64,000 bases of DNA from NCBI GenBank assembly GCA_947479085.1, contig CANJYB010000012.1, positions 1 through 64,000 on the forward strand, read 5' to 3'. Source of the DNA: Bacteroidota bacterium (GTDB lineage: Bacteria; Bacteroidota; Bacteroidia; 2-12-FULL-35-15). Numbering within the stretch: position 1 is the first letter of the stretch; every line of letters begins with the position of its first letter. The notes beneath the pieces were generated by a model. It had not been told where the DNA came from and did no database searches. It saw nothing but the letters and a program-made list of their open reading frames with translations. The position numbers and the translations under genes are program-made. Positions 1 through 64,000 of this stretch are shown here, in pieces.

Positions 1-711
1 GTTTCTGACTATTATAATATTTGGGTAGTTAGCGAAATCTGTAATGGTGGATTTGTTGGATATGCATCGTATCCAGTTGGGGGACTTTATGATGGATTAG
101 TTATTGTTTCCACCTCTATGACAAGTACCAGTGGAACATTACCTCATGAGGTTGGTCACGGTTTTTTTCTTTATCATACCTTCAATGGTGATGGTGGTAA
201 TGTTTCTTGTCCGGTAGACACTAATTGTCTTATAAATGGAGATCTTGTATGCGATACGCCACCTCATAAACAAAGCGATTGCGGAACAACTAATCCATGT
301 ACTTCGGCTGGTGTGTGGGATAACAGCCGGTATAATTATATGGCTTATTGCCCTTTAGTCAACAGATTTACTCAAGGGCAGAAAGATAGAATTAGAGCTA
401 CAGCCATTGTTGCGCCCAGAGCAAGTTTACTAACTTCAGTAGGTTGTGGGCCTTTAGGAATTAATGAAAGTAGTAGTAGTAATATGTTTTCTGTTTTTCC
501 TAATCCTACTCAAAGTATCATCAATGTAAGAGCAGATATAAAGCTTTTAGGCTCAGCTTATGTGATTTATGATAATACAGGTAAATTAGTTTTAACAGGA
601 AAAATAACTTCTGAGAATACAGTTATTGAATTGGATAATTTATCAGATGGTATTTATTTGTTCAGTGTGGGAGAGAATTTGAAACAGACATTTAAGGTAA
701 TAAAAGAATAA
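1..711 (+). CDS. Secreted M43 (pappalysin-like) zinc metalloprotease, T9SS cargo, 5' end outside window
   Basis: The reading frame is open from base 1, so the N-terminus lies outside the window. Residues about 49-59 carry the zinc site HEVGHGFFLYH. The three His and the Glu of the M43 motif HExxHxxGxxH are present, but the usual Gly at the eighth place is Phe. A later NYMAYC segment fits the Met-turn that follows in this family. After about residue 155 a tail with the FPNPT signature matches type A T9SS sorting domains, so the enzyme is probably exported through the outer membrane by that system. The family cleaves extracellular proteins; the substrate is unknown. An integron attC-like palindrome begins six bases after the stop codon, so this gene may have been the end of a cassette. 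Confidence 0.85.
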   Translation, partial: VSDYYNIWVVSEICNGGFVGYASYPVGGLYDGLVIVSTSMTSTSGTLPHEVGHGFFLYHTFNGDGGNVSCPVDTNCLINGDLVCDTPPHKQSDCGTTNPCTSAGVWDNSRYNYMAYCPLVNRFTQGQKDRIRATAIVAPRASLLTSVGCGPLGINESSSSNMFSVFPNPTQSIINVRADIKLLGSAYVIYDNTGKLVLTGKITSENTVIELDNLSDGIYLFSVGENLKQTFKVIKE

Positions 712-716
712 AACCA

Positions 717-851
717 GCCCATAACAGCGGGTTTAAGAAATTGGGGGTTCAGTGGTTAGTTGAACATTCTACCTCGCATCAACTTTTGTGGTGGCAGACA
801 GTTTTGTGCTCCGAAATCGCCAACTTCTTAAACCCGCAAAACGTTATGGGC
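717..851. other. Integron attC-like recombination site
   Basis: A long imperfect palindrome. The left arm (717-739) begins GCCCATAAC and continues with GCGGGTTTAAGAA. The right arm (825-851) reads TTCTTAAACCCGC and ends ACGTTATGGGC. The outer arms match R''/R' boxes (GTTATGG against the consensus GTTRRRY) and the inner arms match L''/L' boxes. Length is 135 bp, within the known attC range, and the middle is unconserved. No integrase gene or second attC is in view, so this may be a lone site. The bases from 852 to 1030 show no gene that I can support. A 60-codon open frame over 741-923 crosses the palindrome and is probably chance. Confidence 0.5.
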
Positions 852-1030
852 AAGTTTAAAAAACGACACAACGGAATGACACAGACAAGAGAACCAACGA
901 AAATATGGCTTGACAGTTCTTAGAAGATATTTGTCAAATTTAAAAACTAAAGTTGAGACCAGAAACAACTGAAAAAACGGGGCGTGCTCTGAAAAGCCTT
1001 ATGAGTAGGAGAAACTAAAAATTAAATATT

Positions 1031-1240
1031 ATGGCAAGAAAAATGAAAGACGGTAAATTTGGCGAGGAAGGTAAAGCATATGCATTTGCTTCCAACAAAA
1101 TACCTTGTGTAAATTGCAAAAAAATCCTAATCTATGACAAAAGCAAAGCGATACATACCTATAGCTCAATTGGTATCCTTGGTAAAAATGATCATAAGCA
1201 ATTTTGTAGCTGGAAATGTGCAGAACAATATCATGGTTAA
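1031..1240 (+). CDS. Small Cys4 zinc-ribbon-like protein of unknown function
   Basis: This 69-residue protein is rich in Lys, with a CVNC pair near residue 27 and a CSWKC pair near residue 59. The spacing resembles a treble-clef or zinc-ribbon metal site. I do not recognise the family. A purine-rich stretch with GTAGGAG lies upstream, and a GC-rich hairpin follows the gene. It sits between an attC-like site and a chimeric gene, which suits an integron cassette, but nothing indicates its function. It could bind metal or nucleic acid. Confidence 0.5.
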   Translation: MARKMKDGKFGEEGKAYAFASNKIPCVNCKKILIYDKSKAIHTYSSIGILGKNDHKQFCSWKCAEQYHG

Positions 1241-1269
1241 GAAATCTTTCTATACAAAATTTCAATCAA

Positions 1270-1295
1270 AAATCTGGGGTTAAAACCCCAGATTT
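1270..1295. terminator. Hairpin after the small Cys4 gene
   Basis: A perfect 10-bp stem, AAATCTGGGG pairing with CCCCAGATTT, encloses a TTAAAA loop. It lies 30 bases after the stop of the small Cys4 gene and 20 bases before the next start. No clear T-run follows on either strand, so termination is likely but not certain. Confidence 0.45.
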
Positions 1296-1314
1296 CAACA
1301 TATTAAATTTATTT

Positions 1315-2271
1315 ATGAAAAAAATTGTTGATTTTTATAAAAACCTTCTTGGCTTCGATGAATTCTATAATATTGCTTTATATAACTCAACAAAAGACAA
1401 AAATGAATACATCCAAAATATTGAATATTTAAATGGGATAAAAAAAGGAATAAATATTACTTCAAATAATAATGAAATAATAGCAATCGAAGGCGAATAT
1501 CGTTTAGATGTACCAGTGTGGTTCGGAGATATGCGCATTGCAAAAAATCGAATAATTGTATTTGGTCTAGAACCAAGAGACACAAATCCTGATTTTAACA
1601 TGGAAAAAATAGGCAATAAAATTTTTGCTAGTCCCTTTGGAGTTGACAGATGGAACGTGTTTTCAAGTGTTAAAAGAAAGCCACAGAATAGATATTTCAG
1701 GGTATTCAAAGAGTTAATCGATAATAAGGAAAACTTTGTATTGTTCAGCGACATAGTAAAAGATTATCAAATATTTTCGGACATTAATAAAAACCGTAAA
1801 AACGACTTAAATGCAAGGGCTTTATTTTTTTCAAAAGCAGAAAAAGAACTAGAGCATTTAACTGAAGAAATCAATAACATTAAACCAACTCATATAATTA
1901 CGTTAGGAAATGACTCCTTCACTTTTTTATCAAAATATTATCCCCATATTACACATAGATTAAGACACCCAGCAAATGGAGGTGAAACTAAAGCTACAGA
2001 GATGCTGAAAAAAATAATGCTCAAAGAAATAGAAAAAGACTTAAGCGAAGGTACTACCAACCTGTTGCTGAACCTGGATAACCTGAGATACATTAACAGC
2101 AGCGGACTCACCGTATTAATAAATGTGCTTGCACAGGTAAACAATGCAGGCGGCAAACTGGCACTCTGCAATGTAAATGAAAAAATAAATAACCTGCTGT
2201 TCATTACCAAACTCCTCGATAAATTTCAAGTATTCGAAAATCGCGAAGCAGCCATTGCATCGTTTGCGTAA
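1315..2271 (+). CDS. Uracil-DNA-glycosylase-like protein fused to a truncated STAS domain
   Basis: The start at 1315 is chosen because the open frame upstream of it crosses the preceding hairpin. Residues 1-240 look like the uracil-DNA glycosylase fold: a conserved hydrophobic strand (PTHIITLGNDSF) is followed by a HPANGG segment resembling the HPS loop. The assignment is by motif only. From about residue 243 the sequence becomes a STAS anti-sigma-antagonist domain, with the hallmark RYINSSGL and a C-terminal INNLLFITKL stretch. The STAS part lacks its first strands, roughly 35 residues. The simplest reading is that a cassette or deletion fused a foreign gene to what is left of a resident STAS gene near position 2035. 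Either half may be non-functional. Confidence 0.6.
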   Translation: MKKIVDFYKNLLGFDEFYNIALYNSTKDKNEYIQNIEYLNGIKKGINITSNNNEIIAIEGEYRLDVPVWFGDMRIAKNRIIVFGLEPRDTNPDFNMEKIGNKIFASPFGVDRWNVFSSVKRKPQNRYFRVFKELIDNKENFVLFSDIVKDYQIFSDINKNRKNDLNARALFFSKAEKELEHLTEEINNIKPTHIITLGNDSFTFLSKYYPHITHRLRHPANGGETKATEMLKKIMLKEIEKDLSEGTTNLLLNLDNLRYINSSGLTVLINVLAQVNNAGGKLALCNVNEKINNLLFITKLLDKFQVFENREAAIASFA

Positions 2272-2385
2272 AACAAAAACAGAAAGAACATAGCTTATTT
2301 TGTATTTCTTTTGGAGATAATTCTTTGTAATAGTGTTTGACAAATTATTTCCACCTATTTCCATCCCTTGCACTTTTATATTTTG

Positions 2386-2393
2386 TAGTTTTG
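2386..2393 (+). promoter_or_regulatory. Bacteroidota-type -7 box upstream of kup
   Basis: TAGTTTTG fits the TAnnTTTG -7 consensus. A TTG at 2368-2370 may be the -33 element, although the 15-bp gap is short. The box lies 23 bases before the kup start codon. Confidence 0.45.
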
Positions 2394-2415
2394 CGCACTT
2401 TTTTATAAATCAGCA

Positions 2416-4359
2416 ATGAGCATAGATCATCGGTACTCTCAAAAACTCTCCACAGCAGGGCTTCTTGTAACATTAGGAATTATTTTTGGAGATATTGGGA
2501 CCTCTCCGCTTTACGTATTAAGCGCAATAGTTGGCGATAAACCTATAGATGTGGAAACCATCAAAGGTGGGCTTTCCTGTATTTTCTGGACACTTACTTT
2601 ACAAACCACACTTAAATATGTAATTCTTACCCTACGGGCGGATAATAAAGGAGAAGGTGGTATCTTTTCATTGTACGCATTGGTTCGTAGGGCAAAAATT
2701 AAATGGCTGATGTTTCCGGCCATCATTGGCGGTAGTGCTTTATTAGCCGATGGAATCATTACTCCTCCCATTTCAGTAGCATCAGCCATCGAAGGCTTGC
2801 GCGACCTGAACCCGGAAATCAAAACAGTTCCAATTGTATTGGCAATATTGGTTGGAATGTTCTTTATCCAGCAATTCGGAACCAAGTTTATCGGGAAGTT
2901 CTTTGGCCCTGTTATGTTGGTTTGGTTTATATTGTTAAGTGTATTAGGGGTAGCCCAAATTGCTACCAACGTAAATGTCCTTTCTTCAATAAATCCTTAT
3001 TACGCTTATAAATTATTGTTTTTACATCCTTCCGGATTTCTGGTGTTAGGTGCGGTTTTTCTTTGTACCACGGGTGCCGAAGCATTGTATTCTGACCTTG
3101 GACATTGTGGCAGGGCCAATATCCGTACCTCATGGATATTTGTAAAAATAGCGTTATTGCTTAACTATTTCGGTCAGGGAGCATGGCTTATTTCCCAAAG
3201 TGGAACTTTGCTTGGAAAACAAAACCCTTTTTATGCCATCATGCCACAGTGGTTTGTTCCAATGGGAATAGCGATAGCAACCATGGCTACCATTGTAGCC
3301 AGTCAGGCATTAATAAGCGGTTCGTTTACATTAATCAACGAGGCCATGCGGTTAAACTTCTGGCCCAAAGTAAAAGTAAAGTATCCTTCCGATTTAAAAG
3401 GACAATTGTACATCCCTAGTGTAAACTGGTTATTATTATCAGGCTGTATTGCCATCACCATTTATTTCCAGGAATCATCTGGTATGCAGGCAGCTTACGG
3501 ACTGGCTATTGTACTAACCATGTTAATGACTACTACCCTGCTTACTTATTATATGATAATTAAACGCTTTAATAAGATATTTATTGTCACTATCTTTATT
3601 ATGTACTTAATAATAGAAAGCTCTTTCCTGATTGCAAATCTGCATAAATTTTCTCATGGCGGATGGATAACATTGATGATAGCCTCCCTGCTTATTACCG
3701 TTATGTTGGTTTGGTATTATGCAAGAAAAATACGAAACCGCTATGTAGAGTTTGTAAAGCTGGCAGATTACCTTCCTGTTCTGGAGGATTTAAGCCGGGA
3801 TTTATCTGTGCCTAAATATGCCACCCACCTTGTTTACCTTACCAGTGCTGATAACCGTGAAGAAATAGAGTCGAAGGTTATTTATTCCATTATGCAGAAA
3901 CAACCTAAGCGGGCTGATATTTATTGGTTTGTGCATGTGGATGTTATAGATGAACCTTACAGGATGGAATATAAAGTTAGTGAGTTTATTCACGATGATG
4001 TTATCCGTATCGACTTCCGTTTAGGTTTCAGGGTAGCACCAAGAATTAATTTAATGTTCCGTAAGGTGGTGGAAGATATGGTACGAAACAAAGAAGTGGA
4101 TATTACCAGCCGTTATAAATCGTTGAACAAAAACAATGTAATCGGTGATTTCCGTTTTATTGTAATAGAGAAGTTTTTGTCTTATGAAAACGAATTGCCA
4201 TTAATAGAAAGAATAGTGCTAGACATTTATTTCTTTATGAAACATTACAGTTTGTCAGAAGAAAAGGCATTTGGTCTAGATACCAGTTCAGTAACTGTTG
4301 AAACAGTTCCATTAATCATTTCTCAGCCAAAAGAATTAAATTTAAAACGGGTTATTTAA
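2416..4359 (+). CDS. kup: KUP-family potassium uptake transporter
   Basis: At 647 residues this is typical of Kup proteins. They are inner-membrane permeases that bring K+ in, probably with protons. The signature GDIGTSPLYVL lies near residue 26. About twelve hydrophobic segments fill the first 430 residues, and a hydrophilic cytoplasmic C-terminal domain follows, as is usual. Conserved pieces such as GALFL-like and TTGAEALYSDLGHCG stretches are present. The gene has its own likely promoter and stands 76 bp before nuoA on the same strand. It could therefore read into the complex I operon, but no functional link is needed. Confidence 0.95.
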   Translation: MSIDHRYSQKLSTAGLLVTLGIIFGDIGTSPLYVLSAIVGDKPIDVETIKGGLSCIFWTLTLQTTLKYVILTLRADNKGEGGIFSLYALVRRAKIKWLMFPAIIGGSALLADGIITPPISVASAIEGLRDLNPEIKTVPIVLAILVGMFFIQQFGTKFIGKFFGPVMLVWFILLSVLGVAQIATNVNVLSSINPYYAYKLLFLHPSGFLVLGAVFLCTTGAEALYSDLGHCGRANIRTSWIFVKIALLLNYFGQGAWLISQSGTLLGKQNPFYAIMPQWFVPMGIAIATMATIVASQALISGSFTLINEAMRLNFWPKVKVKYPSDLKGQLYIPSVNWLLLSGCIAITIYFQESSGMQAAYGLAIVLTMLMTTTLLTYYMIIKRFNKIFIVTIFIMYLIIESSFLIANLHKFSHGGWITLMIASLLITVMLVWYYARKIRNRYVEFVKLADYLPVLEDLSRDLSVPKYATHLVYLTSADNREEIESKVIYSIMQKQPKRADIYWFVHVDVIDEPYRMEYKVSEFIHDDVIRIDFRLGFRVAPRINLMFRKVVEDMVRNKEVDITSRYKSLNKNNVIGDFRFIVIEKFLSYENELPLIERIVLDIYFFMKHYSLSEEKAFGLDTSSVTVETVPLIISQPKELNLKRVI

Positions 4360-4435
4360 AAAAAAGTTCAACGAAATGACTTCTATTTAAAAAGAAATAC
4401 CTAAAATTGAACTCTGAAAAAACAAAACAGGTTTT

Positions 4436-4807
4436 ATGCATGCACCAAGTACCCCAGTTGACTTCCTTCCGATAGCATTAATGTTCATTGTAGCAGGAGG
4501 TTTCGTGGTTACCACACTATGGGTAACCCATCTTTTAGGTCCAAAACGTAAATCAAAAATCAAAACAGATACCTTCGAATGTGGTATCGAATCGCAAGGG
4601 AATGCCCGTATCCCTTTTTCCATTAAATATTTTCTTGTCGCCATCTTATTTGTACTTTTTGATGTGGAGGTGATATTTATGTATCCTTGGGCAGTTAATT
4701 TTAAAGAACTTGGATTAACCGGCTTTATGGAAATGCTGACTTTTGTTGGCTTTCTGTTGGTTGGGTTTTATTATATATTAAAGAAAGGAGCATTAAAATG
4801 GGAGTAA
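4436..4807 (+). CDS. nuoA: NADH-quinone oxidoreductase subunit A
   Basis: A 123-residue membrane protein with three hydrophobic helices. The conserved KTDTFECGIESQGNARI loop near residues 44-60 and the following FLVAILFVLFDVEVIFMYPWA segment identify NuoA, including the acidic residues of helix 2. The subunit helps form the junction between the peripheral and membrane arms of complex I. The gene opens the nuo operon, and its last ten bases overlap the nuoB start, which suggests coupled translation. No clear promoter is visible in the 76-bp gap after kup. Confidence 0.95.
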   Translation: MHAPSTPVDFLPIALMFIVAGGFVVTTLWVTHLLGPKRKSKIKTDTFECGIESQGNARIPFSIKYFLVAILFVLFDVEVIFMYPWAVNFKELGLTGFMEMLTFVGFLLVGFYYILKKGALKWE

Positions 4808-5355
4808 TCGAAAAATCTAAAATAGAAACTGTTATCGCTCCTCCGGGAATTGAAGGGCCAGGTTTTTTTGCTACCCGGGTAGATAAAGTAGTGGGAATGG
4901 CAAGAGCAAACTCATTATGGCCCCTTCCTTTCGCTACTTCTTGTTGCGGTATCGAGTTCATGGCAACAATGGCTTCAACCTACGACTTAGCTCGTTTTGG
5001 TTCAGAACGTTTAAGTTTCTCACCACGTCAGGCAGACTTATTAATGGTAATGGGAACCATCGCTAAAAAGATGGGACCTGTATTACGTCAGGTTTACGAA
5101 CAAATGGCAGAACCTCGTTGGGTATTGTCAATGGGTGCATGTGCTTCCAGCGGAGGTGTATTTGATACGTATAGCGTATTACAAGGGATAGACAGAATCA
5201 TCCCGGTAGATGTTTATATCCCGGGCTGTCCCCCAAGACCCGAACAAGTATTGGATGGCATTATGCAAATACAGAAATTGGTAGAATCAGAATCAATAAG
5301 AAGAAGAGATACTCCTGAATATAAAGCAATGTTGGCAAAATACGGGATAGAATAA
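4798..5355 (+). CDS. nuoB: NADH-quinone oxidoreductase subunit B
   Basis: The 185-residue peripheral-arm subunit that holds the N2 [4Fe-4S] cluster, the last electron carrier before quinone. The ligands are visible as the tandem pair Cys49-Cys50 (SCCGIEFMA), Cys115 (GACASSGG) and Cys144 (YIPGCPPRPE). The length is normal. The gene overlaps nuoA and is followed after three bases by nuoC. The N-terminal extension before the cluster pair is modest, as in other Bacteroidota. Confidence 0.96.
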   Translation: MGVIEKSKIETVIAPPGIEGPGFFATRVDKVVGMARANSLWPLPFATSCCGIEFMATMASTYDLARFGSERLSFSPRQADLLMVMGTIAKKMGPVLRQVYEQMAEPRWVLSMGACASSGGVFDTYSVLQGIDRIIPVDVYIPGCPPRPEQVLDGIMQIQKLVESESIRRRDTPEYKAMLAKYGIE

Positions 5356-5358
5356 GAT

Positions 5359-5865
5359 ATGACAACCACACTTTTAGATACGGTAGGAGAAAAATTAAAA
5401 ACCAAATTCGGAGAAGGAATCATTTCTTCCGAACAACAATACGATTTTCCTGTGTTTACAGTTAATATCAATGTTATTTATGATGTATTAAAGTTTTTGA
5501 AAGAAGACGATGAGATGGGATATACATTTCTGACCACTTTGTGTGGTTTGCATTACCCTAATCATGCAGGAAAGGAAATAGGTGTAATGTACCAATTGCA
5601 TAACATGCAAAAGAATTTAAGAATCCGGTTAAAAACATTTGTAAGTGTTAACGAACCTAAAGTTCCAACAGTTACTACTTTGTTTCCTACAGCTAACTGG
5701 ATGGAAAGACAGGAATATGATTTTTTTGGAATACAATTTACTGGACATCCTAATTTAAAACGAATACTGAATGTAGACGATATGGTTGCTTTTCCGATGA
5801 GAAAGGAATTTCCTCTGGAAGATGGAACAAGAGATGATAAGGATGATAAAATGTTTGGACGATAA
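5359..5865 (+). CDS. nuoC: NADH-quinone oxidoreductase subunit C
   Basis: A 168-residue protein of the 30-kDa subunit family, part of the hydrophilic arm near the quinone site. The signature ERQEYDFFGIQFTGHPNLKR near residues 114-133 is the conserved C-subunit motif. It carries no cofactor. It is separate from nuoD here, not fused as in E. coli, and the two genes are two bases apart. The gene lies in order within the nuo operon. Confidence 0.94.
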   Translation: MTTTLLDTVGEKLKTKFGEGIISSEQQYDFPVFTVNINVIYDVLKFLKEDDEMGYTFLTTLCGLHYPNHAGKEIGVMYQLHNMQKNLRIRLKTFVSVNEPKVPTVTTLFPTANWMERQEYDFFGIQFTGHPNLKRILNVDDMVAFPMRKEFPLEDGTRDDKDDKMFGR

Positions 5866-5867
5866 AA

Positions 5868-7076
5868 ATGAGCAAGGATAAACATATTACCGATATTGAA
5901 GAGAAAGAGTATACCACTCTTAACCTTGGTCCTACACACCCTGCAACACATGGTATTTTCCAGAATGTGTTAAAGATGGATGGAGAAATTGTTATTGAAG
6001 GAGAATCTACTGTTGGTTACATTCATCGTGCATTCGAAAAGATAGCAGAGCATAGACCTTATTATCAAATTACAATTTTAACAGATAGATTGAACTACTG
6101 TTCATCACCAATCAATAATATGGGTTGGCATTTAACAGTAGAAAAGTTATTGAAGATTGAGATTCCAAAACGTGTACAATATTTACGCGTTATTATAATG
6201 GAACTTGCCCGTATCTCAGACCATATCATTTGCAATAGTGTTGTAGGGGTTGATACCGGTGCAATGACTGGTTTCCTTTATATTTTCCAATTACGAGAAA
6301 ATATTTACGATATTTTTGAAGAGTTATGTGGCGCTCGTTTAACTACTAACATTGGTCGCATTGGAGGATTGGAAAGAGATTTCACACCGCGCGCATGGGA
6401 GTTGATTGACATCTTTATAAAGAAATTTGAACCTGCTTTAAAAGAATTTGAAAACCTGCTGATGCGTAACCGTATCTTTATGGATAGAGTAATTGATTGT
6501 GGCCCTATTACTGCCGAAAAAGCACTGGCTTATGGTTTTACAGGACCCAACCTTCGTGCTGCAGGTGTTGATTACGATGTGCGTGTTATGAATCCATATT
6601 GTTCTTACGAAGAGTTTGATTTCACTATTCCTGTTGGAACCAATGGCGATACTTATGATAGATTTATGGTTCGTGAGCAGGAAATGTGGGAGAGTTTAAA
6701 AATAGTAAAACAAGCAATTGAAAAAGTAAAAAAGGAACCTGCAGGGGTTTTTCACGCTGATGTCCCTGAATTTTATCTTCCTCCAAAAGAAGAAGTGTAT
6801 AACAATATGGAAGCTTTGATTTACCATTTCAAAATTGTAATGGGCGAATCGGATGTTCCTGTGGGAGAAGTTTATCAAGCTGTTGAAGGTGGAAATGGAG
6901 AATTAGGTTTTTATTTAATCAGTGACGGAGGACGTACTCCATACAGAATGCACATTCGCAGACCATGCTTTATTTATTACCAGGCATATACGGATATGAT
7001 TAAAGGAGGAATGTTGAGTGATGCTATTCTTACTATGAGCAGCATGAATGTGATTGCGGGGGAATTAGATGCATAA
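5868..7076 (+). CDS. nuoD: NADH-quinone oxidoreductase subunit D
   Basis: The 402-residue 49-kDa-type subunit, which forms most of the quinone-binding pocket with NuoB. The N-terminal GPTHPATHGIF motif near residue 22 contains the conserved His of the quinone site. GRIGGLERDFTPRAW and the closing RRPCFIYYQAYTDM stretch are also typical. It descends from the large subunit of [NiFe] hydrogenases but lacks metal-binding cysteines, as expected. The next gene, nuoE, starts 16 bases on. Confidence 0.96.
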   Translation: MSKDKHITDIEEKEYTTLNLGPTHPATHGIFQNVLKMDGEIVIEGESTVGYIHRAFEKIAEHRPYYQITILTDRLNYCSSPINNMGWHLTVEKLLKIEIPKRVQYLRVIIMELARISDHIICNSVVGVDTGAMTGFLYIFQLRENIYDIFEELCGARLTTNIGRIGGLERDFTPRAWELIDIFIKKFEPALKEFENLLMRNRIFMDRVIDCGPITAEKALAYGFTGPNLRAAGVDYDVRVMNPYCSYEEFDFTIPVGTNGDTYDRFMVREQEMWESLKIVKQAIEKVKKEPAGVFHADVPEFYLPPKEEVYNNMEALIYHFKIVMGESDVPVGEVYQAVEGGNGELGFYLISDGGRTPYRMHIRRPCFIYYQAYTDMIKGGMLSDAILTMSSMNVIAGELDA

Positions 7077-7092
7077 AAGAGTTTAGAATAAA

Positions 7093-7632
7093 ATGTCAAA
7101 AGAGATAAAATTTAACGAAGAAACGCTTGCATTGTGTCACAAGATGATGAAGCGTTATCCGGAAGGCAAGCATAAGTCGGCTATTATCCCGATTTTGCAT
7201 ATTGCACAAGCTGAATTTGGCGGCTGGCTAAGCCCTGAAGTGATGGATTATGTGGCTTCCATTCTTAAAATACAATCAATAGAGGTGTATGAAGTGGCAT
7301 CGTTTTATTCGATGTTTAATTTACAGCCTGTTGGAAAATGTGTGCTTGATATTTGCAGAACCTCTTCATGCTGGGTTCGTGGAGCAGAAGATGTGGTAAA
7401 ACATTTAGAAAAAAAATTAGGAATAAAAGCTGGCGAAACTACAAAGGATGGAATGTTTACCATTAAAATGGTGGAATGTTTAGGAAGCTGTGGTACAGCA
7501 CCAATGTTGCAATGCGGAGCTTCTTATCACGAAAATTTAACACTGGATAAGGTTGATAAGCTGATTGAAGACTATCGCACAGCTGGAAAACAAAGAAGTT
7601 ATACTGATTTAGATTATAAGAATACGTTATAA
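7093..7632 (+). CDS. nuoE: NADH-quinone oxidoreductase subunit E
   Basis: A 179-residue thioredoxin-fold subunit that carries the N1a [2Fe-2S] cluster. The ligands Cys88 and Cys93 (CRTSSC) and Cys129 and Cys133 (CLGSC) have the family spacing. It belongs to the NADH-dehydrogenase module with NuoF and NuoG. The spacing to nuoF is five bases, so the two are almost certainly co-translated. The length is close to the usual 160-180 residues. Confidence 0.95.
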   Translation: MSKEIKFNEETLALCHKMMKRYPEGKHKSAIIPILHIAQAEFGGWLSPEVMDYVASILKIQSIEVYEVASFYSMFNLQPVGKCVLDICRTSSCWVRGAEDVVKHLEKKLGIKAGETTKDGMFTIKMVECLGSCGTAPMLQCGASYHENLTLDKVDKLIEDYRTAGKQRSYTDLDYKNTL

Positions 7633-7637
7633 TATCA

Positions 7638-8957
7638 ATGGGAAGAAAATTATTAATTCATAACGACAAGGTTCCGAATATTCATACACTGGAAGTATAT
7701 CGCCAGAATGGCGGATATGCTTCAGTTGAAAAGGCATTGAAAACAATGACTCCTGAAGCAGTGGTGGAAGAGGTTAAAAAATCGGGATTGAGAGGAAGAG
7801 GAGGTGCAGGGTTTCCGACAGGAATGAAATGGAGTTTTCTTGCAAAACCTCCGGGAGTGGAGCGTTACCTTGTTTGTAATGCAGACGAATCAGAACCGGG
7901 AACTTTTAAGGACAGGTATTTAATGGAAAAAATTCCTCATGCCTTAATTGAAGGAATGATTACTTCGAGTTATGCTTTGGGTGCTAAAACATCTTACATC
8001 TATATAAGAGGAGAGTATTTTTATGTTGCACGTATTCTGGAAACAGCAATTGAAGAAGCTTATGCGGCAGGACTTTTAGGGAAAAATATATTAGGAACCG
8101 ATTTCTCACACGATTGTTACGTACAGGTTGGAGCAGGTGCTTATATCTGCGGTGAAGAAACTGCATTACTTGAATCATTGGAAGGAAAACGCGGTAACCC
8201 ACGTATTAAGCCACCATTCCCTGCCATTGCAGGATTGTATGGTTGCCCTACTGTGGTAAATAATGTGGAGACAATTGCAGCTGTTTGTCCAATCATTAAT
8301 ATGGGTGGGGACGAATATGCAAAAATCGGTATTGGAAGAAGTACAGGAACGAAACTAATTTCGGCTTCAGGGCACATTAATAAACCAGGGACTTACGAGA
8401 TTGAATTGGGTATTCCGGTTGAAGAATTTATTTACTCGGATGAATATTGTGGTGGAATTATTAACGGAAGAAAATTAAAAGCTGTGGTTGCTGGGGGTTC
8501 ATCGGTGCCTGTATTACCTGCAGAATTAATATTAAAAACAGATAAGGGTGAACCTCGCCTGATGACTTACGAGAGTTTAAGTGAAGGAGGTTTTATCTCA
8601 GGAACCATGTTAGGTTCGGGTGGTTTTATTGTTTATGACGAAACTACAAGTATTGTAAAAAATCTTTATACGTTTGCACGCTTTTATCATCACGAAAGTT
8701 GCGGACAATGTTCTCCTTGCCGTGAAGGTACGGGGTGGATGGAGAAAATTCTCCACCGGATTATTGAAGGACATGGTAAACCAAGCGATATTGATTTGCT
8801 TTGGGATATTCAGCGCAAGATAGAAGGTAATACTATTTGCCCGCTTGGGGATGCCGCTGCCTGGCCGGTGGCAAGTGCAATAAGACATTTTAGGAAGGAA
8901 TTTGAGGCATATATTAATCATCCGGAGAAGATAAAGGATGCAATGCCTATTATATAA
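7638..8957 (+). CDS. nuoF: NADH-quinone oxidoreductase subunit F
   Basis: A 439-residue flavoprotein with the NADH and FMN sites and the N3 [4Fe-4S] cluster. The glycine-rich stretch GRGGAGFPTGMKW near residue 54 belongs to the NADH/FMN region, and GAGAYICGEETALLESLEG to the FMN pocket. The cluster ligands appear as CGQCSPCREGT plus the distal Cys in NTICPLGD. Hydride transfer from NADH enters complex I here, so this operon encodes a true NADH-using enzyme. An F420 or ferredoxin type is excluded. Confidence 0.96.
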   Translation: MGRKLLIHNDKVPNIHTLEVYRQNGGYASVEKALKTMTPEAVVEEVKKSGLRGRGGAGFPTGMKWSFLAKPPGVERYLVCNADESEPGTFKDRYLMEKIPHALIEGMITSSYALGAKTSYIYIRGEYFYVARILETAIEEAYAAGLLGKNILGTDFSHDCYVQVGAGAYICGEETALLESLEGKRGNPRIKPPFPAIAGLYGCPTVVNNVETIAAVCPIINMGGDEYAKIGIGRSTGTKLISASGHINKPGTYEIELGIPVEEFIYSDEYCGGIINGRKLKAVVAGGSSVPVLPAELILKTDKGEPRLMTYESLSEGGFISGTMLGSGGFIVYDETTSIVKNLYTFARFYHHESCGQCSPCREGTGWMEKILHRIIEGHGKPSDIDLLWDIQRKIEGNTICPLGDAAAWPVASAIRHFRKEFEAYINHPEKIKDAMPII

Positions 8958-9006
8958 TTTGAATATATTGCAGGGAGCGTAAAAGTAACTTGAAAAAGGA
9001 AATAAA

Positions 9007-9999
9007 ATGCCAAAAGTAACGATAGACGGACATACGATAGAAGTACCTGATGGGACAACCATTTTGCAGGCAGCAAGGATGATTATGGATAAAGGGGAAG
9101 GCAATGGAGAAAATATTGCTCCTCCTACCATGTGCTATTATTCAAAATTGAAAACCAGCGGTGGTTATTGCAGGACTTGTATTGTAAAGGTTTCGAAAGG
9201 CTCGGAGAAGGACCCGAGACCAATGCCTAAGCCTGTGGCAAGTTGCAGAACTAATGTAATGGACGGAATGGAGGTTCAGAATATTACTTCTCCTGAATTA
9301 CTCGAAGCAAGAAAAGGTGTGGTGGAATTTTTACTTATTAATCATCCATTGGATTGTCCTATCTGTGACCAGGCGGGAGAATGTCATTTGCAGGATTTAG
9401 GTTACGAGCACGGGTTGGCAAAAACACGTTATGATTTTAAGAGAAGAACATTTAATTTAATTGATATTGGCCCCTATATAAAATTGCACATGACGCGTTG
9501 CATTATGTGTTTCCGTTGTATTAAGGTGGCTGACCAGATTACCAATCATCGTTACCAGGGGATGCTTTTCCGTGGTGATGCTTCCGAAATAAGCACTTAC
9601 ATAGAGAAAGCAATTGATAATGATTTTTCCGGAAATGTGATTGATGTTTGTCCGGTTGGAGCATTGACTGATAGAACATTTAGATTTAAAAGTCGTGTAT
9701 GGTTTACCAAACCGATGGATGCACACCGTAATTGCACCAAATGTTCGGGCAAGGTGGCTTTATGGTTAAAAGATAATGAAGTATTGCGTGTTACGAGCCG
9801 CAAGGATAAATGGGGAGAGGCAGAAGAGTGGATTTGTAATGAATGCAGATTTGAGAAAAAAGATATTAAGGATTGGGTTATAGAAGGGCCAAGGCATATA
9901 GACCGTCATTCTGTGATTTCGGCAAATCATTATGAGAGTCTAGCGCAGTTGAAATTGGATATTGGTAAGCAACAAAAACAATTAAACGGGAAATCCTAA
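9007..9999 (+). CDS. nuoG: NADH-quinone oxidoreductase subunit G, short form
   Basis: A 330-residue protein that holds only the iron-sulfur part of NuoG. In order come a [2Fe-2S] domain (GGYCRTCIVKV), the His-Cys [4Fe-4S] segment (HPLDCPICDQAGECH), a [4Fe-4S] domain (CIMCFRCIKV and CPVGAL), and the start of the molybdopterin-oxidoreductase Fe4S4 domain (NCTKCSGK and CNECRF). The long molybdopterin-like C-terminus of E. coli NuoG is absent. That is the common form in Bacteroidota, so I do not call it truncated. The gene ends ten bases before the cytochrome c gene. Confidence 0.93.
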   Translation: MPKVTIDGHTIEVPDGTTILQAARMIMDKGEGNGENIAPPTMCYYSKLKTSGGYCRTCIVKVSKGSEKDPRPMPKPVASCRTNVMDGMEVQNITSPELLEARKGVVEFLLINHPLDCPICDQAGECHLQDLGYEHGLAKTRYDFKRRTFNLIDIGPYIKLHMTRCIMCFRCIKVADQITNHRYQGMLFRGDASEISTYIEKAIDNDFSGNVIDVCPVGALTDRTFRFKSRVWFTKPMDAHRNCTKCSGKVALWLKDNEVLRVTSRKDKWGEAEEWICNECRFEKKDIKDWVIEGPRHIDRHSVISANHYESLAQLKLDIGKQQKQLNGKS

Positions 10000-10009
10000 A
10001 GTCGATTCA

Positions 10010-10993
10010 ATGAAAATAAAAAAAATACTCAAATGGTTATTAATAATTATTGTTTTAGTAATTGTAGGAGGATTAAGTTATATTAAGATAGCTTTGCCAA
10101 ATGTAGGTGATGCACCAGATATGAAAGTGGAAGCTACTCCTGAACGTATTGCAAGAGGAGAATATTTAGCTAACCATGTTACAGTTTGTATTGATTGTCA
10201 TTCATCGCGCGACTGGAGCAAGTTTTCGGGACCTCCTAAAGAAGGGACCTACGGCAAAGGAGGTGAGTTGTTTGATCAGAAATTTGGTTTTCCGGGGTCG
10301 TATACATCAAAAAACATTACTCCTGCAAACATTTCAAACTGGACAGATGGTGAATTATTCAGAGTGATTACCACGGGTGTGACAAAAGATGGAAGGGCAA
10401 TGTTTCCTGTAATGCCATACAGGTATTACGGACAGATGGATGAGGAAGATATTAAATGTATTATAGCTTATATCAGAACGTTGAAACCAATTGAAAATAA
10501 AACAGCAGAATGTGTATCTGATTTTCCAATGAATTTTATTATTAATACAATTCCTAAAAAAGCAAACTTTCAAAAACGACCGCCTGAAACAGACGTTTTG
10601 GCAACCGGGAAATATTTGGTAAATGCAACAGCATGTATTGAGTGTCATACAAAATTTGATAAAGGACAATTGGTTGCAGGAACTGAATTTGGCGGAGGAA
10701 GAGAGTTTCCTTTTCCTGATGGTTCGAAAGTTTGTTCGGGAAATATTACTCCTGATATTGAAACTGGTATTGGTTCGTGGAGTAAGGATAAATTTATCAG
10801 TTTGTTTCATTCACGTTCTGACTCAACAACTTTGAACACTAATTTGAAGCCGGGGGATTTTAATTCCATTATGCCATGGACGATGTATGGTAAAATGACG
10901 GATGCTGATTTGGAAGCAATTTATACTTATTTGAGAACGGTTACACCCATTAAGAATGATGTGGTGAAATATACAGCAGCTAATAGAATATGA
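10010..10993 (+). CDS. Membrane-anchored diheme cytochrome c encoded inside the nuo operon
   Basis: A 327-residue protein with an N-terminal hydrophobic anchor (residues about 7-27), then two c-type heme domains facing the periplasm. The heme motifs are CIDCH at residues 60-64 and CIECH at 209-213. MPYRYYGQM and IMPWTMYGKM segments could supply the axial Met ligands. The repeated NITP...W pattern resembles the cytochrome subunits of dehydrogenases such as alcohol dehydrogenase. The gene starts ten bases after nuoG and its last four bases overlap the nuoH start codon (ATGA), so it is translated with complex I. Its role is unknown; it might pass electrons to a terminal oxidase or accept them from a periplasmic dehydrogenase. 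Confidence 0.88.
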   Translation: MKIKKILKWLLIIIVLVIVGGLSYIKIALPNVGDAPDMKVEATPERIARGEYLANHVTVCIDCHSSRDWSKFSGPPKEGTYGKGGELFDQKFGFPGSYTSKNITPANISNWTDGELFRVITTGVTKDGRAMFPVMPYRYYGQMDEEDIKCIIAYIRTLKPIENKTAECVSDFPMNFIINTIPKKANFQKRPPETDVLATGKYLVNATACIECHTKFDKGQLVAGTEFGGGREFPFPDGSKVCSGNITPDIETGIGSWSKDKFISLFHSRSDSTTLNTNLKPGDFNSIMPWTMYGKMTDADLEAIYTYLRTVTPIKNDVVKYTAANRI

Positions 10994-12036
10994 CATTAAG
11001 CTTTCTTATTTATAAAGTAATTTTAGTACTGATAATTTTTGCAATTACTTTATTAGTTGCAACATACAGTACTTATGCAGAGCGAAAGATTGCCGCCTTT
11101 TTACAAGATCGTATTGGTCCTGATAGGGCCGGTCCGTTTGGTATTCTTCAACCATTAGCTGATGCGGTGAAAATGTTCATGAAGGAGGAAATGATACCGA
11201 GTGTATCTAACCGGATGTTGTTTATTATTGGTCCTGGAGTTTGTATGCTTACCGCCTGTATGACAGGTGTGGTAATTCCTTGGGGGCCATCCATGAATAT
11301 TGGCGGAACAGAATATCCTTTACAAATAACTGATTTGAACATCGGGATACTTTATTTATTTGGAGTTATTTCGTTAGGAGTTTATGGAATTATGATTGGT
11401 GGTTGGGCATCAAACAATAAATTTTCTTTGCTTGGAGCTATTCGTGCCTCATCGCAAATGATTAGTTACGAAGTAGCAATGGGCTTATCCATTATTGCAT
11501 TAGTAATGACTACAGGTACTTTAAGTTTAGGGCAAATTGCCGCTGACCAACCGGGAGCACATTGGAATGTATTTATACAACCATTAGGGTTTTTAATATT
11601 TATTATTTGTGCATTTGCGGAAACTAATCGTGCACCATTTGATTTACCTGAATGTGAAACAGAGTTGGTGGGTGGTTATCATACTGAGTACAGCTCCATG
11701 AAACTTGGTTTCTTTTTATTTGCCGAATACATTAATATGTTTATTTCGTCTGCGGTGATTTCTACATTTTACTTCGGAGGTTATAACATGCCTTTCATTG
11801 CACGTTTTGTGCATGATCCAAATTGGTTAGCTGTTTTAGGTTTCGTATTTTTATTTACAAAAATATCATTTTTTATATTTGTGTTCATGTGGGTTCGTTG
11901 GACATTGCCTCGTTTCCGATATGACCAATTAATGAATTTGGGTTGGAAAGTATTAATTCCGTTGTCTATTTTAAACCTTGTTGTTACAGGAGGCTGGATG
12001 ATGAGAATGGAGATATATCATTTTTTTATTAAGTAA
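10990..12036 (+). CDS. nuoH: NADH-quinone oxidoreductase subunit H
   Basis: A 348-residue inner-membrane subunit with about eight helices. It forms the membrane end of the quinone channel. The conserved ERKIAAFLQDRIGPDRAGP loop and the acidic loop FAETNRAPFDLPECETELV are intact. The start codon overlaps the stop of the cytochrome c gene by four bases, so its translation is probably coupled to a gene outside the usual complex I set. nuoI starts eight bases downstream. Confidence 0.96.
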   Translation: MTLSFLIYKVILVLIIFAITLLVATYSTYAERKIAAFLQDRIGPDRAGPFGILQPLADAVKMFMKEEMIPSVSNRMLFIIGPGVCMLTACMTGVVIPWGPSMNIGGTEYPLQITDLNIGILYLFGVISLGVYGIMIGGWASNNKFSLLGAIRASSQMISYEVAMGLSIIALVMTTGTLSLGQIAADQPGAHWNVFIQPLGFLIFIICAFAETNRAPFDLPECETELVGGYHTEYSSMKLGFFLFAEYINMFISSAVISTFYFGGYNMPFIARFVHDPNWLAVLGFVFLFTKISFFIFVFMWVRWTLPRFRYDQLMNLGWKVLIPLSILNLVVTGGWMMRMEIYHFFIK

Positions 12037-12044
12037 AAAGTAGA

Positions 12045-12653
12045 ATGCAAGCACTAACAAACAGGTCAAAAGTAGTTGCCAAGAAAGAAATGACTTTTAT
12101 TGAAAAGTTATATCTGCCTGCTATTTTCAGTGGAATGATAATAACATTCAAACATTTTTTCAGACGTAAACCGACCATTAAATATCCTGAACAGATTCGT
12201 CCTTTCAGCGGTGTGTATCGCGGACAGCATGTTTTGAAGCGTGATGAAATAGGTGCGGAACGTTGCACAGCTTGCGGACTATGTGCAGTTGCCTGTCCTG
12301 CTGAAGCGATTACTATGACTTCGGCTGAGCGTAAGCCAGGGGAAGAAGGTTTATATCGCGAAGAAAAGTATGCAGCTACTTACGAAATAAATATGTTACG
12401 TTGTATTTTTTGTGGTGATTGTGAAGATGCATGTCCTAAAGAGGCAATTTTTCTAACCGACAGAAAAGTGGATAGCTTATATACCCGTAAAGAGTTTGTT
12501 TACGGAAAAAATATTTTGGTGGAATCGAAAGAGAATCCTATAAGTTTAGTAAAACGTCAAACGCCACAAGTGAAAGAATTTAAGCACCATGTGGAATTTG
12601 CGCATAATCAAACTTACGATAAACAAAAGAAAGTAAAGAATAGCAGTCATTAG
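12045..12653 (+). CDS. nuoI: NADH-quinone oxidoreductase subunit I
   Basis: A 202-residue ferredoxin-like subunit. Two [4Fe-4S] motifs (CTACGLCAVACP near residue 76 and CIFCGDCEDACP near 120) hold clusters N6a and N6b, which relay electrons from NuoG to NuoB. The amphipathic N-terminal region lies along the membrane. The C-terminus has a basic tail of about 60 residues after the second cluster site. The gene is in standard order between nuoH and nuoJ. Confidence 0.95.
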   Translation: MQALTNRSKVVAKKEMTFIEKLYLPAIFSGMIITFKHFFRRKPTIKYPEQIRPFSGVYRGQHVLKRDEIGAERCTACGLCAVACPAEAITMTSAERKPGEEGLYREEKYAATYEINMLRCIFCGDCEDACPKEAIFLTDRKVDSLYTRKEFVYGKNILVESKENPISLVKRQTPQVKEFKHHVEFAHNQTYDKQKKVKNSSH

Positions 12654-12676
12654 TTTTAACTGCGAATAATTAAAAT

Positions 12677-13177
12677 ATGATTACAACTTATTTATTTTAC
12701 CTGCTATCGTTCCTGGCCATTATGTTTGGCTCTATGGTGGTGCTTTCAAAGAATCCGGTGCATAGTGTATTGTATCTTGTATTGACTTTTTTTACTATTG
12801 CAGGTCACTACGTTTTATTAAATGCGCAGTTTTTAGCTGCTGTACACGTTATTGTTTATGCAGGTGCCATTATGGTACTCTTCCTTTTTGTAATCATGCT
12901 TCTTAATTTGAACAAAGAAACTGAACCGCATAAAAGCATCTGGTTAAAGGCTTCTGCAGCGGTTGCTTCGGGTTCGTTATTGGTAGTTTTGGTTGGGTCT
13001 TTAAAAGGAGCGTCAACTATTCAATCAATAAATGCATTTAACCCTAATATTGGTCTTATTGAAAATCTGGGAACAACACTGTTTCGCGATTTCTTATTAC
13101 CATTTGAAGTGTCATCCATATTGCTTTTGGCAGCCATGGTTGGAGCAGTAATGTTAGGTAAGAAAAGTATTAAATAA
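12677..13177 (+). CDS. nuoJ: NADH-quinone oxidoreductase subunit J
   Basis: A 166-residue membrane subunit with five predicted helices. The [20 protein letters not shown] segment near residue 57 is the conserved helix 3 of NuoJ, whose bulge takes part in coupling quinone chemistry to proton movement. The gene is eight bases from nuoK and in the usual place. Confidence 0.93.
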
Positions 13178-13184
13178 TTTTAAA

Positions 13185-13505
13185 ATGAACAGCGCAATAC
13201 AGGTAATTCCGTTAGAGTGGTATTTATTATTAAGCACAGTATTATTCACTATAGGTGTATTGGGTGTGCTTTTCAGACGTAACGCCATAATTATATTTAT
13301 GTCTATCGAATTAATGCTTAATGCAGTTAACCTTTTATTGGTAGCCTTTTCAAGTTTTTTATCGGATAGTAAAGGACAGGTATTTGTGTTTTTTATTATG
13401 GCTGTTGCTGCGGCCGAAGTAGCAGTAGGGTTGGCAATATTGATGATGGTATATCGAAATACCAAATCATCCGATATAAATACGTTGAATAAATTAAAGT
13501 GGTAA
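13185..13505 (+). CDS. nuoK: NADH-quinone oxidoreductase subunit K
   Basis: A 106-residue, three-helix membrane subunit related to MrpC. The conserved Glu in the helix-2 segment [17 protein letters not shown] and a second Glu in [11 protein letters not shown] are present. Both are part of the proton path in characterised enzymes. It lies between nuoJ and nuoL with gaps of 7 and 10 bases. Confidence 0.94.
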
Positions 13506-13515
13506 TTTAAAGTAT

Positions 13516-15414
13516 ATGATAAACTTAGTTGGATTAGTGCCTTTGCTTCCTTTAATCGGATTTCTGATTATTGGATTATTCGGGAAGTCATTATCAAAAG
13601 GAATTGTTGGTATTATTGGTTGTGGTTCTGTTTTGGCAGCATTCGCCATTTCATTAGGAATATTTTTTCAACTCACCGGACAAGCAGAAAAGTCTGTAAC
13701 TATTGACCTGTTCAGTTGGATTACTGCAGGGAAATTATCCATTCCTTTCTCTTTTTTGATTGACCCTTTATCTTCTTTATTCTTATTAATAATTACCGGT
13801 ATTGGTTTTTTAATACATGTTTATTCTACCGGTTACATGAGTCACGATGAAGGTTTCTCTCGTTTCTTTGCGTATTTAAATCTGTTTATTTTCTTTATGT
13901 TATTGCTGGTATTAGGCTCTAACTATTTAATCATGTTTGTTGGTTGGGAAGGCGTAGGATTATGTTCTTATTTATTGATTGGATTCTGGTTCAAGAACAC
14001 AGCGTATAATAATGCCGCCAAAAAAGCATTTGTGATGAACCGTATCGGGGATTTAGGTTTTCTGTTGGGAATAATATTAATCTTTGTAACTTTTGGAAGT
14101 ATCGGATACCATGATGTGTTTGAACAAGCCAAAAATATGGCTTCAGGAAATCCGGTTTTAACTTCCATTACTTTATTGTTATTTATTGGTGCGATGGGAA
14201 AAAGCGCACAGCTTCCTTTATACACATGGTTGCCTGATGCGATGGCCGGACCAACGCCTGTATCTGCATTAATCCATGCTGCAACGATGGTTACCGCAGG
14301 TATTTATATGGTCGCCCGTTCCAACATTTTATATACACTTTCTCCAATAGCAATGGAAACTGTTGCAATTATTGGAATTTGTACTGCATTATTTGCTGCA
14401 ACAATTGGCTTGGCACAAAATGATATTAAGAAAGTATTGGCTTATTCAACCGTTTCTCAATTGGGATATATGTTCCTTGCATTGGGGGTTGGTGCATATA
14501 CTGGAGCCGTATTCCATGTAATGACACATGCTTTTTTCAAAGCATTATTATTCCTTGGAGCAGGAAGTGTTATTCACGCTATGAGCGGAGAACAGGATAT
14601 ACGTAAGATGGGAGGATTGAAAAAACATTTACCAATCACTCACATTACTTTTTTATTAGGAACACTTGCAATTGCAGGCTGTCCTCCTTTTTCGGGTTTC
14701 TTTTCCAAAGATGAAATACTTGCCAATGCGTTTGAGAACAATAAACTATTGTGGTTCCTTGGTGTGTTAGGTGCTGCCATGACTACTTTTTATATGTTCC
14801 GTTTATACTTCCTTACGTTTAAAGGAGATTTCAGAGGAACAAAAGAGCAACACCATCATTTGCATGAATCTCCAAAGTCAATGACTATACCATTGGTTAT
14901 ACTTGCTATCCTTTCTGTAATTGGAGGTTTTGTTGGCATCCCTGAAGTATTGGGTGGAAAACATTTCCTTGAAGAATTCCTGAAACCCGTATTTGAAGAT
15001 TCTTCGTTCCGCATGGTTCATAGTCTTTCTCACGATACAGAATATATACTTATGGGGATTGCTGTAATTGTTATGGCGGCTTCCTTGTATTATGCTTATA
15101 CTGTTTATGTCAAAAACAAAACATTACCAGCAGCCGAAAATGAAGAACTAAAACCAGTTCATTTAATGGTTTATAAAAAATATTGGGTAGATGAAATTTA
15201 TGAAAACGTAATTACCAAACCATTAAATTTCTTTTCAGATGCTTTGCATAAGGTGGTGGATAACCAGGTTGTGGATGGTCTTGTGAATGGAGTGGGGAGA
15301 GTGGTTACTTGGTTTAGCGGAATACTCCGTTATGCGCAAACAGGTAATATTGGTTTTTATGTATTTGTGATGGCGATTGGGATTGTACTTATTTTGTGTA
15401 CGCGGATACTTTAG
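13516..15414 (+). CDS. nuoL: NADH-quinone oxidoreductase subunit L
   Basis: A 632-residue antiporter-like proton-pumping subunit at the far end of the membrane arm. The core motifs LIMFVGWEGVGLCSYLLIGF and MAGPTPVSALIHAATMVTAG are complete. After the antiporter core there is a hydrophilic stretch, then further helices that fit the lateral helix HL. The length is normal. A gap of 60 bases separates it from nuoM. Confidence 0.96.
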   Translation: MINLVGLVPLLPLIGFLIIGLFGKSLSKGIVGIIGCGSVLAAFAISLGIFFQLTGQAEKSVTIDLFSWITAGKLSIPFSFLIDPLSSLFLLIITGIGFLIHVYSTGYMSHDEGFSRFFAYLNLFIFFMLLLVLGSNYLIMFVGWEGVGLCSYLLIGFWFKNTAYNNAAKKAFVMNRIGDLGFLLGIILIFVTFGSIGYHDVFEQAKNMASGNPVLTSITLLLFIGAMGKSAQLPLYTWLPDAMAGPTPVSALIHAATMVTAGIYMVARSNILYTLSPIAMETVAIIGICTALFAATIGLAQNDIKKVLAYSTVSQLGYMFLALGVGAYTGAVFHVMTHAFFKALLFLGAGSVIHAMSGEQDIRKMGGLKKHLPITHITFLLGTLAIAGCPPFSGFFSKDEILANAFENNKLLWFLGVLGAAMTTFYMFRLYFLTFKGDFRGTKEQHHHLHESPKSMTIPLVILAILSVIGGFVGIPEVLGGKHFLEEFLKPVFEDSSFRMVHSLSHDTEYILMGIAVIVMAASLYYAYTVYVKNKTLPAAENEELKPVHLMVYKKYWVDEIYENVITKPLNFFSDALHKVVDNQVVDGLVNGVGRVVTWFSGILRYAQTGNIGFYVFVMAIGIVLILCTRIL

Positions 15415-15474
15415 CAAATATTAAATTTACATATCCAACAATTGAATAGTTGAGTTTAGAATTTTAAAACATTT

Positions 15475-16941
15475 ATGATTACATTATTATTAATATTTTT
15501 TCCATTAGTTGCAGCATTGCTGTTATTGTTTGTAAAAGGGCAACAAGTGAGAAACATGGCACTTGGTGCGGCAATAATTGAATTTGCAATTGTGGTGTTT
15601 GCACTTACACAATACCAGCAAGGGAATACAACTCAATTTGAAGTAAGTTATAATTGGATAAATTCGCTTGGAATAACTTTTCATGTGGGAATGGATGGTA
15701 TTTCTTTATTGATGGTTTTGCTAACCACTTTCTTAGTGCCAATAATTATTCTTACCTCATTTAACAGAGAATACAGCAATCCTTCTTATTTCTATTCATT
15801 ATTACTGGCCATGCAATTCGCATTGGTTGGGGTGTTTGTATCTCTTGATGGATTCTTATTTTACATCTTCTGGGAATTAGCCTTGATACCTATCTACTTC
15901 ATTTGTTTATTATGGGGAGGAGAAAACAGGGCAAGAATTACATTCAAATTTTTTGTTTACACATTATCTGGAAGTTTATTAATGCTCGGAGGTTTAATAT
16001 ACCTTTACCTGCATACCTCAGGAACCCACACTTTTAATATCCAGGCATTATACTTAGCCGGACAAAGTTTAGACATGGCACACCAGGGATTTGTTTTCTG
16101 GGCAATGTTTATGGCCTTTGCCATCAAAATGCCAATCTTCCCTTTTCATACATGGCAACCGGATACATACACTGTTGCCCCAACACCGGGAACAATGATG
16201 CTTTCCGGTATTATGCTAAAGATGGGAACTTATGGTGTTATTCGATGGTTGTTGCCTGTTGTTCCTTTGGGTGTTCAGGATTGGGCAAATGTTGCTATCG
16301 GACTTTCCGTAATTGGGATTGTGTATGCATCTTGTATTGCTATTGTTCAAAAAGACTTTAAACGATTAATAGCTTATTCTTCAATAGCTCACGTTGGATT
16401 AATATCTGCAGGTATTCTTTCTGCAAATGTTCAGGGTGTGCAGGGAGCGATGATTCAAATGCTAAGCCACGGTGTAAATGTGGTTGGCTTATTCTTTATT
16501 GCTGATATCATTCAGAAACGATTTAACACAAGAGACATTGCATCCTTAGGCGGAATAAGAAATCTGAATCCTCAATTTGCAGTTTTGTTTTTAATTGTGT
16601 TATTGGGAAGTGTTGCATTGCCGTTAACAAATGGTTTCATCGGAGAGTTTTTATTGCTCAATGGCGTTTACCAGTTCAATGCATGGGCTGCAGCTTTTGC
16701 AGGACTATCAGTAATATTAGGTGCTGTGTATATGTTACGTAGTTACCAATCAGTAATGCTTGGAGAAACAAATTCTATAACAACTTCTTTCCCTCCATTA
16801 ACTGGAAGTGAAAAAGGGGTATTACTGATTCTTTGCGCAGCCATCATTGGTTTTGGTGTATATCCAAAACCATTATTAGATATAGCAGAACCATCAGTAG
16901 TGAAGTTGGTGGAAGGGGTTAGATTAGCAATGGGTAAATAA
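15475..16941 (+). CDS. nuoM: NADH-quinone oxidoreductase subunit M
   Basis: A 488-residue antiporter-like proton-pumping subunit. The conserved FYIFWELALIPIYFI segment with its key Glu, the KMPIFPFHTWQPD stretch and the AYSSIAHVGL motif identify NuoM. About fourteen hydrophobic helices are visible. The gene lies between nuoL and nuoN. The 66-bp gap to nuoN contains a small hairpin. Confidence 0.95.
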   Translation: MITLLLIFFPLVAALLLLFVKGQQVRNMALGAAIIEFAIVVFALTQYQQGNTTQFEVSYNWINSLGITFHVGMDGISLLMVLLTTFLVPIIILTSFNREYSNPSYFYSLLLAMQFALVGVFVSLDGFLFYIFWELALIPIYFICLLWGGENRARITFKFFVYTLSGSLLMLGGLIYLYLHTSGTHTFNIQALYLAGQSLDMAHQGFVFWAMFMAFAIKMPIFPFHTWQPDTYTVAPTPGTMMLSGIMLKMGTYGVIRWLLPVVPLGVQDWANVAIGLSVIGIVYASCIAIVQKDFKRLIAYSSIAHVGLISAGILSANVQGVQGAMIQMLSHGVNVVGLFFIADIIQKRFNTRDIASLGGIRNLNPQFAVLFLIVLLGSVALPLTNGFIGEFLLLNGVYQFNAWAAAFAGLSVILGAVYMLRSYQSVMLGETNSITTSFPPLTGSEKGVLLILCAAIIGFGVYPKPLLDIAEPSVVKLVEGVRLAMGK

Positions 16942-16966
16942 ATAGATTTAAAAAATTAGGAGCCAT

Positions 16967-16986
16967 TGTTGGTGTTATCACCAACA
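16967..16986. other. Small hairpin between nuoM and nuoN
   Basis: TGTTGGTG pairs perfectly with CACCAACA around a TTAT loop. No T-run follows, so it is not a normal terminator. It could mark an mRNA processing or stability site between the two genes. Confidence 0.4.
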
Positions 16987-17007
16987 GTTTGAAACAGATT
17001 ATAAATT

Positions 17008-18378
17008 ATGAAAGCATTAATATTACTTTCTTCATTAGGTGTCATTTCTTTATTAGCTGAAATTTTCAGTTTTAAAAAGCTGTTATATCCTCTTGTATTG
17101 TTGGGGTTAACTGTCGCATTTGTTCTTAATATTGGCGAGTGGAATACCAATGTTACGTATTTCAAAATGATGCAGTTCGATAATTATGCAGTGGCTTTCA
17201 CTTCTCTAATTATTGTAGTCGCATTTCTTTGGTTTCTGATGGCGGAAGGTTTTTTCAAAGACGAAACCAATCAGACCGATCATTATTCCTTAGTTCTTTT
17301 TGCATTGGTAGGAGCCGTGTTGATGGTTTCTTATACCAACATGACCATGCTTTTCCTGGGCATCGAAATACTTTCCATTCCAATGTATATTCTTGCAGGA
17401 AGTAAAAAAGGAGATATACAAAGCAACGAAGCCGCTTTTAAATATTTAATTATGGGTGCATTTGCCACCGGCTTCCTCTTATTTGGTATCACACTTGTTT
17501 ACGGGTCAACCGGGTCATTTAATCTCGAGGAAATAAAAAATGCAGTTTCCGTTCCCGGAACAGTCCCTTCCATTTTTTATGTGGGTGTATTATTAATGTT
17601 GGTCGGAATGTCATTTAAAGTTTCTGCTGCTCCTTTCCATTTCTGGGCACCGGATGTTTATCAAGGCGCACCTACCATGATTACCGCATTTATGGCAACC
17701 ATTGTTAAAACTGCTGCCATGGCCGCCTTCCTTCGATTGTTTGATGATACCTTTCACCGCGTGGAAGCAACATGGGCGCATGTGTTATGGATAATGACTG
17801 CCTTAACCTTATTAACCGGTAACATCACCGCAGTATTTCAAACCACTACCAAAAGAATGCTTGCCTACTCATCAGTAGCACATGCAGGATACATGTTATT
17901 GGCTTTGCTTGCCGCAAACGGCTATTCAAGCTCCTCCATATTGTTTTATACACTTGCTTATTCTATAGGTTCCATAGCCACTTTCTGTATTATCTCCATT
18001 GTTGCAAATGCCAAAGGAGATGATGGCATTCACTCTTTTAATGGCTTGGCCAAAACCAATCCTTTACTTGCAGGAGTAATGACTATTGCATTATTATCAT
18101 TGGCTGGTATTCCACCTACGGCTGGTTTCTTTGCAAAATATTTTATTTTCACTTCCGCATTCATGGCCGGAAACGTAGGGTTGGTGTTAATTGCTATCCT
18201 TGCTTCCTTAATCGGGGTGTATTATTATTTCCGCATTATCATCGCTATGTATTTCAAAGAAAAAGCAAGTGAAGAAGAAATACAGGTAGACATGAACCAC
18301 AAACTTCTTTTAATCGTAGTTGCTTTTGCAATCATAGCACTTGGCTTATTCCCTGATGCAGTTATCCGTTTATTATAA
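17008..18378 (+). CDS. nuoN: NADH-quinone oxidoreductase subunit N
   Basis: A 456-residue antiporter-like proton-pumping subunit and the last gene of the nuo operon. Diagnostic pieces are LGIEILSIPMYILAG with the conserved Glu, the AAPFHFWAPDVYQGAPT motif and AYSSVAHAGYMLL. The length matches the short NuoN forms of Bacteroidota. A strong intrinsic terminator follows 36 bases after the stop. Confidence 0.95.
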   Translation: MKALILLSSLGVISLLAEIFSFKKLLYPLVLLGLTVAFVLNIGEWNTNVTYFKMMQFDNYAVAFTSLIIVVAFLWFLMAEGFFKDETNQTDHYSLVLFALVGAVLMVSYTNMTMLFLGIEILSIPMYILAGSKKGDIQSNEAAFKYLIMGAFATGFLLFGITLVYGSTGSFNLEEIKNAVSVPGTVPSIFYVGVLLMLVGMSFKVSAAPFHFWAPDVYQGAPTMITAFMATIVKTAAMAAFLRLFDDTFHRVEATWAHVLWIMTALTLLTGNITAVFQTTTKRMLAYSSVAHAGYMLLALLAANGYSSSSILFYTLAYSIGSIATFCIISIVANAKGDDGIHSFNGLAKTNPLLAGVMTIALLSLAGIPPTAGFFAKYFIFTSAFMAGNVGLVLIAILASLIGVYYYFRIIIAMYFKEKASEEEIQVDMNHKLLLIVVAFAIIALGLFPDAVIRLL

Positions 18379-18414
18379 TTGAAAGTTTAATTACCTAAGA
18401 GCATTCTTATAAAT

Positions 18415-18452
18415 AAAAAACTCCTTATAGTTTTTCTATAAGGAGTTTTTTA
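18415..18452 (+). terminator. Intrinsic terminator of the nuo operon, possibly bidirectional
   Basis: The hairpin AAAAAACTCCTTATAG / CTATAAGGAGTTTTTT has a perfect stem, a five-T loop and T-runs on both strands. It sits between nuoN and the convergent Ycf48-like gene and can serve both. Confidence 0.9.
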
Positions 18453-18476
18453 TTTATAAATCTTTCCTGCTTTATC

Positions 18477-19688
18477 TTACTCCACCAATACTTTTTTTCT
18501 TATCACTTGCGTATTTCCCTCAGTACTTATTTGCACCATATACATTCCGGTTGCAAGTTCGCTTATATTCATAACTGCTTCCATACTTCCGGTACCGGTG
18601 TCAAATCGTTTTACTTCATTTCCCAAAACATCAGTAACCCTTATGTTTTTAACCTTATTCAGGTTGCTTACTATATTTAATACATTACTTGCCGGATTAG
18701 GATAAACAGTTATCATACCTGCCGATTCATTGTCCGTTGCACCCACCGATAATGTTCCACCTGCATTAAAAGTCTTTAGTATAGTACCATCTCGGCCAGC
18801 CACATACCCCTCATTGGCATTCAGAAAAAATACCGAACGCAATGTACTAACATTAGAATTTCCGGGAGATTGAATGGTCCAGGAAGTTCCACCATTGATG
18901 GTTTTCAGAATAGTCTGGTCCGTACCCACTGCATAGCCTGTGCTGGACGAAGTAAACTGAACACTAAATAGCATATTGTTAATTCCACTGTTCAGTGTAG
19001 TCCAGGTAGTACCACCGTTTGTGGTTTTCAAAATAGTACCCGTATACCCCACCACATAACCCGTATCTATAGAAACAAAATGAACCGATTTTAATTTAAG
19101 CGTAGTACCACTTGTTTGCCCCATCCAGGAGTTCCCCCCGTCCACGGTTTTAAAAATCGAACCCATATCACCCACTGCATAACCTACAGCTGCCGATGGA
19201 AAATGAATACCATACATACTGTTAGAAGTCACATTCTGAGCCATCCAGCTTGTACCTCCATTCACAGTGCGAATAATAGTACCCGAAGAACCTGTCGAAA
19301 AAACCGTCATACTATCTGTAAAACAAACCCCATGCAGCGTATGAGTAGTATTGGTATTCGCTTGCACAGCCCATGTGGAGCCACCGTTGGTGGTTTTCAG
19401 AATAGTACCATTACCTCCCGCTGCATATCCGGTAAATACGGTTGGAAACGTTACTCCAAACATATCTTCAGTAGTCGGTATGGTTACCCCGGTCCAGTTC
19501 AATCCCCCGTTCACGGTTCTTACCATTACATTACCCATCACCGAGTCAAACCCGGTAGCATAACCATTATTGGCATTGGAAAAATAAATGGAATAAAAAG
19601 TATTGGCAGTGCCGCTTGTTTGCTGCACCCATTGTGCTGTTGCATTTATTGATAATGCAATAAAAAATAGTAGTATAAGTTTTTTCAT
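18477..19688 (-). CDS. Secreted Ycf48/BNR-repeat beta-propeller protein with T9SS tail
   Basis: A 403-residue protein. A signal peptide (residues 1-18, ending before QWVQQ) is followed by seven or so repeats of about 40 residues, each with a TxNGGTTW-type motif. These are the hallmark of Ycf48-like beta-propellers. The last 80 residues carry a VYPNPAS motif and end KKVLVE, a type A T9SS sorting domain. The protein is therefore probably secreted or attached to the surface. Propellers of this kind often serve as adhesion or binding scaffolds, so the plant photosystem role should not be assumed. It converges on the nuo operon. Confidence 0.85.
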   Translation of the reverse strand: MKKLILLFFIALSINATAQWVQQTSGTANTFYSIYFSNANNGYATGFDSVMGNVMVRTVNGGLNWTGVTIPTTEDMFGVTFPTVFTGYAAGGNGTILKTTNGGSTWAVQANTNTTHTLHGVCFTDSMTVFSTGSSGTIIRTVNGGTSWMAQNVTSNSMYGIHFPSAAVGYAVGDMGSIFKTVDGGNSWMGQTSGTTLKLKSVHFVSIDTGYVVGYTGTILKTTNGGTTWTTLNSGINNMLFSVQFTSSSTGYAVGTDQTILKTINGGTSWTIQSPGNSNVSTLRSVFFLNANEGYVAGRDGTILKTFNAGGTLSVGATDNESAGMITVYPNPASNVLNIVSNLNKVKNIRVTDVLGNEVKRFDTGTGSMEAVMNISELATGMYMVQISTEGNTQVIRKKVLVE

Positions 19689-19749
19689 GTGTAAATATTT
19701 TAAATTTAATGTAAATGTAAATTAATTTTTATTGCTGTAATTATTTAGC

Positions 19750-19800
19750 AAAAAAAACTCCTCACATTTCTGCAAGGAGTTTTTTTACTATAAAGGTTCC
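19750..19800. repeat. Left direct repeat flanking the toxin-antitoxin pair, includes a terminator-like hairpin
   Basis: The hairpin AAACTCCT...AGGAGTTT with a long T-run is followed by TATAAAGGTTCC. A close copy of the whole stretch, differing at a handful of positions, occurs at 20440-20486 on the other side of the toxin-antitoxin genes. It could also act as a terminator. Confidence 0.6.
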
Positions 19801-19894
19801 ACCTTTTCAAAAGGGAGAAACCTTTCTTTCAAATTCTCAATCACACTCGTTTCATACCAAGGCTAAAGGGATATTACCTTATTATAAGTTTTAT

Positions 19895-19902
19895 TATCTT
19901 TG
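19895..19902 (+). promoter_or_regulatory. -7 box of the toxin-antitoxin operon
   Basis: TATCTTTG fits TAnnTTTG. Transcription would begin about 19909, so the antitoxin start at 19921 is preferred over an in-frame ATG at 19900, which lies inside the box. Confidence 0.5.
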
Positions 19903-19920
19903 TTCGAAATTTTAAAAATC

Positions 19921-20154
19921 ATGAATTTACAAGTAGAAAAAATAAAATTAGCCCAAACCATATTGGGACTTGATAGCGAAATTATTTTAAAACATCTCAA
20001 AGCAGTTTTAAACAGCTACCAAACAGATTTGTGGGACGAACTACCCGATGAGGTAAAACAATCTGCATTAAGGGGCATTAAACAAGCCGATAATGGAGAA
20101 TACAAGTCTCACGATGAAGTAATGAAAAAGTATAAAAAATGGCTAAAGAAATAA
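19921..20154 (+). CDS. Antitoxin-like protein of a ParE-type toxin-antitoxin pair
   Basis: A 77-residue acidic-to-neutral protein, mostly predicted helix. Its C-terminal region (GIKQADNGEYKSHDEVMKKY) resembles the part of small antitoxins that precedes toxin binding; SHDEVM is a common ending in antitoxins paired with RelE/ParE toxins. The start is set by the promoter at 19895-19902. The gene overlaps the toxin gene by 16 bases, the usual antitoxin-first order. It would neutralise the toxin and probably repress the operon, although no DNA-binding fold is obvious. Confidence 0.75.
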   Translation: MNLQVEKIKLAQTILGLDSEIILKHLKAVLNSYQTDLWDELPDEVKQSALRGIKQADNGEYKSHDEVMKKYKKWLKK

Positions 20155-20441
20155 GGTGGACAACCGAAGCCCAAGCTACTTATCAAAAGGTTATTACTTA
20201 TTTAGAAGAAAACTGGACAGACAAAGAAGTTGGTAATTTTATAACCATCTCAAACAAAATTATTTCCTTTATTTCCGAAAACCCACTAATGTTTCGGAAA
20301 TCGAATAAGAATAATGTACACGAAGCATTAATTACCAAACACAATTTGCTTTTATACAGAGTAAAACCCAACCACATAGAACTACTCACATTTTGGGACA
20401 CCAGACAAAATCCTAAGAAAAAATTTAAACGTAAAAAATAA
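20139..20441 (+). CDS. RelE/ParE-superfamily toxin
   Basis: A 100-residue basic protein with the ParE/RelE pattern: an N-terminal strand (IRWTTEAQATYQKVITYLEENW), two helices, then strands ending HIELLTFWDTRQNP. The WDTRQNP ending is common in ParE-type toxins of Bacteroidota. Members of this superfamily either poison DNA gyrase (ParE) or cut mRNA on ribosomes (RelE). The motif does not decide which, though ParE seems more likely. Co-transcribed with the overlapping antitoxin gene. Confidence 0.82.
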   Translation: MAKEIRWTTEAQATYQKVITYLEENWTDKEVGNFITISNKIISFISENPLMFRKSNKNNVHEALITKHNLLLYRVKPNHIELLTFWDTRQNPKKKFKRKK

Positions 20442-20486
20442 AAAACTCCCTGCATTTCCGCAAGGAGTTTTTTTTATAAAGGTTCT
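20440..20486. repeat. Right direct repeat and terminator after the toxin gene
   Basis: AAAACTCC...GGAGTTTTTTTT forms a hairpin with a T-run, then TATAAAGGTTCTT. This matches 19750-19800 over about 48 bases. It overlaps the last base of the toxin stop codon and should terminate the operon. Confidence 0.65.
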
Positions 20487-20491
20487 TAGAT

Positions 20492-20524
20492 AAACCTTCA
20501 AGGTTTTTAAAACCTTGAAGGTTT
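20492..20524. terminator. Long palindrome between convergent genes
   Basis: AAACCTTCAAGGTTT and AAACCTTGAAGGTTT pair as a perfect hairpin with a tiny loop. It lies between the toxin gene and the convergent SBBP-repeat gene, and may be a bidirectional terminator or a dispersed palindromic repeat. Confidence 0.55.
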
Positions 20525-20527
20525 CTG

Positions 20528-22726
20528 CTATTGCAAAACTATCTTCCTGTTCACCACACCGGTTGGTGAGCCTGCCGAACCATCTGTTATTTGCACAAAA
20601 TAAACCCCCTTTGCATACCCACTCATATCAATAGTTACACTTCTTCCATTCTGCATTTTTAATGCTGCATTCTGTATTTCCCTTCCTGCCACATCCATTA
20701 TTTTTATAATATAGGTTGCTGAGCTTGTCGAAGCATCACTAAAAGTAATGGTGGTTTGGGAAGTAAAGGGATTGGGGGAAATAGTTACATAATTGCTAAA
20801 TGGAGTTTCTATAATACCAACACCACCACTACTTGTACTAGGAACAGTTATTGTTAAACAAGATACGCAGGTATTTCCTGTACATTGCAAACAAGGAGTG
20901 TATGTTCCGGGAGTTGCATAAGTAACTATGGGATTGGGATTTATTGTAGATGTATTTCCATTACCAAAATCCCAAAGAAAGGATGTGCAACCTGTGCCAA
21001 ATATGGAAAATGAAGCAACCATTCCACTTGTTGAATAGGTGAATTGTGGAACTGGAAGAACAGTAATACTCTCACTTATTGAGGTTGCAGAACAGCCATT
21101 CGTATTTGAAACGGATACCGAATAATTTCCTGAAGTGTTAACTGTTATACTTTGTGTTGTTGCCCCATTACTCCATAAGTTATTATTCGCTGCGCTTGAA
21201 GTTAATATTACATTATCACCCTGACAAAAAGTGGTAGCTCCACTGGCAGTAATGGTTGGTTGCGGAGGGGTATTTTGACAAAGTTTAGCAATAAAAATAT
21301 CTTCTGCTCCGGCTGAAGTAAGGTTATAAACACCTGCACTTGGATCAAAATCACTTGTAGACTGAAAGTTACCTGTAGTATATATATAGTCGGGTCCATA
21401 AACAGCAATTGAATTACCTTGATCTCCTTCACCACCGGCTCCTAGTTGATATCCTCCCATTCTTTGTGCCCATATAAAATTACCAGAAGCATCCAATTTG
21501 CTTACATAAATGGAAGTCATTCCGGTGGATATTAAATTATTAACGCCAGTTCCCGGATCAAAGTCAACAGTATCTTGAAAAGTTCCCGTGATGTAAATAT
21601 TATTGGACACATCAAGAGCAATGGAATTGCCACCTGAGTTAGAACTAAATCCAGTTTGTTCAATGAAATGTTTTGCCCAAAGAAAATTTCCAGAAACGTC
21701 AAGTTTGGAAATAAAAGCTGTGCTCCCCCCGGATGACAGATTATAAATTCCTGGACCTGGGTCAAAATCTACCCCTCCAATATACGTACCGGTTGTGTAA
21801 ATATTTCCAGAGGCATCGACAGTAATTGATGATCCTCCCGCGTAAGCACTGCCAACCATTTGTTTAGCCCAAACGAAATTACCTGAGATGTCAAGCTTAG
21901 AAATGTAAGTATCTCCACCCCAACCAGCGACCATAAAATTATAAGTCCCGGAACCCGGATCAAAGTCGGTTGTGCCACCAAACGAGCCTGTTGTTTATAC
22001 ATTGCCTGTAGCATCAACAAAAATAGAACTAGGTTGTGTACCACTCGTTCCTCCCAATTGTTTAGCCCAGATAAAATTTCCAGAACCATCAAGCTTGGAA
22101 ATAAAAGCATCACCAATATTAATAGAGGTAAAATTAGTGGTGCCGCTGCCAGGGTCAAAGTCAACTGTGCCTTCAAAAAAACCTGTCGTATAAACGCTGC
22201 CTGTTGCATCAACTTTGATTGAATTACCGGTAGCTCTAATTGTTCCACCGAATTGTTTAGCCCAGATAAAATTTCCAGAACCACTTAGTTTAATTATAAA
22301 AGCATCGGGAGATCCAATAGATGTAAGATTATTAGTACTACTACCCGGGTCAAAATCGACTGTGCCCTGAAAAGCACCTGTTACATATAAATTGCCAATC
22401 GCGTCAATAAAAATAGAATTTGCTAAATCAACACCTGTACCACCAAAAGATTTCGCCCAAATAAAATTTCCGGAAGCATCTAGTTTAGAAATAAAAGCAT
22501 CATCATTACCAGCAGAGGTAAGATTTGTGGTGCCACTGCCAGGGTCAAAGTCGACTGTGCCTTTAAAAATTCCAGCCGTGTACACATTTCCTGAAGCGTC
22601 AACAGCTATAGAGTAGCCTTTATCAGAATTTGAGGACCCTATACTTTTTGCCCAATTCAAACTAACATTTTGTGCATTTACAATTCCGCAAATGCCAACT
22701 AATAACATAAGTATTTGTTTTTTCAT
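20528..22726 (-). pseudogene. Secreted SBBP/beta-propeller-repeat protein with T9SS tail, split by an in-frame stop
   Basis: Two open pieces in the same frame, 22726-21995 and the rest down to 20528, are separated only by TAA at 21997-21995. The stop falls where every other repeat has Tyr in the sequence GNVYTxG. A single base change (TAC or TAT to TAA) explains it. The whole would be about 732 residues: signal peptide (ends NAQ), roughly eight SBBP repeats with FDPGSGTxNL and SKLDASGNFIWAK motifs, an Ig/PKD-like region with FLWDFGNG, and a T9SS tail with ISPNPF. The product would be exported by T9SS. A real pseudogene, a readthrough gene or a sequence error are all possible. Confidence 0.75.
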
Positions 22727-22782
22727 CTGTTTTTTCTTTTTAATAATTTGTAAATATGCAATTTCTTTTTTGTTATTTATAA

Positions 22783-22860
22783 AAAAAATCCCGCCCTTTT
22801 ATCTTTAGCATTTCGACAAGCTCAATGTCCGAAGCTCAGATAGCGGAGCGGGATTGTTAA
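22783..22860. repeat. Intergenic palindromic repeat with TTCGACAAGCTCA core
   Basis: ATCCCGC near 22789 pairs with GCGGGAT near 22850 around a 50-base loop. The loop contains TTTCGACAAGCTCA (22811-22824). Related cores lie inside the neighbouring coding region at 20718-20734 and, more weakly, at 20565-20581. The element sits just after the stop of the unknown gene on the minus strand and may end its transcript. Confidence 0.5.
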
Positions 22861-22872
22861 CTCTGTTTTTTT

Positions 22873-23694
22873 CTAATGTATTCCAGTAACAGAAATCGGA
22901 GTATCCAGGCTTACTGTACCTGTTTCTCTTCCTGCGTATAAATACAGTGCCCTGTAGGTCCACAAAGCACTTTTGCCCACTGCCGGAAGCGGGGCTAAGT
23001 CCGTACAACTTGGGTCGTTGCAGGTAACCATAAATTTGAAGCCTGCATCATCACCCCTGTCCACATATATATTTATACCTTGGTATTTGCTTTTTACATA
23101 TTCTATAATAGGATGTCCACCGTCCGACACACTTATTTTCAAAACGGGCTTGCCATCTGCCGGGTTAAACTGGCTTGAAGAGGTTTCAATACCCATGGCA
23201 ATGCCGTCATTCACATTATAAATACTGGTTTGGCTTTTAGCTTTTTTAGCCATTTCCCTGAAGCGGCCCTCCACTCCCGGCAATACCGCTGTAGGCGCTC
23301 CCGACACATCGGCTCCTTCGGGAAATGCCGATGCCGAGCTGCCGTCTCCTTTGCGTATTTCCTTTCCTTTGGCGGTCCATGCTAATTTATAAGTATCGCC
23401 TGCACCCTGTTTGGTAAACCAAAACCGGAAATAAGCCGCATCGTTTTTAATTTTGAGCAACTCCGGTGCCGTGTAGCCATACTTGTTGGCCAGGGCGGTA
23501 GGTGCAGTAGCCCCGTTCAGCGCATTCGAAAACTGGTCCAGCTGGTCGGCAAACTCGCTGTTGTTTTGTTTCACAATATCGTGAGTGATTAATGTCAGAA
23601 TCATGTACTTTGGGTCCATAAATTCCGGGCGGTTTAACGTGTTTACAGAAGAGAATTTCCCTTCCTTGTCCATTGAGAAGATGATTTTTTTCAT
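22873..23694 (-). CDS. Hypothetical protein, unknown function
   Basis: A 273-residue protein without a signal peptide or clear membrane helix. I do not recognise the family. The sequence is rich in Gly, Ala, Asp and Lys, with an apparently globular middle (residues 60-200) and a C-terminal half with many beta-prone stretches (PVLKISVSDGGHPIIEYV, FKFMVTCNDPSC). GC content is clearly above that of the flanking genes, which may mean transfer or different codon selection. It is flanked by a palindromic repeat downstream and a 21-bp tandem array upstream. Confidence 0.6.
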   Translation of the reverse strand: MKKIIFSMDKEGKFSSVNTLNRPEFMDPKYMILTLITHDIVKQNNSEFADQLDQFSNALNGATAPTALANKYGYTAPELLKIKNDAAYFRFWFTKQGAGDTYKLAWTAKGKEIRKGDGSSASAFPEGADVSGAPTAVLPGVEGRFREMAKKAKSQTSIYNVNDGIAMGIETSSSQFNPADGKPVLKISVSDGGHPIIEYVKSKYQGINIYVDRGDDAGFKFMVTCNDPSCTDLAPLPAVGKSALWTYRALYLYAGRETGTVSLDTPISVTGIH

Positions 23695-23814
23695 GTTTTT
23701 TTTTGTTTTAATTGTTTATAATTAGTGGTGTTTTTACGAAATTCCGACTTATTTTGGTTAATATATTGATATTTAATATCTTATGAAATAAAAGCAAGCT
23801 TTTGAGCCATTTAT

Positions 23815-24020
23815 GGAGCTCCATACGCCACGTATTGAGCTCCATACGTCACGTATGGAGCTCAATGGCTCACGTATGGAGCTCAATATGTCACATATTG
23901 AGCTAAATGGCTGGCGTATGGAACTCAATGCGTCACGTATGGAGCTCAATGGCTCACGTATGGAACTCCATACGCCACGTATTGACCTCCATAAATGGCG
24001 CATGGAAGTAAATAAAATCG
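23815..24020. repeat. 21-bp tandem array with palindromic units
   Basis: Nine exact-length 21-bp units run from 23815 to 24003, with a decaying tenth. A typical unit is GGAGCTCAATGGCTCACGTAT. Two junctions form perfect dyads around a central C: 23837-23863 (13-bp arms) and 23880-23904 (12-bp arms). The arms differ between the two dyads at matched positions, so pairing is kept. Both strands are open as heptapeptide repeats (MELNGSR-like on plus), but this follows from a unit length divisible by three. No gene is called here. Confidence 0.85.
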
Positions 24021-24112
24021 TAAAAGGCAATAAACAAAAAATCCGGCAACGACTATTTTCGATACCGGACTTTAATATATATAAGGAAGAAAATCTATCA
24101 GCTAAAAAAGTA

Positions 24113-24139
24113 ATATATATATATATATATATATATATA
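24113..24139. repeat. AT dinucleotide microsatellite
   Basis: About thirteen uninterrupted AT steps. It lies downstream of the tandem array. The rest of 23695-24326 holds the array and the infB terminator and no supported gene. Confidence 0.85.
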
Positions 24140-24253
24140 GGGAAATGCGGTTTTCAGAGGTTTTGTAATAGAATGAAGTGATGTTGAGCGCATGTTTATT
24201 TTCATTTTGGTGGTTCAAAGTAAATAATTTTCCATCAAAAAAACAAATTTCCA

Positions 24254-24289
24254 CAAAAAAAAGGAGCAACTTTCGTTACCCCTTTTTTT
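24254..24289 (-). terminator. Terminator of the rimP-nusA-infB operon
   Basis: A long imperfect stem, A-run plus GGAGCAAC against GTTACCCC plus T-run around a TTTC loop, lies 38 bases after the infB stop. On the minus strand the A-run becomes the T-run needed for termination. Confidence 0.65.
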
Positions 24290-24326
24290 ATACCAATTAA
24301 CTAATGACCAATGACTAATCGACCAA

Positions 24327-27326
24327 TTACAGTTTCGCTTTCACTTCCACCATTTCATAACCTTCAATAATATCACCTTGTTTAATATCATTAAAGCCAT
24401 TAATGTTCAGTCCGCACTCAAAACCTTTATTCACCTCTTTCACATCATCTTTAAAACGTTTCAATGAACCAAGCTCACCGCTATGCACCACTATACCATC
24501 ACGGATAACACGTATTTTAGTATTACGCGTTACCTTACCGTCAAGCACCATACAACCTGCAATGGTTCCCACTTTGGTAATGGTAAACACCTCGCGTATT
24601 TCAATGTTACAAACTATTTTCTCTACAAATTCAGCCGCCAACATACCTTCCATGGCCGCTTTTATTTCGTTAATAGCATCGTAAATAATAGAATACAAAC
24701 GAATATCAATCTGTTCCGTTTCGGCCACCTTACGTGCCGTAGCCGAAGGACGAACCTGGAAACCAATAATAATAGCATTACTTGCCGAAGCTAACAATAC
24801 ATCCGATTCGGAAATAGCTCCAACCGATTTATGAATAATCTTCACCTGTACTTTTTCAGTCGAAAGTTTTTGCAACGAATCTGCCAAGGCTTCCACCGAA
24901 CCATCCACGTCACCTTTCACAATCACGTTTAATTCCTTAAAGTCACCAATAGCCAGTCGTCTTCCAATCTCATCAAGCGTAATATGTTTATGCGTACGGA
25001 TACCTTGCTCACGTTGCAATTGCAAACGTTTTGCAGCTATCTCGCGGGCTTCGCGTTCATCATCCATCACATGGAATTTATCACCGGCCTGTGGCGCACC
25101 GCTCAAACCAAGCAATTCTACCGGCATTGAAGGGCCGGCATTTTTTACAGCCGATCCGCGTTCGTTATGCATCGCTTTCACTTTTCCGCTAAAGCAGCCT
25201 GCCAACACAATATCTCCCACACGCAGCGTTCCTGCCTCTACCAATATGGTACTCACATATCCTCTTCCTTTATCCAATTCCGACTCTATCACCGTACCTT
25301 TTGCATTTTTACTCGGGTTAGCTTTCAGCGAAAGCATTTCTGCTTCCAGCAAAACCTTATCCAACAGTGCTTCCACACCTTGTCCTTTTTTAGCAGAAAT
25401 CTCCTGGCACTGAAACTTACCACCCCATTCTTCCACCAATATATTCATTTGCGACAAAGCCTGACGTATATTATCAGGATTTGCACCCGGTTTATCTATT
25501 TTATTTATGGCAATAACAATAGGCACACCCGCAGCCTGCGCGTGATTAATTGCTTCCACCGTTTGAGGCATTACACTGTCGTCAGCCGCCACCACTATAA
25601 TGGCCACATCCGTCACCTGCGCACCACGTGCACGCATAGCGGTAAACGCCTCGTGACCCGGAGTATCCAGGAAAGTAATGGTTTTACCATTTTCCAACGT
25701 TACGTTATATGCACCAATGTGCTGGGTTATTCCCCCTGCCTCACCGGCTATCACATTCGCCTTACGGATATAATCCAGCAAGGATGTTTTACCATGATCC
25801 ACGTGACCCATCACCGTTACTATTGGCGAACGGTCAATCATATCTTCCGGTTTGTCTTCTTCCTCTCTTATCGCTTCCTGCACTTCCACACTCACAAACT
25901 CCAGCTGGTAACCAAACTCTTCAGCCACAATAGAAAGTGTTTCCGCATCCAAACGTTGATTAATGGAAACAAACATTCCCAAACTCATACAAGTAGAAAT
26001 AATTTCGTTAACCGGCACACTCATCATCTGAGCCAACTGGTTAGCCGAAACGAATTCAGTAACTTTAATTATCTTTTTTTCCGATTCCTGTAAATCTGCT
26101 GCTTCCTGGATACGCTCACTAACAGCTTCACGTTTCGATTTACGGTGTTTAGATGCTTTCGATTTTCCTGCACCACTTAATCTTGCAAGTGTTTCTTTTA
26201 CCTGTTGTTGAATTTCATCCGGAGTAAGCTCCACTTTAGGGCCTTTGGTAAATTTACCTCTTGGCGGTGGTTGCGGATGATTGTATTGTTTTCTCGGGCC
26301 GGTATTAGGTGCCGGTTTAGTTTCGCCCGGTTTGCCGGTTCCCGGAACACCTGGTTTAGCAGTTCCGTCAGCAGGTTTTCCTTTTCCATCCCATGTATCT
26401 CCCAATGTTCCGCCACCAAAATTCTTCTTAATACGTTTGCGTTTTTTCTTGTCGCTGTTCGCACCGTGAGAAGAAGCAATCGGTTTTTTAGAAGTTTCCT
26501 TTGGAGGTAAAACTATTTTACCCATTATCTTAGGGCCTTCCAGTTTTGTTACTTTAGTTTCGTGATGTTCAATTACAGGAGGAGCTTCCGGAACAACTTC
26601 CGGTGCAGGAGGGGTTACCACGGGTGGTTCCTCTTTTGCGGTTTTCTTTTTCTTGGTTTCTTTTTCTTCAGCTTCTTTTTTTGCTTTGCCTTTTGCTACT
26701 TCTTCTTTAGCAGCTTCTTCTTCGGCAGCTTCTTTTTCCTTAGCGGCCTTAGTTCCTTTTTTAGGAGTTTTTTCTTCCTGCTGATCTTTTAATTCTTTTT
26801 TAGATTTTTTATCAGGTCTGGTTTTCGAATTAATTTCATCCAGATTAATTTTATCAATCACCTTAACTCCAACATCCGATTTCGCTTCTGCTTTTATTAC
26901 TTCCGGTTCTTCTGCGGCCACAGGAGCAGCAGGAACAACAGGAGCCGCAGGAGCAGCTGCTTTTTTTATTGTTTTCTCGTTGGTTTTTTCTTTTTCAGCA
27001 GCAGTAGGGGTAGGAACATTTTTAATAATCAATTCCTCTTTTTCCTCCTGGTGTTTTGGTTCTGGTCTTTTTGCATTTTCGGCAAGCGTAATGCTTTCCT
27101 TCTTTACATCCAGGTGGCTCGCAGTAACCTTTGCAGCCTCTTCCCCTTTTGCCTTTTCCGACTGAAATTCTTTTGCAACCATTGCAACAAGATCAGCAGA
27201 AATTTTTGCATTCGGATTTGCTTCCACAGCATGACCTTTCCCTTTCAGGAACTCGGTAATGGCGTGCACACCAATACTATATTCTTTTGCTAATTTGCTT
27301 AATCGTTGTTCAGTAAATTCTGACAT
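24327..27326 (-). CDS. infB: Translation initiation factor IF-2
   Basis: A 999-residue GTPase that places initiator tRNA on the small ribosomal subunit. The first 400 residues are a low-complexity, Lys/Glu/Pro-rich linker with an IF2 N-terminal domain at residues 1-40 ([20 protein letters not shown]). A second IF2-N helix region lies near 425. The G domain follows, with [21 protein letters not shown] and [10 protein letters not shown], then the beta-barrel and C-terminal domains ending [15 protein letters not shown]. The long linker is normal for Bacteroidota. It is the last gene of rimP-nusA-infB; the 105-bp gap before it is filled by short direct repeats of the GCCTATT type. Confidence 0.97.
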
Positions 27327-27431
27327 ATATTTATTTTAGTTAATAGTTAATAGCGAATAGTTAATAGTGGATAGGTAATATTGTTTAAGTGAATATTGCC
27401 TATTGCCCCTTGCCTATTGCCTATTGCCTAT
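27327..27431. repeat. Short direct repeats between nusA and infB
   Basis: Tandem AATAGTT-type words (27340-27380) and TTGCCTATTGCC-type words (27395-27430) fill the gap. Such simple repeats are typical intergenic filler in Bacteroidota. No promoter box is evident. Confidence 0.5.
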
Positions 27432-28682
27432 TTATTCAAATTCTGATTGTAAAATTTGTTTTACTTCGTTTACTGTTTCTTCTTCTAAATCGGTACGTTT
27501 CACTAATTCTTCATTAGACAGTTCCAATACACTCTTTGCTGTATCGCAACCTATGTTTTTCAAAGAATCTAAAATCCATCCTTCTATTTCATCTGCAAAT
27601 TCTTCTAAATCCACATCTTCCGAATCAATGTCCGAATCGCGATACACATCTATTTCATATCCGGTTAATTTTCCCGCTAATTTAATATTATGTCCGCCTT
27701 TTCCGATAGCTAATGAAACCTGATCAGGTTTTAAGAATACTTCAGCATGTTTTGTTTCTTCGTCTATTTTAACAGAAGTAATCTTTGCAGGGCTCAATGC
27801 TCTTGTAATAAACAAACCTGGGTTGCTGGTAAAATTAATTACGTCAATATTTTCGTTACGTAATTCACGAACAATACCATGAATACGGGAACCTTTCATA
27901 CCTACACAAGCTCCAACAGGGTCAATTCTGTCATCATAAGATTCTACAGCTACTTTAGCTCTTTCGCCCGGTTCACGAACTATTTTCTTAATGGTAATCA
28001 ATCCGTCAAATACTTCAGGAACTTCCAGTTCGAACAAACGCTCAAGGAAAATGGCCGAAGTACGGGAAAGAACAATAATAGGAGTATTGTTTTTCATCTC
28101 CACACGTTGAACCACAGCTTTTATAGTATCTCCTTTTTTGAAAAAGTCAGAAGGAATTTGCTCTGTTTTTGGCAGCATCAACTCATTTCCTTCATCATCC
28201 AGAATAAGTAATTCTTTTTTCCATATCTGGTAAACTTCCCCAATCATTATTTCGCCAACTTTTTCTTTATATTTTTTATAAAGACTGTCTTTCTCCAATT
28301 CCAATACTTTGGAAACCAAATTCTGACGAACTGCCAATACAGCGCGTCTTCCAAAATCATCTAATTTAACCGGAGTGGTAATCTCCTCTCCAAGTTCAAA
28401 GTCTGCTTCTATTTTATGAGCATCTGTCAAACTAATGTGTTTGGCAGGGTCAAAATCAAAACTATCCTCAGCAAATTCGTCATCCACAATGGTTCTGTTG
28501 TGATAAATTTCCAAATCACCACGGTCAGGGTTAACAATAATATCGAAATTGTCATCCGACCCGTATTTTTTTAATAGCATACTTTTAAATACATCCACAA
28601 TGATGCTCATAAGCGTTGCACGGTCAATGTTTTTTACTTCTTTAAACTCCGAGAACGATTCAATTAAATTAATGGTTTCCAT
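27432..28682 (-). CDS. nusA: Transcription termination/antitermination factor NusA
   Basis: A 416-residue RNA-polymerase-binding protein. The N-terminal domain (residues 1-130) is followed by an S1 domain, then two KH RNA-binding domains with the GACVGMKGSRIHGIVREL and IGKGGHNIKLAGKLTGYEI signatures. A short C-terminal helix-hairpin-helix segment ends the protein. The long acidic repeats of E. coli NusA are replaced by a single one. The gene follows rimP by 12 bases and should be co-transcribed with it. Confidence 0.96.
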   Translation of the reverse strand: METINLIESFSEFKEVKNIDRATLMSIIVDVFKSMLLKKYGSDDNFDIIVNPDRGDLEIYHNRTIVDDEFAEDSFDFDPAKHISLTDAHKIEADFELGEEITTPVKLDDFGRRAVLAVRQNLVSKVLELEKDSLYKKYKEKVGEIMIGEVYQIWKKELLILDDEGNELMLPKTEQIPSDFFKKGDTIKAVVQRVEMKNNTPIIVLSRTSAIFLERLFELEVPEVFDGLITIKKIVREPGERAKVAVESYDDRIDPVGACVGMKGSRIHGIVRELRNENIDVINFTSNPGLFITRALSPAKITSVKIDEETKHAEVFLKPDQVSLAIGKGGHNIKLAGKLTGYEIDVYRDSDIDSEDVDLEEFADEIEGWILDSLKNIGCDTAKSVLELSNEELVKRTDLEEETVNEVKQILQSEFE

Positions 28683-28694
28683 TTTGTTTTCTTT

Positions 28695-29159
28695 TTAAAA
28701 TGATATTACGCGTTTTGCTTGTTTTATTTGATTAAAATTTATGTTGATATTACTAACTACTAATTCTTTTCCTTTGTTTTTATCTTTCTTTTCCTTTGTT
28801 CTGGTTTCTAAAACAATTCCATCATCCGATACAGATACCAGTTTCCCGGATAATTTCATGCCTTCTTTAGTCACCACATCTATTTGCCGTCCGGTGTTTT
28901 TTTGGTACTGACGGGTTATTTTAAATGGTTCTGTAAGACCGGCTGACATCACACTTAATTCGAAATCTTCCACTTCCCTGTCAAACCCCGACTCAATATG
29001 TCTGCTCATTTCAATGCAATCAGCAATGGTAATGGCCTTATCGTTATCGAGCAATACAATAATTTTATTGCCCGGTTTTACTGTTATATCTACAATATAA
29101 TTAGTGCCTTCCGCTAATTTGCTATCTGCAATCTGTCTTACCTTTTCTGCCGTAATCAT
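28695..29159 (-). CDS. rimP: Ribosome maturation factor RimP
   Basis: A 154-residue protein needed for 30S subunit assembly. The N-terminal domain contains the DCIEMSRHIESGFDREVEDFEL stretch in split form (DCIEMSRHIE and EDFELSVMSAGL), the characteristic RimP motif. A C-terminal SH3-like domain ends with NINFNQIKQAKRVISF. First gene of the rimP-nusA-infB operon. A promoter box and a terminator-like leader hairpin lie in the 75 bases upstream. Confidence 0.93.
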   Translation of the reverse strand: MITAEKVRQIADSKLAEGTNYIVDITVKPGNKIIVLLDNDKAITIADCIEMSRHIESGFDREVEDFELSVMSAGLTEPFKITRQYQKNTGRQIDVVTKEGMKLSGKLVSVSDDGIVLETRTKEKKDKNKGKELVVSNININFNQIKQAKRVISF

Positions 29160-29180
29160 ATCATTCTTAGGGGAAAAGAA

Positions 29181-29202
29181 AGAGGGGACTCTTGTCCCCT
29201 CT
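29181..29202 (-). promoter_or_regulatory. Candidate attenuator in the rimP leader
   Basis: On the minus strand a perfect 9-bp stem (AGAGGGGAC with GTCCCCTCT) and a tetraloop are followed by TTTCTTTT. It lies between the likely transcription start (about 29221) and the rimP start codon at 29159. This has the form of an intrinsic terminator in the leader. An operon that encodes a termination factor could use it for feedback. Confidence 0.55.
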
Positions 29203-29227
29203 CTGCTTCTTTTTCCATTTATGGGTG

Positions 29228-29235
29228 CAAATTTA
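29228..29235 (-). promoter_or_regulatory. -7 box of the rimP-nusA-infB operon
   Basis: Read on the minus strand this is TAAATTTG, a match to TAnnTTTG. A TTG-type -33 element lies 20 bases upstream (29256-29258 on plus). Confidence 0.55.
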
Positions 29236-29355
29236 CATTAAGTTCTTCTATCCTCCAAATTTCTGTCCCAAAAATTTATTTTTATTAACATGCAACCTTT
29301 TGTAACTTATTTGCGTCTTACTAGTAGAGAGCAATGTGTTAATCACAAATTTTTC

Positions 29356-29363
29356 TACCTTTG
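29356..29363 (+). promoter_or_regulatory. -7 box upstream of the small membrane protein gene
   Basis: TACCTTTG matches TAnnTTTG exactly. The gene start is about 39-60 bases downstream. The -33 element is not clear. Confidence 0.5.
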
Positions 29364-29401
29364 TAGGCAAATTGTTGAAAACATACTCTCATAATTAAAA
29401 T

Positions 29402-29791
29402 ATGATATATAAATTGAAAACTATGAAAAATTCAGTTAGAACTTCTATCGAAAATGGACGAAACAGAATTGTAAGGTCTTGTGCTTTAGTGATTTCGTCA
29501 ATGATTCTGTTTGCTTACAATGGTATGGCTCAGGATGGTCCAAGCCTTGGTAACCTGAACAAAAATCTGGATGCCGCTAAGGATCAGATGACTTTTGAGG
29601 AAAAAATGAATTATGTTTACATGAGTGTAGGTTTCGCTCTTGTAATTGCTATTGCCTGGTTCAGTACCAGTTTAGCGAAAAAAAGAAAAATTGCTGCCGA
29701 TCAGGAAAGAGCAAAACGTATGCAGCATATTAAACATTCTTCGCACGACCCTTATTTCAATCATCGCAACCATACCAAGGTAAGAAAGTAA
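29402..29791 (+). CDS. Small membrane protein of unknown function
   Basis: A 129-residue protein; the start may instead be the in-frame ATG at 29426. A basic N-terminus with a hydrophobic stretch (residues about 28-43, ending YNGMAQ) looks like a signal peptide. A second helix spans residues about 73-90. The C-terminus is basic and His-rich (KHSSHDPYFNHRNH). The layout suggests a short periplasmic loop and a cytoplasmic tail. I do not recognise a domain. A good promoter box upstream argues that it is real and separately expressed. Confidence 0.7.
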   Translation: MIYKLKTMKNSVRTSIENGRNRIVRSCALVISSMILFAYNGMAQDGPSLGNLNKNLDAAKDQMTFEEKMNYVYMSVGFALVIAIAWFSTSLAKKRKIAADQERAKRMQHIKHSSHDPYFNHRNHTKVRK

Positions 29792-29819
29792 TCCGCTTTC
29801 TATTAAAGGGTGAAAAAAG

Positions 29820-30332
29820 CTAATTTTTGCTTTTTTTGTATAAAGGAACCGTTGAACACGGTTCTCCGTACATGATGCTTTTTGCCACAGGTCTCAAAAG
29901 ACTTGTGATTTGAACATAAGCAGCTTTTGGAACAGGTAAATTTCCGCAGCCTTTAATTACAACCCTTGCATCTGTATAGTCTTCAGGTTTTATTTTGGCA
30001 AGAATATCGTTGTATAAAACAGTTTCCAGTATTTCCAGGTTTCCGAAAACTACCTTTTTTGCAAGAGGTTCCAGTTGTGTTGCCAATAGCATATAGGCCC
30101 AGGTTGGAACTATTGCATCCGCAGAACAGATAAGCCCAACGTACTTATCTTTATATTTACTCCAGTCTTCATTTTTTATAAACTCACGAAAATCTTTTTC
30201 TCTTAATATCAATCCTTGAAACAGATTTTCTTTAATATCTAAAAGAACCCTTTCTCCTTCCGGATAATATTCCTCAAGGTCAATGGTAATCAATCCGCTT
30301 TCCGATACTTTATTTATTATTTCATTTTCCAT
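29820..30332 (-). CDS. DUF2480 family protein
   Basis: A 170-residue cytosolic protein with no known biochemical function. The pattern LDIKENLFQGLILREKDFRE near residues 31-50 and VIKGCGNLPVPKAAYVQIT near 125 fits the DUF2480 family, which is nearly confined to Bacteroidota. It ends the suf-type operon and starts one base after the DUF59 gene, a gene pairing often seen in the phylum. A role in iron-sulfur assembly is inference from this neighbourhood only. Confidence 0.8.
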   Translation of the reverse strand: MENEIINKVSESGLITIDLEEYYPEGERVLLDIKENLFQGLILREKDFREFIKNEDWSKYKDKYVGLICSADAIVPTWAYMLLATQLEPLAKKVVFGNLEILETVLYNDILAKIKPEDYTDARVVIKGCGNLPVPKAAYVQITSLLRPVAKSIMYGEPCSTVPLYKKSKN

Positions 30333-30333
30333 T

Positions 30334-30663
30334 TTACATAAATCCTAATTCCAACTGAGCTACTTCACTCATCATTTCTTTTTCCCAAGGCGGTTCAAAT
30401 GTCAAATCAATTTTTGCAGAACGAATCCCTTCAATGTCTCTTAGTTTCTGTTCCACTTCAGGGGGCAATGTTTCAGCAACCGGACAGGAAGGAGAAGTCA
30501 ATGTCATCTTTACATTCAGGTTGTTTTCGGTATCAAGATTAATTTCATAAATCAATCCTAATTCCCAGATATCAACCGGAATTTCCGGGTCATAGCAGGT
30601 TTTGATGGTATCAATTACCCGTTGTGTCAGCTCGGTATTATAGGTATTTATTATTGCAGGCAT
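30334..30663 (-). CDS. DUF59/MIP18-family iron-sulfur assembly factor (SufT-like)
   Basis: A 109-residue protein. YDPEIPVDIWELGLIYEI near residues 23-40 and MTLTSPSCPVAETLP near 53 are the classic DUF59 motifs, with the conserved Cys of the SPSCPVA loop. Such proteins help mature Fe-S proteins. It sits downstream of sufS and sufE, separated by an inserted four-helix-bundle gene, and immediately before the DUF2480 gene. Confidence 0.88.
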   Translation of the reverse strand: MPAIINTYNTELTQRVIDTIKTCYDPEIPVDIWELGLIYEINLDTENNLNVKMTLTSPSCPVAETLPPEVEQKLRDIEGIRSAKIDLTFEPPWEKEMMSEVAQLELGFM

Positions 30664-30675
30664 ATTTTAGTTTAA

Positions 30676-30715
30676 AGTTTAAAAGTCCAAAGTCCAAAGT
30701 CCAAAGTTGTGTTAC
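30676..30715. repeat. Left inverted repeat of the four-helix-bundle cassette
   Basis: Three or four AAAGTCC-type words lead into AAAGTTGTGTTAC (30703-30715). That 13-mer recurs exactly in inverted form at 31155-31167. The outer words also recur in inverted form up to about 31196. Confidence 0.7.
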
Positions 30716-30752
30716 CGAAAAGTTCAAAGTTGTAGTACTTAAAATACAAAGT

Positions 30753-31139
30753 TTAAAATTTCGACCCTTTTAATTCAGATTCTTTTAAATAATTTATAAA
30801 ACCACTAATCATTTTACTTGTTTCAATTACAAGGCTATTTAATTTTTCAAATTCTTCTTTTGTAATGTATTCTAAATCCAAACAAACATACAATTGTGCC
30901 CTTACCTCCCCTGCCGAGCCTTTTGCAATCGAAAGAAATTGCTTGAATTCTTTACTTCCATCTCTTTCAAACCCTTCGGCAATATTCGACAAAATAGAAA
31001 CACTTGCTCTTCTTATTTGATCTTTAAAACCGAAATCTTTGCTAAATGAGCCACTATTTGAGACTTTATAAATTTCTTTATTCAGTTCTCTTGCCTTTTG
31101 CCAGGCTTTTATATCCTCAAAACTATTTATCTTAGCCAT
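30753..31139 (-). CDS. Four-helix bundle protein (S23 / rRNA intervening-sequence type)
   Basis: A 128-residue all-helical protein. The pattern FEDIKAWQKARELNKEIY at the start, QIRRASVSILSNIAEGFER near 42 and a closing helix match the four-helix-bundle family named after proteins encoded in 23S rRNA intervening sequences. The Avd proteins of diversity-generating retroelements are relatives. No reverse transcriptase or rRNA is nearby. The gene is bounded by inverted repeats and separates sufE from the DUF59 gene, so it looks like a mobile passenger. Its activity is unknown; relatives bind nucleic acid. Confidence 0.85.
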   Translation of the reverse strand: MAKINSFEDIKAWQKARELNKEIYKVSNSGSFSKDFGFKDQIRRASVSILSNIAEGFERDGSKEFKQFLSIAKGSAGEVRAQLYVCLDLEYITKEEFEKLNSLVIETSKMISGFINYLKESELKGSKF

Positions 31140-31154
31140 GCGATTTCATTTTAA

Positions 31155-31196
31155 GTAACACAACTTTTGACTTTTGACTTTTCAACTTTGGACTTT
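31155..31196. repeat. Right inverted repeat of the four-helix-bundle cassette
   Basis: GTAACACAACTTT (31155-31167) is the exact reverse complement of the left repeat. Three CTTTTGA-type words follow, then CTTTGGACTTT. The repeat overlaps the end of sufE: its last codons and stop lie inside it. Confidence 0.7.
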
Positions 31197-31601
31197 ATAA
31201 GCCAAAGCATCTAATTTCATTTGTTTTATCATACTCACCAAACCGTTGCTTCGGGTAGGAGAGAGGTGTTGTGTTAATCCAATTTTTTCTACAAATTCCA
31301 GTTTGGCATTTATTATTTCATCGGGTGTATGATTGGATAACACTCGAATCATCAGGGCAACCATTCCTTTTGTTATTATGGCATCGCTATCGGCTGTATA
31401 AATTATTTTACCGTCTTTCCATTCCGAATGCATCCAAACCCTGCTTTGGCAACCTTTAATTATTTTGTCATCGGTTTTGTATTTTTCATCAATCATGGCC
31501 AACGATTTCCCCATATCTATAAGGTGTTCATACTTACCCATCCAATCGTCAAAAAGTTCAAACTCCTCTGTTATTTCCTGTTCTGTTTCTTCTATGGTCA
31601 T
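31182..31601 (-). CDS. sufE: SufE-family sulfur acceptor
   Basis: A 139-residue protein that takes the persulfide sulfur from SufS and stimulates its activity. The acceptor Cys lies in IIKGCQSRVW near residue 50, and the SPTRSNGLVSMIKQMK segment near 115 is typical. The final residues (KVQS and stop) are encoded by the inverted repeat of the adjoining cassette, so the native C-terminus may have been slightly changed. Its start overlaps nothing; sufS ends one base upstream. Confidence 0.93.
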   Translation of the reverse strand: MTIEETEQEITEEFELFDDWMGKYEHLIDMGKSLAMIDEKYKTDDKIIKGCQSRVWMHSEWKDGKIIYTADSDAIITKGMVALMIRVLSNHTPDEIINAKLEFVEKIGLTQHLSPTRSNGLVSMIKQMKLDALAYKVQS

Positions 31602-31602
31602 T

Positions 31603-32850
31603 TTACTTCAACATTTTTATCGCCCTTTCCAACCCTTTTAAAAACTCATCAATCTCTGCTTTGGTATTATAAAATGCAAACGAAGCACGAACTGTTCCCT
31701 GGATGTTGTAGCACTGCATCAATGGTTGTGTGCAATGATGGCCTGTTCGAACTGCTATTCCTAATTGATCTAAAATAGTTCCAATATCAAATGGATGCAA
31801 ACCCTCTACTATAAACGAAATTACAGATGCTTTGTTTTTGGCGGTTCCAATAATTTTTAATCCTTCTATTTTAATTAATGCTTCGGTTGCGTATGCTAAC
31901 AATTCATGTTCATAAGCAGCAATGTTATCCAATCCAATTTCGTTTACATAATTAATGGCAGCTGCTAACCCTATTCCTCCTTCAATGTGCGGAGTTCCGG
32001 CTTCAAATTTTAATGGTAAATCTGCATATTCGGTTTTATCAAATGAAACTGTTTTAATAGTTCCTCCTCCTACCTGGTAAGGTGGAATTGCGTTTAACCA
32101 TTTTTCTTTTCCATACAAAATGCCAACTCCCGTAGGGCCAAATAATTTATGCGCGCTGAAACAATAAAAGTCACAGTCCAACTCCTGCATATTTGCCAGG
32201 GTATGCGGCACTGCCTGTGCGCCATCCACAAGCACCGGAATATTTTTTGCGTGAGCCAATTCAATTATTTCTTTAACAGGATTAATGGTTCCCAGTACAT
32301 TTGAAATATGCGTAATGGCAACCATCCTGGTTTTTTCGTTCAGTAGTTTTTTGTACTCCTCCATCACCAGTTCTCCTTCATCATTTATAGGAACCACTTT
32401 TAATATTGCTCCTTTTTCTTCACACAATTGTTGCCATGGCAAAATGTTGGAATGATGTTCCATTGCCGAAATAATTATTTCATCTCCGGAAGAAATAAAT
32501 TTTTTGCCAAAAGAACTTGCCACCAGATTTATCGAGTCGGTGGTTCCTTTTGTAAAAATAATTTCGTGAGCGTGTTCAGCATTCAGGTGTTTTTGAATGG
32601 TGGTTCTTGCATTTTCATAAGCCATTGTAATTTTCTGGCTTAGGGTATGCACCCCGCGATGAATATTTGCGTTCTGATTTTTATAATAAGTATCAATGGC
32701 ATCAATCACCACCTGAGGTTTTTGCGAAGTAGCTCCGTTATCAAAATAAATCAACGTTTTTCCATTTATTTTTCGCGAAAGAATGGGAAAATCGGCTCTT
32801 ATTTTTTGAATAGGGAGGATTTCGGATGCTATAATTTTTGAATCTGACAT
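31603..32850 (-). CDS. sufS: SufS-type cysteine desulfurase
   Basis: A 415-residue PLP enzyme that removes sulfur from cysteine for Fe-S cluster assembly. The PLP lysine lies in CFSAHKLFGPTGVG near residue 230. The catalytic Cys of the group II type lies in RTGHHCTQPLM near residue 370. AMEHHSNILPWQ gives the conserved His that stacks on PLP. First gene of the sufS-sufE operon. The upstream region holds no clear -7 box. Confidence 0.95.
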   Translation of the reverse strand: MSDSKIIASEILPIQKIRADFPILSRKINGKTLIYFDNGATSQKPQVVIDAIDTYYKNQNANIHRGVHTLSQKITMAYENARTTIQKHLNAEHAHEIIFTKGTTDSINLVASSFGKKFISSGDEIIISAMEHHSNILPWQQLCEEKGAILKVVPINDEGELVMEEYKKLLNEKTRMVAITHISNVLGTINPVKEIIELAHAKNIPVLVDGAQAVPHTLANMQELDCDFYCFSAHKLFGPTGVGILYGKEKWLNAIPPYQVGGGTIKTVSFDKTEYADLPLKFEAGTPHIEGGIGLAAAINYVNEIGLDNIAAYEHELLAYATEALIKIEGLKIIGTAKNKASVISFIVEGLHPFDIGTILDQLGIAVRTGHHCTQPLMQCYNIQGTVRASFAFYNTKAEIDEFLKGLERAIKMLK

Positions 32851-33094
32851 TTTGAGACCGCGAAATTAAGAATAATTCTAAATAAAAGGGGCTTCTATTG
32901 TAAATAAAGTGGTTTAAAGGCGGGTGCTTTTATTAATTTGGCAAAATATGGCTTTAAATCAGGTAAAATATATTTGGTCGACAGGGATTGAAAAAACTAT
33001 TGTGCATGATTCGGGTTGTTATAAATGTACATTTCTTTGCAAAGCTTGCCAAAAAACTCCTGAATTTTACTTCGCAGGTAAAAAAGTTCTCTTC

Positions 33095-33325
33095 TTTACT
33101 AAAAAAGGATGCTTAGCGATTCAAAAAGTTTTGTCCGTTATTCGTTCCGGTTTATTAGTTGGTCGAAAAGTTTTGTCCGTTACTCAAAAAGGATTGTTAG
33201 TTACTCGCAGAGGGTCGTCAGTTACTCAAAAAGGGTCGTCAGTTACTCAAAAAGGGTTGTCCGTTACTCAAAAAGGATCGTCCGTTACTGAAAAAGGGTC
33301 GTCCGTTACTCGTAAAGGAGCCAGT
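33095..33325. repeat. Second 21-bp tandem array
   Basis: Eleven units of exactly 21 bp share the core GTTACTCAAAAAGG. The middle units (33221-33283) are almost identical and the outer ones have decayed. All three plus frames are open across the array, giving heptads such as SSVTQKG, as expected for any stop-free unit of this length. Unlike the first array the units are not palindromic. The array fills most of the 637-bp gap 32851-33487, which shows no supported gene. Confidence 0.85.
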
Positions 33326-33487
33326 TTGTCACAACTAATGATACTTTTTGTGTAAATAATGACAAGTTGCCAGTAAATGAAAGGTTACTCTAAATTGTTT
33401 AAAATACTTTGTAAATGACAAACAAATTTGTTTGCCGGCATCATTCTTTTTAAAAAATAACTATTGAAAGAAATAAAATAGCTACAA

Positions 33488-34387
33488 TTAATAATTCCTG
33501 AACCTACCAAAAACTCCCAGCGGAAGTTTAGGCCCTTCGGTTGCCTGAAGAAACAATTCGCCTACATTCAAATTTTCTTTGGCTTTTTTCTTTAAAAGAT
33601 TTTCTATTATTAAAGAAGAAAAACCCAACGAATAGGCATTCAGAATTAAAAAATGTTCGTTTTCGTCCAGCAGGTTAAGAACTCCCTTCATCATTTCGTT
33701 GATATTATCCTCCAGTTTCCACTTTTCGCCATTTGGGCCATGCCCAAAAGCCGGAGGGTCCAGGATAATTCCATTGTATTTGTTCCCTCGTTTCTCTTCA
33801 CGTTTCACAAACTTAAGCGCATCTTCCACCACCCAGCGGATATTCTCCAGCTTGCTCAATTCCATATTTTCCTTGCTCCAGCTTACCACCTGTTTTATCG
33901 AATCCACATGGGTAACATCAGCTCCGGCAGCCTTGGCAGCCAGCGAAGCACCTCCAGTATAGGCAAAAAGATTGAGTACACGAGGAACAGGTGTTTTCAT
34001 TTCTTTAACGGAATCAAAAATATAATCCCAGTTACTGGCCTGCTCCGGAAAAATGCCCACATGTTTAAAAGATGTTAAGGCAAGGCGGAAAGAGATGGTA
34101 GAATTTGGAGTTTGAGATTTGTCCGCCTGGGCGGATGCAATTTGATAATTAACATTCCATCTATCAGGCATTGCTTTCAGTTTTTTCCATTCTCCGGAAG
34201 AACTGGACTTTGAAATAAACTTAATATGTGCTCTTTTTTCCCATTCCGCATTGGGAAGTGTTTTGTCCCATACCGCCTGAGGTTCCGGGCGAATGGTAAT
34301 ATATTGTCCAAAACGTTCGAGTTTTTCAAAACCACCAACGTCTATCAGTTCATAATCTTTAAAGTTTTGCGGAGAAAGTAATTGCAT
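33488..34387 (-). CDS. Class I SAM-dependent methyltransferase, RlmI/RlmK-like
   Basis: A 299-residue methyltransferase. VLNLFAYTGGASLAAKAAGADVTHVD near residues 155-180 (glycine loop LFAYTGGASL) is the SAM-binding motif I, and IILDPPAFGHGPNG near 225 is the DPPAF catalytic motif of the RlmI/RlmK group that methylates 23S rRNA. The N-terminal PUA-like domain of RlmI is missing, which is the usual Bacteroidota form, so the exact target is unknown. The start at 34387 is preferred because a promoter box (34409-34416) lies over the further upstream ATG. Confidence 0.8.
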   Translation of the reverse strand: MQLLSPQNFKDYELIDVGGFEKLERFGQYITIRPEPQAVWDKTLPNAEWEKRAHIKFISKSSSSGEWKKLKAMPDRWNVNYQIASAQADKSQTPNSTISFRLALTSFKHVGIFPEQASNWDYIFDSVKEMKTPVPRVLNLFAYTGGASLAAKAAGADVTHVDSIKQVVSWSKENMELSKLENIRWVVEDALKFVKREEKRGNKYNGIILDPPAFGHGPNGEKWKLEDNINEMMKGVLNLLDENEHFLILNAYSLGFSSLIIENLLKKKAKENLNVGELFLQATEGPKLPLGVFGRFRNY

Positions 34388-34408
34388 GTTAATTTGAAAA
34401 TTAAGGGA

Positions 34409-34416
34409 CAAATGTA
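34409..34416 (-). promoter_or_regulatory. -7 box of the methyltransferase gene
   Basis: Minus-strand TACATTTG matches TAnnTTTG. Transcription would begin about 34402, so a start codon at 34411 is unlikely. Confidence 0.5.
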
Positions 34417-34539
34417 TTAAAATTAATGTGTGGATTTACCGATGTATCGATTTACCAATGCTGTGATTTACCGATTTATACCTAGCAGAGTTGCTCCTGC
34501 ATCTGTACATTAACACATTGGTACATTGGTAAATTAATT

Positions 34540-34547
34540 TACCTTTG
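34540..34547 (+). promoter_or_regulatory. -7 box of gltX
   Basis: TACCTTTG matches TAnnTTTG. A TTG at 34518-34520 lies 19 bases upstream, the normal spacing for this promoter class. Confidence 0.65.
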
Positions 34548-34566
34548 CATCCCTATAAAATAAAAA

Positions 34567-36108
34567 ATGGAAAACAGAAGAGTACGATTACGCTTTGCAC
34601 CAAGCCCTACAGGTGGGTTACACATGGGAGGAGTGCGCACAGCATTATTCAGTTATTTATTTGCAAAAAAGCACAACGGTGATTTTATTTTGCGGATTGA
34701 AGACACTGATCAAACCAGGTATGTAAAAGGTGCTGAAGAATACATTATTGAATCTTTAAAATGGTGCGGCATTGAACCTAATGAAGGTGTAGGTTTTGGA
34801 GATGGTCCTCATGCACCTTACCGCCAAAGCGAGAGAAAAGAATTAGGTATATATGCAAAGTACGCACAGCAACTGATTGATGGCGGACATGCCTATTATG
34901 CATTTGATACATCAGAAGAACTGGATGCTATGCGCAAACGATTGGAAGCCGCTAAAGTGGTTGCTCCGCAATACAATTCAGTAAGCCGTCAAAATATGCG
35001 CAACTCATTAACCCTGTCGGAAGATGAGGCGAAAAAACTAATGGATGCAGGAACACCTTATGTGGTAAGACTGAAAGTTCCCCGTAATGAGGAAATTCGT
35101 TTTCATGATATTATTAGAGGATGGGTGGTTGTTAATTCTACGCAGGTGGATGATAAAGTATTATTGAAAAGTGATGGCATGCCAACCTACCATTTGGCGC
35201 ATATCGTAGACGATATTGAAATGGAAATCTCCCATGCGGTAAGAGGGGAGGAATGGTTGCCATCAGCACCATCGCATGTGTTGATTTATCGGTATTTAGG
35301 TTTGGAAGACAAAATGCCATTGTTAGCTCATCTTCCATTAATATTAAAACCAGATGGAAACGGAAAGCTTTCAAAACGGGATAAATCTGGGATACCCATG
35401 TTTCCACTTAACTGGTATGATGAAAATTCAAAAGAAACGTATGTAGGTTATCGCGAAACAGGTTTTTTTCCTGAAGCATTTGTAAATATGTTAGGTATGC
35501 TGGGCTGGAACCCGGGAACGCCACAGGAAATATTTTCAAAAGAAGAATTGATAGAAGCATTCTCATTTGAAAGAGTAAATAAATCAGGTGCAAAGTTTGA
35601 CCCAGAAAAAACAAAGTGGTTCAATCAGCAATATTTAAGGAAAAAAAGTAATGAGGAATTAGCGGAATTATTTAAACCTATATTAAAGGAGAAGCTGGAA
35701 GAGTCTCAATACTCATTACTTAATACTCAATACTTAGAAGGTGTATGCGGATTAGTAAAAGAAAAGTCTCATTTCGTAAACGAGTTTTGGGAAGCAGGGA
35801 AATACTTTTTTATTGCACCCGAAAGTTATGATGAAAAGGTGATCTCCAAAAAATGGAATGAAAACTCGAAAATGATTTTCAGTAAATTAATGGAAGAGTT
35901 TAATTCATTAACCACTTGGGATGCTACCACCGTTCACCAGGCAATAGTAGACACCGAGGCTAAAGTTGCTGCCAAAGTAGATCTGCAATTATTAAGGGTT
36001 TTAACAAGTGGTGTTGCTGGCGGGCCGGCAATACATGATATGCTGGTGTTGATCGGGAAAGAAGAAATAGTAAAGAGACTTGAAACCGCAATTAACTCTA
36101 TCAAATAA
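34567..36108 (+). CDS. gltX: Glutamyl-tRNA synthetase
   Basis: A 513-residue class I aminoacyl-tRNA synthetase. The HIGH-type motif appears as PSPTGGLHMGGVRTAL near residue 13, and the KMSKS-type motif as GKLSKRDKSG near 268. The length and the C-terminal anticodon-binding helical domain are normal. It joins glutamate to tRNA-Glu; whether it also charges tRNA-Gln cannot be told from the sequence. The promoter is well placed, and folB starts one base after the stop. Confidence 0.96.
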   Translation: MENRRVRLRFAPSPTGGLHMGGVRTALFSYLFAKKHNGDFILRIEDTDQTRYVKGAEEYIIESLKWCGIEPNEGVGFGDGPHAPYRQSERKELGIYAKYAQQLIDGGHAYYAFDTSEELDAMRKRLEAAKVVAPQYNSVSRQNMRNSLTLSEDEAKKLMDAGTPYVVRLKVPRNEEIRFHDIIRGWVVVNSTQVDDKVLLKSDGMPTYHLAHIVDDIEMEISHAVRGEEWLPSAPSHVLIYRYLGLEDKMPLLAHLPLILKPDGNGKLSKRDKSGIPMFPLNWYDENSKETYVGYRETGFFPEAFVNMLGMLGWNPGTPQEIFSKEELIEAFSFERVNKSGAKFDPEKTKWFNQQYLRKKSNEELAELFKPILKEKLEESQYSLLNTQYLEGVCGLVKEKSHFVNEFWEAGKYFFIAPESYDEKVISKKWNENSKMIFSKLMEEFNSLTTWDATTVHQAIVDTEAKVAAKVDLQLLRVLTSGVAGGPAIHDMLVLIGKEEIVKRLETAINSIK

Positions 36109-36109
36109 G

Positions 36110-36460
36110 ATGAATAAAGTAATAGTTGAAGGAATTAAGGTGTATGCTTACCATGGATGCATGGAGGAAGAGGGAAGGCTTGGCGGTAATTATATTGTAG
36201 ATGTAACTATTGAAACCGACTTTACAGAAGCAGCAAAAACAGATGATTTAAGTAAAACGGTAGATTATGTAGCCGTATGTGATATAGTGAAATCCGAAAT
36301 GGCTGTTCGCTCCAAACTGATTGAGCAAGTTGGGCAACGCATCATTGATAAAATTAAAAAAGAATTGAAAGGAATAAAAAAGGCAACTGTAAAAGTTACT
36401 AAACTGAATCCCCCTATAAATGGTGTGGTGGGAAGTGTATGTATTGAAATAGAAGAATAA
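36110..36460 (+). CDS. folB: Dihydroneopterin aldolase
   Basis: A 116-residue enzyme of folate synthesis that cleaves dihydroneopterin. IKVYAYHGCMEEEGRLGGNY near residues 8-27 contains the conserved Gly-Cys/His and Glu, and DLSKTVDYVAV near 46 contains the Tyr and Val of the active site. The C-terminal strand KLNPPINGVVGSVCIEIEE is typical. The start at 36110 begins right after the gltX stop, so co-transcription is likely. Confidence 0.92.
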   Translation: MNKVIVEGIKVYAYHGCMEEEGRLGGNYIVDVTIETDFTEAAKTDDLSKTVDYVAVCDIVKSEMAVRSKLIEQVGQRIIDKIKKELKGIKKATVKVTKLNPPINGVVGSVCIEIEE

Positions 36461-36482
36461 GTGTTTGTTTCAAAATATTTTT

Positions 36483-36490
36483 TACCTTTG
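36483..36490 (+). promoter_or_regulatory. -7 box of tRNA-Cys
   Basis: TACCTTTG matches TAnnTTTG. TTTG at 36464-36467 may be the -33 element. The tRNA starts 19 bases downstream. Confidence 0.6.
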
Positions 36491-36508
36491 CACCTCTTAA
36501 AAACAAAA

Positions 36509-36579
36509 GGTCCTGTGGCCGAGCGGTTAGGCTGAGCTCTGCAAAAGCTCCTACTGCGGTTCAAATCCGCACGGGACCT
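36509..36579 (+). tRNA. tRNA-Cys (GCA), attachment site of the integrative element
   Basis: A 71-nt cloverleaf. The acceptor GGTCCTG pairs with CGGGACC (one G-T), followed by discriminator U73, as is usual for tRNA-Cys. The D-arm is GCCGAGCGGTTAGGC, the anticodon arm is GAGCT-CTGCAAA-AGCTC with anticodon GCA, and the T-arm is TGCGG-TTCAAAT-CCGCA. CCA is not encoded. The last bases, from the 3' half of the T-stem onward, form the attL core and are repeated at 50364, so the gene was rebuilt by the incoming element. Confidence 0.95.
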
Positions 36580-36582
36580 CAA
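36567..36582. other. attL core, left end of the element
   Basis: The 16-bp core covers the 3' half of the tRNA-Cys T-stem, the acceptor 3' strand, U73 and CAA. The flanking bases differ from those at attR, which sets the core length. Confidence 0.88.
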
Positions 36583-36592
36583 CCAAAAGTTG

Positions 36593-36627
36593 AAAACCCT
36601 TACAAACGATACGTTTGTGAGGGTTTT
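36593..36627 (+). terminator. Element-borne hairpin after tRNA-Cys
   Basis: AAAACCCTTACAAACG pairs with CGTTTGTGAGGGTTTT (one wobble) around a three-base loop, followed by GTTTTTG. It lies 13 bases after the tRNA and inside attL, so it probably replaces the native terminator now found beyond attR. Confidence 0.75.
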
Positions 36628-36636
36628 GTTTTTGCA

Positions 36637-36659
36637 GGGGTCGATTCGGGGGTCGGTTG
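36637..36659. repeat. Paired GGGGTCGGTT-type repeats inside attL
   Basis: Two GGGGTCG(A/G)TT words in tandem, about 12 bp apart. The same pair in the same orientation occurs inside attR at 50225-50247. They could be arm-type integrase sites. The rest of 36660-37007 shows no supported gene. Confidence 0.6.
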
Positions 36660-37007
36660 ATGCAAAAGAGCGCACAAAAGAATATATTAGGTTGATTGCT
36701 GATACCTACTGCATTTTGAACTGCAAAATTGAACTCTGGTTGCATCTGGATATATGAAGGTATATTTATAATAATATTTTAATAGGGGGCTTTTCAAAAG
36801 TTAGTCCGTCTTCACATAATATGACGAAGTGTCAGAGCCTACTACAAGTATATTCTAATGAATATTAAAAGGGGTATTTCTTTAAACAAATATGAAACAG
36901 CAGAAAATTATGTTCTTCAAATCAAATAAACAACGTAGAATTATTTTTTTGGAGTGGTTGGAATAATATTTTAGAGGAGGGGATAAGAGTATTGAAGAGA
37001 AGATCAG

Positions 37008-37331
37008 ATGGTAGTAGTAAGTGATTTTATAATAAAAATATTTGAATTTGTTTTTCGGAGCAAAATTAGAGCAATTGCAATTTATCCTTTCATTTTTATT
37101 CCATCAAGAACGAAAATGAATAAGGTGTTATTGAATCACGAAAAAATCCATTTAAGACAGCAATTAGAACTTTTAATTATCCCTTTTTATATCTGGTACT
37201 TGATTGAAAATATTTTTAAAGATTACGAAATGATTTCTTTTGAAAAGGAAGCATTCGCAAATGAGAAAGACCTGAATTATTTGAGAAAAAGAAAACTATT
37301 CCATTTTGTCAAGTATATAATAACAAAATAG
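37008..37331 (+). CDS. Small HExxH protein, putative metalloprotease-like
   Basis: A 107-residue protein. Residues about 43-47 read HEKIH, a zincin-type HExxH, and a Glu lies further on in SFEKEAFANEKDL near residue 79. A hydrophobic stretch between them (LLIIPFYIWYLIENIF) would sit in or on the membrane. The arrangement recalls M48/M56 peptidases but is far shorter. I infer, without proof, a tiny membrane metallohydrolase. It is the first gene inside the element. The 221-bp gap after it shows nothing but AT-rich sequence. Confidence 0.55.
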   Translation: MVVVSDFIIKIFEFVFRSKIRAIAIYPFIFIPSRTKMNKVLLNHEKIHLRQQLELLIIPFYIWYLIENIFKDYEMISFEKEAFANEKDLNYLRKRKLFHFVKYIITK

Positions 37332-37552
37332 AAAGACCAGATTTAAGAAGGTGAAAAAGTTAATAATATTATTCTACCTCTTATTACCCAAAAATTTGCT
37401 AGTTCTCTAAAATATTTTATTCCTACCCGATTTTAATTCATCAATAGTATTCTTTTCAATTAATTTATGAAACTTTATTAAACAACCATTTTATTCCAAA
37501 ACGGCATACTGAGTAAATGTCCGTAACATTGCCTGTTGGAATATGAATTTTT

Positions 37553-37780
37553 ATGGCAAAAGTTTCTTATACACAAGATAGAAAAACATTATGTGTATTG
37601 CTTGTTCAGGCTCGTGAGCAAGCAAATTTAACACAAAAGCAAGTTGCTGATACTGGCATTGTGAGTCAAAGCGAAATTTCAAAAATTGAAAATGGTCAGC
37701 GAAAAGTTGAATTTGTTGTTCTTGTAAAACTCGCTGAGTTATACAAAAGACCTATTGAATATTTTAAAACGAAAAAATAA
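37553..37780 (+). CDS. XRE-family HTH regulator, controller-protein-like
   Basis: A 75-residue single-domain DNA-binding protein. The helix-turn-helix runs from residue 20 to 50, with AREQANLTQKQVADTGIVSQSEISKIENGQRK in split form (LTQKQVAD and SQSEISKIENG). Its size and position match controller (C) proteins that time the expression of restriction genes after a system enters a new cell. It is three bases upstream of the McrB-like gene. I did not find a clear palindromic operator upstream. Confidence 0.8.
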   Translation: MAKVSYTQDRKTLCVLLVQAREQANLTQKQVADTGIVSQSEISKIENGQRKVEFVVLVKLAELYKRPIEYFKTKK

Positions 37781-37783
37781 AAA

Positions 37784-39619
37784 ATGGCTTGGCCAATTAC
37801 ACAACCGCATAGAGAATCTTTCATTCAGTTCTTGGAACCGAATCCTCCAACGAATAGTCATGGGAATTTGAATGTCAATACATTTTCGTTTTACTCCTCT
37901 GAATTAAAAAATATTAAGCAGTTAGTTGATTGCATAATTAAAGTCAATGCAGGACAATTGCAGGGAAGTGATACATCATCTGTCAGATATAGAAATACAA
38001 TGAAGAATATGGGATTGCTTGTAAACACTGCTGGAGTTTACACCTTGTCTTCAATTGGTCAAATAGCAATCGGGTATTTAACTGCAAACAGTTTGACTGC
38101 TGCCAACATTTCTTTACCTGCAAATAAGCGCCACACTTTAGAGATTGAAAAGTTAATCATTGATAGTTTAATTGATGAACTAATAAAAGGAAATGTAAAA
38201 GGGTTATGTAATGCTACATTCAATGAAATACTTTACAACGCACAAGAAATTTACAATAATATCCCTACAAGTCAAAGAGCAACCGTGCTGTCAGACCTTG
38301 ACAAATTATATTTTTTGCAGTCCATTGATTCAACTGGTGATGAAGCAAAAAGATATTTCCGTTTAAACGCTGCTAATCAAACTGCTTACTATCGGTTGTG
38401 GCTTGACTATTCTGAATCTGCAACATTTCCTGCTACTGCACCAAGAGGAATAATTGATAAAATGGTTTATGACTATTGTAGACCAAGAGCAAAAAAAACA
38501 ATTCAATTTGACTGCCGATATAGAATTGAAGCATTCTTAAAAGCATACGAATTTTGTGTAACCAAGTATGGAGATACAATGCCGTTCTTAAATAAAGATT
38601 TTGAAAACATTAACCAGAGAAAAAAAATTAGCAATATGAATAATACCGCAAATAGAAATTTTGAGCTTGCAACAAAAGCTGCTCCAACTGTTTCAGCTAA
38701 ACCAAGACATAGAATTATTTCTGGCTGTCCAGGGTCTGGCAAAAGTTTATTTGTGGAAACCGAAGCGAATGCTTTGCCGAATAGTTATCTGGTGAAAACA
38801 ACCTTCCATCAAGAAACAACCTACTATGATTTTGTTGGAACATACAAACCAACTCCGCTATATGAAAAGAATGATGACATTGTAAATTCAGCAGGAGTAA
38901 AATTTGAGTTGGGTAAACCTGTAATTAATTACTCGTTTGTTTTCGGACACTTGATTGAATCATACTTGTTCGCAATTAAAAATCCGAACTGGAATATTGT
39001 TCTTGTGATTGATGAAATCAACAGAGGAAATGTCGGGGTAATTTTTGGCGACTTTTTTCAGTTGTTAGACAGAGATAACACAAATGGAAATGAAAGCAAG
39101 TATTCAATTTTGCCAAATGCTGATTTGATAGAATTCTTAAATGGGTTTGACTTCATGCAGCCAATACTTACGAAATCAAAGAACCACATTAAACTTCCTG
39201 GGAACTTGTTTATCTGGGGAACAATGAACAGTGCAGACCAAGGTGTTTTTCCAATTGATTCTGCATTTAGAAGAAGATGGGAATTTGAATACAAAGGATA
39301 CAACGAAGCATGTGCTTACGGAACTGATGTGTTGAAATACAATAACGCAAATGTGCAATGGGAATCTTTCAGAAACCAAATCAACAAAAAACTGCTGACT
39401 GATTTAAACATTCCAGAAGATAAACTAATCGGTCCTTACTTCTTGACAAAAGAAGAAATCAGTAGTCCAGAAAAAGTTTTGAATAAACTGTTTCTGTATT
39501 TGTGGGATGATGTCGCCAGATTTCAGCATAAAGAATTGATGAGTTACGATTCGTTTGCTGATTTAAAAACTGCTTGGAAAAATGGCGTAGGCAAAATTTT
39601 CACTTTTGATATTGTCTGA
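37784..39619 (+). CDS. McrB-like AAA+ ATPase/GTPase of a restriction system
   Basis: A 611-residue protein. The N-terminal 290 residues are unrecognised and probably recognise DNA. The motor follows: Walker A GCPGSGKS near residue 313, Walker B VLVIDEINRG near 406, GTMNSADQG near 480 and the arginine-rich RRRWEF near 494. This combination, with NxAD in the sensor region, is that of McrB-type motors, which drive nuclease partners along DNA. The last base of its stop overlaps the first base of the nuclease gene. Together they resemble the R1/R2 pair of LlaJI. Confidence 0.88.
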   Translation: MAWPITQPHRESFIQFLEPNPPTNSHGNLNVNTFSFYSSELKNIKQLVDCIIKVNAGQLQGSDTSSVRYRNTMKNMGLLVNTAGVYTLSSIGQIAIGYLTANSLTAANISLPANKRHTLEIEKLIIDSLIDELIKGNVKGLCNATFNEILYNAQEIYNNIPTSQRATVLSDLDKLYFLQSIDSTGDEAKRYFRLNAANQTAYYRLWLDYSESATFPATAPRGIIDKMVYDYCRPRAKKTIQFDCRYRIEAFLKAYEFCVTKYGDTMPFLNKDFENINQRKKISNMNNTANRNFELATKAAPTVSAKPRHRIISGCPGSGKSLFVETEANALPNSYLVKTTFHQETTYYDFVGTYKPTPLYEKNDDIVNSAGVKFELGKPVINYSFVFGHLIESYLFAIKNPNWNIVLVIDEINRGNVGVIFGDFFQLLDRDNTNGNESKYSILPNADLIEFLNGFDFMQPILTKSKNHIKLPGNLFIWGTMNSADQGVFPIDSAFRRRWEFEYKGYNEACAYGTDVLKYNNANVQWESFRNQINKKLLTDLNIPEDKLIGPYFLTKEEISSPEKVLNKLFLYLWDDVARFQHKELMSYDSFADLKTAWKNGVGKIFTFDIV

Positions 39620-40968
39620 TGTTGAAAGAGGAACTTCATATTATTTCAGAAGGTGAATCATTCATTTTAAAAGAATGGTGCAGAAAACTTTCAATTACCG
39701 ACTCTGAATTTGATGAACTTCTCAATTGCAGAATTTTTCTGCAAGTAGAAAGCAATTTGTTTAGAAACACATTTGTCGGAACAATTAAACTCAGAAAAAA
39801 TTTATTTTACTCATTGCCGAAATGTTTTTCTATTGAAAACAATTCCGATGAAAAAACTGTAAAGCAAATTGTTCAATTGGTTGAAAAGAGTTTGCTTGCT
39901 TACAAGAAAAGAATTGACAGCTCAAAAGCAATTCGGACAGAAGAAAATTTTTATTTGGCAATAAGGTATTTGCAAACCAGAACTGAATTTGATTTACTTC
40001 TCACCCTAAAAGAAAGCTATTTCAAAAATGGTTTGTTCCGAAAAAAGAAAAACAAGTATCAAGAAAGAAAATCTTTTGCAGGTGTAAATTGGCAACAAAC
40101 AATTAGCAAACGACAACCAATTTATTCTGATGGAACTCCCGTTTATGTAAGCCCTATTTCAAAAGATTTTTCTTTTGAAGAAAGTAAGATTACTATACTC
40201 CACTTATCAATTCTCAGTTATCTGGCAAAGAAGTATCACTTCTTTGAATACAGCGGAAACTTATCTGCTACTCTGAAATCTGAAAACTTAGAATACTTGT
40301 CGGAAATCGAATTGAGAAGAGATGCTGTAAACTGGATTAGCATTTTGAACTCTGAACTAAGAAGAACTTACAAGGATGAGTTGAAAGAAATTTTATTGTT
40401 GTTAAGAGAGTTTTTTGTTGAAGATGGTTACAGGTCAGTGAAAACTTTTAGCTTGTTTGGTACAAGTTATTACTACATGGTTTGGGAAGATGCATTGAAA
40501 GTTGCAATGACTGATGAGTATGAAAAATTTATCTCACAAATTGGTCAACCGATTTATCATTTACAAAATGGTACTAGTAGTAATGCTGGACAAGAACCTG
40601 ATATTTTAATTGAGAGAGAAAATTCATTTTACATCTTGGATGCAAAATATTATGTCTTACAAAGGTCAAAGCCAGGGTGGAAAGATATTGTTAAGCAACT
40701 GTTCTATCAAAAATCATTTGTCCCACAAAAGGAATACGATACAATTGAGAATATTTTTTTAGTTCCGTTGCTGCTGCAAACGGAAAAACTACAAATTGAG
40801 AAAGCAGATGAATACTTTGGAAAAGTTGTTGTTGAACATGGCGGTATTGCCTTGTCAGATTTTCCTGAGATAAAAATATTGGGATTGAATCCTGTAAATG
40901 TTTTTCGCAATTACATACGAACTTCACCAGAGCAAATAAATTTTACAAACCTGCTGCCACCAAATTAA
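39619..40968 (+). CDS. LlaJI/McrC-like restriction endonuclease subunit
   Basis: A 449-residue protein. The N-terminal region (FVGTIKLRKNLFYSLPKCF near 50) matches the LlaJI family. A PD-(D/E)xK nuclease core is visible as PDILIE near residue 325 and LDAKYY near 340. It would cut DNA when moved or activated by the McrB-like partner. It starts on the partner's stop codon, so the two are co-translated. The gene converges on, and overlaps by 26 bases, a methyltransferase gene on the minus strand. Confidence 0.85.
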   Translation: MLKEELHIISEGESFILKEWCRKLSITDSEFDELLNCRIFLQVESNLFRNTFVGTIKLRKNLFYSLPKCFSIENNSDEKTVKQIVQLVEKSLLAYKKRIDSSKAIRTEENFYLAIRYLQTRTEFDLLLTLKESYFKNGLFRKKKNKYQERKSFAGVNWQQTISKRQPIYSDGTPVYVSPISKDFSFEESKITILHLSILSYLAKKYHFFEYSGNLSATLKSENLEYLSEIELRRDAVNWISILNSELRRTYKDELKEILLLLREFFVEDGYRSVKTFSLFGTSYYYMVWEDALKVAMTDEYEKFISQIGQPIYHLQNGTSSNAGQEPDILIERENSFYILDAKYYVLQRSKPGWKDIVKQLFYQKSFVPQKEYDTIENIFLVPLLLQTEKLQIEKADEYFGKVVVEHGGIALSDFPEIKILGLNPVNVFRNYIRTSPEQINFTNLLPPN

Positions 40969-42331
40969 GTTCTTCGGCAATTGGATTGGAAAAGAATTGC
41001 AGTCCGAAATTTTTATTCGGAATAGATAAAAAGTTGTTTCCGTTTTTTATTCCATTCGAAATGGTTATTCCATTTTCTATTTTTTGTCTTTCGCCAAAAA
41101 ATAAATACTCGTCAATGTGTTCCTTTTTTTCTCCAACTCTGCTTTGATAATTCTGTCTTTTTTGGAATAGAGGTTCTGCTTTGTGTGTTTTGAAAATTTC
41201 CAAATCTTGAAACAGACAAGATATTTTTTGAAAACCAATATCTGTTGCTACTTCATCTTTTGACCAATGATTCCAATGGTTTCTACCACCGTAATAACTC
41301 ATGATAACATACTTTGAGTGGCTGTTCGTGATGAGTTTCTTTATTGCAGAAATAAATTTTTCTTGAAAGCAGAAATCACTTGTGAAATCATCAAGCATAT
41401 TTTGACCACGAACAAATTCAATTTTGCCTAGGTAATCATCAAAGTTTTCAAGGAATGGGAAAGCACTGATAAAATTTATGAAATGATAGTAAGCGGAATA
41501 CTGGCGAAAGTTATATGGTGGGTCAATGTAGAGAATGTCATGCTCTGGAATTTCTTTACTAATTACTAAAGCATCGTTGCAATAAATTTTAGAATCATTG
41601 CCTAATTCATAAAGTGGAAGCTTTAAAGTAAGTTTTTGAAGTGAGTTTGGCCACAATTTATCCCTATTGAAGTCGTGAAAGGTTCCGTTCACATTTGCAA
41701 CCAAAACTACTTCTTCAATAACAGATGTTAGAAGTAAACAAACTTCATCATCGTTAATCAAATTCTCTTGATACCATTCTCTTATTTGCTCCATAACCAA
41801 GTCAAGTTTCTTTGCGTTGTTTTCGGAAAAGTAATTTCTTTTTCCTTCTGTGCCACGAACACTTTTGAAATAGGATTTAGAACCAAAGATTGTGTAATGC
41901 TCTTTGATAAACTCGTTTTGTGGTTGTCTGTAATCTTGAATGTTGTTTAAGTAATTGATAACATTCAATGCGTTGGAATTTTCTGAAAGAAAATTTTCAA
42001 GATTGAAATTGCTTAGAATAAGTCCGTTGTCCTTTCTAAGTAATTTATTAAAATAGATTTTGCTTTCCTCTTGTAAAATTGCTTGAGTTGGCAATTTTAA
42101 ATTTGAAAATGTGGGATAGGTTTCAAAACCAAAGTAGCATTTGCCGATAATAAATGAAAAGCGGTTGATGTCGTTTGAGAATACTTTAAACCCTTTGTTG
42201 TTAAAGAATCTTCCTGTGTTCGTAGTTCCTGCAAAAATGTCGCAAATGGATTTGCTGTCTGCACAATTTATTTTCACAAAATCATGAATACATTTTAAGA
42301 GAACTCTTTTGTTTCCCAAGTATTTTTCCAT
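40943..42331 (-). CDS. D12-class DNA adenine methyltransferase, second of a pair
   Basis: A 462-residue methyltransferase. Motif I (DIFAGTTNTGRFF near residue 31) comes before the catalytic DPPYNF (near 268), the order of alpha-class N6-adenine enzymes. An N-terminal KYLGNKRVLL is the motif X of the D12 group. It is likely to protect one strand of the restriction site, with the other methyltransferase on the other strand. It follows that gene by two bases. Confidence 0.88.
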   Translation of the reverse strand: MEKYLGNKRVLLKCIHDFVKINCADSKSICDIFAGTTNTGRFFNNKGFKVFSNDINRFSFIIGKCYFGFETYPTFSNLKLPTQAILQEESKIYFNKLLRKDNGLILSNFNLENFLSENSNALNVINYLNNIQDYRQPQNEFIKEHYTIFGSKSYFKSVRGTEGKRNYFSENNAKKLDLVMEQIREWYQENLINDDEVCLLLTSVIEEVVLVANVNGTFHDFNRDKLWPNSLQKLTLKLPLYELGNDSKIYCNDALVISKEIPEHDILYIDPPYNFRQYSAYYHFINFISAFPFLENFDDYLGKIEFVRGQNMLDDFTSDFCFQEKFISAIKKLITNSHSKYVIMSYYGGRNHWNHWSKDEVATDIGFQKISCLFQDLEIFKTHKAEPLFQKRQNYQSRVGEKKEHIDEYLFFGERQKIENGITISNGIKNGNNFLSIPNKNFGLQFFSNPIAEELNLVAAGL

Positions 42332-42333
42332 TG

Positions 42334-43749
42334 TCAGTTTTTTGTTTGTTTACAAAGAATCATTACTTCTCCATGCTTTAACGCCTCAGTATTATTTTTT
42401 GCTTGGTTTAATTTTCTGTGTTGATGTTGTTTTATTTCAATCACCTCAACACTTTCATAATATTTGTTTGCAAGTGAAATTATTTCGTCAATTGAAAGTA
42501 GTCGTGGTCTGTGTGTTGTGTTTTCCTCAAATGGAGAATAGGACAGAAGCAAAGGGCAATTAAATTTTGAAGCACCTTCAAATAAATCTGTGAATGCTCC
42601 TTTTACTTGTGATGGTACGCAGAATAAAGATTGGTGTCTATCAACTCTGTAAAGTCCTTTCATAATTACATTACCTACATTGGATTTATTCATTGTTGCA
42701 AGTTCTGGGTAATCATACAATGCAATTGACTCAAGGATATGATAGAACCTACTGTAATGGTCAATCGTGTATGGTGGGTCTGCGTAAAAGCAACCGATAT
42801 TCTCTTTGCAATTGTCTAAAAAATATTTGTAGTCAGAAGTAATTGACTTGTTCGTTGGCTGCTGAAAACAGTTACTTGAATATTCATTCAACCATTTTGT
42901 GAAAATAGTTACAACATCATAGTTCCTGTCTCTTACTGACCTTGACGCAAGTAATTTTTTGGGCTTATTGTTTTTGTCTGTAAGTTTCATTGGTTGTGCA
43001 AACTGTTTTCCAACAGTTGCAACAATTTCACTTAGTGTGCTGAGTAGCGAAGCAAGGAGGATTGAATATTTGGGTTTGTCAATTGATTTCAGTTCGTTTA
43101 TTTTAAACAGTAACGCATCAATCATTATTGATTGTCTGAATGAAAAATAAACGCCACCGTAATAAAGTGAGCAGTAAGAAGTTTTTCTTGAAAGTTCGGT
43201 TGCCGCTTTAAATCGTTCTTCAAATTTCTTTAAGGCGGTCAGAACAATATTTTCTGTGTCGGGAAAAAGATTGTTTGATTTTAAATAACTGTAAACTGAA
43301 CAGTTTTCAACGAATGAAGCAAACTTTAGTTTATCATCATCCGAAGCAAGTTTTGATTTCAATAGTGATTCTTCCAAACTTGTTAATGGCTCGTACATAA
43401 ATTGAAGGTCAGAAAAAATTGCATTATCAGTTGCCTCTTTAATGAATGATGTAATTTCTTCTTTTGAAAATTTTCTTCCGTTTATGAGTGCTGATGAAAT
43501 TACTGTAGAGTAGTATTGAATATCTAAAGAGATTACTGCATTCTTGTTCGCTAAAAAATGAGATACCACACCTGAGCCAGAAAACAAATCACAAACGAGA
43601 TTGGATGTTTTGTTAGATTCAACAATTTCAGAAATTTCTTTTACCAGTCGGAGTTTACTTCCAAGATATTGGATAGGTCTGAATCCATTATTTTCAACAT
43701 TAGTATCAGAAACACTGTGAGTATAAATATCAAGTTCGGACTGAAACAT
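42334..43749 (-). CDS. D12-class DNA adenine methyltransferase, first of a pair
   Basis: A 471-residue methyltransferase. IQYLGSKLRLVKEI (near 27) is motif X, DLFSGSGVVSHFLA (near 54) is motif I and ADPPYTIDHY (near 320) is the catalytic motif IV. The C-terminal half probably holds the target-recognition domain. It has the same class and layout as its neighbour but low apparent identity to it, which fits two enzymes for the two strands of a non-palindromic site. It is one base from its XRE regulator. Confidence 0.88.
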   Translation of the reverse strand: MFQSELDIYTHSVSDTNVENNGFRPIQYLGSKLRLVKEISEIVESNKTSNLVCDLFSGSGVVSHFLANKNAVISLDIQYYSTVISSALINGRKFSKEEITSFIKEATDNAIFSDLQFMYEPLTSLEESLLKSKLASDDDKLKFASFVENCSVYSYLKSNNLFPDTENIVLTALKKFEERFKAATELSRKTSYCSLYYGGVYFSFRQSIMIDALLFKINELKSIDKPKYSILLASLLSTLSEIVATVGKQFAQPMKLTDKNNKPKKLLASRSVRDRNYDVVTIFTKWLNEYSSNCFQQPTNKSITSDYKYFLDNCKENIGCFYADPPYTIDHYSRFYHILESIALYDYPELATMNKSNVGNVIMKGLYRVDRHQSLFCVPSQVKGAFTDLFEGASKFNCPLLLSYSPFEENTTHRPRLLSIDEIISLANKYYESVEVIEIKQHQHRKLNQAKNNTEALKHGEVMILCKQTKN

Positions 43750-43750
43750 T

Positions 43751-44053
43751 TTATTTGTTTTTCTTTTTGTTGTATTGAATCTTTTCTTCCGCTAATTGCA
43801 TTGCTTTCAAAGCTAAATCTTCGTCTTCCAGTTCGTATACTACCTTATCAGAAAGCCAAGCAACTAATAAATCATCTTCTTTAACTTTGAAATACTTTGC
43901 AAGTTTTATGACTTGCTCTCGGTTTGGCTTTCGTTGTCCTCTTTCAACCTTACTAAGAATTGCTTGGTCAATATCAAGGAAAGCAGCAACAGTCCGTAAA
44001 GGAAGTTCCTTTTGTCCTCTTAACCTTTTAATTGTTTCACCTAAACTTTCCAT
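43751..44053 (-). CDS. XRE-family regulator of the methyltransferase operon
   Basis: A 100-residue HTH protein. The helix-turn-helix covers residues about 7-60 (TIKRLRGQKELPLRTVAAFL and DQAILSKVERGQRKPNREQ). The C-terminal 35 residues are Lys/Glu-rich and may dimerise. A perfect palindrome (44069-44087) lies 16 bases before its start and overlaps the likely -7 box, so self-repression is likely. It leads the operon with the two methyltransferases. Confidence 0.85.
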   Translation of the reverse strand: MESLGETIKRLRGQKELPLRTVAAFLDIDQAILSKVERGQRKPNREQVIKLAKYFKVKEDDLLVAWLSDKVVYELEDEDLALKAMQLAEEKIQYNKKKNK

Positions 44054-44068
44054 TTTGAATAATTACAC

Positions 44069-44087
44069 TTTGACAATATTTGTCAAA
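44069..44087. promoter_or_regulatory. Operator palindrome upstream of the methyltransferase operon
   Basis: TTTGACAA and TTGTCAAA form perfect 8-bp arms around TAT. The minus-strand -7 box TATGTTTG (44084-44091) overlaps the right arm. Confidence 0.65.
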
Positions 44088-44237
44088 CATACTATTAATT
44101 TGTATATCTAATTCAAAAAAGGTTGCTTTTTTTCAACAAAACAAATATTGTCTTTAAAAACCAAAAATAATTCTAAATTGAAACTTTCCTTCCCCAATTT
44201 TAAAATACTTATTTTGATTTTTAAATAAAAAAGCTAT

Positions 44238-44872
44238 AGTTTCTTATAACACTCCGCAGTTCAGCTTCTTTACTTCTACTTCTTGAAATCTGTTTGTCCG
44301 AAACGATTGTGAACACTCAGCAAACAACGCTGTGTTAATTGCTGACCAATTGAAATTTGATGAGAACTTTGAAAAACATTTTTAAAGTCAGTTTGCTGGA
44401 GATGCTGAATGCTGATTTGAAAAAGGTTCCCTTTTGCCAAACAGCACACAGCAATTCGGCATTTTACCTTCTGCTCCTTGAAAACTGTTTATCAGAACAG
44501 ATTTAAAGCGTTCGGCAATCTGCACAGCAAATAAAGAAAGGGTTAATTGCTGATTGATTAAGATTTGACCAAATTTTTGAAATTTAAGGACGAAAACAAA
44601 GTTGCTGAATTCGCTGAATGCTGATTTCCGCTTTTTTAAAAGTTACCTTTTGTTACACTGCACACGGCAATTCAGCGTCTTGGCTTCTCCTTCTTAAAAA
44701 CGGCTTGTCAGAAACGATTAAGAACATTCAGCACATAATACAGCGCACAGTGGCTGTGTAATTTGCTGACTGATTCAAGGTTGACCAAAGCTTTATAGTT
44801 CGGGGAAGAGAGCAGGTTTACTGAATTTGCTGACTGCTGTATCTGATAAAAAAAGTTTTCTAATTGAGTAAA
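44238..44872. repeat. Three diverged copies of a ~200-bp repeat, possibly structured RNA
   Basis: Copies begin near 44238, 44425 and 44642. Shared landmarks in order are a CAATTC(A/G)GC-type word, CTTCTT-type pyrimidines, GTTT(A/G)TC, CGATT, TCAGCAA, TTAATTGCTGA, and a closing GCTGAATGCTGATT region. In each copy TCAGCA (44317, 44512 as TCGGCA, 44728) can pair with a TGCTGA 20-30 bases later. The G in copy 2 keeps a G-T pair. Identity between copies looks only moderate. The whole gap 44054-44975 has no supported gene. Function is unknown; a non-coding RNA array or a replication/transfer region are both possible. Confidence 0.65.
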
Positions 44873-44975
44873 GTGTTTAGCTTTTTTTTGAAAGAGCGAA
44901 TTAGTTAATGATTCAAAACACAACAACCTGCGAAATTGATTTGCTCAACAACGCAGGTGTGTGTCTTTGTAATCT

Positions 44976-45200
44976 TTACCAAAAAAGAGATTCTAAATCG
45001 ATGTTATCACCCCCATTTCGCATCCATTCTTGATACTTTTCGTAGCCCATATTAAAAGCTCTTTCAGCTTCCTCTCTTGTTTTGAAACCTTTGTGTTTCG
45101 CATTGCTGTATCCGTCAGTAGACTTTTTTCTCTCTTTATCAGTGTTAAATACGCCTAATGTGCGACCTACCCATACTACGTAATAATTAAATTTACTCAT
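44976..45200 (-). CDS. Stand-alone viroplasmin / RNase H1 N-terminal-type domain protein
   Basis: A 74-residue protein made of a single viroplasmin domain. The pattern YYVVWVGRTLGVFNT, then GYSNAKHKGFKTREEAERAF, matches the caulimovirus viroplasmin and the N-terminal hybrid-binding domain of RNase H1. Such domains bind dsRNA or RNA-DNA hybrids. No RNase H catalytic domain is attached. It overlaps the end of the DUF3987 gene by eight bases, and so belongs to that operon. It lies directly beside the three-copy repeat region. Confidence 0.8.
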   Translation of the reverse strand: MSKFNYYVVWVGRTLGVFNTDKERKKSTDGYSNAKHKGFKTREEAERAFNMGYEKYQEWMRNGGDNIDLESLFW

Positions 45201-46503
45201 GGCTCTTTTGATTTTGATTGTTATTTAAATAATCTGGATTAAGAGTAAAAATGTGTGTTTTCTGATTTCCGCCAGCAACATCTTCGTGCATACGAATTTG
45301 ACCAATTCCCTTTGCCTTCATTTCACAAAAGATGTCATATACTTCATTAGCAGATTTTAGACCTGCAACACGATTAGTGTAAACCGTACGTGCTTTTGCA
45401 CACCCATTCTTCTGTTTTCTCAACCAAGATACCATTTTGTCTATCTTTTTTTCAACAAGCGATGAAGCGAATGAATCACGAACCTTTTGAACATTTGATA
45501 TAAAGTAATTGGTTAATTTTATTGCTCCTTGTAAACTCTCAACAGAAATACTTTGCACCTCTATACTAGCATCTGCACATCTCAAATACTCTAAATTTAA
45601 TGCAAAACGAGCCGTGTATGCTTCAAGTTTTGATAAGGCATTTAGAAAATAATAAGGTAAAGAATCGTCATTCCGTTTTTCCGAAAATTCCGTATTCCAC
45701 TCGTTCCACAGCAATTGAGCTTCTGTCGAAAACAAAAGCACCTTTTCTTCACTTGCTTGTTGCGAATTGTAGATATGGGTAATTATTCTATTGTACTCAT
45801 TTGTAATTTCCTCATCTATCTCTTCGGTAGTGTACTTTATTTTAATTTTACGGGGATAAGAAAACAGTATCCTGTCTAAAAAACCATTGTCTCTCATTTC
45901 GGATAAAGATTCTAATAAATCTACCTGAATTCCACCTATAACTGATACAAAGGGATTGTTGATTTGAATTGGAGGCTTCCCTTTTCTAGTTATCACCAAT
46001 GTTGTTTGGCTAAAAATTTGGAGATAGTATTCCATTTCATTGCCTCCTGAAGATTTGTACTGATTGAAACCTTTCCACCAACCTACTGCCTCATCTTTAT
46101 AAAGCAAAAGACCGTGAGGATAAAGGGACATCAATTCTGCTACCGATTCAATAGTTGAATCAGTAGTGTAAATAATCCTAAACTCTTCACTATTTAAGAA
46201 TGATTTTTGTAAATCGAAAATAGGTGCTAATGCCATTTTAATAGCAGGAGATTTTTTACTTCCTGGCTCTCCTACCACAATTGCATATAACAACGCACCT
46301 TCCGTCCAACTTTTCTTTGGTTGTACTTTTACTTTGTTACCAATTGCAACTGAACTAGCAATTAGAATTGGAACACAAAGAAACTCTACATTGCAGTTGA
46401 GTGAAATGGCTGCATACTTAACGAATTTAATAATTGAAGGAGGAAAAACCTCTATTGGGAATCCTTCGACTTCATTGTAATTTGAAAATTTTGTAATTGA
46501 CAT
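45193..46503 (-). CDS. DUF3987 protein, primase/helicase-associated ATPase-like
   Basis: About 436 residues from the ATG at 46503; a longer open frame reaches 46581 but lacks support. The DUF3987 pattern is clear: SIIKFVKYAAISLNCN near the start, a Walker-like GEPGSKKSPAIKMAL near residue 95, then DEAVGWW near 145 and a C-terminal helical part. These proteins accompany primases in phages and mobile elements and probably act in element replication. The C-terminal 60 residues may form a winged-helix. The gene is downstream of an excisionase-type HTH gene. Confidence 0.8.
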   Translation of the reverse strand: MSITKFSNYNEVEGFPIEVFPPSIIKFVKYAAISLNCNVEFLCVPILIASSVAIGNKVKVQPKKSWTEGALLYAIVVGEPGSKKSPAIKMALAPIFDLQKSFLNSEEFRIIYTTDSTIESVAELMSLYPHGLLLYKDEAVGWWKGFNQYKSSGGNEMEYYLQIFSQTTLVITRKGKPPIQINNPFVSVIGGIQVDLLESLSEMRDNGFLDRILFSYPRKIKIKYTTEEIDEEITNEYNRIITHIYNSQQASEEKVLLFSTEAQLLWNEWNTEFSEKRNDDSLPYYFLNALSKLEAYTARFALNLEYLRCADASIEVQSISVESLQGAIKLTNYFISNVQKVRDSFASSLVEKKIDKMVSWLRKQKNGCAKARTVYTNRVAGLKSANEVYDIFCEMKAKGIGQIRMHEDVAGGNQKTHIFTLNPDYLNNNQNQKSHE

Positions 46504-46636
46504 TTTTTTTGAATTAATTGTTATAAATTTTATTGATTGTTTTTCTTTTAAGATTTTCAATTTGATGGTGAACCTCGACAATATTGATTCGATATTTTCT
46601 TGGTAATAGAAAGTAGGCTAAAAGCTATTTTAAAAA

Positions 46637-46942
46637 TCATAACTCAATCCCTCCTTTCTTATTTTTGACGGATTTTACGAGAGTAACTGATTCTATAATC
46701 TCACTTTCAATAAAAAGGACTTTTGATCCGATTCGATACGAAGGTATTATGCCTCTTTTACAATAATCCCCTAACGTAACAAGGCTAATCCCTAAAATAG
46801 AAGCAGTTTTTTTCCTGCATATAAATTTTTTTGATTGTGTAGGAATTTGTGGTGTGAAGTTTGCTAATTCAGATTTTATACAGTCCCGAATTATTTTCTC
46901 TAAATCTTCTGGCGAATAAGTGTATATGATTGTCTTGTTCAT
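46637..46942 (-). CDS. Excisionase-type helix-turn-helix protein
   Basis: About 101 residues from the ATG at 46942 (an upstream ATG at 46978 is possible). FICRKKTASILGISLVTLGDYCKRGIIPSYRIG is the MerR-like winged helix of excisionases and small element regulators (key pieces TASILGISLVTL and YRIGSKVLF). An N-terminal helix may be for oligomerisation. It probably regulates replication or helps excision. It is divergent from the IS630-like gene, with about 150 bases between them. Confidence 0.82.
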   Translation of the reverse strand: MNKTIIYTYSPEDLEKIIRDCIKSELANFTPQIPTQSKKFICRKKTASILGISLVTLGDYCKRGIIPSYRIGSKVLFIESEIIESVTLVKSVKNKKGGIEL

Positions 46943-47092
46943 ATCTCCCTTTATTACCCTCGTGTCAAATGTATTCACATTGCCTAAACCCTGCTGTTTT
47001 CAACACATTGAAGTTTTGTCTTCTTGTTAAAAATTATTTTACAGAGCATCATTTAGTGCAATTTTTGGCATAGTAATTGAGTATTATTTTGA

Positions 47093-48070
47093 ATGAAAAA
47101 AATAAAACGTGGAGATAAAAAAAGTCAAGAGGAAAAACGCAAAAAAGTTGTAATTTTTCTTAAACTCAAAGAGGGTACACACGAAAGGGCTGCTTTGGAA
47201 TTTGGGCTTTCAAAGAGTGCGGTGGATAAAATTTGGCTTCGTTTTAAAGATAAAAAAGAAGAAGAAATTGATAAAGAAATTATTTCAAAGAAGTGTGGAA
47301 TTAAAGAAGGATGGAAACTATCAAAAAAAGACATTGAAGGGGTAAAGAAAGATATGAAACCTGAAATATCAAAGGAATTAGACCTCAAATTAATCCTTTG
47401 GAGTGTTTCAATTGTTCAAGAGTTAATTCTTAATAAGTATAAAGTTAACTTGTCTCGTTGGCAAGTAAGTAGGTACTTAAAAGCTTGGGGATATTTGTTG
47501 CAAAAACCTATAAATATGGTTGTTGAGGAGAAATCGAAGAACTTTAAAAATTGGTATTATGAAGAATATCTTCCACATATTATTAAGGATGCTAAAAAAG
47601 AAAAAGCAGTAATTTATTTTGGTGATGAAACAGGAATGCTAAACAAACAAATAGAAAAAGACAATCGGTTTAAAACTGCATCACGCCTTCATTCACTAAA
47701 AACACTTTCAGCAATTACAAGCAAAGGGCATCAGCAATTTGTAGTAGTTCGCGGAATAATTAATAACGAGAAAATACAAAAATTCTTAGAATTATTAATT
47801 GATAGTAATAATAAAAAAATATTTCTCATTACTGATAATTCTGCTTATAGAACAAAACAATTGGAAAAGTGGTCAAGTTCAAACAGCAAAATCGAATTAA
47901 TTCTTACACCAAACGATAAGCCAAAAGTAATTAAACCTATAAAAATAAGAGATGAAAATACAGCCTTTTCTTTTTTAAACAAAAACCTAAAAAGAAGAAG
48001 TTCTAAAAGTGCACAACTTGCGGAATTAGACAAAGAGATGGAAAAGGCAATCAGAGAAAGGGACAGTTAA
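47093..48070 (+). CDS. IS630-like transposase homologue without the final catalytic Glu region
   Basis: A 325-residue protein. An N-terminal HTH (RAALEFGLSKSAVDKIWLRF) is followed by a winged-helix region and a DDE-type core: YFGDETG near residue 181 and LITDNSAYRTKQL near 243. The usual closing motif of IS630 enzymes, LPPYSPELNPIE, is replaced by LTPNDKPKVIKP, so the third acidic residue is missing. No terminal inverted repeats or TA duplication are evident. It may be a domesticated transposase with a regulatory role, or a dead one. It converges on the RadC/JAB gene with a four-base overlap. Confidence 0.65.
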   Translation: MKKIKRGDKKSQEEKRKKVVIFLKLKEGTHERAALEFGLSKSAVDKIWLRFKDKKEEEIDKEIISKKCGIKEGWKLSKKDIEGVKKDMKPEISKELDLKLILWSVSIVQELILNKYKVNLSRWQVSRYLKAWGYLLQKPINMVVEEKSKNFKNWYYEEYLPHIIKDAKKEKAVIYFGDETGMLNKQIEKDNRFKTASRLHSLKTLSAITSKGHQQFVVVRGIINNEKIQKFLELLIDSNNKKIFLITDNSAYRTKQLEKWSSSNSKIELILTPNDKPKVIKPIKIRDENTAFSFLNKNLKRRSSKSAQLAELDKEMEKAIRERDS

Positions 48071-48495
48071 AACTTTCCATTATCTGCGTAACTATAGTAT
48101 TCCTTTTGGCAAAAAATAATATGGTCTATTACTTCAATCCCAATTATTTTGCCTGCTTCTTTTATTGAGGCGGTTATTTTATCATCTGCCGAACTTGCAG
48201 TCATATTTCCTGATGGGTGATTGTGGGCGATTACAATTGAATCTGATGCGTGTGCTATTGCTCTTCTGAATACTTCTCTTGCATGTACAAGTGTTCCTGA
48301 CAATATCCCTACTGATGCTAAATCAAGATATTTAATGTGTCGATTTCTTGTTAACCCAAGTACAAAAAAATGTTCTTTTTCTTTGTCAATTTCATCCATA
48401 GTTTCAAAAGCCTTTAGGAAAACATTGTATGCCTTTTCAGATGAATAAATTTTCTCATTTCTAAATTGAGGATGCACTTCAATAATCATTTTCAA
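48067..48495 (-). CDS. RadC-like JAB domain protein
   Basis: A 142-residue metallohydrolase-like protein. The JAB motif is complete: IAHNHPSGNMTASSADD near residues 93-109, with Glu34-type residue upstream (EKEHFFVLGL). Stand-alone RadC/JAB proteins are very common in mobile elements, and some affect DNA repair or element maintenance; the activity is unknown. It ends four bases inside the convergent IS630-like gene. Confidence 0.88.
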   Translation of the reverse strand: MKMIIEVHPQFRNEKIYSSEKAYNVFLKAFETMDEIDKEKEHFFVLGLTRNRHIKYLDLASVGILSGTLVHAREVFRRAIAHASDSIVIAHNHPSGNMTASSADDKITASIKEAGKIIGIEVIDHIIFCQKEYYSYADNGKF

Positions 48496-48764
48496 AATTT
48501 TTCTAATAAATCCCAGACCTTCTTTTTCAGTTTTGTAATTTCACTATCGTTAAAAACAGGCTTGTATTTTGGTTCAGAACCGAAGATAGTCTTGTCCTCG
48601 TCTATAACTCTTTCTGTCATTAAATCTCTTAAACTGCTTATCTGGTCAATAAACATTTTTTTGTCGCTCCTTAAATGGTCTTTTTTAATCTCTATAAGAT
48701 TAATCTTTTTCTTTTTAATCTCTAATTTAAGAGATATGATTTCTAGTCGTTCTTTCTCTTCCAT
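48492..48764 (-). CDS. Small coiled-coil protein of unknown function
   Basis: About 90 residues from the ATG at 48764 (the open frame extends to 48791 but would overlap the integrase more). It is almost all charged and helical: MEEKERLEIISLKLEIKKKK at the start and EITKLKKKVWDLLEKF at the end. It overlaps the RadC/JAB gene by four bases and starts just inside the last codons of the integrase gene, so the three are probably one transcript. I do not recognise it. Confidence 0.6.
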   Translation of the reverse strand: MEEKERLEIISLKLEIKKKKINLIEIKKDHLRSDKKMFIDQISSLRDLMTERVIDEDKTIFGSEPKYKPVFNDSEITKLKKKVWDLLEKF

Positions 48765-48768
48765 AATT

Positions 48769-50088
48769 TTAAATTTGAACTGTTTCTGCAATTTGTTTTT
48801 CTGTGTTTTCCATTTTTATCCAATGTTGTTGAAGTAACTTTGCATTTTCATTAGGAGTAACTTTTATGTAGGTCAGGAAAGCCTTTTCGGTGCGGTGTCC
48901 TGTGATTTTCATTATCGTAATTGAGGATAATCCTGACTTATAATGATTAGTTGCAAAACTTCTTCTGGCTGTATGAGTAACCATTAATTCATACTTCTTA
49001 TTATTGGATATTAATAATTGTCCTCCTTTTGTAATTTTGGTTGTTACCATTACATTTAGGCATTCTAACTTACTACCTATTTCTTTTAAGTGCTTGTTTG
49101 TTTTTGCATTTGAAATTGAAGGAGGCAAAGAATTTGGAAATTTATCTTTGTATTTTCCCATTATCAATTTTACAGTTGGGTGAATTGGAATGACTACAGA
49201 TTCTTCTGTTTTTTTAGTGGTGATTTCTATAAAATCTCCATTTATGTGTTTAGGCTCAATTCTTGAAAAATCGCTAAAACGTAAGCCAGTCCAACAACCC
49301 ACAAGGAACAAATCTCTTACGTGTTCAAGGCTTGGTTTATTAGATAAATCCAATTTAAAAAGTTCATCAAGTTCACTAGTATTAAGGTATATGCTATCAA
49401 TCTTTTCGGTTAACACTTTAAATTTTTTACTCTTGAAAGAAAGGTTTTTATGAATATCTCTTTCAGCAGCATCATTTAAAAATGATTTTATAGTTTTTAT
49501 ATGCCTACCTATGCTATTATTTGCGAGGTTTTTTTCTTTCGTAAGGTATTCCATATATTCGGTATAAAAATCTAAATCAATTGTATCAAAACCTATTCGT
49601 TTCTGTTTTTTTATGGAATATTCTTTTAGCGTTAAAAGAGTGTTTTTATAGATACCAATAGTTCCTTTCGCAAGGGCTTTCCCTGTTTCTAAATTAAATC
49701 TACTTTCCGCCTCTAAAATATATTGCTTTATAAAACTAAACAAATCCATTTTTTGTTTGGTTTGAGCATTTCTTAATACAATATCAAGCAGTTGTTTTAA
49801 TTCCTCAACATTTGGCTCTCTATTATTATCGTTTTGAAATTTTCTGAAAGCATTTTTTGCGGAAGATTCAATCCAATTCAGCCTTGCATTAAATTCAGGA
49901 TATTCTGGAAACCCTCTTGTTTCTTTTGCTCTTTGGAAATTTCTTTTCCCTTTATCTACTTCAAAAAATTTTGGTTGAATAAATTCTTTTGTAGAGTACT
50001 TTAATTTTTTCTTGTCCCATCTTACAACAAGATTTATCAATGTTACCTCATTGCTTTTGGGATTTTTTAGATTGAAATTAATTTTCAT
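48769..50088 (-). CDS. Tyrosine recombinase / integrase of the element
   Basis: A 439-residue phage-type integrase of the Bacteroidota family. An N-terminal arm-binding region and a SAM-like core-binding domain (residues 100-215) come before the catalytic domain. The catalytic residues are visible: Arg in GCWTGLRFSDF near 272, His and Arg in HTARRSFAT near 372, the GH pair in KITGHRTEK near 395, and the nucleophile Tyr in LTYIKV near 405. It ends about 275 bases from the right attachment site and should mediate integration into tRNA-Cys. Confidence 0.92.
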   Translation of the reverse strand: MKINFNLKNPKSNEVTLINLVVRWDKKKLKYSTKEFIQPKFFEVDKGKRNFQRAKETRGFPEYPEFNARLNWIESSAKNAFRKFQNDNNREPNVEELKQLLDIVLRNAQTKQKMDLFSFIKQYILEAESRFNLETGKALAKGTIGIYKNTLLTLKEYSIKKQKRIGFDTIDLDFYTEYMEYLTKEKNLANNSIGRHIKTIKSFLNDAAERDIHKNLSFKSKKFKVLTEKIDSIYLNTSELDELFKLDLSNKPSLEHVRDLFLVGCWTGLRFSDFSRIEPKHINGDFIEITTKKTEESVVIPIHPTVKLIMGKYKDKFPNSLPPSISNAKTNKHLKEIGSKLECLNVMVTTKITKGGQLLISNNKKYELMVTHTARRSFATNHYKSGLSSITIMKITGHRTEKAFLTYIKVTPNENAKLLQQHWIKMENTEKQIAETVQI

Positions 50089-50224
50089 TTTGTCTTTTTA
50101 TTACCGTTAAATAGCTACCGAAGTGGCAACCCTCATATACATATAGCATATAAAATCGCGGTGGGTGCATTTTGATAAAAATGGAAAAGAAAAGATTGGG
50201 GGGAATTATAGTAAAATATAGGGA

Positions 50225-50247
50225 GGGGTCGGTTGGGGGGTCGGTTC
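50225..50247. repeat. Paired GGGGTCGGTT repeats inside attR
   Basis: Two GGGGTCGGTT words about 12 bp apart match the pair near attL in sequence and orientation. The rest of 50089-50363 has no supported gene. Confidence 0.6.
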
Positions 50248-50363
50248 TATTTAACCATATTTTTCTGAAATTATCTGTTTTGTTTTCGGAAGCCTTAACT
50301 AAAGTTAAAGTAGCGAGTAAAATTTGGTAAAATTTGGTCGGAAATGGTAAAATATCAAGAAAA

Positions 50364-50379
50364 CCGCACGGGACCTCAA
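50364..50379. other. attR core, right end of the element
   Basis: An exact copy of the 16-bp attL core. Here it is not part of a complete tRNA. Confidence 0.88.
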
Positions 50380-50415
50380 AAAAACCTCCTCTGATATGTT
50401 CAGTGGAGGTTTTTT
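50378..50415. terminator. Displaced native terminator beyond attR
   Basis: A-run plus ACCTCCTCTGA pairs with TCAGTGGAGGT plus T-run (one mismatch). It lies just outside the element. Before insertion it would have stood directly after tRNA-Cys. Confidence 0.75.
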
Positions 50416-50439
50416 GTTTTGTGGAATTGATTCGCTGCT

Positions 50440-51807
50440 TTAAATAACTATTACTTTCGATTTGTTTCCTTTCATCCACCCTTTCACCAAATCATCAGCA
50501 TCGGGATAATAATTGGTACGCTTAACCAATGTTTTAAATTCTTCAGGGGAACTGATTTGTTCGGTGGTATCGATGTATCCGTATCCGGCATAGTGGCCTT
50601 TTTCAATAAGGATGACAGATTGCTGGGTTTGTGATTTTCCCTTGTCGATGATTACAAAGTTTGGGTGAGTAAAAATGTATTCATCTAAAATTGCTTTTGC
50701 ACGTTTATTATAAATTTCTATTTCTTCCTGCTCTGCACAGATGCCGTTGCATTTTTTTAACTGGTGATTAAAACAAACTGACGTATCATCCGTTAATCCG
50801 GAATAGCGCAAACAAAGAGTATGTTCATCAATCCAGCTTTCGAGTTTTTCTCTTGCTGAAAAATAACCGGTGAATGACATGAGTGCATTTTCGGCATTTT
50901 CGTATTCGGTTAATTTAAAATTAATAATTCCTTTATCGTCTTTAAACCAATCGATGCTATGTGTAAACGAGTCTGCTTTTTTTCGCTTGTTGAATTTAGG
51001 TTTATGTTTTTTTATTTCTTCGGACTCCAGAAGCAATGCTATTAGTTCGCTGCCAGTGGGCACAAAATCTACATTGTATAATTCGTTCAGCATTTTTCTT
51101 CCCTTTTGTTCTTTGGAATTAAAATGGCTCATGGCGCGGTTATAGGCATTGGTACTTTTGCCAATGTAAATAATGTTCTGGTCCTGGTCGAGGAAGTAAT
51201 ACACGCCACATTCTTCGGGAAGTTTGTTGAGGATATATTTTTTAATGTTATCAATCCGTCTTACCATGAGTTCGTCCATCCCTTTGTTTTTATAAACGGG
51301 GTGAGCACTTTTTACCTGCATGAGTATATCAAACAGTTTGGCTGTGGCTACTGCATCGCCTTCGGCACGGTGCCTGGCTTCGTTATCTATTCCTAATGAT
51401 TCGCAGAGGTTACCAAGACTGTATGATTTTTTTCCGGGAATTAATTTCCTGCTTAGCCGAACAGTGCAGAGTGTATCGCGTTTGTATTTGGCACCCATGG
51501 ATGCAAATTCTTCTTTTATAAAACCATAATCGAAACCTACATTGTGGGCTACAAATATTTTTCCTTCGGTCATGTCCCAGATTTTTTTGGCGACCTGTGC
51601 AAAAGTGGGTGCGCCTTCTACCATTTCATTAGTGATACCTGAAATGCGAACGAATGTGGGGCTTATGTAACATTGGGGATTGATGAGTGTAGAGAATTTT
51701 TCTATCACTGATAATCCATCGTGAATTAAGATGCAGATTTCTATTACGTGTCCTCTGCGGTATTCGAACTTGCCTCCGCAGGTTTCTATGTCAATTATTG
51801 CAAACAT
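50440..51807 (-). CDS. DnaQ-type exonuclease fused to a GIY-YIG nuclease domain
   Basis: A 455-residue protein. The N-terminal 3'-5' exonuclease domain has the DEDD-type motifs IDIETCGG (residue 4), HNVGFDYGF near 92 and HRAEGDA near 142. The second domain begins PEECGVYYFLDQDQNIIYIGKS near 200 and is a UvrC/Cho-type GIY-YIG nuclease. A C-terminal region with a Cys pair follows. The fusion is common in bacteria and is thought to act in DNA repair. The gene belongs to the chromosome, not to the element, and borders the repair cluster. Confidence 0.88.
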   Translation of the reverse strand: MFAIIDIETCGGKFEYRRGHVIEICILIHDGLSVIEKFSTLINPQCYISPTFVRISGITNEMVEGAPTFAQVAKKIWDMTEGKIFVAHNVGFDYGFIKEEFASMGAKYKRDTLCTVRLSRKLIPGKKSYSLGNLCESLGIDNEARHRAEGDAVATAKLFDILMQVKSAHPVYKNKGMDELMVRRIDNIKKYILNKLPEECGVYYFLDQDQNIIYIGKSTNAYNRAMSHFNSKEQKGRKMLNELYNVDFVPTGSELIALLLESEEIKKHKPKFNKRKKADSFTHSIDWFKDDKGIINFKLTEYENAENALMSFTGYFSAREKLESWIDEHTLCLRYSGLTDDTSVCFNHQLKKCNGICAEQEEIEIYNKRAKAILDEYIFTHPNFVIIDKGKSQTQQSVILIEKGHYAGYGYIDTTEQISSPEEFKTLVKRTNYYPDADDLVKGWMKGNKSKVIVI

Positions 51808-51882
51808 TTAGCTCAACGAATAACGAATTTTAACGAATAACGAATATATAATTGTGGATAGCATAGTGTGCAGCATCCTGTT

Positions 51883-52641
51883 TTATTTGCCCATTTCTAC
51901 GCGCTGCGACTGAAGAAAACGAATCATGTTATCTATGTTTAAATCCTGGGGTTTGAACTCACCAATGTTGAGACAACATACAAAACTCCATACTTCCAGA
52001 ATGTTTCGGGCATGAAGGGAGTAAGGTGAATAGGTTTTGTTGTCGGAATGAAATTCAAAGGTGTCTCCTGATTTTTTCTTTTCGCGATAAAGGCGTTTGT
52101 ACACCACTCCGTCTTCTTTGGTGAGTACTATATAGGTTTGTCCGTCATTTATTTCGCTGAGGGATTCGACATACTTGCCTACTACTATGCTTCCGTCTTT
52201 TAAAGGTGGCATGGAATCTCCTTTAATAGTAAAAGCTCTGTGCTTGCCTACTATTTTAAACGGGAGGTTCATGCGGGGCATTTCTTCCATATAGGTAGGG
52301 TCGGCATAGCCGGTAAGGTAGCCTGCCATGGCTTTTACAGGTATTACTTCTATGATGTCATTGTTATCTGCATCTACCTGGATGGGAAAGAGGATGCGGT
52401 TTTTGCCTATCTTCATTAATGCTGAAGGGGGTGTGCGGGAAAGGTCTCCGCGAACAAGGGCATCGATGGATACATTGAAATAATCGGCAATGGTTACGAG
52501 TAAATCGTAGGGTGGTTCGGCTCTTCCTTCTTCGTAAGAACCTAAACGGGAACGATTGATTTCGAGTTGGTCTGCTAATGCGTCCTGTGATAACTTTTTT
52601 AAGTTTCTGAGAACCCTAATGTTTGCTGCTATTTTTGACAT
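51883..52641 (-). CDS. LexA-like XRE-S24 repressor
   Basis: About 252 residues from the ATG at 52641; upstream in-frame ATGs are rejected because they lie beyond the operator. The N-terminal XRE helix-turn-helix (LKKLSQDALADQLEINRSRLGSYEEG in split form: LSQDALADQLEIN and RSRLGSYEEGRA) is followed by a peptidase S24 domain. The catalytic Ser lies in TIKGDSMPPL near 160, and a Lys lies further on in VVYKRLYREKK. Such proteins cleave themselves with RecA during DNA damage. A perfect palindrome overlaps its promoter, so it very likely represses itself and the neighbouring dinB. Confidence 0.87.
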   Translation of the reverse strand: MSKIAANIRVLRNLKKLSQDALADQLEINRSRLGSYEEGRAEPPYDLLVTIADYFNVSIDALVRGDLSRTPPSALMKIGKNRILFPIQVDADNNDIIEVIPVKAMAGYLTGYADPTYMEEMPRMNLPFKIVGKHRAFTIKGDSMPPLKDGSIVVGKYVESLSEINDGQTYIVLTKEDGVVYKRLYREKKKSGDTFEFHSDNKTYSPYSLHARNILEVWSFVCCLNIGEFKPQDLNIDNMIRFLQSQRVEMGK

Positions 52642-52658
52642 TGCTAAATAATTTGGCA

Positions 52659-52687
52659 CAAATATACTAAATATGTTAGTATATTTG
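52659..52687. promoter_or_regulatory. 29-bp operator palindrome with divergent -7 boxes
   Basis: CAAATATACTAA and TTAGTATATTTG are perfect 12-bp arms around ATATG. Each arm contains a TATATTTG -7 box, one per strand (52659-52666 on minus, 52680-52687 on plus). It lies 18 bases before the repressor start. The rest of 52642-52952 shows no supported gene. Confidence 0.8.
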
Positions 52688-52952
52688 CAAACGGAAGGGA
52701 AGATTTTTTTGTTGTATGTCAGTGATGAATGATGGTGTGGGTTTTTACCACATAGGCACATAGAAACATAGAACAACACATAGGTTTTTTTGTGGCGGAT
52801 ATTTTTCTACCGATATATTATCCCTACGGGATTTATAAATAATACTATCTGTATCAGGGGCCTGTTTTCAATACATAGAATAAACACAGCCATGGTTATT
52901 AAATAATTGGAACGCTCCTGGTACATGATGGTTTTTTAAAATAAGATGAGTA

Positions 52953-54131
52953 ATGAGTGAGCGTTCGATAATGCATATTGATCTGGATACGTTTTTTGTT
53001 TCGGTGGAACGGTTAACGAATCCAAAGCTGATAGGGATGCCTGTGCTGGTGGGTGGTACGAGCGACCGTGGTGTGGTGGCTTCGTGCAGCTATGAAGCGC
53101 GGAAGTTTGGTGTTCATTCGGCTATGCCGATGCGGATGGCGAGGCAGCTGTGCCCGGATGCTATTATTGTGAGGGGGGACAGTGAGCAGTACAGTAAGTA
53201 TTCGCAGGTGGTGACTTCTATTATTCATGAAAAGGTGCCGCTGTATGAGAAGACTTCAATAGATGAGTTTTATATTGACCTGACGGGTATGGATACTTTT
53301 TTTGGTTCGTATAAGCTGGCGGGTGAGGTGAGGCAACGGATAATGAAGGAAACGGGTTTGCCGATTTCGTTTGCGCTGAGCACTAATAAAACGGTGGCTA
53401 AGGTGGGTACGGGTGAGGCGAAACCTAACGGGGAGAAGGAGATTCCGCTGGGTACAGAGCGTGGTTTTTTGGCTCCGCTGAGTATTAAGAAGATTCCGAT
53501 GGTGGGTGATAAAACGTTTCAGCTACTGCGGGATATGGGTGTGGCGAAGATACAGACGCTGCAGGAGATGCCTGTGGAGCTGATGGAGCAGGTGCTGGGG
53601 GTGAACGGAAGGGTGATATGGAAGAAGGCGAACGGGATAGATAACAGCCCTGTAGAGCAATATAATGAGCGGAAGAGTGTGAGTACGGAGCAGACTTTTG
53701 ACCAGGACACGATAGATGTAAAGGGGCTGAAGAGCCTGCTGGTGGGGATGACGGAGAAACTGGCTTTTCAGATAAGGAGTGAGGGGATGCTGACGAGCTG
53801 TGTGACGGTGAAGATACGGTATTCGGATTTTAATACGTACACGGTGCAGGCGCATGTGCCTTATACGAGCCTGGACCATGTGCTGATGGAACGGGTGAAG
53901 GGGCTGTTTGATAAGCTGTACCAAAAACGGATGCTGATACGACTGATTGGGGTGAGGTTCAGCGGGCTGGTGATGGGGAGTTACCAGTATAACCTGTTTG
54001 AGGATAATGCAGAACAACTGCAGCTGTACGGGGCGATGGATAAAATGAAGGCGAGGTATGGAGAGAATATAGTGAAACGAGCTTCGAGTATAGATTTGAA
54101 ACTGAGGAACTTTAATCCTTTTAAGGGGTAA
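52953..54131 (+). CDS. dinB: Y-family DNA polymerase IV
   Basis: A 392-residue error-prone translesion polymerase. The catalytic motifs are intact: MHIDLDTFFVSVERL near residue 7 and SIDEFYIDLTGMD near 102, with the SYEARKFGV finger segment near 48. The start at 52953 is chosen on length; 52971 (MHIDLD) is also possible. Codons rich in G and C (CTG, ACG, GGG, AAG) set it apart from dnaE downstream. An inverted repeat (GAACGCTC at 52910, GAGCGTTC at 52959) spans its start. It is likely controlled by the LexA-like repressor. Confidence 0.95.
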   Translation: MSERSIMHIDLDTFFVSVERLTNPKLIGMPVLVGGTSDRGVVASCSYEARKFGVHSAMPMRMARQLCPDAIIVRGDSEQYSKYSQVVTSIIHEKVPLYEKTSIDEFYIDLTGMDTFFGSYKLAGEVRQRIMKETGLPISFALSTNKTVAKVGTGEAKPNGEKEIPLGTERGFLAPLSIKKIPMVGDKTFQLLRDMGVAKIQTLQEMPVELMEQVLGVNGRVIWKKANGIDNSPVEQYNERKSVSTEQTFDQDTIDVKGLKSLLVGMTEKLAFQIRSEGMLTSCVTVKIRYSDFNTYTVQAHVPYTSLDHVLMERVKGLFDKLYQKRMLIRLIGVRFSGLVMGSYQYNLFEDNAEQLQLYGAMDKMKARYGENIVKRASSIDLKLRNFNPFKG

Positions 54132-54211
54132 GGGGATGGTGGAATTCGGAATTAAGGGCGAACGGGGAAGGAAAGGAAAATGGGAGGTGCGGGGAGGTAA
54201 ATAGGGAAGGA

Positions 54212-54272
54212 TTTCCTTTTTCGGAAATGCTCCCCCAAAGGTTTGGGGACGGGTTTCCTTTTTCGGAAATGC
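54212..54272. repeat. Direct repeats with a hairpin after dinB
   Basis: TTTCCTTTTTCGGAAATGC occurs at 54212-54230 and again at 54254-54272. Between the copies is CCCCAAAGGTTTGGGG, a small hairpin that may help to end the dinB transcript. Confidence 0.5.
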
Positions 54273-54323
54273 CATTTTGACTTAAAAGGAATGATAATCT
54301 GACATAAAAAGAATGTTTTTTTC

Positions 54324-54519
54324 TAAAGTACTATACAAATTTATATAGAGGCCTCACCCCAGCCCCTCTCAAAAGGAGAGGGGCTGGGGGTGAGGTGCAT
54401 TGTGATTTTTTTGAGCTTGGTTTAGTGCTGCCCCCTCTCCTTTGGAGAGGGGATGAAGGGGTGAGGCGTTTATGAAAGAGATTTTCATTAGCCATTCTTG
54501 AAATTTGTATAGTACTTTA
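54324..54519. repeat. MITE-like palindromic element between dinB and dnaE
   Basis: Perfect 19-bp terminal inverted repeats: TAAAGTACTATACAAATTT at 54324-54342 and its reverse complement at 54501-54519. Inside, the GCCTCACCCC / GGGGTGAGGC pair and a CAGCCCCTCTC / GAGAGGGGCTG hairpin nest. It has no coding capacity. Target-site duplication is uncertain (T-runs on both sides). With the dinB tail it fills 54132-54539. Confidence 0.7.
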
Positions 54520-54539
54520 ATTTTTTTCTTAAAATACCC

Positions 54540-57485
54540 ATGTTACTCAATTGCCATACCTATTACAGTTTTTGTTACGGAACTTTTACGGTAGAAGAAT
54601 TATTAGATGAAGTAAAGCAAAAAGGATATTCTTCTTTTGTTCTCTCTGATATTAATAATACTTCTGCATGTATTTATGCGGTTCGTTCGGCAATAGAACA
54701 GGGTATAAAACCCATACTTGGTATTGATTTCCGAAACAATGCAAAACAACAATACGTTGGTATCGCCATTAATAATGAAGGATTCAGGGAACTGAACGAA
54801 CACCTTTCTTATCATTTGCATAATAATCTTCCCTTTAGTACCCAGGCTCCTGCTTTTAATAATGCGTATATTATTTATCCCTTTGCTAATTACACAGGTT
54901 GGTTATTGAGAGAAAATGAATTTATAGGAATATCGGCAAAAGAAATTGCAAATATGGCTTTCCTGCCGGTCAGAAAATATCTTAATAAGTTGGTGGCATT
55001 GCAGCCGGTCAGTTTTGCTGGCAAGCGGCAATTCAACGCACACAGGTTACTCAGAGCTATTGATAAAAATACATTGTTAAGCAAACTGCCGGCAGAGGAA
55101 CAGGGAACCATGGAAGAAGTGATGCTTTCCCGAAACGAAATGCTTGCTGCTTATGCCGGATATCCCGGCATCATTGGCAATACAGAGGCAATACTGAACA
55201 GTTGTAAAATAGATATTGCATTTGGAAAGCTATCAAACAAAAATAAAAAGCATTACACCGATAGTGTTGCAAACGATTTAGCAAAACTAAGGCATGAATG
55301 TGAAGTTGGTTTAAAGTATCGTTACAAAAAACCATCAGCAGAAGTGCTTCAACGGGTAGAAAAGGAATTGCAGATAATTGAACAAATGAACTTCTCGTCC
55401 TATTTTCTTATTAATTGGGATATTATACAATATGCACAACGTAAAAATTATTACTGGGTAGGCAGGGGCAGCGGGGCAAATAGCATGGTGGCTTATCTGC
55501 TTCGTATTACTGATGTGGACCCTATCAAACTTGATTTGTATTTCGAACGTTTTATAAATCCTGCACGCACCAATCCGCCTGATTTTGATATGGATTTTTC
55601 GTGGACCGACAGGGATGATATTACCCGGTATATATTTGATACCTTCAGACATACTCATACAGCATTGGTGGGCGCTTATAATACATTTCAGCAAGACGCG
55701 GTGATTCGTGAACTGGGAAAAGTATTTGGATTGCCTCCTGAAGAAATAGATAAATTACAATCACCTGCAAAGTTTCCTGATGTGGATGAGTTTGGGAAAT
55801 TAGTGTTACGATACAGTAAATTAATTCACGGTTTTCCGAGTCATTTAAGTGTTCATTCCAGCGGTATCTTGATTTCAGAACAACCCATCAGCAGTTATTG
55901 TGCTACCAATATGCCTCCCAAAGGTTATCCTACCGCGCAATTCAGTATGCTGGAAGCAGAAGATATCGGTCTTGCAAAATTTGATATTCTCAGCCAGCGC
56001 GGCTTAGGGAAGATAAAAGATGCCATACAGATTATTAAAGAAAACAGGAATGTAGAGATAGATATACACGACATTGAGAAATTTACAAGTGATGAAAAGG
56101 TAAAAGTATTGTTGCGGGAAGGAAAAACGATAGGTTGTTTTTATGTGGAGTCTCCTGCCATGCGTATGTTATTGGCTAAGCTGAATGCAGATGATTACCT
56201 CAGACTGGTGGCTGCAAGTTCTATTATACGGCCGGGTGTGGCAAAGAGCGGGATGATGCGTGAATATATATTACGGTATCGTGATGAAAGCAGGCGTAAA
56301 AAAGCGAGAGAAGATTTGCCTGAGCTATATGACTTGCTGGAAGAAACATACGGGGTGATGGTGTACCAGGAAGATGTAATTAAAGTGGCGCATTTTTTTG
56401 CAGGCTTAACATTAACAGAGGCTGATTATTTGCGAAGAGGAATGTCGTGGAAATTCAAACAACGTAATGAGTTTAATTTGGTAAGAGAAAAGTTTTTCTC
56501 CAATTGCAGGAAGAAAAATCATAATGAAAAAGTGATCCTTGACACATGGACACAGATAGAAAGCTTTGCCAACTTTGCATTCTCCAAAGGGCATTCTGCA
56601 AGTTATGCCGTGGAGAGTTACCAGGCTTTGTACCTGAAAGCGTATTACCCTTTGGAATATATGGTTGCAACCTTAAATAATGGCGGAGGATTTTACCGTA
56701 AGGAATTATATCTTCATGAAGCTCGTATGCACAATGGTATTATTCTCCCTCCTTGTGTAAATAACAGCGATGTACTATGTGTTATTAAAAACACAACTAT
56801 TTATTTGGGTTTAAATATGATTAGTGGACTGGAGGAACAAACTGTTGTAAATATAGTTCGTGAACGTAATCAGAATGGACCTTTTGCGGGGATACAAAAT
56901 TTTATTAAACGTGTTCCCATATCTCTTGATCAAACCCGTCTATTAATTCGTGTGGGTGCGTTTGCATTTACCAATAAAAATAAAAAGGAATTGTTGTGGG
57001 AGATATATTCGCTGATTAATCCTCTGAAAAAGGTGGAAGTTGTAAACGAATTGTTTGATGTGCAGCCACAAAACTGGCAATTACCAAAGCTTATAAGCAA
57101 TATCCATGATGACGCTTTTGACGAAATAGAATTATTGGGTTTTCCTCTTTGTTCGCCATTTGATATTCTGAAAGATGATTTGCCTGAAACATTGACAGCA
57201 AAAGAATTGAAAAACCATATTGGAAAAACAGTAACCATTGTGGGCTACCTGGTAACTTATAAAAACACATCTACTTCTAAGGGAGAACGCATGTGTTTCG
57301 GTACTTTTACAGATACAGAGGGCAGATGGATAGACACCGTGCATTTTCCTCCTTCTCTAAAACAATATCCATTTATCGGACCGGGTTGTTATTTACTAAC
57401 AGGAAAAGTAACCGAAGAATTTGATTTTATTACTATAGAAATAAACGAAATGCATCGGTTATCAACTGTAGACAGAGAAAATTAA
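54540..57485 (+). CDS. dnaE: Short DNA polymerase III alpha-type subunit (mutagenesis paralogue)
   Basis: A 981-residue C-family polymerase, 150-400 residues shorter than replicative DnaE. A PHP domain (CHTYYSFCYGTFTVEELL, residues 5-22 onward) comes first. The catalytic core has GRGSGANSMVAYLL near 308 and PPDFDMDFSW near 346, holding the Asp residues; the third falls in the region near 520. The thumb/finger and OB-fold (KTVTIVGYLVTYKNTSTSKG near 897) follow. Pairing with dinB and an S24 repressor marks this as the damage-induced paralogue. The C-terminal tau/clamp-binding tail seems reduced. Confidence 0.9.
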   Translation: MLLNCHTYYSFCYGTFTVEELLDEVKQKGYSSFVLSDINNTSACIYAVRSAIEQGIKPILGIDFRNNAKQQYVGIAINNEGFRELNEHLSYHLHNNLPFSTQAPAFNNAYIIYPFANYTGWLLRENEFIGISAKEIANMAFLPVRKYLNKLVALQPVSFAGKRQFNAHRLLRAIDKNTLLSKLPAEEQGTMEEVMLSRNEMLAAYAGYPGIIGNTEAILNSCKIDIAFGKLSNKNKKHYTDSVANDLAKLRHECEVGLKYRYKKPSAEVLQRVEKELQIIEQMNFSSYFLINWDIIQYAQRKNYYWVGRGSGANSMVAYLLRITDVDPIKLDLYFERFINPARTNPPDFDMDFSWTDRDDITRYIFDTFRHTHTALVGAYNTFQQDAVIRELGKVFGLPPEEIDKLQSPAKFPDVDEFGKLVLRYSKLIHGFPSHLSVHSSGILISEQPISSYCATNMPPKGYPTAQFSMLEAEDIGLAKFDILSQRGLGKIKDAIQIIKENRNVEIDIHDIEKFTSDEKVKVLLREGKTIGCFYVESPAMRMLLAKLNADDYLRLVAASSIIRPGVAKSGMMREYILRYRDESRRKKAREDLPELYDLLEETYGVMVYQEDVIKVAHFFAGLTLTEADYLRRGMSWKFKQRNEFNLVREKFFSNCRKKNHNEKVILDTWTQIESFANFAFSKGHSASYAVESYQALYLKAYYPLEYMVATLNNGGGFYRKELYLHEARMHNGIILPPCVNNSDVLCVIKNTTIYLGLNMISGLEEQTVVNIVRERNQNGPFAGIQNFIKRVPISLDQTRLLIRVGAFAFTNKNKKELLWEIYSLINPLKKVEVVNELFDVQPQNWQLPKLISNIHDDAFDEIELLGFPLCSPFDILKDDLPETLTAKELKNHIGKTVTIVGYLVTYKNTSTSKGERMCFGTFTDTEGRWIDTVHFPPSLKQYPFIGPGCYLLTGKVTEEFDFITIEINEMHRLSTVDREN

Positions 57486-57490
57486 CTTCC

Positions 57491-59692
57491 CTATAAATTC
57501 TGCATAAAGTAATCTGAAATTTTATTGAAGAGGTGGACACGGTCTTTGCCGAGGACATTGTGTTCGTGGCCGGGATATACGTAATAATCGACCTGCTTGC
57601 CTTTATCCACACATGCTTTGATAAACATCATAGAGTTTTGCCAAACCACTACATTATCCTGTGCACCATGAATTACCAATAGTTTACCCTTGAGATTATC
57701 GATATGGTTCATAACGTTTGCTTGCTTGTATCCATCAGGGTTAGTTTGAGGAGTGTCCATGTATCGTTCGGTGTACATTACTTCATAATAGCTCCAATCG
57801 ATAACTGGTCCTCCGGCAACGGCAACCTTAAAAATAGCAGGATAACGGGTCATGATGCTGGTGGTCATAAATCCACCAAAGCTCCAGCCCATGATGCCCA
57901 TGCGTTTGGAATCGACCCAGGGGCGGGATTGTAAATAATTGATGCCAACCATCTGGTCTTCCATTTCGACTGTGCCGAGTTGGCGGAAAGTGGCTTGTTC
58001 GAATGCGAGGCCGCGGTTGGCACTTCCTCTGCCATCTAACGTAAAAACAACATAACCTCTTTCTGCCATATATTGCAGCCACATATCGCCTCCGCCATTC
58101 CATGTGTTGTTTATCAACTGAACTCCAGGTCCGTTATATAAATACACTATTACAGGATATTTTTTGGTAGAATCAAAATCAACAGGTTTGAACATACGGC
58201 AAAATAAATCATCGCCCGAATCGGATTTTAATTTGAAAAGGGAGAGCTGGCCGAGCTTATAGTCTTTTAAAGGGTTTTCGGCTTGTTTTAATGTTTGCAG
58301 CTTTTTTCCTTTTGTGTCGTAAATGGAAATTTCGCGGGGAACTGTGGTGGATTGAAAATTATCTATAAAATATTTTTTATTGTCGCTGAGCATTACTGTG
58401 TGTGTGCCATCGCCCTGCGTAAGGCGGGTGATTTTATAATCTTTCATGTTCATACTGTAAAAGTTGCGGGTAATGCCACTTTCGGCTGTTGAACTGAAAT
58501 ACAAGTTTTCACCTTTGTCGTCAAACCCGGCAAAATCAGTAATGGCCCACTTTCCATCTCCGTTGGTTTTATTTTGAATTAAAAGGTCTTTGTAATGAAC
58601 GGGCACTGCTTCAAATTTGAAATAGGTTAAATGATTGTATCCCACTTTCTGGTCGAAAGAATCCTGTTCGGATTGTAAAACAAATTCATCATTTTTATTT
58701 GGAAGAAAAACAATGGGGTGCATAGGATGGACGTATTTATCATTTTTCTGTGTATAAAAAGTTCTCTCAAAATCCCCTGTAGTTGCGCTGTAGGAATTAA
58801 GTTTCATTTCATTCTGGTCGCGATTTAATACCTGGATAAAAATATGTTGCTCATCGGGACTCCAGGCAATGTTGGTTAGATATTGTTCTTTGGGCTCGCC
58901 TGTTTTTAAAAACACGGTGGTGTGTTTAGTCATATTATAAACTCCGACTGTTACTTCATGACTTTTATCTCCGGCCATGGGGTATTTTATTTCGTGCACT
59001 TTTGCAGGACGAACTGTCCAGTCGATGATGGGATAATCGGTAACCATGCGCTGGTCCATTCTGTAAAACGCAAGCATATCGCCCTTTGGCGACCAGTAGG
59101 TTCCTTTTGAAATACCAAACTCATCGCGGTGTACGGATTGTCCGTTTACAATGTTTGAGTCTGCATCATTGGTAACCGGAATTTTATTTTTGAAATCATA
59201 AACATATAAATTGTTTTTTATTGTATAAGCCACATAGTTGGAAACCTTTGCCACATCAACATGTTCAGCATCTGCTCCAAAATCCCTGTTTGCTTCTCTA
59301 CTGATTAATTTTGCTTTATATACATAGCCTATCAATGTTTTTTCTGTTTCAAAAGTAAATTGGTCTGCATTGTTCCATTGCATAGCTGGAAATGCTTCCA
59401 ACGGTTTTAAACCAGCTTTTACCAACGCATCATTCAATTCTTTTAATGTTGCAACCGTTTCCTGTTTATTGTTTTCAGCATTCCCAATAATCAATACGTC
59501 TTCGTTTTCTTTTTTATCCACGAAAGAATATTTATCAGTTCCTTTCACCCACATCAATTGTTTTAACCGAGCAGGAGCAAGGGTAGTTTTTTGTTTGATG
59601 ATTGCTTCCTCCATGGTAAGCAATTTGGTTTGAGCAACGGCAACCTGTATGAATAATACAAGTGATGCGAGGATAAGGGTGTGTTTTTTCAT
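57491..59692 (-). CDS. Dipeptidyl peptidase IV (S9 family)
   Basis: A 733-residue serine peptidase. A signal peptide (residues 1-20, ending VAVAQ) sends it to the periplasm. An N-terminal eight-blade beta-propeller (residues 60-480) is followed by an alpha/beta hydrolase domain. The catalytic triad is visible: Ser in MGWSFGGFMTT near 610, Asp in HGAQDNVVVW near 685 and His in PGHEHNVLG near 715. It would remove dipeptides, typically after Pro. The gene ends six bases from the convergent dnaE gene. Confidence 0.93.
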   Translation of the reverse strand: MKKHTLILASLVLFIQVAVAQTKLLTMEEAIIKQKTTLAPARLKQLMWVKGTDKYSFVDKKENEDVLIIGNAENNKQETVATLKELNDALVKAGLKPLEAFPAMQWNNADQFTFETEKTLIGYVYKAKLISREANRDFGADAEHVDVAKVSNYVAYTIKNNLYVYDFKNKIPVTNDADSNIVNGQSVHRDEFGISKGTYWSPKGDMLAFYRMDQRMVTDYPIIDWTVRPAKVHEIKYPMAGDKSHEVTVGVYNMTKHTTVFLKTGEPKEQYLTNIAWSPDEQHIFIQVLNRDQNEMKLNSYSATTGDFERTFYTQKNDKYVHPMHPIVFLPNKNDEFVLQSEQDSFDQKVGYNHLTYFKFEAVPVHYKDLLIQNKTNGDGKWAITDFAGFDDKGENLYFSSTAESGITRNFYSMNMKDYKITRLTQGDGTHTVMLSDNKKYFIDNFQSTTVPREISIYDTKGKKLQTLKQAENPLKDYKLGQLSLFKLKSDSGDDLFCRMFKPVDFDSTKKYPVIVYLYNGPGVQLINNTWNGGGDMWLQYMAERGYVVFTLDGRGSANRGLAFEQATFRQLGTVEMEDQMVGINYLQSRPWVDSKRMGIMGWSFGGFMTTSIMTRYPAIFKVAVAGGPVIDWSYYEVMYTERYMDTPQTNPDGYKQANVMNHIDNLKGKLLVIHGAQDNVVVWQNSMMFIKACVDKGKQVDYYVYPGHEHNVLGKDRVHLFNKISDYFMQNL

Positions 59693-59723
59693 TGATTATT
59701 TAATGTTAGAATTCAGTCGTTTT

Positions 59724-59748
59724 CCCTCTCCCTGAAGAAAGGAGAGGG
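59724..59748 (-). terminator. Hairpin between metG and the DPP IV gene
   Basis: CCCTCTCC pairs with GGAGAGGG around a nine-base loop, 26 bases after the metG stop. There is no good T-run, so efficiency is unknown. Confidence 0.4.
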
Positions 59749-59773
59749 AGACGAACAATGAAGTACTTAGTTT

Positions 59774-61879
59774 TTATTTTATTATCGAACCATTGTTTGT
59801 TCCTGGTTTTACAGGTGAAACAAAACTTAATTCACCTTTTTCATTTTCAGAACATAAAATCATTCCACGGCTTTCGATATTCTTCAGCATGCGCGGAGCA
59901 AGGTTTACAAGGATACTTACCTGTTGCCCGATGATGTCTTCGGGTTTATAATATTGAGCAATGCCAGAAACAACAGTACGAATGTCGATACCTGTATCTA
60001 TTTTTAATTTCAGAAGTTTATCGGTTTTAGGAACGCGTTCTGCTTCCAGGATTGTTCCAACGCGTATGTCCATTTTGGCAAATTCATTAAAGGTGATTTC
60101 GGGTTTGCCTTCTGCCACTTTAGGTTTTTCTTCTTCCGAATTTTGACTCAATTCTTTTGACTTACTTGCTTCATTTTCCATTTTAGAATTTGATAATTTA
60201 GTTACCTGGTAAACCATCTGTTCATCTTCTACTTTTTCGAATAAAAGACTTGCCGTATTTATTTTATGACCGGCCAATAGCAAATCGGTGCGGGTGGCAT
60301 CTTTCCATTTCAACCCTTCGTTTAAGTTTAGCATTGTTGCCAGCTTTTTTGAAGTAAAAGGTAAAAACGGTTCCATTACAATGGTAAGGTTGGCACATAT
60401 CTGCAGGGAGATATTCATAATGGTTTGTACCCGTTTGGGATCTGTTTTAATTAATATCCACGGCTCGTTTTCGGCAAGGTATTTATTTCCCATACGTGCC
60501 AGGTTCATTAGTTCTGCCAATGCTTCGCGAAAACGATAGTTCTCAATACTTGCAGCAATCTTTGCTGGGTATTTACTCATTTCTTCGAGCAATAAAATAT
60601 CGGCTTTGTTGTATTCCTCAGCCACCGGCACATTGCCTTCGTAATATTTATGGGTAAGAACAAGGGTGCGGTTAACGAAATTACCAAGTATAGCAACCAG
60701 TTCATTATTGTTTTTGGCCTGGAAATCTTTCCAGGTAAAATCATTGTCCTTGGTTTCAGGGGCATTTGCGCAAAGTGTATAACGCAATACATCCTGCTTG
60801 TCTTTAAACTCGAGTAAATACTCATGAAGCCAGACAGCCCAGTTACGTGAAGTAGAAATTTTATCTCCTTCAAGGTTAAGGAATTCATTGGCAGGAACAT
60901 TTTCAGGAACAATGTAAGAACCTTCTGCCATTAGCATAGCAGGGAAAATGATGCAATGAAAAACAATATTGTCTTTCCCGATGAAGTGAACCAGCTTGGT
61001 TTCCTTGTCTTTCCAGTAAAGTTCCCAGTCAGAAGATTTTGGATGTTGGATATTAGATGTTGGATTTTGAAAAAGTTCTTTTGTTGCAGAGATATAACCA
61101 ATGGGTGCATCAAACCAAACGTATAATACTTTTCCTTCTGCACCACCCACTGGTACTTTTACACCCCAATCCAAATCTCGTGTCATGGCGCGGGGTTGCA
61201 GGCCTGCATTTAACCAACTCTTGCATTGTCCGAAAACATTCGTTTTCCAGTCTTTGTGAGAATCGATATATGCTTCAATCTCTGGTTGCATTTTATCCAA
61301 CGGAAGGAACCAGTTCCTTGTGCTTTTTAATATAGGTTTCTCACCGGAAAGAGTGGAACGGGGATTTATTAAATCAGTGGCATTAAGTGTGCTGCCGCAG
61401 TTTTCGCACTGGTCACCATAAGCGTTTTCGTTTCCACATTTGGGACAAGTGCCAATAATATACCTGTCTGCTAAAAACTGGTTGGCTTTTTCATCAAAAT
61501 ATTGCTCCGTAATTTCTTCTTCGAAAACACCTTTATCATAAAGGGTTTTGAAAAACCCGGAAGCTGTTTCATGATGTGTTTTAGAAGAAGTCCGGGAATA
61601 AATATCAAACGAAATTCCAAACTCTTTGAAAGCATCACCCATTATTTTATGGTATTTGTCCACCACCTGTTGAGGTGTGATTCCTTCTTTTTTTGCTTTA
61701 ATGGTAATGGGTACGCCATGTTCGTCAGAACCACAAATAAATTTTACATCTTCCCCGCTTGAGCGAAGGTAACGAACGTAAATATCAGCAGGCAGGTAAC
61801 AACCCGCCAGGTGGCCTATGTGGACAGGTCCATTGGCATAAGGTAATGCTGCGGTAACGGTATGTCTTTTATATTTCAT
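59774..61879 (-). CDS. metG: Methionyl-tRNA synthetase
   Basis: A 701-residue class I synthetase. The HIGH motif lies in [16 protein letters not shown] near residue 11. A zinc knuckle appears as [19 protein letters not shown] near 144, and the KMSKS-type motif as DKISTSRNW near 350. The C-terminal tRNA-binding (EMAP-like) domain begins [18 protein letters not shown] near 600. A stretch of about 40 Lys/Glu-rich residues links it to the core. It charges tRNA-Met. The promoter box lies just upstream. Confidence 0.96.
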
Positions 61880-61887
61880 AATTTTGT

Positions 61888-61895
61888 CAAAGATA
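61888..61895 (-). promoter_or_regulatory. -7 box of metG
   Basis: Minus-strand TATCTTTG matches TAnnTTTG and TTG lies 16 bases upstream of it. The start codon at 61879 is only nine bases downstream, so the message may have almost no leader. Confidence 0.6.
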
Positions 61896-61920
61896 ATAAT
61901 ACTTATTTATACAAAACTAA

Positions 61921-62829
61921 ATGATAACTCCATCTTATTTAAAACAAGGCGACAAAATCGGTATAGTGGCTTGCGCCAGGTTAATATCGCAGGAAGAACT
62001 TCTACCTGCATTGGATATTTTAAATAGTTGGGGACTGGAAGTGGTGTTGGGCAAAAACTTATTTAATACCAACAATCAATTTGCAGGAACGGATGCAGAA
62101 CGGGCAGAAGACCTGCAAAGCATGATGGACGATGCAACTATAAAAGCAGTGATTAGTGCCAGGGGTGGCTATGGTACTGTGCGCATTGTTGACAGACTTG
62201 ATTTTACTACCTTTAAAAAACACCCGAAATGGATAATTGGGTATAGTGATATTACTGTTCTTCATTCGCATATTCATAATTTTGGTATAGAAACTTTACA
62301 TGCTACTATGCCTATCAATTTTGCAAAGAATAAGGAGGCAACGGAAAGTTTAAAGAAAGCGTTGTTCGGAGAAGGAATGAATTATCAAATGGAACTTCAT
62401 GAATTGAACAGAAATGGAAATGCGGTTGGGGAATTAATTGGTGGTAACCTGTCTTTATTGTATGCTTTGTCGGGCAGTGTTTCAGATGTGGATACAAAAG
62501 GAAAAATTTTATTTATTGAAGATCTGGATGAGTATTTATATCATGTAGACCGGATGGTGGTGAACCTGAAACGTTCTGGGAAATTGGAACACCTTTCGGG
62601 TTTGGTGATAGGAGGAATGACAGATATGAAAGACAATACCATTCCATTTGGTAAAACTGCAGAAGAAATAATAATGGATGCAGTGAAAGAATATACTTAC
62701 CCTGTTTGTTTTAATTTCCCTGGAGGACATATAGATAAAAACATGGCTATGTATTTGGGTAGGAAAGTAAATTTGAGTGTTGGAGAGAAGAGCACCCTCA
62801 CCTTTGCAATAAAAAAAGTCCTGCACTAA
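61921..62829 (+). CDS. LD-carboxypeptidase (S66 family)
   Basis: A 302-residue serine peptidase that removes the terminal D-amino acid of murein tetrapeptides during cell-wall recycling. The catalytic Ser lies in IGYSDITVLH near residue 106. Glu in FIEDLDEY near 200 and His in FPGGHIDKN near 270 complete the S66 triad. No signal peptide is present, so it acts in the cytosol, as is usual. It is divergent from metG. The terminator hairpin overlaps its last codons. Confidence 0.92.
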   Translation: MITPSYLKQGDKIGIVACARLISQEELLPALDILNSWGLEVVLGKNLFNTNNQFAGTDAERAEDLQSMMDDATIKAVISARGGYGTVRIVDRLDFTTFKKHPKWIIGYSDITVLHSHIHNFGIETLHATMPINFAKNKEATESLKKALFGEGMNYQMELHELNRNGNAVGELIGGNLSLLYALSGSVSDVDTKGKILFIEDLDEYLYHVDRMVVNLKRSGKLEHLSGLVIGGMTDMKDNTIPFGKTAEEIIMDAVKEYTYPVCFNFPGGHIDKNMAMYLGRKVNLSVGEKSTLTFAIKKVLH

Positions 62830-62846
62830 AGCAGGGCTTTTTTATT
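62810..62846 (+). terminator. Intrinsic terminator of the LD-carboxypeptidase gene
   Basis: AAAAAAGTCCTGC pairs with GCAGGGCTTTTTT (one G-T) around ACTAAA. The stop codon lies in the loop. Confidence 0.85.
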
Positions 62847-62890
62847 GTAATTTTACATCTTTATTAATCTCTTAAACTTTAAATAACAGT

Positions 62891-63088
62891 ATGTTTTCAA
62901 AAGGACAAATCATTTTTGCACTTGTATTTTTTATTGCCTTTGTAATAGCCATTATATGGGCATTCCGAAAAGACAAGAAAGACAACAAATCACTTTTTAA
63001 AGGAAGTTATAAAATTCTTTTATTCTCCCTTTTTATATTTTTTGCATTATTTGCGGTGGTAAAGCTCAAACATCTTTTTTTTCCATAA
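62891..63088 (+). CDS. Small two-helix membrane protein of unknown function
   Basis: A 65-residue protein with two hydrophobic helices (residues about 6-24 and 42-58) and a Lys/Asp-rich loop (RKDKKDNK) between them. That places both ends on the periplasmic side by the positive-inside rule. I do not recognise the family. A TTTAAATAACAGT leader precedes it, without a strong ribosome site. It lies between two terminator or promoter signals and may be expressed alone. Confidence 0.6.
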   Translation: MFSKGQIIFALVFFIAFVIAIIWAFRKDKKDNKSLFKGSYKILLFSLFIFFALFAVVKLKHLFFP

Positions 63089-63123
63089 ATCTTACGTTTA
63101 ATCCATTGTATTGCAAAAAGTCG

Positions 63124-63131
63124 TATTTTTG
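63124..63131 (+). promoter_or_regulatory. -7 box upstream of the last gene
   Basis: TATTTTTG matches TAnnTTTG; TTG at 63106-63108 may be the -33 element. Confidence 0.5.
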
Positions 63132-63157
63132 TATATAAATTATCAGGTTAAAATATC

Positions 63158-63964
63158 ATGAAACATTTTCTCCTCTTTGCTCTTCTTGTTTTTCTATCTC
63201 CTGCTCTTGTTTCTGCGGGTACGCTTGTACTCGAAGGGAAATATCAAAGTAAAAATTTATATGTTTTAAACGGACCCATGGAAAATGGCGTAGGATTCTG
63301 TACCTATGAAGTTTCCATTAATGGCGAAGTATCCACTGATGAAGTTAATTCAAGTTCATTTGAAATAGATTTTTCTCAATTCCAGATTAAACCGGGAACT
63401 CCTGTTATTGTTAAAATAAAACACAAAGATGATTGCAGCCCCAGGGTTATTAATCCTGAAGTACTGCAGCCTCGCGCCACTTTCGAAGTGGTGGATATTA
63501 ATATTGATAAAAATGGAATTTTTAATTGGTCCACTAAAAATGAAATGGGTTCTCTGCCTTACATTGTAGAACAATACCGTTGGCATAAATGGATTGAAAT
63601 AGGTGAGGTTACCGGTAAAGGGAATATTGATAAAAACAGTTATTCATTTAAATTATTGCTTCATTCCGGGGAAAATAAATTTCGTGTCCGCCAAGTGGGG
63701 TATGGCGATATTTCAAAGAAATCCAGTACCGTTAGTTTCATTTCAAGCGTTCCGGAACCTACTTATATTATGGGCAAAGATACCAAGGGTATACTTTTTT
63801 CAGGTGAAACACTTTACGAAGTATATGATGCCTATGGTAGAGTTTTAAAACGGGGTTATGGTCGAAACCTCAATATTTCTAATCTGGTAAAAGGAAATTA
63901 TTATTTATGTTATGATAATGTAATTACTGATTTTGTAAAAAAGGGTAAACCTTTCTTTGATTAG
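63158..63964 (+). CDS. Secreted protein of unknown function
   Basis: A 268-residue protein. A signal peptide (residues 1-20, ending VSAG) is followed by beta-rich sequence; residues 20-110 and 110-195 may be two immunoglobulin-like folds. The C-terminal 70 residues (GETLYEVYDAYGRVLKRGYG...NLVKGNYYL) resemble the pattern of a T9SS type A tail (a YDxxGRxxKxG strand, then a LxxGxYYL strand), though no PNP motif is present and the end KGKPFFD is unusual. Export is likely; the route and function are uncertain. Confidence 0.65.
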   Translation: MKHFLLFALLVFLSPALVSAGTLVLEGKYQSKNLYVLNGPMENGVGFCTYEVSINGEVSTDEVNSSSFEIDFSQFQIKPGTPVIVKIKHKDDCSPRVINPEVLQPRATFEVVDINIDKNGIFNWSTKNEMGSLPYIVEQYRWHKWIEIGEVTGKGNIDKNSYSFKLLLHSGENKFRVRQVGYGDISKKSSTVSFISSVPEPTYIMGKDTKGILFSGETLYEVYDAYGRVLKRGYGRNLNISNLVKGNYYLCYDNVITDFVKKGKPFFD

Positions 63965-64000
63965 TTACCTTCTCCTTCTTTCCTTCACTGGAATTAATTA

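Follow-up and report, generated by a model that had tools for sequence, protein, structure and literature searches.

The non-coding array at 44238-44872 of the window (the whole 64,000-nucleotide stretch of Bacteroidota DNA analyzed here) is probably the replication origin of an excisable island, or the initiator-loading and copy-control part of that origin; it would be of the iteron type, with its module present in triplicate. An iteron origin is a known kind of element, here tripled beside a gene encoding a DUF3987 protein, and our search of the literature (open-licence papers) retrieved no earlier description of iterons beside DUF3987.

The host island

The array is carried by an integrated island bounded by 25-bp direct repeats (88% identical) of the 3′ end of a tRNA-Cys gene (36509-36580). 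The main features of the island are as follows.

36563-50384, unstranded, integrated island (approx. 13.8 kb), with the direct repeats at 36563-36587 and 50360-50384
37784-43749, unstranded, cargo: McrB-like AAA protein, LlaJI-type restriction endonuclease and two D12 adenine methyltransferases
44976-45200, minus strand, 74-aa protein with an RNase H1 N-terminal domain (Pfam Cauli_VI), encoded at the end of the replication operon, next to the array
45193-46581, minus strand, DUF3987 protein, predicted replicative helicase and proposed initiator
46637-46978, minus strand, HTH_17 (AlpA/excisionase-like) protein
48769-50088, minus strand, tyrosine integrase

The core of the island consists of the integrase, a RadC-like gene, HTH_17, DUF3987 and the 74-aa RNase-H1-N protein; the integrase, HTH_17/AlpA and DUF3987 gave Pfam matches above the cut-off. 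The array is located directly 3′ of the core operon (minus strand) and is the first feature past its last stop codon, which is 137 bp from the nearest iteron triplet; the small RNase-H1-N gene sits between DUF3987 and the array. An earlier note on this DNA had described a gene-free gap between defence cargo and replication genes, and this description holds: the region 44238-44872 contains no ORF of >75 aa, with restriction-modification genes to the left and RNase H1-N/DUF3987 to the right. The C-terminal region of DUF3987 in relatives appears helix-turn-helix-like by eye; an AlphaFold model of the protein, built on a 2-sequence alignment, was unusable (pLDDT 36).

Several other features of the locus were recorded. 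The LlaJI/McrBC-like cargo (37553-44053) has small HTH genes at both ends, and an ORF for an IS630-like DDE-superfamily transposase (HTH_33 and DDE_3; 47093-48070), absent from the sister island described below, is inserted in the core and separates HTH_17 from the RadC-like gene. The same genome has another island (L112, G000:C5:40471-41775) that contains a related integrase (approx. 52% identical) and an HTH_17-like gene, and in which no DUF3987 was detected.

Organization of the array

Three direct copies of approx. 200 bp, starting at 44250, 44445 and 44661 (spacing 195 and 216 bp), occupy 44250-44872.

44050-44249, unstranded, A+T-rich flank on the cargo side of the array (GC 0.19-0.23), a candidate melting region
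44250-44444, plus strand, repeat copy 1 and linker to copy 2; orthologous to 2497-2714 of L015, the contig with the sister island
44445-44660, plus strand, repeat copy 2 and linker to copy 3; 90.8% identical to L015 2715-2898
44661-44872, plus strand, repeat copy 3; 87.5% identical to L015 2931-3114

The three-copy repeat that had been proposed is real and far beyond chance. The copies could be aligned at about 65-78% identity. In one block of 78 nt the identity to copy 1 is 68-78%, and two more conserved blocks, 41 and 26 nt long, are in register with it. When copies 2-3 were used as the query against the whole genome, copies 1-2 were recovered at E=1.3e-17, and this search revealed no other convincing copy elsewhere in the genome. 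Decay is most advanced in copy 1, which borders the cargo. A long palindrome was considered and rejected, as the units compared with their own reverse complement scored mostly no better than shuffles.

The inverted TCAGCA/TGCTGA pair, reported previously for each copy, was found in three out of three, and the reported change that preserves G-T pairing is located in copy 2, which reads TCGGCA. This pair is only part of a larger motif set: each copy contains two sets of short iterons, namely a degenerate inverted triplet at its start and a direct TGCTG triplet at its end.

44247-44266, minus strand, degenerate inverted triplet at the start of copy 1 (TAACA, CCGCA, CAGCT; spacing 7 and 8 bp; read off the sequence)
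44317-44345, unstranded, internal opposed single motifs of copy 1 (TCAGCA 44317-44322, TGCTGA 44340-44345; equivalents at 44512/44548 and 44728/44764)
44394-44414, plus strand, direct triplet of iterons in copy 1 (TGCTGgagaTGCTGaaTGCTG), spaced 9 and 7 bp
44442-44461, minus strand, inverted triplet at the start of copy 2 (CAGCA, CAGCA, CGGCA; spacing 7 and 8 bp)
44603-44623, plus strand, direct triplet of iterons in copy 2, spaced 9 and 7 bp
44658-44677, minus strand, inverted triplet at the start of copy 3 (CTGCA, CGGCA, CAGCG; spacing 7 and 8 bp)
44819-44839, plus strand, direct triplet of iterons in copy 3, spaced 9 and 7 bp

The TGCTG 9/7 triplet has 3 matches in 64 kb, against 0.07 expected. 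The inverted triplets are degenerate and spaced 7/8; that of copy 1 was not detected in a strict 7/9 scan, and the strict 7-mer cluster score of the window was modest. The 9/7 triplet of copy 1 and the inverted triplet of copy 2 face each other, separated by 27 bp of A+T-rich linker; the linkers that part such opposed triplets are approx. 27-33 bp long with 27-33% GC, in an island that is A+T-rich overall. The apparent "pairing" is better read as opposed copies of one short binding motif, and the motif as an iteron. A sub-threshold Rfam match (mir-2024, 44395-44460) marks the inverted arrangement at a unit junction.

Conservation in a sister island

A sister island with the same core and different cargo was identified on contig L015 (genome G021; MAG CAIRRW010000157.1). 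It keeps three array copies at the same position as in the window, and the TGCTG 9/7 triplet is present in all three. The orthologous units are 83-91% identical, which approximates the fourfold-site identity of DUF3987 (0.865); the presence of the same three copies in both islands at this level of identity indicates that the triplication predates the split of the islands. Judged from these two sequences, most of each unit evolves fast. Position-defined iteron columns showed 10.5% divergence between the window and L015 vs 14.8% elsewhere (p=0.16), the direct triplets differ by 6.7%, and a motif-defined constraint test gave p=0.013; relaxed constraint between the modules would be expected if they are redundant. 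The random decay in related elements that the earlier note had named as refuting evidence was not seen for the array taken as a whole, which is kept next to different cargo.

Searches of 36 genomes of the genus, 395 of the class and plasmid, phage and viral collections revealed no further array (weak blastn matches in G002, G096 and G274 were attributed to chance), and islands with related integrases yielded no arrays of approx. 200 bp. The integrases of the sister islands (window 48769-50088, L015 6118-7440) are only 67% identical, compared with 97% for DUF3987, which indicates that modules inside the core have been exchanged.

Clusters of short motifs at other DUF3987 loci

The gene order integrase-HTH-DUF3987-RNase-H1-N was found in only one other island (L048; DUF3987 39% identical). 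It has no homologous array of approx. 200 bp, and a CAGGGT cluster in both orientations is located at the same place.

A first scan covered 22 DUF3987 loci and looked for clusters of 7-mers present in both orientations; in many loci the top cluster was placed just 3′ of DUF3987, with differing motifs. The typical layout is that of L062, TGCAGTattTGCAGTtTGCAGT ... ACTGCAacaACTGCAaACTGCA with spacing 9 and 7, and the window copies share it (TGCTG 9/7 at 44394, 44603 and 44819). The survey was enlarged by 26 loci to 48, of which 46 were scored for the position of the top short-motif cluster; this was <1 kb 3′ of DUF3987 in 16 of them (3.5 expected, p=1.5e-7). Clusters with 6 or more copies, in both orientations and within 800 bp, were present at 12/48 DUF3987 3′ regions in the class vs 4/477 other gene ends (p=1.2e-10); 24 of the 48 loci score 0. 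The pattern had been discovered on the first 22 loci, and the 26 added loci therefore count as held out: here the frequency was 4/26 vs 4/477 (p=3e-4), or 3/25 when L175 was left out (p=0.003), and top-cluster position alone was not significant (p=0.12).

Spacing of 7-9 bp was enriched at this position, with 22 (9,7)+(7,9) triplets in the 1 kb after DUF3987 vs 6 in twice as much control DNA. As many as 61 of 78 strict triplet matches were located in this 1 kb, against 5.3 by shuffling over all loci, a count in which overlapping matches within one cluster enter several times. The clusters track the DUF3987 gene despite changes of motif and of neighbouring genes. Among 16 proteins, motif similarity was correlated with the similarity of DUF3987, with a Mantel rho of 0.46 (p=0.001) when its core was compared and of 0.29 (p=0.03) when its C-terminal part was. 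This correlation fits co-inheritance and does not tell which domain binds.

Nine named DUF3987 records outside the survey were also analyzed, and clusters were found in six: Bacteroides xylanisolvens pFunn3_1, P. distasonis, the phage-labelled contigs MT836643 and MT836828, Priestia megaterium p3 and Salinibacter ruber pSR11. By the same count, B. uniformis pBUN2, B. finegoldii and MT837912 had no cluster. The DUF3987 of MT836643 is 96.5% identical to that of L062, and this record is therefore not independent of L062. The record that matters most is pSR11, an 11.5-kb circular plasmid in which no other Rep was recognised (its searched proteins matched no Rep family). Its motif (5 bp) was missed by the 6-mer count and was recognised through the spacing: a long DUF3987-bearing ORF is immediately followed by TTGCA 7/9 facing TGCAG/TGCAA 9/7.

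The survey also revealed clusters at other positions. GGCAACA clusters in both orientations, possibly integrase arm-type sites, are located 5-6 kb upstream of DUF3987 in L151 (11675-11893), L172 (2367-2505) and L157 (2000-2078), and the strongest cluster of the survey (9 x ACTTACA, both orientations; L173 10738-11033) lies approx. 5.4 kb upstream of DUF3987. In several elements the gene past the iterons (L062 6339-7346, L067 8826-10142) encodes a Zn_ribbon_16 and DUF6371 protein, which is apparently primase-like.

Proposed mechanism and alternative explanations

DUF3987 is a predicted helicase of mobile-element replicons (PMC5862659). The search model for PICMIs defines their primase by DUF3987/DUF5906, and the primase gene acts in replication (PMC10803314). 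SaPI/PICI origins are placed immediately past the 3′ end of the gene for the initiator helicase and consist of iterons, with one set on each side of an A+T-rich meltable stretch (PMC6092414, PMC7581432). Taken together, these parallels make an iteron origin the most likely explanation of the array, which was also one of the three functions suggested in the earlier note and which the iteron layout 3′ of the DUF3987 helicase operon supports.

We infer that replication could proceed in the following way: (i) the island would be excised by the integrase and HTH_17, (ii) the DUF3987 helicase, or a partner protein, would then bind TTGCTGAA, a short motif that would serve as the iteron and stands in triplets (spacing 7-9 bp) opposing one another on either side of A+T-rich linkers, and (iii) binding would open the DNA there, so that the helicase and host enzymes could begin to copy the circle. 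The origin module of approx. 200 bp would have been triplicated in tandem, and the RNase-H1-N protein may perhaps stabilise an RNA-DNA hybrid at the origin.

The pairing had initially been taken as a sign of selection on structure, with a non-coding RNA array as one possible function. Such a structured RNA, transcribed from the repeats, would fit the retention of the array in two islands and its moderate folding on both strands (z of the whole array -2.3 and -3.0), and the neighbouring RNase-H1-N protein could bind RNA/DNA hybrids. We nevertheless regard it as very unlikely. Over the six copies from the two islands the named pairs are 97% paired, none of them having changed at both positions, and covariation scored the same as in shuffles, six sequences giving low power; z values per copy are only -0.8 to -2.4. 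Rfam gave no match near the gathering score, neither a strict nor a relaxed Bacteroidota promoter consensus occurs inside the array, and sigma-70-like sites in the region are no more frequent than shuffles allow. The absence of compensatory changes, of a curated-threshold Rfam match and of a promoter consensus means that a structured RNA is not supported. A covariance model (R1) searched against other genomes of the order returned weak matches that look like chance, in unrelated, mostly coding DNA without repeats; reverse-strand matches of the profile models arise from the opposed motifs.

A transfer site, also suggested previously, would make the array an oriT for mobilisation by a conjugative helper. 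Similar islands (L062, L180-L182) do encode NikA-like/MobC or relaxase proteins beyond the primase gene, but no relaxase or mobilisation family was found among the searched proteins of the window island, which lowers the likelihood of a transfer site, and the iterons of related mobilisable elements are placed away from the mob genes, in the interval from DUF3987 to DUF6371; this is the least probable of the explanations considered. Scarcely more credit can be given to a functionless tandem duplication, drifting neutrally at the junction of cargo and core. The units do diverge between the islands at about the synonymous rate, and the copy at the cargo edge has decayed most, but neither island has lost a copy or a 9/7 triplet as the remainder of the array diverged, and the architecture itself reappears, built from other sequences, 3′ of DUF3987. 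Less remote, although still unlikely, is that the motifs are operators of a regulator, or parS-like partition/incompatibility sites, which control replication or copy number without themselves being the place of initiation. Short repeats in two orientations beside a replication operon would also suit regulators or partition proteins, and HTH proteins are encoded in the island; against this, none of the island genes was recognised as a ParB/partition gene, the clusters stay with DUF3987 when motif and neighbours change, and the positional parallel with SaPI/PICI origins is closer. Iterons often also act in copy-number control, and for this reason the regulatory explanation overlaps with that of an origin.

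Returning to the iteron origin, we lean, if only slightly, towards a broader proposal, to be taken as a whole: that DUF3987 marks a widespread, apparently undescribed class of initiator-plus-iteron replicons (in Bacteroidota islands and mobilisable elements, and in plasmids as far as Rhodothermota and Bacillota), that their origin, with iterons in two orientations spaced 7-9 bp, is placed directly 3′ of the helicase gene and changes in sequence with the helicase, and that the window contains a triplicated, primase-less variant with an RNase-H1-like hybrid-binding protein. DUF3987 is still named as of "unknown function" in Pfam. If the proposal is true, it would provide a simple rule for finding origins (search 3′ of DUF3987) and a testable job for this protein, as well as a handle for mini-replicon vectors and a mechanism by which defence islands like this one could rise in copy number.

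Comparison with known systems

Three Pfam families of the core (integrase, HTH_17/AlpA, DUF3987) are shared with the PICMIs, satellites of Vibrionaceae, which integrate next to fis, whereas the window island is inserted in tRNA-Cys and carries restriction-modification cargo; the excerpted text of PMC10803314 describes no iteron origin for PICMIs. The origin of the PLE satellites of Vibrio cholerae is likewise non-coding and contains several types of repeats, including a semi-palindromic iteron that is bound by the initiator and needed for replication; it differs from the window array in its initiator (RepA_N) and in its location, within a 2.7-kb non-coding region upstream of the repA cluster (PMC7145576).

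The Bacteroides mobilisable elements L180-L182 have the same core order (integrase-HTH-DUF3987, followed there by DUF6371-mob), and in L180 iterons lie between DUF3987 and the next gene; the window island is without the DUF6371 primase and the mobilisation genes. At the putative SCCmec Cch2 origin, the helicase gene is followed by intergenic direct-repeat iterons and inverted repeats, and Cch2 binds the direct repeats (PMC7581432), the helicase, the mobile element and the phylum being different from those of the window. Finally, the SaPI/PICI origins resemble the array in that two sets of iterons lie 3′ of an initiator helicase gene, in a small integrase-bearing island with an HTH excision/regulator gene. 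In the window, the proposed initiator is DUF3987 instead of the SaPI Rep, the module of approx. 200 bp is tripled, and an RNase-H1-N gene is placed in between.
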